45,089 nucleotides of DNA from a virus, in IMG/VR virus record IMGVR_UViG_3300042305_000698, positions 1-45,089 of that record. The stretch is one strand, 5' to 3'. Both the position numbers and the translations under genes were made by a program. Shown here one piece after another: positions 1 to 45,089 of the stretch (positions are counted from its first letter, which is position 1; each line of letters opens with the position of its first letter). The notes beneath the pieces were generated by a model. That model was not told the DNA's origin. It worked only from the letters and a program-made list of their open reading frames with translations, and ran no database searches.

Positions 1-145
1 TGCCGCGAATAATGGGGTAGCAGCGGGAGAGGCCGCTAGACAACTGAGCTAGTTGCCCGCGAGTTGATCGATTGTAGCGGATCTGCCGCTCCGACCAACC
101 GTGCCTTCCTGCTGCGGAATTTTCCCCGCCGCGGGAGGTAGTTTG
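1..145. other. Non-coding leader with small inverted repeats; possible att or regulatory region of int
   Basis: No gene is visible. Three short perfect hairpin-forming repeats occur: AGCGG/CCGCT at 22-26 and 33-37, CAACT/AGTTG at 41-45 and 51-55, and AGCGG/CCGCT again at 76-80 and 86-90. The same five-base arms are used twice and AGTTG recurs at 62-66 with one change of context. Their position directly upstream of a tyrosine integrase fits recombinase arm sites or an attachment region, but no attachment core can be proved without the other junction. A GGGAGGTAG ribosome binding site at about 134-142 precedes the integrase start. Confidence 0.25.
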
Positions 146-979
146 ATGAGCATCCTTGACTTGGCCAAGTCCTACTGGAGGCGTGTCGGTGGCAGCCCAG
201 GATACTTGGAGCAGCTCACCGTCCTTGTGAAGCGGCTGCCCTGGCAGGCTGCCGATCTCACGCCGGACAAGATCGACTCCTATCTTGACGATGCGCTCGG
301 CCACTTGGCTCCCTCCACAGTAAGCAACCACCGCCGAATGCTGCGGACGCTGATGCGTTTCGCTGCCGACGAGGGGTACGTGGACAAGAGTATAGTTCGC
401 AACCTGCGCCGTGTCAAATGCCCGCCCCCGTGCCCGACTGCGCTGCGGCATTCGGAGATTGCCCAGTGGGTTCGCGCCGCCAAGGCCATGCCAGGGGGAA
501 CTCACACCTGCGCCTACGCCATCCTGCTGCCGGCCTGGATTCTCACGGCCTACAGCACCGGCCTCCGCACCGGAGACCTGCTGAAGATCAGATGGGACCA
601 GATCCGTGGCCACAGGCTCCTCCTTGCCCAATCGAAAACCGCCGAGCCGCATGTCTGCTGGCTAGACGATCACGCCCTCCAGGCGCTGCATCTTCTCCCT
701 CGTCTAGGTCCCCGCATCTTTGGGGACTTGACGAACAAGGACCGCATTCTACACGCCATGAGGAAACTTGTCAAATCGTCCAAGCAGACGGGCACTACGC
801 GCTGGCTAAGACGCAGCGGGGCGACCTACACGGAGGCCGAGAAGAAGGATAGCAGCCGCTATCTGGGTCATCGGGACCCCGGCATGAAGCGGCACTACGT
901 CGATAGGCTCCTGCTAGCAGAACTGACAGACCAGGGGCCAACTGCGCCACCGATCCCGTCAGGCGTTCTGGACAATTAG
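146..979 (+). CDS. int: Tyrosine recombinase / phage integrase
   Basis: Site-specific recombinase expected to integrate and excise the element, 277 residues from the chosen ATG, which follows GGGAGG at a good distance; an upstream ATG at 101 has no such site. The N-terminal 90 residues look like a SAM-like core-binding domain. The catalytic domain shows TGLRTGD (Arg141), a beta-hairpin lysine in QSKT (Lys164), TRWLRRSG (Arg222), LGHRDP (His242) and RHYVD (Tyr251). The box II motif normally reads HxxR; here the His position is not His, a known but less common variant. The stop codon overlaps that of the convergent late block. No excisionase was recognised nearby. Confidence 0.88.
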   Translation: MSILDLAKSYWRRVGGSPGYLEQLTVLVKRLPWQAADLTPDKIDSYLDDALGHLAPSTVSNHRRMLRTLMRFAADEGYVDKSIVRNLRRVKCPPPCPTALRHSEIAQWVRAAKAMPGGTHTCAYAILLPAWILTAYSTGLRTGDLLKIRWDQIRGHRLLLAQSKTAEPHVCWLDDHALQALHLLPRLGPRIFGDLTNKDRILHAMRKLVKSSKQTGTTRWLRRSGATYTEAEKKDSSRYLGHRDPGMKRHYVDRLLLAELTDQGPTAPPIPSGVLDN

Positions 980-1389
980 CGCCCGAGCATCAGGCCAGCC
1001 AGAACTCCACTGGCCGCAGATCGCTGTTCCGGCGTATACGGAGCAGCGGAGGGATCTCCAGACAGCATGCGCGCCACCACGGTATGGCGGGCCATCTGCG
1101 GACGAGTGGCGTAAGGCGTGCCGTCGAAGAAGCTCTGCTGCGCGGGCGTCAACGCAAACGAATGGATCATTCCATTGTCCATTTGATGGAGCCTGGCTGC
1201 CTCGTTCAGCGCCACCAGCGCCCTTTCGCTCCCCGACAGCCTGGAGTGCGGATTAAGCACAATCACGCCATCCCCCGGAACGGCCATTCCCGACACGTTG
1301 GGGTTCGCGCGCAGGTAGTCGCCCTCCCCCCCGGCGGGATCGGCAATTGGATACCGCGTCAGGAGTTGCCAAGCATCAGGCACGGTCAA
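976..1389 (-). CDS. Conserved phage protein of unknown function, last gene of the late block
   Basis: A 137-residue soluble protein with no signal peptide or membrane segment. A central NPHSRLSGSERALVALNEAAR stretch and a C-terminal ARMLSGDPSAAPYTPEQ motif resemble a small family I associate with podovirus-like virion modules (pattern NPYS, NEAAR, SGDPS, T-x-EQ), whose function is unknown to me. Its start overlaps the end of the 1196-residue internal protein gene by 14 bases, so the two are probably made and used together. Convergent with int, whose stop it overlaps. Confidence 0.6.
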   Translation of the reverse strand: MTVPDAWQLLTRYPIADPAGGEGDYLRANPNVSGMAVPGDGVIVLNPHSRLSGSERALVALNEAARLHQMDNGMIHSFALTPAQQSFFDGTPYATRPQMARHTVVARMLSGDPSAAPYTPEQRSAASGVLAGLMLGR

Positions 1390-4300
1390 CTACCCCTAGC
1401 AATTCCATCGGGTCCATCGCGGTCTGCTTCCGCTCGCGAGCCTTCTTGGCCGCCTCGGACTGGATGATCCGGTAGAGCAGATACATCCGCCGCTGCTGCT
1501 CTGGCATGCGGCGCAGGACATCATCGGGCACGGTGATGTTCTCGTAGGTCCTGACGCCGGGGGTCGTTTCCAGGAGTTGGTTCAGCATGTCCCGTGCTGC
1601 CTGCCGGCGAGTCTTGTCCTGGTCAACGTCGGTGAGCTTGAGCCCCAGCGTGTTGTTGACCAGGAGTTTGAACGCTCGGTCGGTCGGCGACAGTCGCTCA
1701 TCCCGAGCGGTGCGGTAGATGGAGTTGAGCTTGGTGCCACCAGGAACGAAGTTGACAAGCAACTGCTCCAGCGGGCGGCCGATGGGCCCGAGATCCTTTT
1801 CCAAGACAGAGTACAGGTCCGACAACTCCCGGCCGGTGTAGAGCTGCCGGTTCAGGATCATCTCCAGGGGCGCCTTGATCGCAGGGTTCAATTGCCCAAG
1901 CAGATTGGTGCCGGTCTTTTGCAGCGAGTCCGTAAACCTCTGCACCGCCGTGTTGCCGATGCCAGGGCTGAACAGATTCAGCAGGCCCTCAAACGGCAGG
2001 TCCACGTTGTTGACCACGCGCTGCAAGTTTTCCGCCGGGCGACCGCCGAAAGATTCCGGCAACGCAAAGGCCGCGCTCTGCCGCAGGTACTCAGGCAGGA
2101 AGTTCTCCTCGCTTGGCTCGGTCCCCCGGGTCACGGCGCGGATGGCCTTCCCCTGCAAGCCGCCGGGGTTGTAGAGAACGCTTTCTGCGACCAGCGGGGC
2201 AATGCCCCGGGGGTATGAGTAGAAGGGGACGAACTGCTTAATTTTCCGCTCGGTCTCGGAAAATGCTTGCGGCCTGTAATCAACCTGCGTCTTGTAGACC
2301 ATCTCGGCCGCAGCGTCCGGCGACACGCCGCGGCGCAACTGCGAGATGTACGAACCCAGCCGATTGGCGTCTTCAACGCTCCGGCCGGCACGCTCATGCA
2401 GTTGCAGCAGGGGGTTGAGCGTGCGCGACGGCGTCTCTCGGTCGCCCATCACCCCCATCAAATCGACGCCCCTCACCGTACTCCAGTCGCGCCAACTGCG
2501 ATTGGGGTCGTACAGGATGCCGTCCTTGCCGATGAGTGGCGGCGATGGTGCCGCAGACGCGCCGGGGAACAGGGAGGACATGGCCTGTTCCGGGATGCCG
2601 GCGAGGTCCGCAATCTCGCCCTCCCCGATGCCGCTGCGGGACAAACCGCCCATGACCTTGCGCAGGATGTCTTCATCGGTCATGTCCTCAAAACCAGGCG
2701 CCGCCCAGTCCACGCCACCGGAGGCGTTCTTGGTCCGCAGGCGATCCAGCAGACCTTCGTAGTTCCCCTTGCCGGCCCGGTATCCAGCCAGGGCATTGGA
2801 GACAACCTCCACCGGGTTCATGCCTGGCTGGCCCATGGCGTTGGCCACCTGGCCGGAATACAGGTTCCTGAAGTGGTAGGCCGGGTTGGCGAGCGCGCCG
2901 ATTTTGAAGGCGTTGGTGAACGTGTTCCAAAGGCGTGCCGTCGCCGTGTCGGTCGTCTGCGCGGTCAGCGGCATCAGCTTGCCAAGTGAGGCCACCAACT
3001 TCTCGTTGACTGCCAACTCGTCAATGTTATCGACGCCAGATGCAAACAGTTCGGGATCAAATCCCAATTTCGCGGCGGCGTCCGACAGCGGCATCCAGCC
3101 GCCTCCCGCAAACTGATCGGCCGGATTCATCACCGCGCCGTTCATCAGTTCCCGTTTGACGATCTTGGCGTTGGCGTCCACGCCCGCACGGCTAGAGGCA
3201 TACCGCCTTGCAGCATCAAATGCCGGTTCATCGAACAGGCCCACGCCCTTGTCGGCAAACTGCGTGTCGGCCCTCCGCAGGAGATCGCCTAGCTTGGTGT
3301 TGCGTTCATTGAGCTGGCCGGTGAGCGCGTCCAGGCTCTTCTGCGCTGCCTCACGCTCGGCCTGCGTCAGGCTGGGGTCGATGGCGAAGCTGCGGAGTTC
3401 CTCCACCTCATCTGCGCCAGGGGCGCGGAAGGGCACGCGGCCGGCGGCCAAGTCTTCCGTGCGCAGCTTCGCAAACGCCTCCTCCATGATCCCGGGGATG
3501 TCTGCGTCTGTGGCTGAGATAAGCCGCTGCTGAAGATCGCGCCCGTAGTCGCCGCCCATCAATCGGCGAAAGGTCTGCTCGCGCTGGAAGAGCGCGTACG
3601 CCGGATCGCGGCCCCTGGCGAGATTCTCTTGCAGTTGGAGCTGGCGACGGCCCGCTGTGTACGGGGACGACTTACGCCCCAGCCGATCCGGCAGCTCCGG
3701 CGGCTTGGCGTTCTCAAACCAGATGGACTGCGACGGGAAGAACTCGTCGCCTGCCCGGCCGCGAGCAGTCTTCAGCGGCAGGCCCGCCTCTTCGGCAGAC
3801 CGCATGGCTTCCGGGAAACGCTTGGCGAAGTCCTCGTAGACCGCCCGCCATTGCGGGGTTCCAAGCACCGCCCGGGCAGCCTCCTGGTCAACCAGGCGAT
3901 TGATGTCGCCGTTGGCCACCACCAGATCGCGAACGGCGTTCTGGATTCTGGGGCTGGAGAAGCTCTGGAGCTCGGCCGGCAGGCGGCTGGCGTCGGCCCG
4001 CATCGCGTCCCACTGAAGCGTGCCTAGCTCTTGATCGACGGCCTTGCGGGCGTTGCGTGCCGTGGAGGTGGCCTCGCGCATCAGCCACTGTCGGTCTGGG
4101 TCAACCTCGCCCAGGACAGATGGGTCAACAACCGCCGTCGCACGGTTCACCACTGGCCCGATGAACGGCGCTCGCTTGGACTGTTCGCCCAGATAATCCA
4201 GTCCGCTCGCCAGGGCTTTACCGACTGCACCGCCGGAGATGAGCTGACCTTGAGTCTGCCAGGGGAATCGAAACTCCATCAGCCCCGCGGCGGGGTCGCT

Positions 4301-4966
4301 CATCAGATCGGCCGCGTCGGCGCCGAGTCCCTTCGCCGCGTTGGCAAACCGCTTGGTGGCCTCGTCACGGGCAGCCCCCTCGGGAATGGCTCCGAGGATG
4401 GTTTCCGGTGTGCTGTCTCGCAGGAATGTGCGCAGGCCCTTGTCTTGCTGGCGTGCCAGGAGCGAGGCGTCCTGAAGCAGGTCGGCGTTCTTCAGCGCCT
4501 TGCCTGCTGTGCCGTAGGCCCCGCGGCCCAAGATGGCGAAAGGATTCAGGTAGCTCAGGGGATCGGTGGCGATCTCGGTGAGCAGCCCGCCTGCGAAGTT
4601 CAGCCACGTATCTTCTGGACCGATGAGGCCGTACTGCCGCAGGAGGTCGCGCCCAGATACACGCTCTTCGCTGCTGCCGAATACGCTGGTCGGCTTGCCG
4701 GCCAGTGCGCCGCGGACAGCGGAGCCCAGTGTGTCCAGGGCGTACCCGGCGGTCGCTAGCCCCGACAGCCCGCCGCTGGCGAGCGTCTGAAGCATCCCGC
4801 TCCGCTCCTCCTCGGGCATGAGGTCGGAGAGAGTGGGCTTGCGGCCACCGAGCGGCAGGACGCCGAGGATGTCCATGTCCTCGTCGTCGTTCAAAAGACC
4901 AAGGCGAGCCTGTCGGTCAAGCTCGCCGTACGGGTCGTAGATGTCGAAGAGCGGGGAGCGGGCCAT
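1376..4966 (-). CDS. Large internal virion / ejection-type protein with LPD38-like region
   Basis: A 1196-residue protein and the largest gene in the window. Residues about 60-160 carry GLSGLATAGYALDTLGSAVRG and TEIATDPLSYLNPFA, a hydrophobic Gly/Ala segment followed by a DPLS motif often seen in internal proteins ejected with DNA. The middle has long charged helices. Around residue 690 the segment FKIGALANPAYHFRNLYSG, followed further on by VDYRPQAFSETERKIKQF and VPFYSYPRG, resembles the large polyvalent-protein-associated domain LPD38 (patterns NPxYHxRN and VPFYxxPR). The inferred role is a capsid-internal protein delivered at infection. Gene order at the end of the tail module agrees. No lysozyme or protease motif was found, so enzymatic activity is not claimed. 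Confidence 0.65.
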   Translation of the reverse strand: MARSPLFDIYDPYGELDRQARLGLLNDDEDMDILGVLPLGGRKPTLSDLMPEEERSGMLQTLASGGLSGLATAGYALDTLGSAVRGALAGKPTSVFGSSEERVSGRDLLRQYGLIGPEDTWLNFAGGLLTEIATDPLSYLNPFAILGRGAYGTAGKALKNADLLQDASLLARQQDKGLRTFLRDSTPETILGAIPEGAARDEATKRFANAAKGLGADAADLMSDPAAGLMEFRFPWQTQGQLISGGAVGKALASGLDYLGEQSKRAPFIGPVVNRATAVVDPSVLGEVDPDRQWLMREATSTARNARKAVDQELGTLQWDAMRADASRLPAELQSFSSPRIQNAVRDLVVANGDINRLVDQEAARAVLGTPQWRAVYEDFAKRFPEAMRSAEEAGLPLKTARGRAGDEFFPSQSIWFENAKPPELPDRLGRKSSPYTAGRRQLQLQENLARGRDPAYALFQREQTFRRLMGGDYGRDLQQRLISATDADIPGIMEEAFAKLRTEDLAAGRVPFRAPGADEVEELRSFAIDPSLTQAEREAAQKSLDALTGQLNERNTKLGDLLRRADTQFADKGVGLFDEPAFDAARRYASSRAGVDANAKIVKRELMNGAVMNPADQFAGGGWMPLSDAAAKLGFDPELFASGVDNIDELAVNEKLVASLGKLMPLTAQTTDTATARLWNTFTNAFKIGALANPAYHFRNLYSGQVANAMGQPGMNPVEVVSNALAGYRAGKGNYEGLLDRLRTKNASGGVDWAAPGFEDMTDEDILRKVMGGLSRSGIGEGEIADLAGIPEQAMSSLFPGASAAPSPPLIGKDGILYDPNRSWRDWSTVRGVDLMGVMGDRETPSRTLNPLLQLHERAGRSVEDANRLGSYISQLRRGVSPDAAAEMVYKTQVDYRPQAFSETERKIKQFVPFYSYPRGIAPLVAESVLYNPGGLQGKAIRAVTRGTEPSEENFLPEYLRQSAAFALPESFGGRPAENLQRVVNNVDLPFEGLLNLFSPGIGNTAVQRFTDSLQKTGTNLLGQLNPAIKAPLEMILNRQLYTGRELSDLYSVLEKDLGPIGRPLEQLLVNFVPGGTKLNSIYRTARDERLSPTDRAFKLLVNNTLGLKLTDVDQDKTRRQAARDMLNQLLETTPGVRTYENITVPDDVLRRMPEQQRRMYLLYRIIQSEAAKKARERKQTAMDPMELLGVVDRA

Positions 4967-4968
4967 GT

Positions 4969-6357
4969 CTACATAGGTGTTCCAAGGCCGCCCGGCTCAT
5001 TTTCAACCGGGAGGCCGACCGATGGCGCGCTGGGCGCCGAAGCGCTGCCGGGGCGAGAGCCTCTCGGCACGCCCCTGGACTGGGCAATCGCCTCGGCTTC
5101 AGCGCGCGTCAGGCGATACTGATTCATAAGGAAGTTGACGGCGGACTCATGCTGATCCCATGTGTAAGTACCCCAGCCGCCAACGGTATTCTGATACCAG
5201 CCCTCAAACTGCGACAGCGCTGCGTCTCTTCGTCGTTGCGCCGCAATGTCTCCCGTGGCGCCGTTCTCCACGTTGCCAGCCAGCGCCCCCTGAATCCCGC
5301 GAGCGGCCAAGCCAGCCGCGCGATCCAAGACGGCCTTTTCGACATCCGCCCGCGTCGGATTGATCGGCAGCATCTGCATCATGGCCTGCTGCTGGGCGTC
5401 CATATTCTCTGGATCGACTCCGTTCAGCATGGCCAACGCCGTGAACATGCCCATGTTTCCGCCCGGCCCGCCCCGCAATCCAGAAGATCCGCCGGCCAAC
5501 ATGGCGCGGTTTGCGATTAGGCGGCGCCGGTCCTTGGCGTCGGACTCCAACTGTTGCAGGCCGGGGCGGTTGCGCGCCCTGCTGGCCGATGCAACGCTGC
5601 GACCCACTGCGTCGTTCCGCGCTTCGTAATTCGCTGCCTGCTCTGGCGTTCTGCCCTGCCAGTCTCCGTACTTCTGGCGATCCGCGTCTTGGTTGGCACG
5701 GAAACGCGCCAGCCGATCCGCATCGGCGGCGGCCTCTTGTGCGGCCCGCAGGTCACCCTCGCGGAACATGCCGCCGAACGGCAGGCCGTCCGACAGGCGA
5801 TACGCCGGAACCTCAACGCCGTCCACCATGACGGTGTCGCCGCGCATGCCCGGCGGTTGCGGAGGAAGGTAAGTGCCGGGCGCTCCAGTCACTTCGTTGT
5901 AGGCGACTTGCTCGGGGTCTTGATATCCGCCCTGTCTGCGCGCCCTGGCCGCCGCATCGCCGCGCTGATGGTGCCGGCGGAGCGCGTCTCCGAAGACCTG
6001 CCCGTAGGCCGCCCTGTCCGTTGGATTGGACATGGACAGGCCGATACCCATGCTGGGGTCAAAGCCCGGAATCGGCTTGCCTTCTACGGTGATGGGAGCC
6101 AGGATGGCGGCGTCCATCTGCTCTCGCGTCGGCTTCGGCCGGAGGCCATCGCCTGCAACTGGCTCCATGGCAATGGGTGCAGCGGATGCCTCAAGATCCT
6201 GTTCGACGTTGGCGGCCGACCGTGCGGCAAGCCGGCGGCGCTTCTCGCGGCGAAGGGCCTCAACGGAGTCGTAGTCCTCATTTAAAGGATCGGCCCCGAT
6301 CTGGCCAATCAGGTGGTCCAGTTGCACATCCGACAGCGCGGTCACATCCATCGACAA
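4969..6357 (-). CDS. Putative internal virion protein, unknown
   Basis: A 462-residue protein, unrecognised. It starts with a helical acidic segment (ALSDVQLDHLIGQIGADPLNEDYDS), has a long Ala/Arg-rich helical region around residues 200-280 (EAAADADRLARFRANQDADRQKYG), a Gly-rich hydrophobic patch near 290 (SSGLRGGPGGNMGMFTALAML) and a Ser/Pro-rich tail. It ends two bases before the start of the ejection-type gene and begins seven bases after the next upstream gene. Position and composition suggest an internal core or ejection protein, but nothing in the sequence proves it. Confidence 0.5.
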   Translation of the reverse strand: MSMDVTALSDVQLDHLIGQIGADPLNEDYDSVEALRREKRRRLAARSAANVEQDLEASAAPIAMEPVAGDGLRPKPTREQMDAAILAPITVEGKPIPGFDPSMGIGLSMSNPTDRAAYGQVFGDALRRHHQRGDAAARARRQGGYQDPEQVAYNEVTGAPGTYLPPQPPGMRGDTVMVDGVEVPAYRLSDGLPFGGMFREGDLRAAQEAAADADRLARFRANQDADRQKYGDWQGRTPEQAANYEARNDAVGRSVASASRARNRPGLQQLESDAKDRRRLIANRAMLAGGSSGLRGGPGGNMGMFTALAMLNGVDPENMDAQQQAMMQMLPINPTRADVEKAVLDRAAGLAARGIQGALAGNVENGATGDIAAQRRRDAALSQFEGWYQNTVGGWGTYTWDQHESAVNFLMNQYRLTRAEAEAIAQSRGVPRGSRPGSASAPSAPSVGLPVENEPGGLGTPM

Positions 6358-6364
6358 GTCTCCG

Positions 6365-7795
6365 CTATGTGGTCTTCGGGCCGGCGAGGGGTCGCAGGCC
6401 GCGGGTGTTCGGGATCATCTGGAAGGGCTTCTCTTTCGCCCGCGGGAACTGCGTCCGGCCCATGCCTGGACGAGAGGCGCGCCTGGGCGAATTGTCCTGC
6501 TGGTCTGCCATGGCGAAGAGCCGGTCGATCTCTGCCTGCATCCGTGAGTATTCAGCCTGGGAGATATTGCCCTGGCTGGAACGCGAGTTGAGTTCCGCCA
6601 TCATCCGGCGGGCCTGGCTGCGATAGTCGCTGCCCTGGTTCTGTGACATCTGCTCGCGGGAGTTGCGCTGGATGCTGCTCGTCTCGGCGTTCTGCTCGTC
6701 TACTGGCTTGATCGCCGGCTGCGTGCCGGCACGGCGACCCTCGGCCGCCATTTGGTACAGGCGGTCGGCCTCTTGGATCAGCGCCATCGACTCCGGCGTC
6801 TGCCGCCCCTCGGCCCGCTGAATGTCGTTCGCTCGGGCGATGAGCGAGCGAGCCTGGGCGGAGTAGTCAGGAGGGCCCTGGACCACGGAGGGCTTTGGCT
6901 CCTCTACGGCGACCTTCGGTGCAGGGCGCGACTCTTCGACAAGATCGGCCGTGGTGGACTCCTTCTTGGCGGGCTTCCCACCGGACGGCTTCGACAGCTC
7001 GCTGCCTGCAAGACCGCCCGCAATGCCGGCACCGATAGCGGACCAAGGGATTCCCGGAGCATCCTTGCCTGCCGGTCGGGCGGGTGCGGGGCGAGCCATG
7101 CCCGGGGCCGGGCCGTCGATGGCGTCATCCATGGCCGCAACGTCTGGGCCCATCGGCCGGCGGATGAACGGCTGCCGCATGAGGTCGGCATGCACCATGT
7201 CGTTGTACTGGTCTTGCGGCGTGGACCAGCGGGATACCTGCGGCCTACCGCCCGTGACGGCGGAGTCGAACTGATCTGCAATCGTCGGCGCTGGCGTGCG
7301 CTCCGGCAGGAGCGACCGAATGTCCGGCTCGGGAGCCCCGGGACCGAGCGGCAATTCCATCTGCCGAGTGGGCGTATTCATTTTCGGCCGACCAGGAGGC
7401 ATGGTGGCCAGGAGCTTGTAGGCTTCGTACACCGCCTCGGGGGTCCCGCTGGCAGCCTGTTCGGCCAGTTGCGGATTTACGCCGCGGAGGTCGTCCATGC
7501 GGTCGGCCACCGCCTCGCGGGCATTGGGGTCGCTGCCGACCTTCTGGGCCAGCGTCGGCGTTGGCGCCGGAACGGCCGCCGGCACATCGCGCGGAGCGTT
7601 TCGACCAGCGGTCGGCTCCATTGGAATGAACAGCTCGCCCCCGCCGAGCCGCGAGTACACCTCCTGCGGGTCCAGCGTGGACTGGCCGCTGGCGACCATC
7701 TCGTCCACAACCTTGCGGATCTTGGACTCCATGATGCCGGTGTATTCGGCGAACTCACGGACCCACTGCCCAAGCTCGTCCAGCTTGCCGGCCAT
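6365..7795 (-). CDS. Pro/Ala-rich virion-associated protein with a duplicated helical motif
   Basis: A 476-residue protein, unrecognised. The N-terminal about 50 residues are helical (DELGQWVREFAEYTGIMESK). The middle is Pro/Ala-rich and probably disordered, with one hydrophobic glycine segment near 250 (IPWSAIGAGIAGGLAGSEL). The C-terminal part contains two related units, one with DYSAQARSLIARANDIQ and EADRLYQMA, the other with DYRSQARRMMAELN and EIDRLFAMA, about 40 residues each and roughly 65 apart, suggesting an internal duplication. Its ATG overlaps the final base of the 87-residue gene upstream. Likely a component of the internal or tail module by position only. Confidence 0.5.
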   Translation of the reverse strand: MAGKLDELGQWVREFAEYTGIMESKIRKVVDEMVASGQSTLDPQEVYSRLGGGELFIPMEPTAGRNAPRDVPAAVPAPTPTLAQKVGSDPNAREAVADRMDDLRGVNPQLAEQAASGTPEAVYEAYKLLATMPPGRPKMNTPTRQMELPLGPGAPEPDIRSLLPERTPAPTIADQFDSAVTGGRPQVSRWSTPQDQYNDMVHADLMRQPFIRRPMGPDVAAMDDAIDGPAPGMARPAPARPAGKDAPGIPWSAIGAGIAGGLAGSELSKPSGGKPAKKESTTADLVEESRPAPKVAVEEPKPSVVQGPPDYSAQARSLIARANDIQRAEGRQTPESMALIQEADRLYQMAAEGRRAGTQPAIKPVDEQNAETSSIQRNSREQMSQNQGSDYRSQARRMMAELNSRSSQGNISQAEYSRMQAEIDRLFAMADQQDNSPRRASRPGMGRTQFPRAKEKPFQMIPNTRGLRPLAGPKTT

Positions 7796-8058
7796 CAGGA
7801 CTTCCTCTTCTTCGGGACAGGCGGCAGTTCGTCGTCGTCGTCATCCGAGAGATCGTCGTCCTCAACCTTTGGGGTGTTCGGCCTGCCGTGCATCTCTTCG
7901 TCCAGGTCGGCCAGGTCGTTCTTCGCGGGGCCGATCTTGGAAAGCAGCCGCCGCTCTTCGGCATCACTGGCGGCCAGGAGCTTCTTTACAAACCGCTTCA
8001 TGCCATCGCGAGTGAATCCCTCCAGCATGTCGTCTAGGTCCAGATCAATCCGCGTCAT
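7795..8058 (-). CDS. Small acidic protein with basic tail, unknown
   Basis: An 87-residue protein. The N-terminal half is a predicted amphipathic helix pair (DLDDMLEGFTRDGMKRFVKK, then ASDAEERRLLSKIG). A run of aspartates follows (DDDLSDDDDDE), and the protein ends in PKKRKS, a basic patch. The charge segregation resembles small virion or scaffold-like phage proteins, but no family is recognised. It is packed between two virion-type genes with a two-base gap upstream and a one-base overlap downstream. Confidence 0.5.
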   Translation of the reverse strand: MTRIDLDLDDMLEGFTRDGMKRFVKKLLAASDAEERRLLSKIGPAKNDLADLDEEMHGRPNTPKVEDDDLSDDDDDELPPVPKKRKS

Positions 8059-8060
8059 GT

Positions 8061-8504
8061 TCAGTACCCCAAGAAATTGTCCAGGTTGAAACCGCCCAGC
8101 AAGCCGCCAAGGGCGTTGCCCTGAAACTGCATGGCCTGCCGCTGACGCTCTAGCGCCGCCAGGGCGTTCGCATAGTCCGACTGCATGCCGAGCCCGGACG
8201 CGCCAAGCCCGAGCTGCTCGCGGCCTTGCTGGAAGGCCAAGTCGTCGGCCGCAGAGGCGGCGGCAGACTGCATGGGAATCTGATATGCGGCAGCGATCCC
8301 ATCCGCTAAAGATTGCGCCGCCTTGATGCCGGCCTGGGCTCGCGATCCAGCTCCGCGAGACACCCCGGGCCGGTCGTACTCCTTCAGGTTGAATCGGGGG
8401 TCTGCCGACGCCTGCGCACTCGCAATTGCGTTATTGACTGCGGCGTCCGTAAGCCCGCTCGGGCTGGGCGCCTGATAGTTTACGCTCGTCTTGTATTGCG
8501 TCAT
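8061..8504 (-). CDS. Small putative virion protein, unknown
   Basis: A 147-residue Ala/Gly/Gln-rich protein with no recognised domain. The region after residue 30 is predicted helical and low in complexity (AVNNAIASAQASADPRF, QSLADGIAAAYQIPMQSAAAS) and the C terminus is glycine/asparagine-rich (GGLLGGFNLDNFLGY). Composition matches the larger 764-residue protein two genes upstream, so these may be parts of one internal or tail structure. Its start overlaps the stop of the preceding 121-residue gene by four bases (ATGA). Confidence 0.5.
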   Translation of the reverse strand: MTQYKTSVNYQAPSPSGLTDAAVNNAIASAQASADPRFNLKEYDRPGVSRGAGSRAQAGIKAAQSLADGIAAAYQIPMQSAAASAADDLAFQQGREQLGLGASGLGMQSDYANALAALERQRQAMQFQGNALGGLLGGFNLDNFLGY

Positions 8505-8866
8505 TTGAATAGCCCGGCCAGAACGCCGTTAACGCCGCCGAGCAGCGAGTTCGCGTAATCAAGCGCCATGCCGCGTTGCTGCGTTAGGAGGTTGTTGCGG
8601 TTTTGCTGCCCGGTCGCCATGAGCTGACCGCCCTGCAATGCCATCTGCGACTGTGCATTCTGCGTGTTGGCAAGGTGGGCGTTGTTCAGCCTCACCGCCT
8701 CGCGCTCCAAGTCAACGGCCGCCTGTTGGGCCCTGGCGTCGTAAATGTCCCGGAAGGGCTGCGAGTATGGCCCATGACCCTGCGCCGCCAGCCCGGCCAG
8801 CGCTTGCTGGCGCATGGCGTCTGCTATGGGAGCCTGCTGCGATATGCCTGTGTCGTATGAGATCAT
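8501..8866 (-). CDS. Small putative virion protein, unknown
   Basis: A 121-residue Ala/Gln/Asn-rich helical protein. It shows DAMRQQALAGLAAQG, a conserved-looking YSQPFRDIYDARAQQAAVDLERE segment read in parts, many Gln/Asn residues in the middle, and a short hydrophobic tail (LLGGVNGVLAGLFK) that matches the style of the neighbour at 8061. That tail is short for a membrane anchor. Overlaps both neighbours by ATGA junctions, so it is translationally coupled within the internal-protein series. Confidence 0.5.
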   Translation of the reverse strand: MISYDTGISQQAPIADAMRQQALAGLAAQGHGPYSQPFRDIYDARAQQAAVDLEREAVRLNNAHLANTQNAQSQMALQGGQLMATGQQNRNNLLTQQRGMALDYANSLLGGVNGVLAGLFK

Positions 8867-8907
8867 TCGCCGATGCGCCAGTTATTCATACCGCCCCCGG
8901 CGCCCAT
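8863..8907 (-). CDS. Possible 14-residue micro-gene bridging two virion genes
   Basis: An ATG sits in a TAATG overlap with the stop of the 764-residue gene, and its own TGA sits in an ATGA overlap with the next gene. It encodes MGAGGGMNNWRIGE. The only support is that both junctions follow the exact coupling pattern used throughout this block; the gap of 40 bases would otherwise be non-coding. It may simply carry terminating ribosomes to the next start rather than make a functional peptide. Confidence 0.3.
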   Translation of the reverse strand: MGAGGGMNNWRIGE

Positions 8908-11201
8908 TAATACCATCCCCGGCGCCCAAAACCCGTGTTAAAGCCACCGTGAGCGGGCGGGAGTTCCCCAAGACCTGCGCGTTGCGAAAGCGTGTTGGCG
9001 CGGTCGCGGGCGCGGCCTGCCGCCCGCTCACGGGCTTGCCGGGCTGCGTACTGAGCGTCGGACATCCCGCGCAACTGGCCGTAGGTCACGTTGCCCGGGT
9101 CTAAGGCGCGATATTGATTGACGAGCCCCTCGTACTCGCTGTCCAGGGCGGCGCGATCAGCGTCCTGATATTGCCTCCGAAGAACCTCGGCATCGCGGCC
9201 CCGCCGAACTTGCTCGGCCTCTGTTGGCATGAGGCGGTCCAGCACACTGCCGCCAGTCCGATCAGCGAAGTTCCGGTAGCCCTGTCCAAGGCTGCTCGCC
9301 AAACCACTGAGCGCACTAGCGCCTCCGCCTAGCGATCCCAGCAAATCGTCTCGCCCTCTCCCAAACGCGCTCCCCGAAGCGCCATAGAACTGATCCATGC
9401 CACTGTTCATGGACTCGGCGTTTTGCCGCATCATGCCGGCAAGCTGGCCGCCGGCCTGGCCGAGCAGTGATCCGGGCATAGATTGGCTGGAGTAATAGGC
9501 GTCTTCCATACCCCTGCGAGAATCTCTGGCAGAGCCAGTCAGGGCATCCAGGAGGGAGCTGCCGGCGACCGTGTCTCGCGCCATGCCCAGTTCGGAAAAC
9601 GCCGCACCGCCAGCCCTGCCGATGCGATCCTGAGAAGAACGAAGATCGTCGTCGATTCCAGAAAACCCACGGTTCGCAAAATCGGAGAATCCAGCCGCAG
9701 CGTCACCGCGAAGCGAATCGATTTGCCCGAAACCGCGCCTCCCGGCCGCGTTAATGCCGCGCGCACCAGACGCGCCGAGATCACCCAGAGACGAGTAGCC
9801 GCGCCCGGCGGCCGACTGAATGCCAGAAGATCCGCTTTCCCCAATTGATCGAAGAGCGTCGTACGCCTGCCCACCAATGCCGCGCAGCCGCTGCGATGCA
9901 TCGCCGGCGCCGCCCCGGATGTTGCCCATGACGGCAGCGTCCTGGAAATCCATGGCGCGATTGGCAAAAGGCATCCTGGACTGGAATGGCGGCGCGTATG
10001 CAGGGTCCTGATACCATTCCCGGGCTCGCGGGCCAGTCGGCTGTTCGTCGGAATCCGAAGCTCCGCCGCCCCCAGCGGCCACTCCTGATCGCGGGGCCGT
10101 TGTGGGCGAGCCATAGCTGCCTTGCGCAAAGGCTAACGGAGAGCCCCCGGCCGACAGCCGGACCCCACCGCCACCGCCCCCCGGATCAATGCCAGAGCCA
10201 GATAGTCCACTGGCGATCTGCCCGGCCACTCCGAGTTGACCCATCCCAAGCTCGCGTGCCAGCCCGAGCTTGGCAAGGTCGCGGTTGTAGTTCAGCCCGG
10301 TTTGATAGGCGGCAAGGTCGGCATTGGCAAGCGCGCCCAGGGCCTGACCGCGAGCGTTTGTCGCAGACGATCCGTAAGCACCCATGGCCTGGTTGGCCGA
10401 TGATCCGATTGCACCCTGGGCAGTCCCCATCGACTCGCCGACGCCACCACCGGCCGCGCCAAGCGCCCCGTACATGCCACCCATGGCGGAGGAAGACGTA
10501 GACCCAATGCCGCCAGCGGCCGAACCGAGCGTGCCGTACAGATTGCCGGCCGCGGAGGCCATGGCAGACCCAAGCTGCGCCGCGTTCCCACCAAGGCCAG
10601 CCAGCGTAGCGCCGTAGGACTGACCAAGCGAACCAGCGAGGCCGCCGCGAGCGTTCGCGGCCTGGCCGCCAAGCGCCGAGTAGGACTGCCCCAGCGAACC
10701 ACCGAGAGAAGCAGCAGACCCTCCCAGGGATGCGAGCGCACTGTCGCGCCCGACACCGTATTGCGCCATGGCCTGCTGGTTGGCAGTCTGGGCGTCGGCC
10801 ATCGCCTTGGCCCATGCGCTTTGGTTCGCGGCCCAGGCGCCCATGGCTCCGCCCGCGGCCTGGCCGTAACCGCTCATGGCGGCAGTAGCGGCGTTCGCAA
10901 GTCCAGCCTGCCGGGCCATTTCGGCCTGGCCGGAGGCCGCCATTTGATTGCCATACAGGTTGCCGAGAGCCGTCCCGTATGTCCCGTACAGGCCGGCGGT
11001 GGACTGCCCTAGCGACCCCAAGCCCTGCGAGTAGGCCCCGAACCCCTGGGCGGCGCTGGCCTGTCGGGCATTATCGCTCCCAAGGGCGCTATTAAACATA
11101 TTGGCATAGGCGCCGGCCGCCGAGGCGGCGTATTGGGCGTTTGTGGCGATTTTGCCAGCCGGCAGGACAAAATCGCGCCAACTACTGGGCATAAATGCCA
11201 T
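8907..11201 (-). CDS. Large Gly/Ala/Ser repeat virion protein
   Basis: A 764-residue protein of very low complexity. Residues about 40-330 are a chain of glycine zipper-like units such as GSLGQSYSALGG, GSLGQSYGATLAG, GNLYGTLGSAAGG and GGMYGALGAAGGG, repeating every 20-25 residues. Residues about 330-400 are a Gly/Ser/Pro linker with GGGGGG. The second half repeats units such as GIQSAAGRGYSSLGDLGASG and GFSDFANRGFSGIDDD. The C-terminal 100 residues are ordinary charged helix. Strong internal repetition and context suggest an internal core, tape-like or ejection protein that can insert in membranes, but no family is recognised. Confidence 0.55.
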   Translation of the reverse strand: MAFMPSSWRDFVLPAGKIATNAQYAASAAGAYANMFNSALGSDNARQASAAQGFGAYSQGLGSLGQSTAGLYGTYGTALGNLYGNQMAASGQAEMARQAGLANAATAAMSGYGQAAGGAMGAWAANQSAWAKAMADAQTANQQAMAQYGVGRDSALASLGGSAASLGGSLGQSYSALGGQAANARGGLAGSLGQSYGATLAGLGGNAAQLGSAMASAAGNLYGTLGSAAGGIGSTSSSAMGGMYGALGAAGGGVGESMGTAQGAIGSSANQAMGAYGSSATNARGQALGALANADLAAYQTGLNYNRDLAKLGLARELGMGQLGVAGQIASGLSGSGIDPGGGGGGVRLSAGGSPLAFAQGSYGSPTTAPRSGVAAGGGGASDSDEQPTGPRAREWYQDPAYAPPFQSRMPFANRAMDFQDAAVMGNIRGGAGDASQRLRGIGGQAYDALRSIGESGSSGIQSAAGRGYSSLGDLGASGARGINAAGRRGFGQIDSLRGDAAAGFSDFANRGFSGIDDDLRSSQDRIGRAGGAAFSELGMARDTVAGSSLLDALTGSARDSRRGMEDAYYSSQSMPGSLLGQAGGQLAGMMRQNAESMNSGMDQFYGASGSAFGRGRDDLLGSLGGGASALSGLASSLGQGYRNFADRTGGSVLDRLMPTEAEQVRRGRDAEVLRRQYQDADRAALDSEYEGLVNQYRALDPGNVTYGQLRGMSDAQYAARQARERAAGRARDRANTLSQRAGLGELPPAHGGFNTGFGRRGWY

Positions 11202-11245
11202 GTGTGTCTCCTGCTAAATAATGTCCATCTGGTGCGACATAGGTT

Positions 11246-12205
11246 TCACCCCGGATTAACCCGCGCTTTAGCCTGCGCATACTGGAGCGTCACCGTGCAT
11301 GTTTCGGGGTCCACCACCCCAGAAACGGCCTTGTCGTACATAACGACCGGCATCTTCCCGGCCTTCTGGATCGGCACGTTCGGCGGCGGGCGCGGATTGG
11401 GCTCCGCCCCTTTGCCGCCGCCCTGCACAAGAATGAGGAACAGGTTTTCGATGAACTGCCGAAGATCGGTGACTTTGGTGTTGTTCTCGGTGATGAAGGT
11501 CTTGCGTGCGTCCATGTAGACGCCTGAATTGTTGTAAACATCACCCTCATTGACGACGTTGTTGTTGACAGTTGTGTTGGTCGTCACCGTGTTGTCGAAA
11601 TAGTTATCCCCAGCAAAATTGTTGACCGACTGCTGGTAGAAGTTTGAGGTGGCGTCAATGTTGGTGGAGAAGTCGTTGTAGCTCTGATCAACAAATTGCT
11701 GCGTGTACCACTCGCTGATGTTCTGGAAGTTAAGCGTATTGTTGGTCAGATTGTAGTAGGTGTCGTAGTAATTGTAGTCACTGAACGCCTGGCTGTTAAA
11801 CTGTTGCGGGTTGTTGTACTCAGCATTGAAAAAGTAGTTGTCCCCGTACGCGGTGTCTCCACCCCAGTAGTTGTTGTCTCCAGAGTGAAACGAATTGTCG
11901 GTCTGGTTGGTGAAGAAGCGACCGTTCCAGTCGGTCCCTGGATACTGATTCCAGTTGATTGGCTGGAGCCCGTTATAGTAGTCGTCCAACGCATTGCCGT
12001 TGGGGCTGGCCGCGGTCCTGATGTCACCCGAGCTACTGCGAGCGGGTATAACTCCGCCGCGCGGTGGCCTGGACCTTGCTGCGGCGTCGAACTGCACCGG
12101 CCCCCGCGTGGCCAGCGGCTGCGCGCAGTTCGCCAGAGACTGCATGGCCCCTTGCGGCTGATTGCCAAACTGGTTGGCTATTAGCTGGGCCTGCTGCGTG
12201 AACAC
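11246..12205 (-). CDS. Asn/Tyr-rich putative tail or fibre protein
   Basis: A 319-residue protein of striking composition. Residues about 75-215 are dominated by Asn, Tyr, Asp, Thr and Phe with almost no Lys or Arg (examples: NNYWGGDTAYGDNYFFN, DYNYYDTYYNLTNNT). The end of this part has VTTNTTVNNNVVNEGDVYNN, which looks like stacked short beta strands. A C-terminal domain follows with a short helix (DLRQFIENLFLILVQGG) and a proline-rich linker. It overlaps the nozzle-like gene upstream by one base. A trimeric fibre or tail-tip role is plausible from composition and position only. Confidence 0.5.
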   Translation of the reverse strand: MFTQQAQLIANQFGNQPQGAMQSLANCAQPLATRGPVQFDAAARSRPPRGGVIPARSSSGDIRTAASPNGNALDDYYNGLQPINWNQYPGTDWNGRFFTNQTDNSFHSGDNNYWGGDTAYGDNYFFNAEYNNPQQFNSQAFSDYNYYDTYYNLTNNTLNFQNISEWYTQQFVDQSYNDFSTNIDATSNFYQQSVNNFAGDNYFDNTVTTNTTVNNNVVNEGDVYNNSGVYMDARKTFITENNTKVTDLRQFIENLFLILVQGGGKGAEPNPRPPPNVPIQKAGKMPVVMYDKAVSGVVDPETCTVTLQYAQAKARVNPG

Positions 12206-14577
12206 TAGGAGGTGACTCCGCCTATGGTCAGGCCGTACAGGGCCACGGCCGCACTCTGCTGCGCACCGGATAGCTGCACCGCCAAATGCCGGTCTCCGCC
12301 AGAAGAGTTGTCAGAGAACCGGCCGGCGTATCTCGCCACCGCATGCCCGGTTGCATCTCCGAGTAAAGAGCGGTCCTTGCGCATGTCGATGGATGCGCCG
12401 GACGCGCCCGACACAACGCCCTCTCCTCGGTCGGAGACAACAGCGTTCGGCCTTGGCGACGGCGAGTTGTTGTAGTGTAGGTTGACAGCCAGCGTGGCGG
12501 TCGCCGCCGTTGGCTTGTACAGGACGCCGATGTGCCTGGTCGGCTCGTCCACAAGGGGCATCGGCCCGGAAAGGAACTTGTATTCGATGGAGGCCGTGCC
12601 GGCAGTTACGGCGTCCGTAAGCCCCGTGTTGGCCTTCAGCAATTCCCCGGACTGAGCGCCTACGATAAGTTTTTGCTGGCCGCCAATGCCGGCAACGCAT
12701 GCCGCCCCGATGCCCTGGCCGTAGACTTCCTCCCACCAAGTCTCTGTGGCCAGGCAATAGCACAGCGCCCGCGGAGGGATTGCGCCGTCCGATGGCTGGC
12801 AGTAATGAAATCGGATCACGCGCAACAGGGGGTCTGCTTGGACAAAGAACTTGGACGCCTTGGAGAAATCAATCAGGCCGTCGCGCCAGTAGTTATCAAC
12901 GGCCGCGGACAGCGGGGCCATCTCTGAGCCGTCATAGGCGTACAGGCCGAATGAATCGACCAAAAACACGGTGCCCTCAAAAGCCGCCCAGCATCGCTTG
13001 GTGAGCAGGCCGCGATATCCCAGCAGGGTGACGGCCGCGTCGATGACGGGCTGGCTCACGTACATCAGCCTGTACAGATGACGCTCTTGGCCAACCAAAA
13101 GCATAGAGCCGAACGGAATAAGAGCGACGACGCGATCTTGCTCGCCGTTGTTTTCCTGAATCACCAGCTCGTTAACGGACGGCACGGATTCCGGTTCGTC
13201 TATTTCAGAAAACATCAGCACATTCGGCCGCGAGCCGCTGGTGTTGGCGGCATACCACGCGCGGTCCTGGAACCAACATGCGTCTTCCATGTCAGACGGC
13301 GGCACGCCAAACCGGCGTGCGTTCAACTGGCCAGATGGGAGTGTGATGGGCATGATGGCGTAGCCCTCCCTGGCTGGCGAAATCAAGGCCGCCTCAGATA
13401 GCGTGTCTGTGTACGATGTCGGCAAGGCGCCGCCCTCACGGCGGAGGAGCGCCACGCGGTACAGCGCTATCGCCTGGTTGGCAGATGTGCGCCACAACTC
13501 CACGGCAGCGGCGCGGGCGTCGGCGTTTGAGTTTGACCAAGACCAATTAAATGTCTGGCCCCCATCGCCCGAGTTTACAGTCACAAGATCCGAGATGTCA
13601 GACGGGATAGGGCCGCCTTCCGCAATAGGTGTGTCGTCTACATACCGAATGGCGCAGCGATACGGGCCTTTCATTGGCGGCCGGATTAGCGCGGCGGCCT
13701 GCGCAGTGACGCCGGACACATCGGCCGCAGGTGGCTGAGAGTACGATCCGCGAGACAGGATGACTGGATTCGACAGGGCACCAAGCGTTGTGGCCGTGAG
13801 ATAGGCGGCGGCCCCACTTCCATCAAGCGTGCTGAATGCGACATCGACTCGGCCGGCATACCCAGTGCCTCCGCTGGTGGCCGTAAGCCCAGTTACTCCG
13901 TACACCATGACGCACTGCACGGCTGCGCCCGTGCCACCGCTTACGGCGTAGATGGTTGCAGCCGCTGTGGTTGTGGCGCCAGTTCCGGCGGCGAGCATGC
14001 GAACCCCTGACACCTTGCCGTCAGTGATGTCCACTTCACCAGCGGCGCCGGACACGCCGCCGAACGCGACGGTTGCCCCGTTGGTGTACCCGGTCCCTTG
14101 GTTGGAGACGAGAACCTGGCCAACCCCGCCGTCAACGAGAACACTCACGGACGCGCCAGTGCCACGCCCGCCTGAGAATTCAATCTGCGGATTAGATGTG
14201 TATCCAGACCCGGAAGATGTGATTATGACTCCGGCAACGCCGCCGTTTCGCAGTTGGGCTATGGCGGATGCGTGCTGGGAACTTCCGTCCGTAAGCCCGC
14301 CACCCCGGAACGTGACGGTTGGAGGGGCGTAATATCCGCTACCCGGGATCAGCACATCGACCGCGGCTGCTATTTGCGTGGAGTGCGCGGACACGGCCAC
14401 GGTGGGGCCTGCGGTAGGGCGCTGCATTCCGATAGGCTGAACGCCCGTCGATGCGCCGTCCCATCGGAAACCGCGCCCCCCACCATCCACCCCGTACACG
14501 TACTTGTAGCGCCCCTTGAAAATGGACACAGACCGCGCGCCGCTCATGGCCACGCCTGTGGGCTGGGCAAGATTCAC
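12205..14577 (-). CDS. Tail nozzle-like (tail tubular protein B type) protein with inserted beta repeats
   Basis: A 790-residue protein. The C-terminal two thirds read like a podovirus tail nozzle or P22 gp10-type stabilisation protein: AVELWRTSANQAIALYRVALLRRE, then LLVGQERHLYRLMYV, then KRCWAAFEGTVFLVDSFGLYAYDG, each a run of beta strands with conserved aromatic/Gly pattern. Residues about 50-290 hold an inserted series of GSGY / PTVTF / GGxG units (GSGYYAPPTVTFRGGG, GSGYTSNPQIEFSGG, GTGYTNGATVAFGG, GTGYAGRVDVAFS), a known beta-solenoid-type repeat of phage tails. It follows the adaptor gene and an 89-residue gene, the usual order for adaptor and nozzle. Overlaps its upstream neighbour by ATGA. 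Confidence 0.6.
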   Translation of the reverse strand: MNLAQPTGVAMSGARSVSIFKGRYKYVYGVDGGGRGFRWDGASTGVQPIGMQRPTAGPTVAVSAHSTQIAAAVDVLIPGSGYYAPPTVTFRGGGLTDGSSQHASAIAQLRNGGVAGVIITSSGSGYTSNPQIEFSGGRGTGASVSVLVDGGVGQVLVSNQGTGYTNGATVAFGGVSGAAGEVDITDGKVSGVRMLAAGTGATTTAAATIYAVSGGTGAAVQCVMVYGVTGLTATSGGTGYAGRVDVAFSTLDGSGAAAYLTATTLGALSNPVILSRGSYSQPPAADVSGVTAQAAALIRPPMKGPYRCAIRYVDDTPIAEGGPIPSDISDLVTVNSGDGGQTFNWSWSNSNADARAAAVELWRTSANQAIALYRVALLRREGGALPTSYTDTLSEAALISPAREGYAIMPITLPSGQLNARRFGVPPSDMEDACWFQDRAWYAANTSGSRPNVLMFSEIDEPESVPSVNELVIQENNGEQDRVVALIPFGSMLLVGQERHLYRLMYVSQPVIDAAVTLLGYRGLLTKRCWAAFEGTVFLVDSFGLYAYDGSEMAPLSAAVDNYWRDGLIDFSKASKFFVQADPLLRVIRFHYCQPSDGAIPPRALCYCLATETWWEEVYGQGIGAACVAGIGGQQKLIVGAQSGELLKANTGLTDAVTAGTASIEYKFLSGPMPLVDEPTRHIGVLYKPTAATATLAVNLHYNNSPSPRPNAVVSDRGEGVVSGASGASIDMRKDRSLLGDATGHAVARYAGRFSDNSSGGDRHLAVQLSGAQQSAAVALYGLTIGGVTS

Positions 14578-14843
14578 GCCGGACCTCGCGCGAAGAAAAG
14601 GCTTCCCGAGGCATTTTGGTAAATGACAGTCTCAACTGTGCCACTTTGGTAGCGGTGCAGCGAGATGACCGGCGCAGTGGAACCGCTATGCGTCGTCCAT
14701 GTCATGGACGCCAGGCCGCCACGTACCGTCAGCGCGCCGGGAGACAAAACCTGGAGATTAACCTGGGTGACGGCCGCGCCTGGTGGGATTGTGTACGGGC
14801 TAGCGTTCGTCGCAAGGCCGCCCCACTTGTTTATGACTATCAT
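14574..14843 (-). CDS. Small beta-rich tail protein, possible N-terminal part of nozzle module
   Basis: An 89-residue protein with WGGLATNASPYTIPPGAA, a phrase typical of the beginning of podovirus nozzle-like proteins (xxGGLNTxxSPYxxPPGxA), followed by beta strands ending in ASGSLFFARGPA. The next gene continues the same kind of protein, so these two genes may be one family protein split in two, either naturally or by a frameshift at the ATGA junction near 14574-14577. It overlaps the adaptor-like gene upstream by four bases. Confidence 0.5.
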   Translation of the reverse strand: MIVINKWGGLATNASPYTIPPGAAVTQVNLQVLSPGALTVRGGLASMTWTTHSGSTAPVISLHRYQSGTVETVIYQNASGSLFFARGPA

Positions 14844-15961
14844 GCGCCGCGATCCGCTAGCAGCGGACTCCTCCAGCCACCGTCATGCCAAACTTCCCGA
14901 GACCGGCCGGAAAGCGGCGCGAGCTGGTCTTGCTCCATCGCCAGTCGCAGGTCCCTCTGGTACATGGCAAACGCCTTGTCGGGGCTGTTCCCCCGGATGC
15001 GGGCCAGCCAGTAGTCGCAGCATGCGTCCATGGCTTGCTGCATGTGCGTTGCAACGTCAATCGGATCGGTGATCAGATATTTAGTCGATGAACTAATAGT
15101 TCCCGAGCCGCTCGTCGCCAGGCTTGTGTTGGTCGCCACGGAAACAATAGTCGCTTCCGAGACCCATGGCGTGAGCGACTCAATCGGACCCGGAACGTTG
15201 GTGCTGTCTCCGACTCGCAGGACGGCGCCAGCCATGGCCGAGGCGAAGAGCGTCCCCGTGCCGGTGACAGAACTGCCGGTCCTGGCAATCGTTCCCGCCC
15301 GCGTCACAGACTCATGGCCTGAATAGCGGAGCGGCCGGGCCGTGCGGCGGTAGGTGAAGTCGATGGTCTCCCGCTCGGTCGGGTAGCCAATGAGCTTGAT
15401 CGCCCACCCGTCAGAGTCCGGGTCTTTGATGATCGTCCAGTGCAGCGGTGCGCCCGAGGTGTTGCCGACACGCTCCAGCTTCATGGCCTGATCTGGTGTG
15501 ATGTAGGCGCCGCTCCACCAGTTGTATTCGTCCGAGGGCTCGTCCATGTTCCTGAAGTCGGCCGGAAGCGGATACACCGTGCGGTACAGTTGATAGGGTG
15601 CTGCCGTAACATCGGCCTTGAGCGCGAGTGCAGAATCCAAGACCAGGACAGAGCCCGATGTCCTGGAAGACACTCGGGCGATCTGCTCGCCGGTCTTCAG
15701 GTAACCCCCAGTCGCGGCCCACGCAGGCCATGTTCCTCCGGTGAGCGTGACCGTCGTTCCGCTGGAGGTGATGGTCCCAGTGGAATACGGCGCATCGGTG
15801 ATGACTCGGCCGTGAACGTGGTAGTAGGACCAGTCCCGAATGGTCGTTAGTTCCGCGTACGCCTTGTGAATGGCGGTGCGGATATCACGCTGCTCGGCAT
15901 CCTGCGGGCCCCCGAACGACGAGACGATCAAAGACTCAACGAGGTCGAAGTAGGTCAGCAC
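14840..15961 (-). CDS. Head-to-tail adaptor / tail tubular protein A-like
   Basis: A 373-residue protein starting with GTG at 15961. The N-terminal helices DLVESLIVSSFGG, DIRTAIHKAYAELTTIRDWSYYH and the C-terminal helices DVATHMQQAMDACCDYWLARI and KAFAMYQRDLRLAMEQDQ fit the alpha-helical ring part of gp11/gp4-like adaptors, with an inserted beta domain between them (residues about 55-290). It should sit under the portal and receive the nozzle. It is directly followed by the two nozzle-like genes. It starts in an overlap with a short upstream reading frame. Confidence 0.55.
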   Translation of the reverse strand: MLTYFDLVESLIVSSFGGPQDAEQRDIRTAIHKAYAELTTIRDWSYYHVHGRVITDAPYSTGTITSSGTTVTLTGGTWPAWAATGGYLKTGEQIARVSSRTSGSVLVLDSALALKADVTAAPYQLYRTVYPLPADFRNMDEPSDEYNWWSGAYITPDQAMKLERVGNTSGAPLHWTIIKDPDSDGWAIKLIGYPTERETIDFTYRRTARPLRYSGHESVTRAGTIARTGSSVTGTGTLFASAMAGAVLRVGDSTNVPGPIESLTPWVSEATIVSVATNTSLATSGSGTISSSTKYLITDPIDVATHMQQAMDACCDYWLARIRGNSPDKAFAMYQRDLRLAMEQDQLAPLSGRSREVWHDGGWRSPLLADRGA

Positions 15962-16047
15962 AGTGGCCTCACGGTGTTGGCTCGGCAGGAAGCAGCGTCA
16001 GCGTCATACGCGGCAGCATCGCCACGGCATCGTCCCACGTTAATCAC
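15955..16047 (-). CDS. Possible 30-residue coupled gene
   Basis: A GTG in a GTGA overlap with the stop of the 132-residue gene upstream opens a 30-codon frame whose TGA lies inside the GTG-CTGA start of the adaptor gene. Both overlaps match the coupling style of this block. Against it, another frame across the same bases reads a more protein-like LPRMTLTLLPAEPTP but has no good start, so the coding frame is unsettled and an old frameshift is possible. Confidence 0.25.
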   Translation of the reverse strand: MINVGRCRGDAAAYDADAASCRANTVRPLC

Positions 16048-16442
16048 AATGTCGCCGCCTCGCGGAACGCCTGATCTATGGCGGCAGCATCCATGCCGAG
16101 CGCCGCCCCGAACTGGCCGATCAGCGGGTGACCCCGCCGGACCTCTAGCCCGTACTCCCAGGCAACGCGGGCCTCGTCTCTAGCCGGCTGCGGCAGGGCG
16201 TCGATCATCGCGTCTACCTGTGCGAGAGAAACGCCAGAGCGGATCAGCCAGACCCGGAACTGGTAGGGACTCACGCTTGCCGGCACAGGATCGACAGCCT
16301 CGGCCATCTGCCATCCGACAGGCAGCGATTCCTCGGGAGAGGCCACGCAGCCGTCTGGCGGCACCCAGCCTGTTGGCGCGTCCGAGCGAACAAACGTAAC
16401 GACGCGGCCGTCCGACTCCCGAACGATTGCTAGTCTGCTCAT
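16044..16442 (-). CDS. Tail-associated conserved protein, unknown
   Basis: A 132-residue protein; the ATG at 16442 overlaps the stop of the preceding gene (ATGA), which favours it over an in-frame ATG six codons upstream. The first half is beta-rich (SRLAIVRESDGRVVTFV). The C-terminal half, from SPYQFRVWLIRSGVSLAQVDAM through a WEYGLEVRRGHPLI segment to IDQAFREAATL, follows a pattern common at the C terminus of phage tail-fibre-associated proteins (YQFRxxL, W-x-R-xP, xxxFxxA). It comes right after the glycine-rich adhesin, consistent with a fibre-assembly or chaperone role, which is an inference. Confidence 0.5.
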   Translation of the reverse strand: MSRLAIVRESDGRVVTFVRSDAPTGWVPPDGCVASPEESLPVGWQMAEAVDPVPASVSPYQFRVWLIRSGVSLAQVDAMIDALPQPARDEARVAWEYGLEVRRGHPLIGQFGAALGMDAAAIDQAFREAATL

Positions 16443-17335
16443 GGTTGCATCAAGATCCAAAGCCTGACCATGCCACCGCCGCCGTTACCGCCGACAGACG
16501 TGCTGGCGGACGAGTTCGTATCAGCACCTGCGCCGCCACCGCCGCCACCGCCGGGCCATCCGCCATTTCCACCGTGAGTCCACGCGCCGCTTGAGCCGCC
16601 AGTGTATGAGCCGCCACCGCCGCCATCGCCAGAGCCGTAGGCTGCCGAGACGGCGGCAACGCCTCCAGTCGTCGCGCCAGCAGGGCCGGTTGCAGTCTGA
16701 TTCAGCGACGTAGGTGCAGCCTTACGACGCGAGAACCCTTGGCCGCCGGCACCACCGGCCCGCGCCGTGGTTGTGTTGACGCCCGACCCGCCCCCACCAC
16801 CGCCGCCGCCAGGGTAAATGCCGCTCCCCGGAGCAGCGACACCATCTGCGCCGAGGCTGCCCGCGCCGCCTCGCCGGCCGGCGTGAGGATTTCCCAGAGT
16901 TTCCGCCGCGCCGTCGCCGCTCCAATTGAAGCCGCCTGCTGCCGAGCCGGTCGCGCCACCGGCCGCGAACAGGACTCCGCAGAATGACGCGGCAGCGCCA
17001 GCGCTGCCGTGCGATTGACCAGAGGAGCCTTGCGCGGCAGAAGATGAGCCTCCGCCACCACCGGCAGGGACTACGATCTGCCCGCCGCTAGGGATCTGAC
17101 TGCCGTACAGATACCCCGAAACGAACTCACCGGCAGACCCTCCTCTCACACCAAACCTGTTTGTGGTGCTGACCTGCCCTAACTGACCGCCGCTGCCGCC
17201 GCCGCCGGCGCCGCAAATCTCGTAGTAGATTGCAATCGCTCCAGCCGGCCGCGTCCACGCATACGTTCCAGGCGCGTCGAAAAATTGCTCTACGACGTTT
17301 CCGGCTCCCGGAAGTCCGAAGATGCCAGCGTTCAC
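16439..17335 (-). CDS. Glycine-rich tail fibre / adhesin
   Basis: A 298-residue protein. It opens with VEQFFDAPGTYAWTRPAGAIAI, the beta-strand start shared by many phage tail proteins (F-x-x-PGTYxWxxPAG), then runs into glycine stretches GAGGGGSGG, GGGGGSSS, GGGGGGGGSG and GGGGGGAG separated by short loops. This design is known from phage adhesins in which polyglycine type II helices pack together and the loops between them bind receptors. The C terminus VGGNGGGGMVRLWILMQP closes the domain. Likely a receptor-binding part. ATGA overlaps with both neighbours. Confidence 0.65.
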   Translation of the reverse strand: MNAGIFGLPGAGNVVEQFFDAPGTYAWTRPAGAIAIYYEICGAGGGGSGGQLGQVSTTNRFGVRGGSAGEFVSGYLYGSQIPSGGQIVVPAGGGGGSSSAAQGSSGQSHGSAGAAASFCGVLFAAGGATGSAAGGFNWSGDGAAETLGNPHAGRRGGAGSLGADGVAAPGSGIYPGGGGGGGGSGVNTTTARAGGAGGQGFSRRKAAPTSLNQTATGPAGATTGGVAAVSAAYGSGDGGGGGSYTGGSSGAWTHGGNGGWPGGGGGGGAGADTNSSASTSVGGNGGGGMVRLWILMQP

Positions 17336-17718
17336 AAGTCTGCTCCCAATGCAGTCACCACCATGCCCTCCGCGTTGTGCGTGGACACCCGCAGGGATTG
17401 CGAGGCGTTGGCTAGCACAAGATTGGAGTACAGGGTCGATACGCGCGTGCCCTTCGTAGTCGCACTGACGGTCGCGGCTGCCACGGACACTTCATCGAAC
17501 ATCCGGCTGGTCGTACCGTCGTTGATGAACAGCCTTACCATTCCCGCGGTCGTAGTGGTGGTTGCCTGAACAATCACCTCGGCCACCCTGGTCCCGGAGG
17601 TGACGCCCTGAATGAGGACGACGGTCGTTCCCGAGCCATCGCGAGCCGTGTTGGCGGTTGTGCCGATGGACACGGCCTCGCAGCGCGGGGTCACAGCAAA
17701 AGCAGGATTCGCAGCCAT
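17332..17718 (-). CDS. Conserved small beta-rich tail-associated protein
   Basis: A 128-residue protein with NPAFAVTPRCEAVSIGTTANTARDGSG, GTRVAEVIVQATTTTTAGMVRLFI and a strand-rich C terminus. I associate this pattern (NPxFxxTPR, AnTaRDG, TTxGMVRLF) with small conserved proteins that sit among phage fibre genes; the function is unknown, possibly fibre attachment or baseplate decoration. It sits between two fibre genes with four-base and one-base overlaps. Confidence 0.5.
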   Translation of the reverse strand: MAANPAFAVTPRCEAVSIGTTANTARDGSGTTVVLIQGVTSGTRVAEVIVQATTTTTAGMVRLFINDGTTSRMFDEVSVAAATVSATTKGTRVSTLYSNLVLANASQSLRVSTHNAEGMVVTALGADL

Positions 17719-18413
17719 TAGCGGAATGCACTCCAGAGATAGAGGTTGATGGATGCGTTCGCCTTGTCTGACAAGCGCGCGTCGGAGAGAGATCCCGATG
17801 CAATCTGGGCAGCGGACAGCGCCAGTTCGTCCGCGCCGCCGGACTGGTGGCTGGTTTTGTGCGCGGTCGGGGTGCGAGAGTCACTGAATCGGGCGTCGTC
17901 CCCGAGCGGGACGGTAGTCCCCGTCTGGCCTGTTGGGATGCGGGCGATGTCCAGGGTGCCCGAGCTAATAGCCGAGGCCGCGTGCGTGTGCGAAGCCGCG
18001 GCGGCGCCAATGTCTTCCGCGGATAGAGCATCACTCCCGCCAGTGGCATGCGTGGCCTTGTGGGCCGAAGGGGTGAACTCTGTCGGCTTTCCCGTCAGCT
18101 CGTCCCAGGTAGAAGCGCCTCCTCCGCCACCGCCAGAAGCAGCGCTTGCGACCGCCGCCAGGTACGTGGCCTGGTCCAGCTCCTCCATGGCATCGCTGTC
18201 CAGAAGAGCCTGGATGGCCGAGTTGATGGCCGCATAGCCAGGGATGGCCGTGTCCACTGCCAGCAGCACACGGCGGAAGGAATCCCTTGGCGCCTGTAGG
18301 GCGGTCTGGAACACGCTCTTGCCGAGAGCATTCGGATACGCCAGCAGCGTGTTCAGCGAGATCCGCAGATCCTCATACGTGGACTCGGCGGTGATGAAGT
18401 AGCGCTGGCTCAC
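17718..18413 (-). CDS. Tail fibre protein with HxTHxTGGSD repeats
   Basis: A 231-residue protein. A GTG at 18413 overlaps the TGA of the lectin-like gene (GTGA) and gives a plausible start (SQRYFITAESTYED); the longer in-frame extension upstream overlaps that gene in another frame and looks non-coding. Residues 100-130 are a Gly-rich hinge (SGGGGGGAST), then WDELTGKPTEF and units AHKATHATGGSDALS, AAAASHTHAASAI, TPTAHKTSHQSGGADEL, which are classical phage fibre repeats. The short helical head may bind the tail and the repeats form a trimeric shaft. Confidence 0.6.
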   Translation of the reverse strand: MSQRYFITAESTYEDLRISLNTLLAYPNALGKSVFQTALQAPRDSFRRVLLAVDTAIPGYAAINSAIQALLDSDAMEELDQATYLAAVASAASGGGGGGASTWDELTGKPTEFTPSAHKATHATGGSDALSAEDIGAAAASHTHAASAISSGTLDIARIPTGQTGTTVPLGDDARFSDSRTPTAHKTSHQSGGADELALSAAQIASGSLSDARLSDKANASINLYLWSAFR

Positions 18414-18955
18414 AGGCCCCACTTCCTGGCGAGGTAGCGAGACACGGCATTCGACTGTGCCTCGGACAATGCCGACGAGTAGACGACGATCTCGGCGATG
18501 TATCCCTTGTAGAAGTTCTTCAGGGCACCCGACTCCCACTTGGCGCCGATCCGACTGTCCGAGCCGTACAGCGCAGCAACCGTGGTAGCCGATCCGCTCG
18601 CCGTGGCCACCGCAGCCGACGAGCCGGAGGAGAGCGTCAGCACCGAAGTCGCACTGGCGGCAATGTGCAGGGCGGTACCCGAGGTGGTCGGAGACACGGC
18701 GGCGAATGCCGTCCAGGTGGAAATCGGAATAAAAGCCAGGGAGAGCGAGTCGTTGATGCCGTCGAAGTACAACGCCGGCTTGCCGCCCATGGCGTTGGGA
18801 GTAAGGGCGGGCTGGTTGTTGGTCGCCAACTGCGCGGCATTGCGGCCGTTGCCGGACTTATCAGACCACGCCCCCGCAGCGGGCGAGTCCGAGGCGTCCA
18901 GCCACAACGCTATCGTCCCCAGCGACCGGGGATCGAATGACTGCCGCAGAATCAC
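18410..18955 (-). CDS. Concanavalin-like (LamG-type) lectin domain protein
   Basis: A 181-residue protein with IALWLDASDSPAAGAWSDKSG, then NGRNAAQLATNNQPAL, GGKPALYFDGINDSLSL near residue 65, and a C-terminal AKWESGALKNFYKGYIAEIVV strand pair ending in SRYLARKWGL. This is the layout of a LamG/concanavalin-like jelly-roll: W-D-x-SG-N-GxxA at the start, FDGxxD in the middle, and the closing GxIAEIxVY. It lies between two fibre genes and probably binds a cell-surface glycan as part of the fibre complex. Start overlaps the preceding stop (ATGA). Confidence 0.65.
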   Translation of the reverse strand: MILRQSFDPRSLGTIALWLDASDSPAAGAWSDKSGNGRNAAQLATNNQPALTPNAMGGKPALYFDGINDSLSLAFIPISTWTAFAAVSPTTSGTALHIAASATSVLTLSSGSSAAVATASGSATTVAALYGSDSRIGAKWESGALKNFYKGYIAEIVVYSSALSEAQSNAVSRYLARKWGL

Positions 18956-19773
18956 AGAATTCTCCAGCGGGACGACGCCGCGTGGTACACCAGCGTGGCC
19001 GAGCCACCGCCGCCATACAGGATCACATTCGATCCGAAAGGGGAGGTGAACCTATTGGCGGCCGTGCTGGACGAGGACTCATGCGACAGGGTGATGGTGC
19101 TGCCCCCGGAGGCGTTCGTATTGATGATCGTCGTTGAGAAGCCGTTGTTGGCATTCGCCACCAGGCCGGTGATCGTCACGTTCCCCGTGGAGGTGACGAA
19201 ATACACATCCGCCACACCCGGGGCCCAGTCGTTCTGATTTGTGGTAAGAGATGGAGACACGGGGACCGGGGCAGGGTAGTCGGCCCCCGTGGAGCGGTGC
19301 GACGATGCATGCGCGTTCGGATCTCTGGCGTCCGACAGGCGAGTGTCGCTCCCCAGGACCACCTGGGACGAGGTGGCGTTGCCGCTGGCCGGAGCATTGC
19401 GGCTCGCGGCGGTTCCGGCATCCGTGACGGCACTGAGCGTATGCGTGTGCGAGGCAGCCGCCGCGCCGATGTCGGCGGGAGCGATGGCATCCGACTGCCC
19501 GGTGGCGTGCGTGCTGGCATGCGCAGTCGGCGCCCTGGAGTTCGTCAGCCTGCTGTCGTTCGTTGCCACGGCGCCAATCGACGCCGGGGTGATCGGGTCC
19601 GATCCGGCAGACGCATGGGAGCTGGCGTGCGATGCCGGCGGGCCGCCACCGAGCGCGGCAATCGATCCCAGCGTGACCTTGGAGGTGACCGAGCCGTCTG
19701 AACTGTCTGAGGGGACGACAGAGTCAAACGTGGCCGAAGCAGAGGGCAGGGCGGAAATGGTGGTGTCTGGCAT
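18952..19773 (-). CDS. Tail fibre protein with HATGxSDxI repeats
   Basis: A 273-residue protein. It starts with TTISALPSASATFDSVVPSD, a common phage fibre N terminus, then has three to four repeat units (ASHASSHASAGSDPITPASIG, AHASTHATGQSDAIAPADIG, NAHASSHRSTGADYP). The last 100 residues form a beta-strand domain (VADVYFVTSTGNVTITGL, TTIINTNASGGSTITLSHES). It shares its repeat type with the gene at 17718, so the two fibres may be related by duplication. It begins in a TGATG overlap with the 42-residue gene upstream. Confidence 0.6.
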   Translation of the reverse strand: MPDTTISALPSASATFDSVVPSDSSDGSVTSKVTLGSIAALGGGPPASHASSHASAGSDPITPASIGAVATNDSRLTNSRAPTAHASTHATGQSDAIAPADIGAAAASHTHTLSAVTDAGTAASRNAPASGNATSSQVVLGSDTRLSDARDPNAHASSHRSTGADYPAPVPVSPSLTTNQNDWAPGVADVYFVTSTGNVTITGLVANANNGFSTTIINTNASGGSTITLSHESSSSTAANRFTSPFGSNVILYGGGGSATLVYHAASSRWRIL

Positions 19774-19901
19774 CAGTACTTCGCCGTGATGTAGTTGCTG
19801 TTCTGGTCAGTGATCTTGTTGCCGTTGGCCGCGGTCAGGGTGTAGGTCACCCGCACCACCGGAGCCGGACGCTTCTTCGGTGTGAGCGTGCCGCCGTTCA
19901 T
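19773..19901 (-). CDS. 42-residue protein, fibre-module linker
   Basis: A short gene encoding 42 residues that begin with MNGGTLTPKKRPAPVV and continue as a strand-forming segment rich in Thr and Asn. Its ATG overlaps the stop of the 108-residue gene (ATGA) and its TGA overlaps the fibre start (TGATG), exactly as its neighbours do, and its codon pattern is normal. A longer frame reaching upstream to 20258 is only the other-frame shadow of the 108-residue gene. Function unknown. Confidence 0.5.
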   Translation of the reverse strand: MNGGTLTPKKRPAPVVRVTYTLTAANGNKITDQNSNYITAKY

Positions 19902-20224
19902 CCCTTGAGGCTCACCGTCAGGGGCATGGTCGTCGCTCCGACGATGATTGGTGCCACGTAGGCCAAGCCGTAGCAGGCATCTGGAACCGGGTGCGCCCCC
20001 ACGGTCACAGACGTTGTCACCGCCGAGCCATCGGCGTACACCTGCACGGGCGTGTCGCTGGAGCCCGAGGCTCCGTACCACCGCAACTGCGTGGCTCCGT
20101 TGGTGTTGGCGATCAGCACCACGCCGCCGGCAAACATGCCGTAGGCGAAGCGCTGCGTCGTCGTCCCGGCCGTGGAGCCAGCCGTGACGGTGACCGAGGA
20201 AAAGTGGCGCGCAATCTCGTTCAT
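19898..20224 (-). CDS. Small beta-sandwich-like structural protein
   Basis: A 108-residue protein made almost wholly of predicted strands (FSSVTVTAGSTAGTTTQRFAY, GGVVLIANTNGATQLRWYG, TPVQVYADGSAVTTSVTVGA). This resembles small beta-sandwich subunits of fibre, decoration or tail-completion proteins; no specific family is recognised. It is four-base coupled to the 179-residue gene that follows the portal and to the 42-residue gene downstream. Confidence 0.5.
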   Translation of the reverse strand: MNEIARHFSSVTVTAGSTAGTTTQRFAYGMFAGGVVLIANTNGATQLRWYGASGSSDTPVQVYADGSAVTTSVTVGAHPVPDACYGLAYVAPIIVGATTMPLTVSLKG

Positions 20225-20760
20225 AGCCTCCCCTTTGCCTTGTAGGCATGCTTGTCAATGATCTTCTCCCGCAGTTCGCCCTTGTTGGCGCGCGGGTTCT
20301 TACGGAGTGCCTTCCGCATCTCGTCCCGGATGATCGACTCCGACAGGACGGTCGGACGCTTGGGCTCGGGGGCGGGCTCGTAGTTGACGCTCCCGGTCAC
20401 GTTCAGGCGGCGTTTGCGGGCCACGCGGAGAACGTCGTCGTTGGACGACACCCACGCCGCGGGATCTTTCCAGCCCCGGCGATCCGCCAGCCCGGCCACG
20501 TACTGCTTGCCAGCAATGCTGATCCCGGCCTGCCGGGCCTCGCGGACCATGTACTGGGCCTGGAGCTTCGGAAGCTCGTCCAGTTGTTGGTTGTTCTGGC
20601 GGCCCTCCAGGAAAGCCCGGTCGGTCCCCTTGGTCCCGGGCGGGGTTTGCGTGGCGACCATGATCGCCCACCGCTCGCCGTGTGGCAGGGCCTTGCGGTA
20701 CAGGTCAACGGCCTCGCGGCCCAGGTTGGCGACTTCGTAAGGGATGTCCATATTGATCAT
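20221..20760 (-). CDS. Portal-adjacent helical phage protein, unknown
   Basis: A 179-residue protein; the ATG at 20760 lies in an ATGA overlap with the portal stop, and a longer frame upstream is a portal shadow. The protein is helical and charged, with DLYRKALPHGERWAIMVATQ near residue 20, a Gly-Trp segment GLADRRGWKDPAAWV near 95, and a strongly basic C terminus (KALRKNPRANKGELREKIID). The C terminus could bind DNA. Position after portal suggests a head-completion or packaging accessory protein, which is an inference. Confidence 0.5.
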   Translation of the reverse strand: MINMDIPYEVANLGREAVDLYRKALPHGERWAIMVATQTPPGTKGTDRAFLEGRQNNQQLDELPKLQAQYMVREARQAGISIAGKQYVAGLADRRGWKDPAAWVSSNDDVLRVARKRRLNVTGSVNYEPAPEPKRPTVLSESIIRDEMRKALRKNPRANKGELREKIIDKHAYKAKGRL

Positions 20761-22733
20761 TGCCCGGGAGGGGGCTGCTCGGGTGGCGGCGGGCCTGGAG
20801 GAGGCGGCGGCGGCACCATGAACTCGCTCACATCCATCTGCATGGCAGCGCCCCACTTGGTGAGCAGGGCGTTGAAGAGCTGCGGCTGGCCAGCCTGCAT
20901 CATGCCCTGCGCCACCGGGGCCAGGATCTGCATGGCCTGATTGATCTGCTCCACCCGGGTCGCGGCGTTGGGCTTCCGCACCGATCCGGCCTCAACGCGG
21001 TAGGAGTACTCCCGGACTATCGACTCCGGGTCCTCCTGCTGAACGTGCAACTGCCACGCCTGCGCGGCCATGGGGCCCATGAGCGGCGCAACGTCCTGCG
21101 GGTAGATCATCCACCTTGCCAGGAGACCTTCCTTCCTGGCCACCTCTGACAGGGCGTCTTCCAGGATGTTGGCATAGTCGTCTGGGCGAACAGAAATCTG
21201 CTCGCTCTTCACGGTGGCCTCTGCGGCCGACCTGAAGGATGCGCGCGACATGCCGTAAATGAGTTCGGTCAGACCGACGCGGCGGTCGAACAGTTCGGTG
21301 ACTGCCTGGATGATGTTGTACATATCCTGGGTCACGCCGGGCATCTGGAACACGGAGATCACATCGTTCACCGACCGGCCCACGGCCTCGGAGATTTCAA
21401 CGATGTTGAAGCCGCCTTCGTTCCGCTCCAGGAGCTTGGCCTTCAGGTCCGGGTCTGCGGCCTTGGCTACACCGATCAGCGTCTGCGATGAAGTCGCAAT
21501 GCGAGTGGCCAGGAACGACATAGCCCAATTGACGAAGCGAAGCTCCCCGATCCCGGGGCGGATCAGCGAGATCGGCCAGGAGTAGCCCGGCTTCCCGTGC
21601 CAGGCCAGGAGCGTGAAAGGCCACCCGCCGGGCTCGGCCCAGAACGGGGCGGGCCACTGGGCAGACATGAACATCGACTGGGGAATCCCCGTCTCGTCCA
21701 CCTCCTCTCGGAGCATGGCCGGAGAAATGTTGAGCGGGAAGTCCACGCCCTCGGAAACGCAGATGTAGCAGTTCGGCCCCAGCGCATCGAACTTGCCGCG
21801 GAGGTCCTTGTCGGAGTCCTTGAGGCGATCCCCGAACCCTGTCTTGGAGTAGACCTCCCAGTAGCAGATGAGGTCGTTCGTCTTGCCGGTCTTCTTGCGG
21901 TGTTCGTACCCCCGCTCGCCGTCATCCGCCCGGGAGGAGTAGGACTCAACGTGCCCCTTCAGGTCCTCGCGGGAGAGGCCGAACTTCGCAGCCACCTCGT
22001 CAATGGGCTGCACCCTGCGGCGTGCGGCCCAGCGGATGTCCTCAAACTCGTCCGCATCCGGGTCCCAGACGAGGTTGTCCACCGAGTCATAGAAGGACCC
22101 GGCAAACTTCACGCTCGCGCCAGGGGGCTGGTACAGCTCATGCCACCAAACACCGGCACCCTTGATGAACGCCTCTTCCACCACCTTGCGAGAATGACGC
22201 TTCAGGTCCAGCTCGTTCGGCGTGTAGTTCAGGTAGGTCTCCAGCAACTGGGCCACCACCTTGCGGCGATCCCAGAGCATCTGCTGCTGCTGGAGGCCCT
22301 GCTGGTACATCATCATCCCGGGGTCCGGCATCATCACCGGCTGGCCGTCCGGCCCGATGACGGGCTGCCCATCGGGGCCCATCTGCGGCATGGGCGGCTG
22401 GGGCTGAATGCCCAGGAGCATCGGCCCGATGACCGGGTACTCCTTGGGCGTCACCGTGCGGGCCGGGTTCCGGTGATGAATGACCGCCGTGAACAGACGA
22501 ACCGCCTCAAACACACGGTTCACACACATCCGAAACGGCGGCGGGTGGATGCCCTTGTTGTACCCATGCTCCCCCCGCGCCTGGGCCGTGCCCCACATGG
22601 CCTCCGGGTCGGAGTCATAGAACATCATCGCCTCTTTGGCGTCGTCCGAGAAACTCTTCTTGTGTTTCTCGGCTTGCTTGATGCACTCAAGCCAGCGCTT
22701 GGCAATGGGGCGCAGAGGGTTGTCTTCGGGCAT
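20757..22733 (-). CDS. Portal protein (head-tail connector)
   Basis: A 658-residue protein. The dodecameric portal is expected at the capsid vertex and docks the terminase. Supporting features: an N-terminal helical region (IAKRWLECIKQAEKHKKSF), a Met/Pro/Gln-rich insertion around residues 110-145 (PQPPMPQMGPDGQPV), the core with WWHELYQPPGA and DNLVWDPDADEFEDIRW, a long region GIGELRFVNWAMSFLATRIATSS, a motif LTELIYGMSRASFRSAAEA typical of large portal proteins, and a proline-rich end. The size exceeds classical P22-like cores only modestly. It follows terminase with one small gene between, the usual order. Confidence 0.85.
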   Translation of the reverse strand: MPEDNPLRPIAKRWLECIKQAEKHKKSFSDDAKEAMMFYDSDPEAMWGTAQARGEHGYNKGIHPPPFRMCVNRVFEAVRLFTAVIHHRNPARTVTPKEYPVIGPMLLGIQPQPPMPQMGPDGQPVIGPDGQPVMMPDPGMMMYQQGLQQQQMLWDRRKVVAQLLETYLNYTPNELDLKRHSRKVVEEAFIKGAGVWWHELYQPPGASVKFAGSFYDSVDNLVWDPDADEFEDIRWAARRRVQPIDEVAAKFGLSREDLKGHVESYSSRADDGERGYEHRKKTGKTNDLICYWEVYSKTGFGDRLKDSDKDLRGKFDALGPNCYICVSEGVDFPLNISPAMLREEVDETGIPQSMFMSAQWPAPFWAEPGGWPFTLLAWHGKPGYSWPISLIRPGIGELRFVNWAMSFLATRIATSSQTLIGVAKAADPDLKAKLLERNEGGFNIVEISEAVGRSVNDVISVFQMPGVTQDMYNIIQAVTELFDRRVGLTELIYGMSRASFRSAAEATVKSEQISVRPDDYANILEDALSEVARKEGLLARWMIYPQDVAPLMGPMAAQAWQLHVQQEDPESIVREYSYRVEAGSVRKPNAATRVEQINQAMQILAPVAQGMMQAGQPQLFNALLTKWGAAMQMDVSEFMVPPPPPPGPPPPEQPPPGQ

Positions 22734-22759
22734 GGACGGCTCCTACCTACTAATGCCCG

Positions 22760-22783
22760 GATCAGCCCTTTTTGGGGCTGATC
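22760..22783 (-). promoter_or_regulatory. Perfect stem-loop spanning the stop codon before the portal gene
   Basis: Nine-base perfect arms (GATCAGCCC / GGGCTGATC) flank a six-base A-rich loop on the minus-strand transcript. The stop codon of the 106-residue gene lies inside the distal arm and the portal start is 27 bases further. No U-run follows, so it is not a standard intrinsic terminator; it may be an RNA processing, stability or translation-control element between terminase and portal. Confidence 0.55.
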
Positions 22784-23082
22784 GCCGCCAGCTTCTTCTC
22801 CAGGAGTGCCACTTTCTCCGAGAGAATGGCGATCTGGGGGTTTGCCGGCATGGGCTTCCAGTAGCCGTACTTCTTCCACTCGGGGAACTCATGCACCCCA
22901 GGGTCGTCAACGTGATGGACCGATGGCTTCAGGGTGCCGCCGTACGAGCCCGACAGGGCCCAGAGCGTGACCGTCCTGGCTGCCGCCTCAACGACGAAGG
23001 CCGGCTGGACCGGGGCGCCCTCATGGGCCTGGTAAAGAACCTGCTCGCCAACCTGCGTGGTCGGCATGGAAAACTCGCTCAT
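22762..23082 (-). CDS. Small protein between terminase and portal, unknown
   Basis: A 106-residue protein whose ATG overlaps the large-terminase stop (ATGA), which sets the start. The N-terminal half looks like a small beta barrel (VGEQVLYQAHEGAPVQPAFVVE, RTVTLWALSGSYGG), the middle has a WKKYGYWKP aromatic patch, and the end is a short coiled coil (ILSEKVALLEKKLAAISP). The layout fits a small SH3-like phage structural or packaging factor of unknown function. The gene ends in the hairpin at 22760-22783. Confidence 0.5.
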   Translation of the reverse strand: MSEFSMPTTQVGEQVLYQAHEGAPVQPAFVVEAAARTVTLWALSGSYGGTLKPSVHHVDDPGVHEFPEWKKYGYWKPMPANPQIAILSEKVALLEKKLAAISPKKG

Positions 23083-24776
23083 CGCTTCTTGCTCCCTTGT
23101 GGCCCCAGGATCACGCACGGGTCTTCGGACTCGCGGCTGCGGCGGATGCGATCCGCTCGCCACTTCACCCACCACGGCTCGGGGCCGAGGACTCGGGGGG
23201 GCTTGTGGTATTTCGGCTCGTAGGCACAGAGGTACTCAAGCGCCTGGCAGGCGTGGACCTCGCCTCGGGTCTGCGGCTGGTCGGTGACGAATACCTGGCC
23301 GTTGACCGTCGTCGTCTTCTTGCGATACCGCTTCAGTTCCCGGAGGAGGTTCGGGCAGGAGCCCTCCAGGATCTTGAGCCTCGTCGTCCCGTCGCCGCGG
23401 ATATGCAGCATCTGCCGGACGAGCGCCGTGCGGGCCGGGATGTCGTCCGAACCAGGGGTGAAGTGGTGGTTGCTGACGAGGAACCTGTAGTTGCGTTTCT
23501 TCAGCTCCTCGGAATACAGCTCATGCGGCAGCCGTCCTGATCCAAGATCGCGCAGGAGGCCGCCGTGCATGTCCATGATCGCGGCATAGATCGACTGGTC
23601 TTTAGCGCGGTCGTAGAACTGATCGCCCCAGATGAGCGCGTTGCAGTTGCGGATGTACAGCTCGTCGTAGATCAACAGGAAACGCTCGTCGGGCGGCACG
23701 GCCCCGAAGAGCGTGGCCATCACCGCGTGCCCAGGATCAATGGCGACAAACCGCGTCCAGTCTGACGGCACACGGGATTCAGGCAGTTCCTCGCGCCGCA
23801 GGAGATGCACCGACAGATTGAACGTCGGGTACATCAGCGTGGACTCGGTGGTGAACTCACCCTCCGCACGCATCCTGACCTCGTCAACCCCGAGCGCGCT
23901 CCAGCGTTCGATGTTCTTCCGCTTCTCTTCCTGGTCGATGAAGTTGTTGTCTAGGAATCGGAACGTGAACTTCTTGATGATCGGGTTCTCTTGCCCCTCC
24001 TCCACGGCTCGGTCTGCTCGTTCACACAGGCCGATCAGAGCATCGTTCTTGGAGTGAGGCATGGCCGACCAGACAAAGCGGCCCTTGCGATCCGCCAAGC
24101 GAGCCTGGGACTCGCCGACGAAATTCTCGTTTGTAACGTCCTCGTCGATCCAAATAAGGTCGGCCTGGTAGCCCTGCGGGGGCTCTCCCTCGGACGAGAA
24201 GCACCACACCGTCCAGCCGTTCGTCAGTTCCAACTTGTTGAGATAGCCGGCGTTCTTCAGCACCCAAGAGACATCCTTGATAAGCCGCGGCGGGATCAGC
24301 GGAGGGGCGGGCTTGCTCTTGCTCTTGTCGTCTCCGGCGCGAATCGACCTCCAAAGTCCGGTGTCCTGGTCTTTGATGATCCTGAAAGCCCCGGCCTTAA
24401 GAAGGATCGGGTAGATCACCAGTCCAATGTGCGGCCAGTTCCGGCCGACGATGGCGAGGTTGCCACCTTCCTTCGGGTACTTCCCATACGGGTCTTGGCC
24501 AGTCGCTGCCCGCGCGGCCTCAACGGCCACGGCCAGCGTCTTGCCGCCACGGTTGCCACCAAGGACGATCCGCTCCGAGGCCATGCACTTGTGGAACTCA
24601 TCCTGGTGCGGCATCGGCTCGTACAGACGCAACGCCTCCAGCCGGCGGCCCGACAGCTCCGCCTGAACGTCCCGCATCTGGGACACGGCGTGCTGCGTCA
24701 GGCCGCCCAGCGGAAGGTCAGGCTGCGGCGGTTGTGGAATCGGCGGGTGCTTCTTCATGCTCTCCGCAGTACTCAT
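23079..24776 (-). CDS. terL: Terminase large subunit
   Basis: A 565-residue DNA packaging motor: an ATPase that pumps DNA into the prohead and a nuclease that cuts the concatemer. Walker A is GGNRGGKT (residues 73-80), Walker B is LIWIDE (207-212) with catalytic Glu212, and the nuclease domain shows FVAIDPGHAV (Asp347), LIYDELY (Asp371) and IMDMHGG (Asp402). The length is typical for podovirus-like large terminases. It starts in an ATGA overlap with the zinc-ribbon small-terminase candidate; the first 20 codons are also read in another frame by a cysteine-motif gene. Confidence 0.92.
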   Translation of the reverse strand: MSTAESMKKHPPIPQPPQPDLPLGGLTQHAVSQMRDVQAELSGRRLEALRLYEPMPHQDEFHKCMASERIVLGGNRGGKTLAVAVEAARAATGQDPYGKYPKEGGNLAIVGRNWPHIGLVIYPILLKAGAFRIIKDQDTGLWRSIRAGDDKSKSKPAPPLIPPRLIKDVSWVLKNAGYLNKLELTNGWTVWCFSSEGEPPQGYQADLIWIDEDVTNENFVGESQARLADRKGRFVWSAMPHSKNDALIGLCERADRAVEEGQENPIIKKFTFRFLDNNFIDQEEKRKNIERWSALGVDEVRMRAEGEFTTESTLMYPTFNLSVHLLRREELPESRVPSDWTRFVAIDPGHAVMATLFGAVPPDERFLLIYDELYIRNCNALIWGDQFYDRAKDQSIYAAIMDMHGGLLRDLGSGRLPHELYSEELKKRNYRFLVSNHHFTPGSDDIPARTALVRQMLHIRGDGTTRLKILEGSCPNLLRELKRYRKKTTTVNGQVFVTDQPQTRGEVHACQALEYLCAYEPKYHKPPRVLGPEPWWVKWRADRIRRSRESEDPCVILGPQGSKKR

Positions 24777-24912
24777 TCGGCCCCGTCACCGGGAACGCGC
24801 AGTTCTGCTCCGTGACCCAGGCCGGTGGGTTCCGGCGGCACTGCCCCCACGGGGTCGCCTCTCCGCTCGGCATCTGCACCCTGTGCCACCAACGGCAGGT
24901 TTCGCACTTCAT
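24718..24912 (-). CDS. Small CxxC protein nested across the small/large terminase junction
   Basis: A 64-residue protein. The ATG at 24912 has GAGGTG four bases upstream; a TTG one codon earlier is also possible. It reads KCETCRWWHRV, then GQCRRNPPAW, NCAFPV and YCGEHEE. The pattern CxxCxxW, GxCxxxPP and CGE(H) is that of small cysteine proteins common in phage genomes, probably zinc-binding, of unknown role. The gene overlaps 140 bases of the small-terminase candidate and 59 bases of terL in another frame. The conserved pattern makes it more convincing than the C-terminal 45 residues of the overlapped frame. Confidence 0.6.
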   Translation of the reverse strand: MKCETCRWWHRVQMPSGEATPWGQCRRNPPAWVTEQNCAFPVTGPNEYCGEHEEAPADSTTAAA

Positions 24913-25408
24913 CAATCACCTCTACCTTTCTCATGGTCATGGCGGCCTCCAAGACTTGCCGTCTCAGCTCCGCCTCCAGCTCGTCTTCGCTCATCAACTC
25001 CAGCGGCTTCTTGGCCCCGCCCATCGCCGTGTTGCCGACGACGAGCCGGACCACCGAATCCAGCATCTTGGTCCGAAATGCTCCGCCCACCGGAGAGTCG
25101 TAGTACTGCTTCATATACGCATTGGCGAACCCGCGGACGCCGCCGAAGTACTCCATGAGAACTTCCAGGAGTTCCGAGGAGTGCGGGATGTTCGCGCCGC
25201 CGAGACGCGCCGAAGAGATGAAGAGGTCAACGGCACCCTTCTCAATCTCGGCGAGCTTGCCGTTGCGCTTCTTCTTGTTCTTCTGCCGCTCCTGCTTGTT
25301 GCGGCACTGCCGGCACCGGGAGTGAAGACCATCCTTGGACTTGTGGAAGTTCGCGACGGTGGCGGGATAAGAGACCCCGCATTCCACACAGGTCTTGTGG
25401 TCGGCCAT
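24773..25408 (-). CDS. Zinc-ribbon helical protein, candidate terminase small subunit
   Basis: A 211-residue protein. Residues 7-40 form a four-cysteine zinc ribbon (CVECGVSYPATVANFH and CRQCRNKQ) of the type also found at the start of HNH-like phage proteins, followed by a Lys/Arg stretch. Residues 55-165 are helical (KGAVDLFISSARLGGANIP, LLEVLMEYFGGVRGFANAY, LDSVVRLVVGNTAMGG, EDELEAELRRQVLEAAMTMR). Location directly before terL suggests a DNA-recognising small subunit. The last 45 residues, out of frame with the nested cysteine gene, are Gly/Pro-rich and featureless, so they may be a by-product of the overlap. Confidence 0.5.
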   Translation of the reverse strand: MADHKTCVECGVSYPATVANFHKSKDGLHSRCRQCRNKQERQKNKKKRNGKLAEIEKGAVDLFISSARLGGANIPHSSELLEVLMEYFGGVRGFANAYMKQYYDSPVGGAFRTKMLDSVVRLVVGNTAMGGAKKPLELMSEDELEAELRRQVLEAAMTMRKVEVIDEVRNLPLVAQGADAERRGDPVGAVPPEPTGLGHGAELRVPGDGAE

Positions 25409-25409
25409 C

Positions 25410-26807
25410 CTAGAGTCGCTGGAACCACACGTTGCCCTGGACCGTGCAGCCGGGGAACGCCTCGTCCACGGCCTGCTTCACGCCTGGGAATGCGGCGTAG
25501 TCATGCCCGGCGATCCAGTGCTTCGCCTTGGGCTTCCAGGCTGCGATGTCGGCCTTCACCGACTCATAGTCATGCTCGGCATCGATGTAGACGATGTCGA
25601 ACTCGCCGTCCTTGAACTCCCCGGCGGCCCCGGGCGAGCTGTCGATGTGGGCCCTGATCGGCAGGCCCCTGATGTTTTCCAGAAAGACCTGAAACGGCTC
25701 GCCCCTGGAACCGTCGTACGCCTTGCAGCCCGCGTCGTTCGCAGATCCTTCCCACGTATCAACACAGACAACCGTGGCGCCGGCCTCGGCCATGGCGATG
25801 GCGCTCCGACCTGCCCAGGAGCCGACTTCGCACACCCGGGGAGACACGCCCGTCACATTGCGGTGCCGCGCAACCAGGGCTTTGAGCGCCTCCAGGTCTT
25901 CAGCAGGCGTATCCATGCCCATGCCATCGAAAGGCCGCTCCAACTTGGCCTTCATGGAATCAGGCATGCGCATGTCCACAATGGCCGTGCCGGGCTCGTA
26001 GTTCCCGGACCAACAGTCACGGAGCTTCTTGCTTACCCCGCTGGCAGGAATGCCGACAGGCTTGCCGACGCACTTCGGCTTCCAGTGACCGGCCCAGGCG
26101 TCCCAGTTGCAGTAGACCGGGTTGTAGCCCAGCTTTTGCGCTCCGACGAGCGACAGGTCCCGAGTTTGGGTAACGTCCTCAGTCGATGCCTTCTCCGCAG
26201 CAAACCGATCCTTCCACTCGTAGTAGAACCAGGGCTTGTCTTCCTCGGTCTTGGGCTCGGTTAGCTCAAAGGCCCGCATGTCGTACATGATCAGGCCCGT
26301 GGGAAGGGCGGCGCACTCCTGGATGCCGGCCATCCTCACGGCAGTGTGGCGGTCGTACATCTCCAACTGGAAGTCGGGATTGGCATTGTGGCTCTGCGTG
26401 TTCTGCCAGCGGAACACGTACACGCACTCCACTGGGGGAGGGCCGCAATACGGCGCCCCGATGACGCAAGGGCCCTTGTGGTAGTGCTTCACCAGGAAAT
26501 CGAACGAGGACTCAAAGAACGGCTTGGCCTCGGGGTGCCCAGCATTGACATCGGGCTTCATGTCCGAGTCGATCATCACCAGCACATCGACGCCGTACTG
26601 CCGGGCCATGAGAACCGCCCGGTTGCGGGTCATGGTGATCGGGGTGTCTGCCAGATTCCAAACCCGAATCTGGTCTACGCGGTCGTCCCGCGAGAGCGAG
26701 TTGACGAGCGGCACCATCCACTCGCGAACGTCAGGCACCTCGGAGGAGATGCCGCCGTTTCCGCCGTACGAAAAAGTACAGAATCCGACGTTGAACTTTT
26801 GCTGCAT
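25410..26807 (-). CDS. Glycosyltransferase-like / class I methyltransferase fusion protein
   Basis: A 465-residue two-domain enzyme. Residues 5-280 look like a GT-A type glycosyltransferase: strands and TRNRAVLMARQYGVDVLVMIDSD with a DSD motif at 80-82 for metal and sugar nucleotide, then GPCVIGAPY, and a QECAALPTGLIMYDMRAFE segment typical of the acceptor side. Residues 300-465 are a SAM-dependent methyltransferase: EVGSWAGRSAIAMAEAG (327 onward), VVCVDTWEGS, and DIVYIDAEHDYESVKADI, as in the Methyltransf_24 group. The target could be a capsid, host envelope glycan or modified DNA; it is not evident. A sigma70-type promoter lies directly upstream. Confidence 0.72.
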   Translation of the reverse strand: MQQKFNVGFCTFSYGGNGGISSEVPDVREWMVPLVNSLSRDDRVDQIRVWNLADTPITMTRNRAVLMARQYGVDVLVMIDSDMKPDVNAGHPEAKPFFESSFDFLVKHYHKGPCVIGAPYCGPPPVECVYVFRWQNTQSHNANPDFQLEMYDRHTAVRMAGIQECAALPTGLIMYDMRAFELTEPKTEEDKPWFYYEWKDRFAAEKASTEDVTQTRDLSLVGAQKLGYNPVYCNWDAWAGHWKPKCVGKPVGIPASGVSKKLRDCWSGNYEPGTAIVDMRMPDSMKAKLERPFDGMGMDTPAEDLEALKALVARHRNVTGVSPRVCEVGSWAGRSAIAMAEAGATVVCVDTWEGSANDAGCKAYDGSRGEPFQVFLENIRGLPIRAHIDSSPGAAGEFKDGEFDIVYIDAEHDYESVKADIAAWKPKAKHWIAGHDYAAFPGVKQAVDEAFPGCTVQGNVWFQRL

Positions 26808-26830
26808 GCTACACCTCGGGGGGGTGGTGT

Positions 26831-26859
26831 ATTTTAGTACATAGGTGAACGGATGTCAA
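26831..26859 (-). promoter_or_regulatory. Sigma70-type promoter within the late block
   Basis: On the minus strand TTGACA (26854-26859) and TAAAAT (26831-26836) are separated by exactly 17 bases, an excellent housekeeping promoter. Transcription should begin near 26824, with GAGGTG and the ATG of the glycosyltransferase-methyltransferase gene some 20 bases further. It lets that gene, and perhaps terminase and portal, be expressed independently of late transcription from upstream. Confidence 0.75.
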
Positions 26860-26873
26860 TCATAAAGCCATGG

Positions 26874-27605
26874 CTATCGCCACATCGTCGGCGATCCGCC
26901 CGCGAGCCCGGCGTCGGCAATGGCTCGGCGTGGATCTAGCCTTGGAGCCATGCCCCATGTCGGCGGAGGCGTCCGGCCGCCATTGTTAAAGGCCATCTGG
27001 CGCATCATGTTCTGATTCTGCATCTGCTCCACCATAGCCATCCGCTCGCCAAACGGGTCCGTCGTCTGGCCCCACGGCGTGCGAGCCGGGCCCATGGCAA
27101 ACGGGGGCGGCCGATTGTCGGCGGGCTGGCTGGCGAAACTCCCGCGAGGATCACCGGAAAACGACGTTCTGGGCTGCGGATTGAAGCCACGCGATGTGGC
27201 AACCCCGCTCCCATAGCCCGCAGACGGATCGTAGGGCGTGCCTGGGTTCGGCTGCTGAATCGGCTGCGCCTGCCCTGGGTCGGACATGCGCGAGTCGCCC
27301 CAGTAACCGCCGTTGTGAGCCCAACGAGGATCGTTGAACGCACCGCCGAGCGTTTGCTTGCGGCTGGACGGATCATAACCGTCGCCAACAGCCGGATTGA
27401 AGCCGCCGCCAAAGCCAGAAGACGCCTTCGGCTGCGCCCGACTTCGGTTTGTGGATGGCGTGGACCACTGCGAGCCGTTCCATCGCGTGCCGGCGGAGCG
27501 GCTTGGAGTGTATGCCGACTGCCCCTGCATAGGTTGTGTAGGGCCGCCCTGCCAAGAACCGCCGAAGGGGCGCTGTTGGCCCGCCGGACGAAACATGCTC
27601 GTCAT
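26874..27605 (-). CDS. Gly/Pro/Gln-rich, probably disordered phage protein
   Basis: A 243-residue protein of low complexity with many Gly, Pro, Gln, Ser and Trp (GGSWQGGPTQPMQGQSAYTP, GAFNDPRWAHNGGYWGDS) and one Met/Gln-rich helix (ERMAMVEQMQNQNMMRQMAF) near residue 195. No domain, signal or membrane segment was seen. Its ATG overlaps the stop of the 52-residue gene (ATGA). The gene after it has its own promoter. By position it could be a minor head or core protein, but this is not shown. Confidence 0.45.
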   Translation of the reverse strand: MTSMFRPAGQQRPFGGSWQGGPTQPMQGQSAYTPSRSAGTRWNGSQWSTPSTNRSRAQPKASSGFGGGFNPAVGDGYDPSSRKQTLGGAFNDPRWAHNGGYWGDSRMSDPGQAQPIQQPNPGTPYDPSAGYGSGVATSRGFNPQPRTSFSGDPRGSFASQPADNRPPPFAMGPARTPWGQTTDPFGERMAMVEQMQNQNMMRQMAFNNGGRTPPPTWGMAPRLDPRRAIADAGLAGGSPTMWR

Positions 27606-27760
27606 TCCTCCCTCTCCGTTCCCATGCCAGTCCCGTAGATCATCCGCAGCCGCTCCGCATCGGCGCTTGGCGCCTCTGCCCTAGCCTCGGCGATGAGCTG
27701 CCGCAAGAACTCCAGGTTTTGGATGGCGGGCTCGGACATGAGCATCAGTAGTTCGTTCAT
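27602..27760 (-). CDS. 52-residue helical protein, unknown
   Basis: A small gene reading MNELLMLMSEPAIQNLEFLR and then LIAEARAEAPSADAERL, a mostly helical acidic peptide. Its TGA overlaps the next ATG (ATGA). It has no strong ribosome binding site, because the terminator hairpin stands just before its ATG (T-run at 27763-27766), so its expression would need read-through or an unseen start. This arrangement is unusual for a real gene but the protein pattern and coupled stop support it. Confidence 0.45.
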   Translation of the reverse strand: MNELLMLMSEPAIQNLEFLRQLIAEARAEAPSADAERLRMIYGTGMGTEREE

Positions 27761-27762
27761 GG

Positions 27763-27796
27763 AAAAGGCCGCCGGCCAGTTGCCCAGCCGGCGGCC
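27763..27796 (-). terminator. Rho-independent terminator after the capsid genes
   Basis: On the minus strand GGCCGCCGGC and GCCGGCGGCC form a perfect ten-base stem with a ten-base loop (27767-27796), directly followed by TTTTCC. It lies 38 bases after the decoration-like gene. It would end or reduce the scaffold-capsid transcript and so set those genes apart in dosage from packaging and tail genes, which have at least one promoter of their own. Confidence 0.75.
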
Positions 27797-27833
27797 CCCC
27801 CCGACGCCCCCAGGAGGGGCGAACTTTCAATCA

Positions 27834-28427
27834 TCAGGCGACGTTCGTACGGACGATGGCCAGGATCGCCGAGCCGTTGGTGGTGCCGGCCGAGCAGGCG
27901 TAGCCGATCACGCCGAGTCCGGCGTTGTCAGCACCCGTCGTCGCAGCACCCACCGTGGTGGGCGTCACGCGGCCAGCAGTCGTCGCACCCGACGTTGCCG
28001 CCGTGATCGCCGCCAGCCGGTCGCCCACCGCCACCGCAGTGCCCGAGAGAGCCCCCGACACCTCGGTCGGGCCGTCCACGGTCACCCAGAACACATCGTT
28101 CGACGCCACGCCGGCCGAGGGGAGGAACTCGTCCACCACGCCGACGAACTCATTGCCGCCCACGGCAGCGTAGCCATCGACCGCCGAGAACACCGCCGTG
28201 CCGGCCGTGTCCCTGGCAAAACGGACCACCCGCCTCGGGAGGAGCGCGCCGCCCGAGGCATTGCGAACCGCCACGCACTTCTTCACCCGGTTGCTGCGAA
28301 TCACACCGCTGGTGGGATTCACGTCCGGGAACACCTTAACCGTGCCCACCCAGCCCTTGCCGTCGTCGGTGGACGACACGCCGAGCGTCTGACCCAGGCT
28401 GAAGGGAGGATCAACGTACAGACTCAT
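27834..28427 (-). CDS. Capsid decoration-like protein
   Basis: A 197-residue protein directly downstream of the major capsid gene. It is beta-rich: VGTVKVFPDVNPTSGVIRS, KKCVAVRNASGGALLPRRVVRF, DGYAAVGGNEFVGVVDEFLP, DVFWVTVDGPTEV and a C-terminal GLGVIGYACSAGTTNGSAILAIV. The sequence pattern (VRN-S-G, P-G-VV, WVxxxGPxEVx) resembles DUF2190-like and other head decoration or stabilisation proteins. Role: binds the outside of the mature capsid; inferred from position and fold pattern. Confidence 0.6.
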   Translation of the reverse strand: MSLYVDPPFSLGQTLGVSSTDDGKGWVGTVKVFPDVNPTSGVIRSNRVKKCVAVRNASGGALLPRRVVRFARDTAGTAVFSAVDGYAAVGGNEFVGVVDEFLPSAGVASNDVFWVTVDGPTEVSGALSGTAVAVGDRLAAITAATSGATTAGRVTPTTVGAATTGADNAGLGVIGYACSAGTTNGSAILAIVRTNVA

Positions 28428-28446
28428 CTCTCATATTCTCCTTAGA

Positions 28447-29559
28447 TCAGACAACGAGCTTGAAGAAGTTACGCGGGCTCTTGAACTTGAGGTTGCCCAA
28501 CGTGGACACAACGTAGCGGTACTGCTGGGTGATCTCGTCGTAAAACGGACCCTCGCTCACCATGAGCTGGTTTTCCATGCAGAGGAGTTCGACGTTCCCG
28601 ACCGCCAGGCCGTAGCCCGTGTTGGCGGGAACACTACCCTCGCTGCCGACCTCCACGCCGTCGAACTCAAACACATCCGTGAAGCCGTAGCTCCGCAGAC
28701 CGTTGGTCCGGCTGACGATCACACGCTCCTTGGCGTCCAGCGTGTTGAGGAAGTCGATGAACAGACGCCGGTCCAGGAGGACCATATCGACCTGATCCTC
28801 CTTGGTGTCGTTCCGGCGGGTCTGGTGGATCGCCTCACGCAGAGCCTTGGCGCAGTTGTCCTTCCAGGAGCTGGCACCGAAGTAGGACGAGTCCGCGTTC
28901 ACAACGATGGGGCTGAAGAAGTCGAACTCGGGATCGACCTTGCCGGACGGCCACATCGACACCGCATCCGCCGAGCCGCCGTACGCACCCAGGACGGTCG
29001 AAAGACCGGCGTAGGAGTCGTTCGGGTAGTAGAACGGGTCCGCAGCGTTGACCGAGCGGGCCGTCGCACCAGCCGCAGTGGAATCAATCGTCTGGGTCGC
29101 GCCCATGAACGATTCGATGCCGTGGAACCGCAGCTCGTTGCCGGACGCATAGCCGTCCTGCACCCACTCCTTGGACAGGTACTGCTCCATCGACGTGAGC
29201 AGACGGCTCGCCATCTTGCCGGCCACGTTGACCAGCGCCTGGGCGTTGCGATTCTCAAGCATTTCACGCTTGTAGATCGCGTCAGTCACCTGCGCGCCAC
29301 GGTACTCAAGCTCGGCCTTCTTCCAGAGGTTCTCTCTGCTGAAGTTGCGAGGAGTCTCACCGTTGTTACCCGAAGGGGTATGGTTCCGGTACTGGATTTC
29401 CCAGTCGAAGCCGCGACCGCTCATGTTGGTGCGGATCTGACCGGCACCCTCAAGCGCGGCGAAGAACTTGTACTTGCGGAGCGAGGCAATTTCCTCTTCC
29501 CGCAAGTGGTTGGTGATCGTAGTGGCAATTGACCTCGCCCAATCAACGCTGCTGCTCAT
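28447..29559 (-). CDS. Major capsid protein
   Basis: A 370-residue protein following the scaffold-like gene by one base. It has the expected E-loop style beginning (HLREEEIASLRKYKFFAALEG, SGRGFDWEIQYRNHTPSGNN), a spine helix (MLENRNAQALVNVAGKMASRLL), NDTKEDQVDMVLLDRRLFIDFLN in the P domain, and a C-terminal A-domain with GVEVGSEGSVPANTGYGLAV. It resembles podovirus-like HK97-fold coat proteins that co-occur with separate scaffolds. The best ribosome binding site upstream is GAGTGA. Confidence 0.75.
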   Translation of the reverse strand: MSSSVDWARSIATTITNHLREEEIASLRKYKFFAALEGAGQIRTNMSGRGFDWEIQYRNHTPSGNNGETPRNFSRENLWKKAELEYRGAQVTDAIYKREMLENRNAQALVNVAGKMASRLLTSMEQYLSKEWVQDGYASGNELRFHGIESFMGATQTIDSTAAGATARSVNAADPFYYPNDSYAGLSTVLGAYGGSADAVSMWPSGKVDPEFDFFSPIVVNADSSYFGASSWKDNCAKALREAIHQTRRNDTKEDQVDMVLLDRRLFIDFLNTLDAKERVIVSRTNGLRSYGFTDVFEFDGVEVGSEGSVPANTGYGLAVGNVELLCMENQLMVSEGPFYDEITQQYRYVVSTLGNLKFKSPRNFFKLVV

Positions 29560-29560
29560 C

Positions 29561-30577
29561 TCAAATCACTCCATCGGTTACGAGCTGGCCTCTTAGCCGC
29601 TCTTCAAAACTCATCCGCTGGCGAGGTGCCCGCGGCTCAGTAGTTCCGGCACTGCGATTCGGGGTCCGAGTTGCACGCTCCCGGAGGAACTGCATGTTCT
29701 GTTGTGCCACTGGGTCAGCAGGCGGGGGTGCCACTGGCGCGGGTGGCGCTGCATAACCCTGCGCCATGGGCGGCGCGGTCTGCATCTGCTGGTAACGCAG
29801 ATTCAGGAGGTCCCGCTGGAGCATGCCAGTTGCGTACTGCCAGCGGGCCTCGGGCGAGCCGATGCCCATCTCCTGGGCCTGCTGGATGTACGCCTGGATC
29901 GCCTGACCCTCCCGGGAGACAGACCCGTCCTGGTTGTAGAGCCAGTCGGAGTTCTGCTGCTCCAGGCTCTGAACGTAGTTCTGGGCCTTGTACTGGCCGA
30001 GGTGCTGTTCGACCAGCTCCTTGGCCTTCTGCATCGCAACGTCTTCGATGAACGGCTTCAGCGTGTTCTCGGGGTCCGTGACGAACTTGCGAGCGAAGTT
30101 GGCCGTGTAGTCCTGGTACTGGCGAAGCGCCTCGCGAGCGTGCAGCGGGGCGTTGGGATCGATGATCTCCTTGCCGGTCTGCGGATCGCGGATGATGTAG
30201 GACTTCAGGCTGTCATCGACGGCGGGCGGGTTCCACCACTTCGGCTTTTCGGCCGGCTTGGGCTGGGCGGCCTCGGCCTGCGACTTCCTCCACGCCTCAA
30301 ACTCACGCTGGTTGCGGAGATACTCCTGGGCGTAGGGGACAACCTGCTGGTACTGCTGAAGCTGACGCTGCGACTCCAGGTATCCCTGACGGGACTGGTA
30401 CAGGTCACGGGCGATGGATAGATCGTCCTGGCCGGCGTACTCGGGGAGATGGCGGAATGCCTCGTATGGCGTGGTGAACCCACTGCCCGAATCCGGCGCG
30501 GCTTCCGCAACAGGCGCAGTGTCAACCGGGGCAGAAGCCTCGGGAGCGCCAAGCGATTCGATCTGATCTTCGGCCAT
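29561..30577 (-). CDS. Scaffolding protein
   Basis: A 338-residue acidic, helical, Gln/Pro-rich protein just upstream of the capsid gene, the typical place for a scaffold. It has long charged helices (ARDLYQSRQGYLESQRQLQQ, QEYLRNQREFEAWRKSQAEA, AMQKAKELVEQHLGQYKAQN), a proline segment (EKPKWWNPPAV), and a basic C terminus (ERLRGQLVTDG) of the kind that binds coat protein. It should guide procapsid assembly and then leave. No protease domain was seen. An ATG with GGAAGG upstream is the chosen start. Confidence 0.7.
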   Translation of the reverse strand: MAEDQIESLGAPEASAPVDTAPVAEAAPDSGSGFTTPYEAFRHLPEYAGQDDLSIARDLYQSRQGYLESQRQLQQYQQVVPYAQEYLRNQREFEAWRKSQAEAAQPKPAEKPKWWNPPAVDDSLKSYIIRDPQTGKEIIDPNAPLHAREALRQYQDYTANFARKFVTDPENTLKPFIEDVAMQKAKELVEQHLGQYKAQNYVQSLEQQNSDWLYNQDGSVSREGQAIQAYIQQAQEMGIGSPEARWQYATGMLQRDLLNLRYQQMQTAPPMAQGYAAPPAPVAPPPADPVAQQNMQFLRERATRTPNRSAGTTEPRAPRQRMSFEERLRGQLVTDGVI

Positions 30578-30653
30578 GATTCCTAGTTACCTTCCGGGGG
30601 GAAAAGGTCTTCTAGGAGTTAAATGGCACCGCAAGGGACTTTTTGTTCCAGAG

Positions 30654-31232
30654 CTATGGCCGACGCAGGATGCGTATGGAATCTTCCACGCCTGGGAACA
30701 GCAAATAGTTAGCCGCCCCAGGCTCCGTTGTCATCTCATCCACCCATCGGCCGCCCAGCACACCGTGTTCACGCAACGCCTCGGATGCGCGACGGCCAGC
30801 CTCGTAGCGCCCGAGCCGCCCTGCGCCGTCTCCCACGTTGTGAGCGCGCAGCAGGCTCTGATAGGCGAGGTGGGCCTGCCCGTCCCGACGCATCATTTCC
30901 GCGAAAGCGTCTTGTTTCCACTTGTTGTCTGGTGCGGACTTTACGGCTTGGGCGAACCGATCAAGCAGGTCGCCCTGGGATCGAACGGGCGAATACCAGT
31001 CCGCGATTGAGCGGCGTGGCACATCGATCTCTACCGCCAGGGGCTCTCCGTACCACCTGGACAAGGCGCGGTCTTCTGAGAAGTAGTACCCGTGCCCTTC
31101 CGCCGTGCCGTTGGAACTACCTATGCGGCGCGGGTCCAGGCCGCGGGCCAGAACGTCTTCCGGGTGAGGGGTCCCGTGAAACGCGCGGATCGTCTGGCGA
31201 ACCCGGCCCCCGAGTGCGTCTAGCTTGCCCAT
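30654..31232 (-). CDS. Polyvalent-type ADP-ribosyltransferase-like protein
   Basis: A 192-residue protein. The N terminus shows RAFHGTPHPEDVLARGLDP (FHGT 18-21), the expected NAD-pocket H-x-T strand, followed by EGHGYYFSED (46-54) with the aromatic/Y motif and a Ser-Glu-Asp turn. The C-terminal part has LREHGVLGGRWVDE (153-166) and NYLLFPG (175-181), matching the end of ART-PolyVal domains of phage polyvalent proteins (GI-GIR-D and NYVVFD). Such ART domains are usually delivered into the host cell and modify host proteins. The pattern supports the fold; catalysis is not shown. It overlaps the 292-residue gene by one base. Confidence 0.68.
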   Translation of the reverse strand: MGKLDALGGRVRQTIRAFHGTPHPEDVLARGLDPRRIGSSNGTAEGHGYYFSEDRALSRWYGEPLAVEIDVPRRSIADWYSPVRSQGDLLDRFAQAVKSAPDNKWKQDAFAEMMRRDGQAHLAYQSLLRAHNVGDGAGRLGRYEAGRRASEALREHGVLGGRWVDEMTTEPGAANYLLFPGVEDSIRILRRP

Positions 31233-32110
31233 CAGTAGTCCAGGTTCAGGAGTTCGCGGATGGACTCACCGGCCTCTTGGGCCTTGCGCATCCCATAGGG
31301 AACTGTGGAGAAAGAGGTCCCGATGCCGTAGTCCCAGCCAAGTTCTTTGAGGGCCTGGAGGTTCTTGCCGGCACGGGAGAGTTTGGCTGCGCTCCCAAGA
31401 CCAGAGAGCGGATCGATGGTGGCGTCCATCAGGTCACCCAAGAGGGGCGCATCGACTCCGGCCTGCGCCAGGAATGCTCGGCCCTCCAGTTGGTCGGGCT
31501 CATACTGGGACTGGATGAACTGATCGCCCGCTTGCGGTTGCAGGTTTCTCCAGGATGGGGTCATTTGGTCCCGCATGTCCTGGAGGTCGCGCCATCGGGA
31601 GGTGTTCTTGGGGAGAATGCCGAGCGATTCCGTGGACATCCCCGGCAGGCCGACAAGCATCGGCGCGTCAAGCGGAGCCGTGAGCGTGTTCACCGACTTG
31701 GCAAACTGCTCCGGTGCATCAGGGTATGGCTTCCCTTCAGGATCGACCTTGTTGGCCAGCATCTGCCCGGTGGCATAGACCGCACTCGGGAGCGATTGCA
31801 TCCACACGGCCGTGTTCCAAAGCGGGTGATCTTGGCCGTAGGGCTCGTACGGGCTCTCCATGCTCTTCAGGTCGTCGCGGAGAACGATAGTGCCTTGCCC
31901 GAGGCTGGCGCGGTCTCGGTGGTTTGGGATTTCCTCCTCCAGCCTTCGGAGGAAGTGCGCCCTGCGACGATCCTGGTCGTACCGCTCGGGGTTCTTGGTG
32001 CGGTAGTTCAGGAAATCTACGGGAGGCCAGCTAGTCGGCTTGGACTGCGGCAGGGCGTCGGTCTCCGCGGCCAGACGGCGGAGGATGGCGTCGTAGTTCT
32101 CGCTCACCAC
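31232..32110 (-). CDS. Helical internal-protein-like partner of the ART-like gene
   Basis: A 292-residue protein, unrecognised as a whole. It has a basic N terminus (ERYDQDRRRAHFLRRLEEEI), a Trp/Pro-rich middle (HPLWNTAVWMQSLPSAVYA), a segment LLGDLMDATIDPLSGLGSAA near residue 230 and AGKNLQALKELGWDYG. The DPLS motif is shared with the 1196-residue ejection-type protein, hinting at a related capsid-internal role and perhaps co-delivery with the ART-like protein. Chosen start is ATG at 32110, which overlaps the 84-residue gene by seven bases. Confidence 0.5.
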   Translation of the reverse strand: MVSENYDAILRRLAAETDALPQSKPTSWPPVDFLNYRTKNPERYDQDRRRAHFLRRLEEEIPNHRDRASLGQGTIVLRDDLKSMESPYEPYGQDHPLWNTAVWMQSLPSAVYATGQMLANKVDPEGKPYPDAPEQFAKSVNTLTAPLDAPMLVGLPGMSTESLGILPKNTSRWRDLQDMRDQMTPSWRNLQPQAGDQFIQSQYEPDQLEGRAFLAQAGVDAPLLGDLMDATIDPLSGLGSAAKLSRAGKNLQALKELGWDYGIGTSFSTVPYGMRKAQEAGESIRELLNLDY

Positions 32111-32358
32111 TTCACCCGATCAGCCCAATACGCCGCAGACATTTTGCCCTTGGCGATGTTCTCGGCGTGCCGGGCCTTAAACGCTTCGTTCCTGGCACTG
32201 CCATCGGGCGAGCCTTCGACGCCCTGCTGGCCGAAGCGAATGAGCTTCTCTTGGTCGCCGGCCTTCGCCAGAACCATGTGCGACTTCTCCGGGTGATTCG
32301 GAGTGCGCACCGGACGATTGGGAATGAGCTTCCGAATCTTGTCGCCTTCAGCGTCCAT
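32104..32358 (-). CDS. Small conserved phage protein with RFGQQG / RHAENI / AYWADRVKW pattern
   Basis: An 84-residue basic protein. KSHMVLAKAGDQEKLIRFGQQG, then NEAFKARHAENIAKG and AAYWADRVKW match a small family found across many tailed phages (pattern K-x-V-x-FG-x-x-G, F-x-A-RH, YW-x-x-x-W), thought to be associated with virion or head assembly; the function is unknown. Ribosome binding site GAGGAGG precedes ATG. It overlaps the 292-residue gene by seven bases. Confidence 0.65.
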   Translation of the reverse strand: MDAEGDKIRKLIPNRPVRTPNHPEKSHMVLAKAGDQEKLIRFGQQGVEGSPDGSARNEAFKARHAENIAKGKMSAAYWADRVKW

Positions 32359-32404
32359 CAGTCCTCCTCTTCAGGACCAAGAATCATCCAGAAGGGGCTC
32401 ATGG

Positions 32405-32701
32405 TCAGTAGATGGCCCCACCGCGGAACACCGCCCGGGGGGCCGGGCCGGAGGGCTGGACCTGCCGGCGGGCCTCTTGGATGCGGGCCAGCAGGGAGTC
32501 CAGCTCCATCTGCTTCATCTGCTTCTGGTGGTCCATCTGCCGCAGCTCGGCGGCGAGGGCGACACGGCGGTCGTTCTCTTCGCCGATTGCGTCCGTGGTC
32601 TGGTTGATCATGCCGGCCAGGTGCCGCCCCTGCTGGGCAGCCATCGCCTGGCCCATGTTGAATCCGCTGCGGGCCATTTCGGCCCCATGGTTACCAAACA
32701 T
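32405..32701 (-). CDS. Helical 98-residue phage protein, unknown
   Basis: A 98-residue protein with a long amphipathic helix or coiled coil (GQAMAAQQGRHLAGMINQTT, NDRRVALAAELRQMDHQ, QMKQMELDSLLARIQEARRQ), and a Pro/Gly tail. No family is recognised. A 46-base gap separates it from the 84-residue gene, and 14 bases from the gene upstream. A minor assembly or internal scaffold role is possible but unproved. Confidence 0.5.
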   Translation of the reverse strand: MFGNHGAEMARSGFNMGQAMAAQQGRHLAGMINQTTDAIGEENDRRVALAAELRQMDHQKQMKQMELDSLLARIQEARRQVQPSGPAPRAVFRGGAIY

Positions 32702-32715
32702 CTGCGTTCCTCCCT

Positions 32716-33129
32716 CTACTTGCTATTGCCCTTTTTCCTTGAGATACGACAAGCCTGCCTGACCAGAATCCTCCCGGCAGCACGCAAGAAGGGAAGCTTC
32801 CTACCCTTGGCGGTCTGCTCCATCACATCAACGATCTCTTCGATGTGATCCAGACTCTCCTGCCCCCAGGCGTCCATCTTCCAGGCCATCTTGTTACACC
32901 CACAGGTCGGGGAGGCGTGGATGCCGATCTTGGCTAGGAGGGCTTTAAGTTCCGTGCCGGGGCCGGAAGTCGAATTTAGATTTGTTGCTTGTATAGGGGG
33001 GAATGCCGAGATGTCTGCCATGACGGTCGCCCCGTCGTCTCGGGTCACGTACTGCGCACATTCCTCCGGTGGCATGCCGGATTGCTTGCAGCGGGCGTCA
33101 AACCATCGTCGGGTACAGGTTCTGATCAT
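32716..33129 (-). CDS. Conserved phage protein with TCGCNK motif
   Basis: A 137-residue protein. The middle reads GPGTELKALLAKIGI, then TCGCNKMAWKMDAWGQ, a pattern (G-G-T-LK-L---GI, C-C-N-A--M--WG) I associate with small conserved proteins in the structural regions of tailed phages; function unknown. Two cysteines of the C-x-C and two more in the N terminus could hold zinc. Its C terminus is basic (RKKGNSK). It starts in a TGATG overlap with the cysteine-rich gene upstream, the first gene of the late block. Confidence 0.55.
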   Translation of the reverse strand: MIRTCTRRWFDARCKQSGMPPEECAQYVTRDDGATVMADISAFPPIQATNLNSTSGPGTELKALLAKIGIHASPTCGCNKMAWKMDAWGQESLDHIEEIVDVMEQTAKGRKLPFLRAAGRILVRQACRISRKKGNSK

Positions 33130-34709
33130 CAGCAGCTCGGGGGTGGGTTGGGGACGAAGGTGCCTGCGGTGCCGGCGACCCAGCAGGCGTCATCAGTGAA
33201 TGTGGCGGTGCCAGTGACATCGCCGCCCTGCATCTGCGTGGTGCCAGAGAATGTGGCGTTGCCGCCGACAGTGCCGCCGGTCATTACGGCGTTGCCACCG
33301 AATAGCGCGTCCTGAGAAACTGCACCAGCGTTGCTGGATGTGTCAAAGAACTGTCCGTTACCACCAACCGTGCCGTCGGCCACGTTCGCCGCCAAGTCGT
33401 TAAACTCGGCATTTCCCGCAACTACGCCGCCTGCGGCGTTGCTGGCTTCGTTATTGAATTCGGCGTCACCATTTACCTGCCCACCGTTATACGACGAGCC
33501 ATTGAATACGCTGCCAGACCCAACCTCCCCCGCGGGCCCGGAGCCGTTATGGGCCGTGTCGTAGAACGTCGCAACGCCGGTGACTGTAGTCTCGTTGTGC
33601 GAATTGTCATAAAACTCCGCGTCCCCAGTCACGGTGCCAGCGTTGACGGAAGTGCCAGAGAACTTTGCGTTATCAAACACCGTGCCGCTTTGGACAGACG
33701 ACGAATCTTCAAATTCCGCCAACGTGGCTATGACTTCACCGCTGAGTATTCCGCTGCCTGTAAATTTACAAATGCCGGTCACAGTGACGCTGCCTATCAC
33801 ACCGTCGCACTCGCCGTCCTGCCCGACCAATCCCTCGCAGTAAAGATTTTCCACGCTGGCCGCGACGTGGAAACCTGCGCCGGCCTGAATAGTCAGATCC
33901 CCCACTTCGATAGAAACGGCCGTCGAAGTCACCGAACCTTCGATGATTACATTCCCGGTCGGGAGTGAGCCGGCTGGAGTTTCGCCATCCGCATCCTCCC
34001 AGTTTGCGAGGTTGCTCCACTCGCCATCCACAAGCCCGGTGAAGGTAACAGCCACTCCGGGCTGGGGATCTCGGAAAGCCTGTCCAGTCCCCGAGCCGGC
34101 AGTCAGTTCCGGGCAGGGGATGCACGGGTCGATGACTGAATTATCCGAATTGTAGCGCGCACAGTCACACGCTGGCGGAGGTGGCCATGGCCCAGTCAGC
34201 GGCTGCTCCGGGTAGCGGTCAGCCAGCTCCCCGCACAGGGTGACAGTCGCGCTCCACTGCTCTATCTCCTGCCAGTCCTCACCGCAGTCGTTGACCTGGA
34301 GCGACAGACTGAGGGAGGTGGCATAGTAGAACTCTGGAGTCCACGGATTGGGCAGATCCTCCAGGACAAGGTTTACGATGGGCCCCTGGGCGTAGACCGT
34401 CGATTCGCCGTCAACTATCCGCCACTCGGTCGGCTCTAGGCACCCATACAGGGAAGTGCAGGGGTCGGGATCGCAGGGGGCAGTGAGCCAGATGCCGCCG
34501 GCCAGCTCACAGTCCTCTTGGCTGGCCTGGCCGGGGTCAGGCACGCCGTTGATGCAGCAGCACCCGGAACACGGCTCGGGCTCACACACGCCCGAGCAGC
34601 AGTACTCGCCGGGCTGGCAGCAGGTCCCACTGGCCCCGCCGCAGCAGCACTTGCCCTCCTGGCCCTCCTCGCAATCCACACCGCCACAGCAGCACCGGCA
34701 GCAAGCCAC
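33129..34709 (-). CDS. Cysteine-rich N terminus fused to a beta-solenoid: possible tailspike or surface protein
   Basis: A 526-residue protein that begins at GTG 34709 behind GGAGCG. Residues 1-52 hold 18 cysteines (ACCRCCCGG, GKCCCGG, GTCCQPGEYCCSGVC, CSGCCC). Residues 85-230 are strand-rich and more conventional, and from about 240 to 510 short repeats such as GDAEFYDNSHNE, GVATFYDTAHNG, GNAEFNDLAANV, GNGQFFDTSSNA stack into a right-handed solenoid-like array (about 16-18 residues per turn). No signal peptide was seen. Likely a virion surface or host-contact protein; the cysteine head may form disulfides or bind metal. It lies first in the late block. Confidence 0.6.
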   Translation of the reverse strand: MACCRCCCGGVDCEEGQEGKCCCGGASGTCCQPGEYCCSGVCEPEPCSGCCCINGVPDPGQASQEDCELAGGIWLTAPCDPDPCTSLYGCLEPTEWRIVDGESTVYAQGPIVNLVLEDLPNPWTPEFYYATSLSLSLQVNDCGEDWQEIEQWSATVTLCGELADRYPEQPLTGPWPPPPACDCARYNSDNSVIDPCIPCPELTAGSGTGQAFRDPQPGVAVTFTGLVDGEWSNLANWEDADGETPAGSLPTGNVIIEGSVTSTAVSIEVGDLTIQAGAGFHVAASVENLYCEGLVGQDGECDGVIGSVTVTGICKFTGSGILSGEVIATLAEFEDSSSVQSGTVFDNAKFSGTSVNAGTVTGDAEFYDNSHNETTVTGVATFYDTAHNGSGPAGEVGSGSVFNGSSYNGGQVNGDAEFNNEASNAAGGVVAGNAEFNDLAANVADGTVGGNGQFFDTSSNAGAVSQDALFGGNAVMTGGTVGGNATFSGTTQMQGGDVTGTATFTDDACWVAGTAGTFVPNPPPSC

Positions 34710-34803
34710 AGAATCGCTCCAGAAGGCCGTTCTGTAGACAAGTGTCCACGGCGACAGGCGGAGCGAGCGGGCGGGAGAGCGTCACCTGGGGGCTAGAGGG
34801 GTG

Positions 34804-34822
34804 AAAAAATCCAGGGGTGGAT
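34804..34822 (-). terminator. Weak intrinsic terminator candidate downstream of the 35012 gene
   Basis: On the minus strand ATCCA and TGGAT form a five-base stem around a four-C loop (34809-34822), followed at once by six T residues (34804-34809). The stem is short, but the U-tract is good and it sits between the stop of the 35012-35902 gene and the start of the late block, where a boundary is expected. Confidence 0.4.
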
Positions 34823-34841
34823 ATGACAAGATACCGTTAAG

Positions 34842-34891
34842 CGGCCCGGGGGGCCGGGGGGGCGTCGGTCAAGCCGACTACCCTCCCGGCC
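34842..34891. repeat. GC-rich nested hairpins in the gap between late block and 35012 gene
   Basis: A 272-base stretch (34740-35011) holds no convincing gene. It contains CGGCCC/GGGCCG arms (34842-34856), and a longer imperfect hairpin with GTCGG/CCGAC around TCAAG (34864-34878) flanked by G-rich and C-rich arms (34852-34863 and 34879-34891). No U-run follows on either side. It may slow or stop transcription in either direction or act as a DNA or RNA structure; nothing else is seen here. Confidence 0.45.
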
Positions 34892-35011
34892 CCGTCCTAA
34901 CTCTATACGCTGCAACGGTTTAGGCTTTGCCGGAGCGAACACTATGGCTTAGCCCCCTCCCCGGGCTGGGCGGCTGGCGGTCGCTGCCCGGCCCGGGGGT
35001 TTCCCGATGCA

Positions 35012-35902
35012 TCAGCCCCCCACCTCCGCCATCCCCATCGGCCGATACCATTCGCTCGGCCCCGTGGCAACCCACTCCCCGGCGGGAATGGCCGTCGTCC
35101 GGTTGCAAACCGGCCCCCCATCCGGCGACCACGCCGACAACGTCGGCAACGGCTGCCTGACGAACCTGGCGAGCGGGGCCGGTCGCCCGCGGTTCACGGT
35201 CGCGGGCGGGAGTGTCGAAGCCCGTCCGCGGCCGCGGGCCATCCGCCAGCCGGTCACCGTCTCCGTCGTCTGCCAACGTCGCCCGTCCGCGTCGGTTTCG
35301 ATCCGGTCGCGGGTGACCGTCTCCACCCGTTCCATCTTCCCGTCCGTCGTCCCGCGGCCGGACGGGCCGCCGGGGATCGTCACCGTCTCCCCGGGGATAT
35401 CGTCACAACCGTAGCCCACAAGCGCGGCGAGATCCTCTGCACTACCCCGGGCCGCGTGGTAGATCGCTGCGGGAGAATGCCCCGCCCGGGAACCCGCTGC
35501 CCGATTGAACAGAGCCGCGTTACCCCTCGCCCTCCTCCCGCGATCATACTCCCGCCCGGCCGATCCCTCCCGCCACTGCGCCCGACGCATATAGGCGGCG
35601 GCTGATAGGTAGGCGGCGACCCGACAAGCGGCCGTCAGTCCCGACCGGGAGTAGTCCCGATCCAGAAACACCCTTAGCCCCCGCTGGGCGGCTTCGTCCA
35701 GAGCGGCGGCACGTTCTTCTTTCGACAACCCCGCCCCGACGCCGTCCCGGCTCGCCCGGCGTCGGAAGAATGCCAACGCTAGGGGTAGTTCCTGAGGATC
35801 GAAAAACGCCGGGAGGGGGTCGAACACCGTCCCTGGCTCCGGGTCCGCGACCCGGCCGACACCCGGGATCGTCCGGCCGATCATGCTTTGATGCTTGCTC
35901 AT
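35012..35902 (-). CDS. Arg/Gly/Ala-rich protein of unknown function with distinct composition
   Basis: A 296-residue protein. The ATG at 35902 has GGAGG about ten bases upstream and lies after a TATAAC-containing motif, so an in-frame extension to 36238 is unlikely. No domain is recognised: helical regions (ELPLALAFFRRRASRDG, KEERAAALDEAAQRGLRVFL, GLTAACRVAAYLSAAAYMRR), then a Gly-rich linker and a beta-like C terminus (TRDRIETDADGRRWQTTETV). Many Arg codons are CGG/CGC and the region is visibly richer in G and C than its neighbours, suggesting separate acquisition. Position at the switch region makes a regulatory or moron function possible. Confidence 0.55.
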   Translation of the reverse strand: MSKHQSMIGRTIPGVGRVADPEPGTVFDPLPAFFDPQELPLALAFFRRRASRDGVGAGLSKEERAAALDEAAQRGLRVFLDRDYSRSGLTAACRVAAYLSAAAYMRRAQWREGSAGREYDRGRRARGNAALFNRAAGSRAGHSPAAIYHAARGSAEDLAALVGYGCDDIPGETVTIPGGPSGRGTTDGKMERVETVTRDRIETDADGRRWQTTETVTGWRMARGRGRASTLPPATVNRGRPAPLARFVRQPLPTLSAWSPDGGPVCNRTTAIPAGEWVATGPSEWYRPMGMAEVGG

Positions 35903-35924
35903 CGTCCCATCCTCCGTTGTCCCC

Positions 35925-35946
35925 GTTATATGGCGGGGCTGTACCA
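35925..35946 (-). promoter_or_regulatory. Switch-region motif, copy a (minus orientation)
   Basis: Read on the minus strand: TGGTACAGCCCCGCC followed by ATATAAC. This copy lies 23 bases before the ATG of the 35902 gene and its TATAAC end points to that gene. Two near-identical copies on the plus strand face the other way. TATAAC looks like a -10 element but no TTGACA-like box lies 16-18 bases further, so the type of promoter or operator is open. Confidence 0.6.
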
Positions 35947-35981
35947 TGCCGGCCCGGGAGACATTCCCGAACGGCTCACCT

Positions 35982-36009
35982 ACTATAACATAATTATCGG
36001 CCATTACAA
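35982..36009 (-). promoter_or_regulatory. Possible sigma70 promoter toward the 35902 gene
   Basis: On the minus strand TTGTAA (36004-36009) and TATAGT (35982-35987) are 16 bases apart in an AT-rich stretch (about 35978-36012) that stands out from GC-rich surroundings. A transcript from here would begin near 35975, pass through motif copy a and reach the 35902 start. The match is moderate, with a four of six -35 box. Confidence 0.4.
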
Positions 36010-36051
36010 CCACCGAACTACAGGCCTTTTCAAAGATTGCTCGGCCCGGCG

Positions 36052-36073
36052 TGGTACGCTCCCGCCATATAAC
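36052..36073 (+). promoter_or_regulatory. Switch-region motif, copy b (plus orientation)
   Basis: TGGTACGCTCCCGCC followed by ATATAAC. It is preceded by GGCCCGGC, as in copy a. Copy a and copy b are arranged as an inverted pair 106 bases apart, each pointing away from the AT-rich centre. A run CGGCGGGGG lies 13 bases after it, also present after copy c. Confidence 0.6.
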
Positions 36074-36101
36074 ATGCCGCCGATCACGGCGGGGGCGTTC
36101 G

Positions 36102-36127
36102 ACCCGCGGGGAATTCGTCCCGCGGGT
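36102..36127. repeat. Perfect inverted repeat between motif copies b and c
   Basis: ACCCGCGGG (36102-36110) and CCCGCGGGT (36119-36127) are perfect nine-base arms around GAATTCGT. It lies between two promoter-like motifs and directly before copy c, so an operator for a dimeric regulator or a transcription-slowing hairpin is possible. No U-run follows. Confidence 0.5.
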
Positions 36128-36128
36128 A

Positions 36129-36151
36129 TGGTACGCTCCCGCCATGATAAC
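36129..36151 (+). promoter_or_regulatory. Switch-region motif, copy c (plus orientation)
   Basis: TGGTACGCTCCCGCC followed by ATGATAAC, identical to copy b except for one inserted G and therefore GATAAC instead of TATAAC. It lies 62 bases before the first early gene (36213), whose ribosome binding site AAAGGAGG follows. With copy b it forms a tandem pair that could start early transcription. Confidence 0.6.
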
Positions 36152-36212
36152 GCGGCATCGCGGCGGGGGTAACGTGTTACTTCTGCGTATGCGGGCAGTC
36201 AAAGGAGGTTCC

Positions 36213-36326
36213 ATGATCGACATCGAAAAGTTCGACATGTATCTGCAATACAGGTATGTGTGGAAGACATATCACACCGATCCGTGGGATGTGCTGTGGG
36301 CGGCACTCCACTTCGCGACCGTCTAG
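36213..36326 (+). CDS. 37-residue early protein; first gene of the plus-strand cluster
   Basis: A 37-residue protein with many aromatic residues, MIDIEKFDMYLQYRYVWK then WDVLWAALHFATV. The ATG follows AAAGGAGGTTCC, a perfect ribosome binding site. It is too short to assign, and the C-terminal 12 residues are hydrophobic but not a clear membrane segment. Its TAG overlaps the first base of the hammerhead ribozyme, so translation to the end would displace the first ribozyme stem. Confidence 0.6.
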   Translation: MIDIEKFDMYLQYRYVWKTYHTDPWDVLWAALHFATV

Positions 36327-36377
36327 GCCGAAACCCGGGCAACCGGGTCTACCCGTGATGCGGGTACTGATGAGGCC
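36326..36377 (+). ncRNA. Type II hammerhead ribozyme (self-cleaving)
   Basis: All elements are present and consecutive. Stem II strand GGCC (36326-36329); GAAA core (36330-36333); stem III CCCGG/CCGGG with GCAA loop (36334-36347); U16.1 and C17 (36348-36349), making the GUC triplet with G36347; stem I UACCCG/CGGGUA with UGAUG loop (36350-36366); the invariant CUGAUGA (36367-36373); stem II strand GGCC (36374-36377), which pairs with the first. The open stem is II, the arrangement called type II, which is common in bacteria and phages. Cleavage is expected between 36349 and 36350. Stem II has only four pairs and no clear extra loop-loop contact was identified, so rate cannot be judged. Confidence 0.9.
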
Positions 36378-36393
36378 AACCTATGGAGGTTCC

Positions 36394-36735
36394 ATGTCGA
36401 AAGTGGATCACTCCCTAGTGGTGATGGCAGCTCTTGCGGAGCCGCTGGCCAGGCTGCGGGCAGCCGGGAATCTTCCCGTGCCGTCCGATGAGTTGGCTGT
36501 GCGGGCCGTCCGTGGCTGTATCAACACCAAGACGGGAGCATGGCGGGCGACCAAGCCTGCCGACGATGAGGCCGGGCTGCTCTGGCAGTTGGTCAAGTTT
36601 CACCGCTCGGGCGGCAGTCTTTACGGCTGGCCGTTCTTTGCAGACGAGCGGCTGCGGGATGAGTTAGACACGCTGGCAATCGTATTGCTGGGCGGGTCGC
36701 GTGCGGCCAGCGAATGGCAGCGCGTGTTGGGTTGA
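36394..36735 (+). CDS. Early phage protein, 113 residues, unknown
   Basis: Start ATG at 36394 follows GGAGG (36385-36389). The protein is helical with SLVVMAALAEPLARLRAAGN, an AVRAVRGCINTKTGAWRATKP segment and a C-terminal helix ERLRDELDTLAIVLLGG. No family is recognised. Because its 5' untranslated region would begin at the hammerhead cleavage site (36350), its mRNA would carry a 44-base leader with stem I of the ribozyme. Confidence 0.6.
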   Translation: MSKVDHSLVVMAALAEPLARLRAAGNLPVPSDELAVRAVRGCINTKTGAWRATKPADDEAGLLWQLVKFHRSGGSLYGWPFFADERLRDELDTLAIVLLGGSRAASEWQRVLG

Positions 36736-36990
36736 CGGGATTCGATCCCGGGCAGGTGGCTGCGGCAATCGGGCGAACGCCCAAGTAAGTCCGAATGCTG
36801 CCTGCCCGGGTTCGGTTGCCGTTTCTGCGGTGTCCGAATAGCCCCCTCTGGGCTGCCATATCAACGCCACCGAATATCGCAAGATAGGGTCGGTGGGGCC
36901 AACTGCCTAGCAGCGGCGGAAGGCATACGCCCCAAATATGCCAGAGGGTGCTATTCGGCTGCCGTTCGGTAGCCATTCATGGAGGTGCGT
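36736..36990 (+). other. Gene-free stretch with nested inverted repeats: structured RNA or origin candidate
   Basis: No gene with acceptable start is seen. Elements: CGGGAT/ATCCCG around TCG (36736-36750 region); CCCGGGCAGG (36747-36756) and CCTGCCCGGG (36801-36810), perfect ten-base arms enclosing GGGC/GCCC with GAAC loop (36771-36782); an 18-base inverted pair with one mismatch, CCGAATAGCCCCCTCTGG (36834-36851) and CCAGAGGGTGCTATTCGG (36941-36958); an inner pair CCACCGA/TCGGTGG (36867-36873, 36890-36896); and a direct repeat TTCGGyTGCCGTT (36811 and 36954). Density of repeats suggests folding RNA, operators or an origin. Confidence 0.5.
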
Positions 36991-37800
36991 ATGGTCGCAA
37001 GATCACGCACCGCCCGACCGCTCGGTGTCATTCTGCACCGGGGCAAGTCTGCTTTCGACGGCTCGCCGTATGTGGTGATCATGCCACTCGGCAAGTCTTC
37101 CAATAGCAAGACGGGCAAGATGCTCCAGACCTACATCATTAGGTCACATGTGCATCCGGTCCAGGCGGTGCGTTCAGGTGGGGATATCTCCATCTGCAAT
37201 GACTGTCCCATGCGTGGGTTGGTTGCCACGCGGAAGCGCAGGCGGAAGGGCAAGAACTTCCGGGCCTGCTATGTGAATGTCGGGCAGGGGCCTGCCATGG
37301 TGTACGGTGCGTTCAGGCGTGGCCGTTACGTGGACTATGTCCCTGCCCTGCATGATCAGTTCATCCGGGGCCGTAAGGTGCGTTTCGGGACGTACGGCGA
37401 GCCGGTGCTGATCCCCCTGGAGCTGGTGCGGCATCTGGCCAGCCTTTCATCGGGCTGGACCGGGTATACTCACCAGTGGTCAAGTGTTCAGTATGCCGAC
37501 TACCGGCAGTTCCTCATGGCCTCTGTGCATGGGGTATCTGGCCCGTGGTCATACGAACACGCCAAGTCTTTGGGCTGGCGTACGTTCCGCACCATGCGTG
37601 GTGGCGAGCCGCTGCCGACTGAGCGGCTCTGTCCGGCCAGCAAGGAAGCGGGGCATCGTCTGTCCTGCCTGACTTGCAACCTGTGCGACGGTGCCGGACG
37701 GCGGAAAGCCGGCCTGGAGTTGGTGGACATCTACATCCCGGGCCATGGGGGCAAGGCCATTATGTCGGCCGTTGCCAACCTGCCCATCCTTCAGGCGTGA
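36991..37800 (+). CDS. Conserved phage protein with zinc-type cysteines (DUF7227-like)
   Basis: A 269-residue protein; the ATG at 36991 follows GGAGGTGCGT, which makes the ATG at 36979 less likely. It has CNDCPMRGLVATRKRRRKGKN, YVNVGQGPAMVYGAFRRG, a VRFGTYGEPVLIPLELV segment, TGYTHQW, then GWRTFRTMRGGEPLPTERLCPASKE and CLTCNLCDG. This matches a phage family I know as the DUF7227 type (C-CP-R, GPaxV--a--G-Y, R-GsYGdPa-iP, tGYTHqW, CPaS-E, C-C--C), with about eight conserved cysteines. Function unknown, probably nucleic-acid binding. It is the largest gene of the early part. Confidence 0.65.
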   Translation: MVARSRTARPLGVILHRGKSAFDGSPYVVIMPLGKSSNSKTGKMLQTYIIRSHVHPVQAVRSGGDISICNDCPMRGLVATRKRRRKGKNFRACYVNVGQGPAMVYGAFRRGRYVDYVPALHDQFIRGRKVRFGTYGEPVLIPLELVRHLASLSSGWTGYTHQWSSVQYADYRQFLMASVHGVSGPWSYEHAKSLGWRTFRTMRGGEPLPTERLCPASKEAGHRLSCLTCNLCDGAGRRKAGLELVDIYIPGHGGKAIMSAVANLPILQA

Positions 37801-37808
37801 GGTGTGAC

Positions 37809-38039
37809 ATGAGCCTACGCAACATGGCGCAAGACCAGACGCTGGCCGTGCGTGTGATCAACGACACGCTGCATCGGTTGTGCGATGCCCTGCTGGCCGA
37901 TCCCGCAGGCATCGGGCCCGAAGCATACGAACACTTAATGGCCCTCTGCGATTTCGTTGGGGCCACTAAGCCGTCCGCAGGAGACTTGCGGATAGCCAAT
38001 GGCCGGATTTACGACGCACCGCAACCCCAGGAGGTGTGA
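37809..38039 (+). CDS. Small early protein, 76 residues, unknown
   Basis: ATG at 37809 follows GAGGTGTGAC. The protein is helical: NMAQDQTLAVRVINDTLHRL, CDALLADPAGIGPEAYEHLM, ALCDFVGATKPSAGDLRIAN. Its C terminus QPQEV is encoded by the ribosome binding site of the next gene (CAGGAGGTG). No function can be given. Confidence 0.55.
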   Translation: MSLRNMAQDQTLAVRVINDTLHRLCDALLADPAGIGPEAYEHLMALCDFVGATKPSAGDLRIANGRIYDAPQPQEV

Positions 38040-38040
38040 A

Positions 38041-38508
38041 ATGCAGCCAACTGCCGAAGAGGCTGTGGATATTTTCATAAGCGATTGCGGCATCAAATGC
38101 GATTCCACGTTCGTTCCTTGGGATGGAAGCGGTCAGCCGCAACTGAAGTGGAACATCGCGCTGATGATCCACGGGGACAAGGTGTGGTCAGGGCACTTCA
38201 CGGCGGGCATCGGGCATGCCCCGAGCTACCCAAAGGGAGCAGCCTTGGACGAGTGCCGCACTGGGCGTGACCAGCGAGGCAAGGCGATCCATCCGCGGCT
38301 GCGTGATGTGGTGTCGTCCCTAGCCATAGATGCCCGGGCCTTGGACTACCAGTCTTTTGAGGATTGGGCAGGTGACTTCGGGCTGGATACGGACAGCCGC
38401 AAGGCGGAGTCCATGTATCGGGAGTGCCTGCGGTGCGGCGTAGCACTGCGGGCTGGGCTTGGATCGCAGAAGTTCGACCGTCTGCTGGAACTGTGTTCTG
38501 AACTGTGA
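38041..38508 (+). CDS. Conserved phage protein, 155 residues, unknown
   Basis: The ATG at 38041 follows CAGGAGGTGTGAA. It shows DIFISDCGIKCDSTFVPWDG, KWNIALMIHGDKVWSGHFTAG, HPRLRDVVSSLAIDARAL and RECLRCGVALRAGLG. I recognise the pattern as similar to small proteins in phage early regions with a F-xx-F-xxG-xxH-P motif, but no function is established. Five cysteines could coordinate metal. A short spacer of one base follows the previous stop. Confidence 0.55.
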   Translation: MQPTAEEAVDIFISDCGIKCDSTFVPWDGSGQPQLKWNIALMIHGDKVWSGHFTAGIGHAPSYPKGAALDECRTGRDQRGKAIHPRLRDVVSSLAIDARALDYQSFEDWAGDFGLDTDSRKAESMYRECLRCGVALRAGLGSQKFDRLLELCSEL

Positions 38509-38516
38509 GGTGTGAC

Positions 38517-38789
38517 ATGCTGGCGATTGTGACCAAGTATCACGGCCCGACCAACACGCAGGGCTCCCGTGTGTCTGCGTCTGCCAACGGGCACCGGGCA
38601 GTGGTTTCGCATGAGTCTGCCCTGGATTCAGAGGCCAACCATCGCCGGGCAGTGCGTGCCCTATGCGACAAGCTGGGCTGGGACGAGGACAGGTTCTACG
38701 GCGGTGCCATGGACGATGGACGATGGGCCTGGGTGCCTGTCTTTACCTACGAATGGGAGCAGCGGCAGAAGGAGGAAGCCAATGCCTGA
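38517..38789 (+). CDS. Conserved small early protein, 90 residues
   Basis: ATG 38517 follows GAGGTGTGAC. It begins LAIVTKYHGPTNTQGSRVSA, a pattern (I-TKY-GPTNt-GSRv-A) common in phage early genes, followed by HRAVVSHESALDSEANHRRA and GWDEDRFYGGAMDDGRWAWV. Function unknown. The family pattern makes it one of the more securely real small genes here. It overlaps the next gene by eight bases. Confidence 0.6.
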   Translation: MLAIVTKYHGPTNTQGSRVSASANGHRAVVSHESALDSEANHRRAVRALCDKLGWDEDRFYGGAMDDGRWAWVPVFTYEWEQRQKEEANA

Positions 38790-39117
38790 AGTCAACGGCA
38801 CAACCTACCACCCCGACACAAAGCCAGAGATCATCGCCTTGCTGGAGAAGTGCAGGATGCATCGGATGCGGGTTCGCTTTCGATATGGCGACGATGACGG
38901 CCAGGATTGGGGCGATACGTGCAATCTGGAGGGGTACATCGGCCGTTCATGTGGCCAGTACAAGGTGCCGCTGGTCATCTACAACAGCCGCACCACTGGA
39001 GGTCCGTCGATTCTAGATGACCGCATCATACGTATCGAAACCACCAAGGGCAGGCGTGTCCTGTATCAGCACCCTGCCTACAAGCCACCGAAGGAGGCGA
39101 CCAATGCGTCTGGCTGA
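38782..39117 (+). CDS. Small beta-rich early protein, 111 residues
   Basis: Start ATG at 38782 follows GAAGGAGGAAGCC; it overlaps the end of the previous gene by eight bases. The first part is helical (PEIIALLEKCRMHRMRVRFR), the rest strand-rich (YKVPLVIYNSRTTGGPSILD, DRIIRIETTKGRRVLYQHPA). The middle resembles small beta-barrel phage proteins with unknown function. Confidence 0.5.
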   Translation: MPEVNGTTYHPDTKPEIIALLEKCRMHRMRVRFRYGDDDGQDWGDTCNLEGYIGRSCGQYKVPLVIYNSRTTGGPSILDDRIIRIETTKGRRVLYQHPAYKPPKEATNASG

Positions 39118-39292
39118 ACTGTATGCGTTCTTGGAGCGGTGTTCAGACGAGGAACTGGGATGCCACCCATGCAAGTACGGGCATCTCCGGTGTTCCGACC
39201 AGCCGTATGGCCGGTGTTCGGATGAGGCATGGCAGCAGCAGTGCAGCGATGAGTCCGACGAGGAGTACGACGAACGAATGGAGGGTGAGTGA
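39104..39292 (+). CDS. Small cysteine-containing early protein, 62 residues
   Basis: ATG 39104 follows GAAGGAGGCGACC, which also encodes the C terminus of the previous protein. It has LYAFLERCSDEELGCHPCKYG and a C-terminal acidic tail (CSDESDEEYDERMEGE). Four to six cysteines but no clean zinc pattern. Function unknown. Confidence 0.5.
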   Translation: MRLAELYAFLERCSDEELGCHPCKYGHLRCSDQPYGRCSDEAWQQQCSDESDEEYDERMEGE

Positions 39293-39477
39293 TGCCTGAG
39301 AAGGTCTGGGAGTTTACGTTCATGTGCGTTCAGGCTGCCGAGACATATGAAGAGGCTCTTGGTGCGGCCTGGGAATATCTGGCAGAGCAGGCCGACAAGG
39401 GTGACCTGGAGCCAACGGCCTCCCGGGAACTAGACGAGTCTGAGTACACGGAGGCCGACGATGTGTCCGATGTGTGA
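39292..39477 (+). CDS. Small acidic early protein, 61 residues
   Basis: ATG 39292 overlaps the previous stop region and is preceded by GAGGGTGAGTG, the usual initiation cassette. The protein starts PEKVWEFTFMCVQAAETYEE and is helical and acidic at the end (ELDESEYTEADDVSDV). Function unknown. A GTG one codon upstream is an alternative start. Confidence 0.5.
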   Translation: MPEKVWEFTFMCVQAAETYEEALGAAWEYLAEQADKGDLEPTASRELDESEYTEADDVSDV

Positions 39478-39628
39478 CTGCTGCGAGGTGGCCTGGGCTG
39501 CCCCGCTTGGTTCTCTCTGGCATGCCTGCTGTAGGGCGTGCGGGTGGGTGTTTTCTTTCCAACCGGATGACATGGAGGTGTCCGATGTGGGCAGTGCGAA
39601 TCAAGGACGAAATCCTGGCGGTGTTTGA
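39461..39628 (+). CDS. Zinc-ribbon-like 55-residue protein in an overlap
   Basis: ATG 39461 lies six bases after GGAGG (39450-39454) inside the end of the previous gene. It encodes MCPMCDCCEVAWAAPLGSLW then HACCRACGWVFSFQPDD, with two cysteine clusters (CxxCxCC, then CCxxC) about 15 residues apart, a zinc-finger-like spacing. The last part overlaps the gene at 39585 in another frame. The cysteine arrangement and the ribosome binding site support it; it is easily missed. Confidence 0.5.
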   Translation: MCPMCDCCEVAWAAPLGSLWHACCRACGWVFSFQPDDMEVSDVGSANQGRNPGGV

Positions 39629-39713
39629 TACCCGCCGGGAGGCAGACGAGTTTGCCCGGGAGTGGCGTTCACTCCATGGGGTGATGTGCAAGGTGGTGCG
39701 AACGGAGAACTGA
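39585..39713 (+). CDS. 42-residue early protein
   Basis: ATG 39585 follows GGAGGTGTCCG. The protein MWAVRIKDEILAVFDTRREA then FAREWRSLHGVMCKVVRTEN folds as a beta-beta-alpha-beta pattern seen in small phage proteins. Function unknown. It overlaps the zinc-ribbon-like frame by 44 bases. Confidence 0.55.
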   Translation: MWAVRIKDEILAVFDTRREADEFAREWRSLHGVMCKVVRTEN

Positions 39714-39714
39714 G

Positions 39715-39903
39715 ATGGCAAAACACTGGGATGTTTACTTGGATTCCTTTGTCAACATCGCCCTGCCAGACGACGTTGACCCTGAGACGGACGAGGGATA
39801 CGCCCGGCTGCACGCCGATGCCGTGGCGGAGTACGTTCGCAGGCTGTCCTGCCAGCCGTGCGAAGCGACTCTCCAGTGGGAACTTTACGAGGAGGACGCC
39901 TGA
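39715..39903 (+). CDS. Small early protein, 62 residues
   Basis: ATG 39715 after GAACGGAGAACTGAG. It begins AKHWDVYLDSFVNIALPDDV and contains a helix GYARLHADAVAEYVRRLS. Cysteines SCQPCEA near the end. Function unknown. Its TGA overlaps the next ATG (TGATG). Confidence 0.5.
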   Translation: MAKHWDVYLDSFVNIALPDDVDPETDEGYARLHADAVAEYVRRLSCQPCEATLQWELYEEDA

Positions 39904-40145
39904 TGAAAACCATAGTGCATGTCAACCAGCACATCATACGCTCCAACTCCAAGACTGGAGAGAGGGAGCCGGTGCTGACAGTGAAGACTCACAAGGACAA
40001 TCGGTACGCACACCGCGTGCAGATTGCTGGGCCATGCACTGTGGTGTACAGCCCAGACAAACCATTGTCCTGTGGGGCCAAGGTGTGGATCGAAACCGAT
40101 AGCAATGTGGAGGTGTGCGATGCAGTTTTTCATCCGACTGAATAG
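39903..40145 (+). CDS. Small beta-rich conserved-looking early protein, 80 residues
   Basis: The ATG at 39903 lies in a TGATG overlap. The protein is a string of strands (KTIVHVNQHIIRSNSKTGER, PVLTVKTHKDNRYAHRVQIA, CTVVYSPDKPLSCGAKVWIE). The VVYSPDKPLxCGAxVWIET pattern is familiar from phage early regions, function unknown to me. Confidence 0.55.
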   Translation: MKTIVHVNQHIIRSNSKTGEREPVLTVKTHKDNRYAHRVQIAGPCTVVYSPDKPLSCGAKVWIETDSNVEVCDAVFHPTE

Positions 40146-40362
40146 CCTCAGTTCCCTTGCCTGCGAACTGCAAGAGATTACCGCGTCCGACGCGCACCGT
40201 GCGCGCCTCGCAGGCCCGGTGGCGGCTGCCAACTGGGGCAAGGGCAACGGCAGTGAAGCGGTTCTCTGGCAGGTGGAAACCTTTGCCGGTGCGGGCGTCG
40301 GGATGGGCCAGTGGAATGCGACACCGACCGTCCCCCAGGAGGTGAGCGATGACATCAGGTGA
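40120..40362 (+). CDS. Small early protein, 80 residues
   Basis: ATG 40120 follows GGAGGTGTGCG and overlaps the previous gene by 26 bases. It encodes QFFIRLNSLSSLACELQEIT, then AANWGKGNGSEAVLWQVETF. No family recognised. Its end overlaps the next gene by 14 bases because CAGGAGGTGAGCG is the next ribosome binding site. Confidence 0.45.
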   Translation: MQFFIRLNSLSSLACELQEITASDAHRARLAGPVAAANWGKGNGSEAVLWQVETFAGAGVGMGQWNATPTVPQEVSDDIR

Positions 40363-40651
40363 CCTCGCCAAGATGGCCCGTGCCGCAGCCGTCATTGAGT
40401 CTGTGCTGGGCCGGGACTTTGTGTGCTACACCCGGTCAGAGTTCGATGGCGAGTACGGCAAGGGTGCCTTGCTCATCCTCCAACACTACCGGGGTGACCC
40501 GCTCTGGCCGTATGTGAACTACGACGGCGGGCAATATGAGAAGATCGAACAGTTGGCCGAGGCGTTGTCGGCTGCTGGGTTCTGGGTAGAAGACTGCACC
40601 GGCTGGTACTCAGCGGTGTATGAGAAGGAGGTGGCGAATGCCAACGATTGA
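40349..40651 (+). CDS. Early protein, 100 residues, unknown
   Basis: ATG 40349 after CAGGAGGTGAGCG. It has GDLAKMARAAAVIESVLGRD and LLILQHYRGDPLWPYVNYDG, then a helix and FWVEDCTGWYSAVYEKE. No family recognised. It overlaps the next gene by 14 bases. Confidence 0.55.
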   Translation: MTSGDLAKMARAAAVIESVLGRDFVCYTRSEFDGEYGKGALLILQHYRGDPLWPYVNYDGGQYEKIEQLAEALSAAGFWVEDCTGWYSAVYEKEVANAND

Positions 40652-40817
40652 ACTGACCGACGAGCAGGCCGAGGAGTTGAAGAGCGTACTAGTTGATCAC
40701 CTGTCTGAGGCGGAGGACTACCTGTCAGACTACGACGATGACGACGGGGATCACATTCAGTACCGCCATCAACTGTCTGTCCTGTCCGACATCCTGGAAC
40801 TACTGGAGATTGCGTGA
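40638..40817 (+). CDS. Small acidic early protein, 59 residues
   Basis: ATG 40638 follows GAAGGAGGTGGCGA. The protein is acidic and helical: PTIELTDEQAEELKSVLVDH, EDYLSDYDDDDGDH, then SVLSDILELLEIA. Similar small proteins of the form T-x-E-x-L-x-x-L are frequent in early phage regions. Function unknown. Confidence 0.55.
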   Translation: MPTIELTDEQAEELKSVLVDHLSEAEDYLSDYDDDDGDHIQYRHQLSVLSDILELLEIA

Positions 40818-41065
40818 TGACCTTTGAGGAATGGGAAGACACGCGGGTGCGTGCGCAGGACGGCTTCAAGGAGTGGCTGATGCGTGATCACTTCGGCTAC
40901 GTGCCGGCCGGATGGCAAGAGGTGTGGACATACGCCCCGGGCATCGTCGTCCGGCTGGATGAAGACACATACTTCACGCACATCGGTCGGTCGGAGTACA
41001 CGGGATCGCGTGGCGATGTGGAGCGTCGATTGTGGGACGATTACGCCAAACATGAGGTGGGATGA
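40817..41065 (+). CDS. Early protein, 82 residues, unknown
   Basis: ATG 40817 shares its A with the last base of the previous stop. It reads TFEEWEDTRVRAQDGFKEWL and then GYVPAGWQEVWTYAPGIVVR. It looks soluble with no domain recognised. The downstream DNA methyltransferase gene starts in an overlap with its TGA. Confidence 0.5.
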   Translation: MTFEEWEDTRVRAQDGFKEWLMRDHFGYVPAGWQEVWTYAPGIVVRLDEDTYFTHIGRSEYTGSRGDVERRLWDDYAKHEVG

Positions 41066-41754
41066 TGCGTGTGCTGGACCTGTACTGCGGGGCCGGGATG
41101 GCGGCAGATGGGTACTACGATGCCGGGTTCGATGTGGTCGGGTGGGATGTGAGGTTCCAGCCCAGTTACCCCTTCCAGTTCCATCGGGGCAGTGCCTTGG
41201 ATGCCCTGGAAGATCGGGCCTACCTGCGTGAGTTCGACCTGATCCATGCCTCCCCGCCATGCCAAGCCCACACTAGGGCCAAGCATTTGCGGGAAGCGCA
41301 GGGTGGCAAGAGTAAGTACGACGATCTGCTGACGCCCACCTTGGAGCTGCTGCGAGACTGCGGCGTACCTTGGGTGGTGGAGAACGTGGTCGGCGCACCA
41401 GGGATGGAGGGTGCGGTGATCCAATGCGGCTCGGCCTACGGGCTGAAGGTCCGCAGGCACCGCCTGTTCCTGGCATCCTTTCCCCTGGTGGGATCAGGCT
41501 GCAAGCACAAGGAGCAGGGCAAGCCCATCGGGGTGTACCACGTAATGGGCGACACATGCCGCGGCACATGCAGCAAGACCGGCAAGCTGGTGATCGGCGG
41601 GTCCACTGCCAAGACGGTGGAGGAAGGGCGCGCAGCGATGGGCGTCAGCCGTGCGATCACGTGGAACGAACTGAAGGAAGGCTTCCCGCCTGCTTACACT
41701 CGCCACGTTGGCGAGCAGGCGATGGCCTATCTGTTGCAGAAGGAGGTGGCGTGA
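41065..41754 (+). CDS. C5-cytosine DNA methyltransferase
   Basis: A 229-residue enzyme from ATG 41065 (another ATG at 41062). It should transfer a methyl group to cytosine C5 in double-stranded DNA. Motif I is LDLYCGAGMAADGY (residues 4-17), motif IV SPPCQAH with the catalytic Cys at 66, motif VI VVENV (104-108), motif VIII RRHRLF (130-135), and motif X near HVGEQAMAYL. It is shorter than typical 330-residue enzymes, so the target-recognition domain between VIII and X is small. No cognate restriction enzyme is visible, so protection of the phage genome from host restriction, or a regulatory role, is more likely than a restriction-modification pair. Confidence 0.85.
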   Translation: MRVLDLYCGAGMAADGYYDAGFDVVGWDVRFQPSYPFQFHRGSALDALEDRAYLREFDLIHASPPCQAHTRAKHLREAQGGKSKYDDLLTPTLELLRDCGVPWVVENVVGAPGMEGAVIQCGSAYGLKVRRHRLFLASFPLVGSGCKHKEQGKPIGVYHVMGDTCRGTCSKTGKLVIGGSTAKTVEEGRAAMGVSRAITWNELKEGFPPAYTRHVGEQAMAYLLQKEVA

Positions 41755-41957
41755 TGCCATTCCCAGATTCGGAATACCCCAGCATCATGCGGGGGAGAGA
41801 CAAGAGGGAGAGCCAGCGGTTGATGGCGGCTGCGCCCGAGATGCTGGATGCACTCAAGGAAGCACTGGAGGTCATGGGCGAGTGGGGCGCTGACGGCGAC
41901 CCTCAATGGGCTCTCGCCGCGCGGGCGGCAATCGACAAAGCAGAAGGGAGGGAGTGA
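41754..41957 (+). CDS. Small early protein, 67 residues, LMAAAPEML type
   Basis: ATG 41754 follows GAAGGAGGTGGCGTG. It has ESQRLMAAAPEMLDALKEAL and ALAARAAIDKAEGRE. The pattern -xRLxAAAPxLLxAL is widespread in phage proteins of unknown role. The next gene has the same two motifs, so they are probable paralogs. Confidence 0.6.
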   Translation: MPFPDSEYPSIMRGRDKRESQRLMAAAPEMLDALKEALEVMGEWGADGDPQWALAARAAIDKAEGRE

Positions 41958-42286
41958 TGCGTCATACAGATGGACCCTGGTGGGCCTGTCCCCCAGACGA
42001 AGACAGCGAAAACTGGGAGATCGAAGACGGGTACGGTCACACAGCAACCGTCTACGGCGACGATGAGCCGGCGGCAGCCAATGCCCGGCTGATGGCGGCT
42101 GGGCCTGATTTGTTGGCGGCCCTGGACTCTATCCGCTCCAGCCTCATGGAACTAGACGATGACGGGTGCGGCAGGCCGGGCTGCGGCTGGCGTGAGCTGG
42201 ACGCCACCCACGTTGACGAACTGATATCGAACAGCCTTCGACTGGCCATAGATGCCATTGCCAAAGCAGAAGGGAGGGGTGAGTGA
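41957..42286 (+). CDS. Paralog of the previous small protein, 109 residues
   Basis: ATG 41957 after GGAGGGAGTG. It begins RHTDGPWWACPPDEDSENWE, then ANARLMAAGPDLLAALDSIR and ends AIDAIAKAEGRGE, repeating the core of the gene before it with a longer N terminus. The pattern TDGPW and ANARLMAAGPDLL is the typical phage Ead/Ea22-like arrangement. Function unknown. Confidence 0.6.
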   Translation: MRHTDGPWWACPPDEDSENWEIEDGYGHTATVYGDDEPAAANARLMAAGPDLLAALDSIRSSLMELDDDGCGRPGCGWRELDATHVDELISNSLRLAIDAIAKAEGRGE

Positions 42287-42504
42287 TGCCCGGAGTTAGC
42301 AAAAAATACTTGTCCGCACTGGCAAAGTGTGGCATCGGTGACGAGGAGTTCATCGAACTGATGGAGGCTGCGTGGTGGGCCTTGTTCGCGGCCCGACAAG
42401 CGGTTGGTACGCACCTTGATCTCAACGACGATTACCTAGATGGGCTTGAGGCCAAGGTGCAGAAGTACATGAACGACGAAATGGACACGGAAGGGAGGGA
42501 GTGA
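42286..42504 (+). CDS. Small helical early protein, 72 residues
   Basis: ATG 42286 follows GGAGGGGTGAGTG; a GTG codon just before is possible. It shows SKKYLSALAKCGIGDEEFIE and EAAWWALFAARQAVGTHL. Helical, no family. Ends in EGRE, encoded by the next ribosome binding site. Confidence 0.5.
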   Translation: MPGVSKKYLSALAKCGIGDEEFIELMEAAWWALFAARQAVGTHLDLNDDYLDGLEAKVQKYMNDEMDTEGRE

Positions 42505-42758
42505 TGGTGCGAAGACGCAAGTTGTGTGCGGTCTGCGAGTCACGGCCAGCCCGCAAATTAGCAAGCCGGTACACCCATGCGATTCAACAGTCAGCATTCT
42601 GTAGCCGACGATGCGCCGCCGAGTACGGACTTCTTGCAGCCGGAGCAGAGGGTGACGAGGGGCTGAACTGGTGCGAACTGCATGGATGGTTCACCAATGC
42701 CCTCCTAATAGACGACGGGTGCCCGGAATGCCGGCCGACAAAGGAGCCAGACGAATGA
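42504..42758 (+). CDS. Zinc-finger-like protein, 84 residues
   Basis: ATG 42504 after GGAGGGAGTG. Cysteines are spaced as CAVCESRP, FCSRRCAAE, WCELHGW and CPECRP, giving two probable zinc sites (CxxC with CxxxC, and CxxH with CxxC). It is basic at the start and may bind nucleic acid. Function unknown. Confidence 0.6.
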   Translation: MVRRRKLCAVCESRPARKLASRYTHAIQQSAFCSRRCAAEYGLLAAGAEGDEGLNWCELHGWFTNALLIDDGCPECRPTKEPDE

Positions 42759-42952
42759 TCACCATCCAACTCACACCCCAGCAGTTCTTCTACCTGAAGT
42801 CTGCCGTGGAGCGTGACCGAGAAGGCTTGGAAGACATGGCCCCGTGGGATATCGATGACCAGACCGAGCAGCATGCCGACGAGATTCGCTGTAGCAAAGA
42901 GGTGGGTAGACTCCTGGCTCGCGTGGAGCAGGAGCAGGTGGTAGCACACTGA
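42755..42952 (+). CDS. Small early protein, 65 residues
   Basis: ATG 42755 after AAAGGAGCCAGACGA. It begins ITIQLTPQQFFYLKSAVERD and continues as a helix to EIRCSKEVGRLLARVEQEQ. A TPQQFFYLKSAVE segment resembles the start of small helical phage proteins. Function unknown. Confidence 0.5.
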   Translation: MITIQLTPQQFFYLKSAVERDREGLEDMAPWDIDDQTEQHADEIRCSKEVGRLLARVEQEQVVAH

Positions 42953-42964
42953 AGGAGGTGAGTG

Positions 42965-43183
42965 ATGGCATGGGAACAACTCCCGGTTGACGCCGGGCAG
43001 ATTGTCGATGTGAAGTACGACTGCGATTGGGAGACGCGCACACTGCACAAGCGTGTCGAAGACCGCGGCTACGGCAGCGTTGAGTTGTTCATGGGCCGGA
43101 TTGCGGATGGCGAAGATCGCTACGAACCGTGGAACGGCATCTTGCCCCGTGTCACCAAGTGGATTTCAGAAGGAGGTGAGTGA
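42965..43183 (+). CDS. Small beta-rich early protein, 72 residues
   Basis: ATG 42965 after GAAGGAGGTGAGTG. It reads AWEQLPVDAGQIVDVKYDCD, then ETRTLHKRVEDRGYGSVELF. Strand-rich, unknown. Ends in EGGE encoded by the next ribosome binding site. Confidence 0.5.
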   Translation: MAWEQLPVDAGQIVDVKYDCDWETRTLHKRVEDRGYGSVELFMGRIADGEDRYEPWNGILPRVTKWISEGGE

Positions 43184-43533
43184 TGAGTGAACGAACAAGC
43201 CGCGGCCTGCCGGCCGATCCTGTGATGGCAGTCCGCAAGCGGCGGCTAGGCACGCTGCCCTTTGCCTTTGCTTTGCGGTGCTGCGATATCGGGGAAGCCC
43301 AAGACAGCATGGGCAACGTGTACCTGACAACGTGGGGGCTCAACCTTCCCGCAGCCAGGCAGGAGTGGTTTATTCGGGAAACTCGTTTCCACCCGATTTG
43401 GACGGGAGCTGACGATGGAAGTTGCGAACTGATCCTGGGTAGCGCTCGCAGCGCAGACGCTCTGACGGAGTGGCTGAAGGACGGCCTGCGGCTTGGCGAA
43501 AACCCTGCATGGGAGGAGGTGAGTGATGGCTAA
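43183..43533 (+). CDS. Early protein, 116 residues, unknown
   Basis: ATG 43183 after GAAGGAGGTGAGTG. It has a basic N terminus (ERTSRGLPADPVMAVRKRRL) and NVYLTTWGLNLPAARQEWFI. Not recognised. Ends eight bases after the start of the next gene. Confidence 0.5.
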   Translation: MSERTSRGLPADPVMAVRKRRLGTLPFAFALRCCDIGEAQDSMGNVYLTTWGLNLPAARQEWFIRETRFHPIWTGADDGSCELILGSARSADALTEWLKDGLRLGENPAWEEVSDG

Positions 43534-43816
43534 GAAGGCTGACTTCGTCCTTGAGCTTGATGCCTGGGAGAAGAAGTACTTCGATCTCGTCTGGTATGCC
43601 CGCACCACACCGGACGAGCCCGTCAGTCAGGCTGGGCGTCAGCGGGTGGAGGCGGCGTGGTCTGCCGATCTGGAAGAGCTGCGGTCGGATGACAGCACCT
43701 GGCAGCACGGATTCAACAGCGGCTGCCTTGCTGCGTTCCGTTTGGTTCAGGGGCTGCTGGGCAGCGAGGACGACGCGGAGTTTGCGAGGGAGCAGTTTCC
43801 TTTCTTGGACACATGA
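43526..43816 (+). CDS. Conserved-looking early protein, 96 residues, HGFNSG type
   Basis: ATG 43526 after GGAGGTGAGTG. It is helical: ADFVLELDAWEKKYFDLVWY, then HGFNSGCLAAFRLVQGLLG and AEFAREQFPFLD. The motif HGFNSGxLAAxRL is common in small phage proteins of unknown function. Confidence 0.6.
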   Translation: MAKKADFVLELDAWEKKYFDLVWYARTTPDEPVSQAGRQRVEAAWSADLEELRSDDSTWQHGFNSGCLAAFRLVQGLLGSEDDAEFAREQFPFLDT

Positions 43817-43827
43817 GGAGGTGAGCG

Positions 43828-44049
43828 ATGCTGACGGGTGACAAGACGATTGCGAAGCGTGGGCTGCGGGCATGCCAGCAGTTCGCGTCTGCAACCGGGC
43901 GGGATATCGATGAGGATCAGGGCGTGATCATGGAGGAGCTGGCAGTGAGCCTCCTGCATCTGTGCGACCAGGAGGGCATGGACCCGTTCATGTTCATGCA
44001 GAAGGCGTTGCAGAAGTTCCAAGACACCCTAGTGGAGGAGGACTACTGA
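43828..44049 (+). CDS. Small helical early protein, 73 residues
   Basis: ATG 43828 after GGAGGTGAGCG. LTGDKTIAKRGLRACQQFAS, then EELAVSLLHLCDQEGMDPFM and FMQKALQKFQDTLVEED. All helix, no family recognised. TGATG overlap with the next gene. Confidence 0.55.
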   Translation: MLTGDKTIAKRGLRACQQFASATGRDIDEDQGVIMEELAVSLLHLCDQEGMDPFMFMQKALQKFQDTLVEEDY

Positions 44050-44420
44050 TGAGCCTGGACTGGGATTGCGAGGACTGCGAAGAGCCGATTGCCGCCAATG
44101 AGATTGAGGCCGGCATTCGCAAGGCTCTGGTGTTTGAGTCCGTGGCGGTGGGCTTGGGATCAATCACCGAGGACAACGAGGACGAGTGGATGTTTCGGTC
44201 CATGCTCCTTCAGCGGATCGACATGAGTACCATCACGTTTGCCAAGCCCACCTGGGGCGAGAAGGTACAGGAGTTGCGGAAGGCGTTGCGGCGGTGGCGT
44301 GGCATGACCACCAACGCCAGCCACAAGCCGAAGCGCAAGGAGTGGATGCAGCAGACGATGACTCTGCTAGAGCGTGAGGTTGAGAAGAGGATTCCCAAGC
44401 AAGAGGTGCAGAAGCAATGA
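44049..44420 (+). CDS. Early protein, 123 residues, unknown
   Basis: ATG 44049 lies in a TGATG overlap. It has SLDWDCEDCEEPIAANEIEA with one CxxC, a helical middle and a charged helical C terminus (EWMQQTMTLLEREVEKRIPK). Function unknown; four-base overlap with the next gene. Confidence 0.5.
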   Translation: MSLDWDCEDCEEPIAANEIEAGIRKALVFESVAVGLGSITEDNEDEWMFRSMLLQRIDMSTITFAKPTWGEKVQELRKALRRWRGMTTNASHKPKRKEWMQQTMTLLEREVEKRIPKQEVQKQ

Positions 44421-44833
44421 AGGGACCGAGATCCAAAGACCATGGCCTGTCGTACGGCGACGATCCCAGGCCGGACCATCCGGCCGATGTGTTCCAGTGG
44501 GTTCTCAACCTGGACCTGTGCGGCAAGGCGTTCGGCCGACTGGTCAGCGCGCCCTACCTGTATCAGGCGTTCATCGACCTGCGTACGGCGAGCGCGACGG
44601 GCCACGCCCATGAGGTCAGGCTGGCGTGGCAGTTGTTCCTGGACGTTGCCGGCCCGCAGTTGACCGGCATGTTCATCCGCGAGGGCGGCTGGGGCGGCGT
44701 GTGCGAGGCGCCTATCGCAGAGGACAATACGCCATCGCAGTTCGTTGTGTGGAAGGGCGACGGCGAGCGGGTGCTGGGCAGATTGCAGTACAAGAACGAT
44801 CAGGCGGTAGATATTTCCTTTGTTGTGGAGTGA
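44417..44833 (+). CDS. Early protein, 138 residues, unknown
   Basis: ATG 44417 in an ATGA overlap. It has VFQWVLNLDLCGKAFGRLVS, TASATGHAHEVRLAWQLFLD and a strand-rich C terminus (GERVLGRLQYKNDQAVDISF). Not recognised. It precedes two tiny membrane peptides. Confidence 0.5.
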   Translation: MKGPRSKDHGLSYGDDPRPDHPADVFQWVLNLDLCGKAFGRLVSAPYLYQAFIDLRTASATGHAHEVRLAWQLFLDVAGPQLTGMFIREGGWGGVCEAPIAEDNTPSQFVVWKGDGERVLGRLQYKNDQAVDISFVVE

Positions 44834-44838
44834 CAATT

Positions 44839-44913
44839 ATGGACAGGGAAGTCCCGATGATTCTGGAGTTGGTGTGTTGTATAATCAGGCTCGTAATTGA
44901 GGTGGTACGATGA
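44839..44913 (+). CDS. 24-residue hydrophobic peptide
   Basis: ATG 44839 encodes MDREVPMILELVCCIIRLVI then EVVR, mostly hydrophobic over 17 residues and flanked by charged ends, as in a short membrane peptide. No strong ribosome binding site is seen. A TATAAT at 44880 lies inside it, so it may be only the upstream part of a promoter region. Confidence 0.3.
   Translation: MDREVPMILELVCCIIRLVIEVVR
44880..44885 (+). promoter_or_regulatory. TATAAT -10 candidate before the membrane peptide and serine recombinase
   Basis: A perfect TATAAT at 44880-44885 with transcription expected near 44892. No good TTGACA lies 17 bases upstream (the sequence there is ATGATT), so it would be a weak or activator-dependent promoter. 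It would serve the 20-residue peptide and the serine recombinase. Confidence 0.35.
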
Positions 44914-44972
44914 TTGACTTCTTGCTGGGTGGTGCGCTGGTTCTGTTTCTCATCTTCTGGCCCACGGACTAG
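44910..44972 (+). CDS. 20-residue membrane peptide upstream of serine recombinase
   Basis: ATG 44910 follows GAGGTGGTACG, a good site, and encodes MIDFLLGGALVLFLIFWPTD, a single membrane-spanning helix. It ends two bases before the serine recombinase ATG. The size is below usual gene calls but the initiation site is clear. Possible leader peptide coupling translation to the recombinase. Confidence 0.4.
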   Translation: MIDFLLGGALVLFLIFWPTD

Positions 44973-44974
44973 CC

Positions 44975-45089
44975 ATGCTGTACGGATACATGCGAGTCTC
45001 CGGCGACAAGCAGGAGAACGGCCTGGCTGCACAGCGGGCAAGGCTAGAGGAGTACGCCCAGCAGCATGGGCTGGAGATCACCGAGTACT
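44975..45089 (+). CDS. Serine recombinase, N-terminal fragment cut by window end
   Basis: The first 38 residues are visible, starting LYGYMRVSGDKQENGLAAQRARLEEYAQQ: the resolvase/invertase fold begins YxRVSxxxQ with the catalytic Ser (residue 9), the Gln after it and the second helix LxxQxxxLxxYAxxxG. The gene runs off the right edge. Role could be integration, resolution or inversion. It is the second recombinase in this window besides int. Confidence 0.8.
   Translation, partial: MLYGYMRVSGDKQENGLAAQRARLEEYAQQHGLEITEY

Follow-up and report, generated by a model that had tools for sequence, protein, structure and literature searches.

The beginning of the rightward gene set in the record of an uncultivated phage (IMG/VR record IMGVR_UViG_3300042305_000698, positions 1 to 45,089) raises the question of whether the short segment between its first two small genes specifies a self-cleaving RNA and, if so, what such an RNA would do for the phage. 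The window hereafter means the whole stretch of DNA analysed, 45,089 nucleotides in length. It carries leftward terminase, portal and structural genes, and a rightward set of small genes begins at about 36213; judging from the gene layout only, the latter are presumably early. The terminase is only about 24% identical to those of named phages, and comparison of the region at the DNA level with named phages and plasmids gave no match. Pfam and PHROGs searches with the two small flanking proteins were likewise without a match; homologues of the 37-aa ORF occur in other phages at 57–75% identity. The leader preceding the first rightward gene takes the form GTAACG..TTAC followed by GCRYATGCGGGCAG in relatives that lack the element, and is probably the promoter/operator with the start of the transcript. 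The features of the region are collected in the table below.

Table. Features of the hammerhead locus and its flanks (window coordinates).
Feature	Position	Strand	Basis or remarks
Conserved leader, near-palindrome GTAACGTGTTAC then GCGTATGCGGGCAG	36169–36198	+	In nearly all relatives just before the first rightward gene
Upstream gene, 37 aa, no known family	36213–36326	+	Homologues in L008, L013, L020
Type II hammerhead ribozyme, complete	36326–36377	+	Sequence, Rfam RF02276, shuffles, covariation in relatives
Stem II, 5' strand GGCC	36326–36329	+	Pairs with 36374–36377; first base is the last of the upstream TAG
Core G12 A13 A14 and A15.1	36330–36333	+	Invariant across alignment A1 (GAA = 36330–36332, A15.1 = 36333)
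Stem III, 6 bp, GCAA loop, U16.1 at its end	36333–36348	+	3 pairs changed on both sides in relatives
C17, immediately before the predicted cut	36349	+	C in 119/124 same-layout elements, among the matches listed
Predicted cleavage site	between 36349 and 36350	+	Sequence
Stem I, 6 bp, loop I G-UGAUG-C (GUNANGC motif)	36350–36366	+	3 pairs changed on both sides
Core CUGAUGA	36367–36373	+	Invariant across alignment A1
Stem II, 3' strand GGCC, then A (36378)	36374–36377	+	Sequence
Shine-Dalgarno-like GGAGG of the downstream gene, 3' of the ribozyme	36385–36389	+	Sequence
Downstream gene, 113 aa, no known family	36394–36735	+	Homologues about 60–86% identical

Positions 36326–36377 of the plus strand read GGCC GAA ACCCGG GCAA CCGGGU C / UACCCG UGAUG CGGGUA CUGAUGA GGCC, the slash marking the predicted cut. 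The hammerhead core (CUGANGA ... GAA-A15.1 ... U16.1-H17, with three junction stems) is present, stems I and III are closed by loops, and stem II, of 4 bp, is open, which is the type II permutation. Stem I is formed by UACCCG and CGGGUA around the loop UGAUG, with a possible extra U-G pair (6–7 bp), and in stem III positions 36333–36338 pair with 36343–36348 around GCAA. The initial annotation had placed all of the core bases in order at this site, which proved correct to the base; its 6-bp stem I and its 4-bp GGCC/GGCC stem II are both present, and its cut between 36349 and 36350 agrees with the sequence. It had described stem III as 5 bp with a GCAA loop: the loop stands, and the stem becomes one of 6 bp when the obligatory A15.1-U16.1 pair is counted. 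The element indeed overlaps the stop codon of the upstream gene (TAG, 36324–36326, one base in common) and ends 16 bases before the next start codon (ATG, 36394), and the earlier view that a chance origin is very unlikely is borne out by 500 dinucleotide shuffles of the whole window, which gave five loose matches and none equally good. With a simple descriptor exactly one element was found in the 45,089 bases.

Folded in isolation, the element adopts the secondary structure of a hammerhead (-25.7 kcal/mol, z -2.8). When folding is predicted for all 231 nt of the leader, the centroid retains the hammerhead, although in the minimum-energy structure the 5' strand of stem II finds another partner; so far as these models go, the longer leader would partly compete with stem II, a point against activity.

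The Rfam model Hammerhead_II (RF02276) matches the element end to end (33.8 bits, E 8e-7 for the 45-kb record). The covariance scan to which the initial annotation had pointed thus gave a clear match, although the gathering score of 37 bits was not reached. The homologous element in L015 scores 39 bits, above that value, and the cutoff was passed by four of about 31 similar elements of the 4-bp layout from 19 loci. Since the cutoff reports so few of its kind, the sub-threshold score of the window element is accounted for, and the gathering score is therefore a curation threshold and not a structural feature. Annotation by this score will overlook most elements of the 4-bp layout in phage genomes. 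We regard the window element as very likely a type II hammerhead.

Relatives were gathered through homologues of the 113-aa gene and of the 269-aa gene that follows it, which yielded about 45 viral contigs. RF02276 matched at E 0.01 or better in 11 of the 42 full records examined, ten of them with the same kind of element and one with a weak match (0.0015), and in related phages the element lies in the same, presumably early, region. Every core base is kept in an alignment of ten elements, the window's included; six pairs of stems I and III are changed on both sides and 99.3% of the cells are paired. The covariation score of 0.286, compared with 0.101 in shuffles, was reached by none of 500 shuffles, nor by slid structures. 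The covariation which the initial annotation had looked to in stems I–III is thus present in two of them, I and III; the third, stem II, is nearly constant in this close set and so receives no covariation test there. Loss of core bases in relatives which keep the flanking genes, named by that annotation as evidence against the element, was not seen: there is a whole intact element or nothing.

Since the element is a complete, non-chance hammerhead lying in the sense orientation between two conserved genes, a cut in their joint transcript is to be expected. Taking identity and function together, we think it probable, from sequence evidence, that this is a genuine type II hammerhead whose main role would be co-transcriptional cutting of the mRNA of the rightward operon. 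The initial annotation had suggested a part in mRNA processing or timing; the evidence favours the former and lends no support to the latter. Cleavage at 36349/36350 would divide the nascent RNA into a short message for the 37-aa protein and the rest of the operon. The first product would end soon after the stop codon with the stem III hairpin and a 2',3'-cyclic phosphate; the second, carrying a 5'-OH, would open with the stem I hairpin some 44 nt ahead of its start codon and leave the ribosome-binding site free. The two ends would be hard targets for 5'-phosphate-sensing and 3'-to-5' nucleases. In bacterial RNA decay both such ends should resist the main entry routes, and the two messages could therefore have separate lifetimes.

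About 30 other relatives lack the element wholly, and not through decay. A model built from homologues found no remnants or degenerate copies in the 30 relative loci without an obvious element, its two matches being the window itself and an intact copy in L101. This all-or-none presence argues for gain or loss of a unit, and the element is evidently dispensable for the phage group, since about 30 relatives do without it, which tells against the role proposed above. Its neighbours are variable. The upstream unit is usually a small ORF of 36–55 aa, differing among the window, L005, L088 and L096; elsewhere it is a much shorter ORF or nothing (L014, L032 and L093, with nothing in L032) or another structured RNA (L015). 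The gene next to the element on the downstream side also differs among phages (L005, L013 and L014), and in relatives without the element the leader runs directly into the ribosome-binding site of the 113-aa gene. With both sides varying, the element travels with the boundary and not with one particular gene.

Such a pattern might be expected if the ribozyme, although active, had been selected as a conserved junction for the swapping of small-gene cassettes, its near-identical DNA acting as a seam for recombination where the early region is hypervariable, and cleavage mainly rendering any inserted gene transcript-neutral. The exchange of units on either side, and the direct joining of the leader to the 113-aa gene where no upstream cassette is present, are both in accord with this. 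We nevertheless consider it quite unlikely, for the compensatory changes in stems I and III preserve pairing rather than DNA identity, and the element is missing from L008 and L020, although both possess a homologue of the window's 37-aa gene. Cutting of the operon mRNA remains the reading that we prefer.

Other features of this region deserve mention in their own right. At about 4420–4480 of L014, as at the corresponding place in L016 and L093, the position of the 37-aa gene directly before the hammerhead is taken by an ORF of only 8 codons, with a TTG start and a good ribosome-binding site, together with a G/C-rich segment; this may be a leader peptide or a further RNA element. The window has a structured RNA module between its 113-aa and 269-aa genes (36826–36960, GUCCGAAUAGC ... 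GCUAUUCGG-C-UGCCG, MFE z -3.3), of which about 10 relatives keep the basal stem around a highly variable interior; 8 of 24 consensus pairs are changed on both sides and 19 of 234 cells are non-standard. A second structured module (36733–36826, CGGGAUUCGAUCCCGGGCAG ... CUGCCCGGGUUCGGYUGCCGU, MFE z -5.0) recurs in relatives, again with a variable interior. The two have the 3' motif UUCGGYUGCCG in common, L008 appears to hold three such modules in tandem, and Rfam searches with each of the two modules gave no match.

The placement of the element was compared with that of other viral type II hammerheads. A pattern scan of viral contigs with the window's stem II sequence returned at least 119 stretches, and 84,980 genomes of bacteria and archaea yielded only 16 matches to the same pattern; for comparison, a further set was collected with another stem II seed. 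After removal of near-duplicates there were 206 elements among the matches listed. By a mechanical ORF test (at least 40 open codons), which makes the stop and start fractions approximate, 87 of the 118 elements of the window's layout among the matches listed have an upstream stop codon between -6 and +3 relative to their first base (antisense control 9/118; 200 nt upstream 6/117), and a ribosome-binding site with a start codon follows within 70 nt downstream in 83 of the 118 (controls 2 for antisense and 11 for 200 nt upstream). The commonest stop arrangement among the matches listed, with 33 cases, is a TAG sharing its G with the first base of the element, exactly as in the window. Elements of the other layout obey the same rule, with approximately 41 (stop) and 51 (ribosome-binding site and start) of 64 among the matches listed. 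That most viral copies begin at an upstream stop codon and precede a ribosome-binding site is an observation added here.

As the TAG and stem II have a base in common, GGCC-GAAA would lie under any ribosome terminating at this stop codon, and folding and cutting might be delayed until the first gene is free of ribosomes. Such gating by translation is attractive, but speculative and unproven, and the tight packing of phage genes would yield the same adjacency to the stop codon. The start of the element is closely tied to the upstream stop and its distance to the next start varies, as one would expect of an element which folds and may cleave, but matters because it stabilises or terminates the upstream message, the stem III hairpin serving as the mRNA 3' end right after the stop codon and any downstream effect being incidental; L020, moreover, has a plain hairpin after the same gene. 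We hold this to be very unlikely: a plain hairpin would suffice for that purpose, yet the catalytic core is intact, a position directly ahead of a ribosome-binding site is strongly enriched as well, and no terminator-like site, be it an intrinsic terminator or an attenuator, was found at the element. Finally, a non-functional look-alike or chance assembly, to which the score below the Rfam gathering score might be thought to point, is scarcely credible given the shuffles (0/500), the E-value of 8e-7, the covariation and the strong context rule.

Two further observations arose from the viral elements. Long arrays of type II hammerheads between successive genes, in keeping with the cutting of operon mRNA, occur in L099 (nine or more copies), L292 (10 matches), L306, L256 and L246. 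The motif AUCAG is found in the first 16 nt after stem II in 28 of 97 viral type II hammerheads, where shuffling predicts 1.3, its carriers including L100, L116, L120, L124, L127, L148, L156 and L173; it could pair with the core CUGAU to give a competing hairpin (CUGAU-GAGGCC-AUCAG). The window element is without AUCAG.

The type II elements fall into two layouts in which the length of stem II is coupled to the type of loop I. Elements with a stem II of 2–3 bp have a long loop I, and complementary runs of at least 4 between loop I and tail number 58, against 38 with swapped tails. Where stem II has 4 bp, the segment enclosed by five pairs of stem I usually measures exactly 7 nt. The association was strong (32/15 versus 0/62, Fisher p 2e-16) in a GC-seeded set, the search pattern of which fixed neither stem II length nor loop I. 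Among the matches listed, loop I in the window's layout is GUNANGC, with the U present in 121 of 124 elements, and the base after stem II is an A in 93 of 124. No pseudoknot of 4 bp or more from loop I to the 3' tail is present in the window element, where the longest complementary run is 3, and such runs show no excess over swapped tails in its layout as a whole. Associations of loop I with the first tail base emerged when mutual information between the two segments was computed; as these rest on few exceptional, possibly related sequences, we claim no mapped loop I-tail contact. The sequences suggest that the window's layout docks by non-Watson-Crick contacts, and without a defined loop contact cleavage could be slow at physiological magnesium. 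Put together, there would be a second, distinct natural layout, in which stem II has 4 bp and is followed by an A, loop I is a rigid GUNANGC, and docking involves no Watson-Crick pseudoknot. It would be anchored to a stop codon so that translation termination gates self-cleavage, and would be mostly missed by the Rfam cutoff. We offer this combined proposal tentatively, as possible but doubtful.

Perreault et al. (2011; PMC3088659) reported the first natural type II hammerheads and their frequency in bacteria, together with intergenic phage examples and clusters flanking prophage genes, and proposed that hammerheads divide long phage transcripts into mRNAs the length of an operon or a gene; comparable tandem prophage hammerheads, of unspecified layout, cleaved in vitro and in E. 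coli. The paper also mentions many hammerheads without a pseudoknot and plots pseudoknot frequency against stem II length (PMC3088659), so the second layout may be partly known. The window element is an addition to the phage type II hammerheads known since 2011, and an incomplete literature search found no functional follow-up in phages. What is gained is a well-supported phage hammerhead, with covariation and a clean pattern of presence and absence; thanks to the stop-to-ribosome-binding-site rule and the division into two layouts, the idea of mRNA processing can be put to the test with defined constructs.

The window element is like RF02276 and the elements of Perreault et al. (PMC3088659) in its core, in its circular permutation (stem II open, stems I and III closed) and in its phage or prophage intergenic setting, with sometimes several elements per operon. 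In the published consensus (PMC3088659) stem II is short, with 2 bp in the Rfam alignment, and loop I forms a pseudoknot with the 3' tail; the window's layout, in contrast, combines a stem II of 4 bp with a GUNANGC loop I of 7 nt and shows no excess of pseudoknots. The type I and type III hammerheads of viroid and satellite RNAs have the same catalytic core and a different open stem. They process rolling-circle RNA genomes, whereas the window element stands as a single copy in a DNA phage operon; a viroid-like or circular-RNA reading of this record was rejected on the grounds of that single copy and of the terminase and portal genes. The tobacco ringspot satellite hammerhead also has a stem II of 4 bp.
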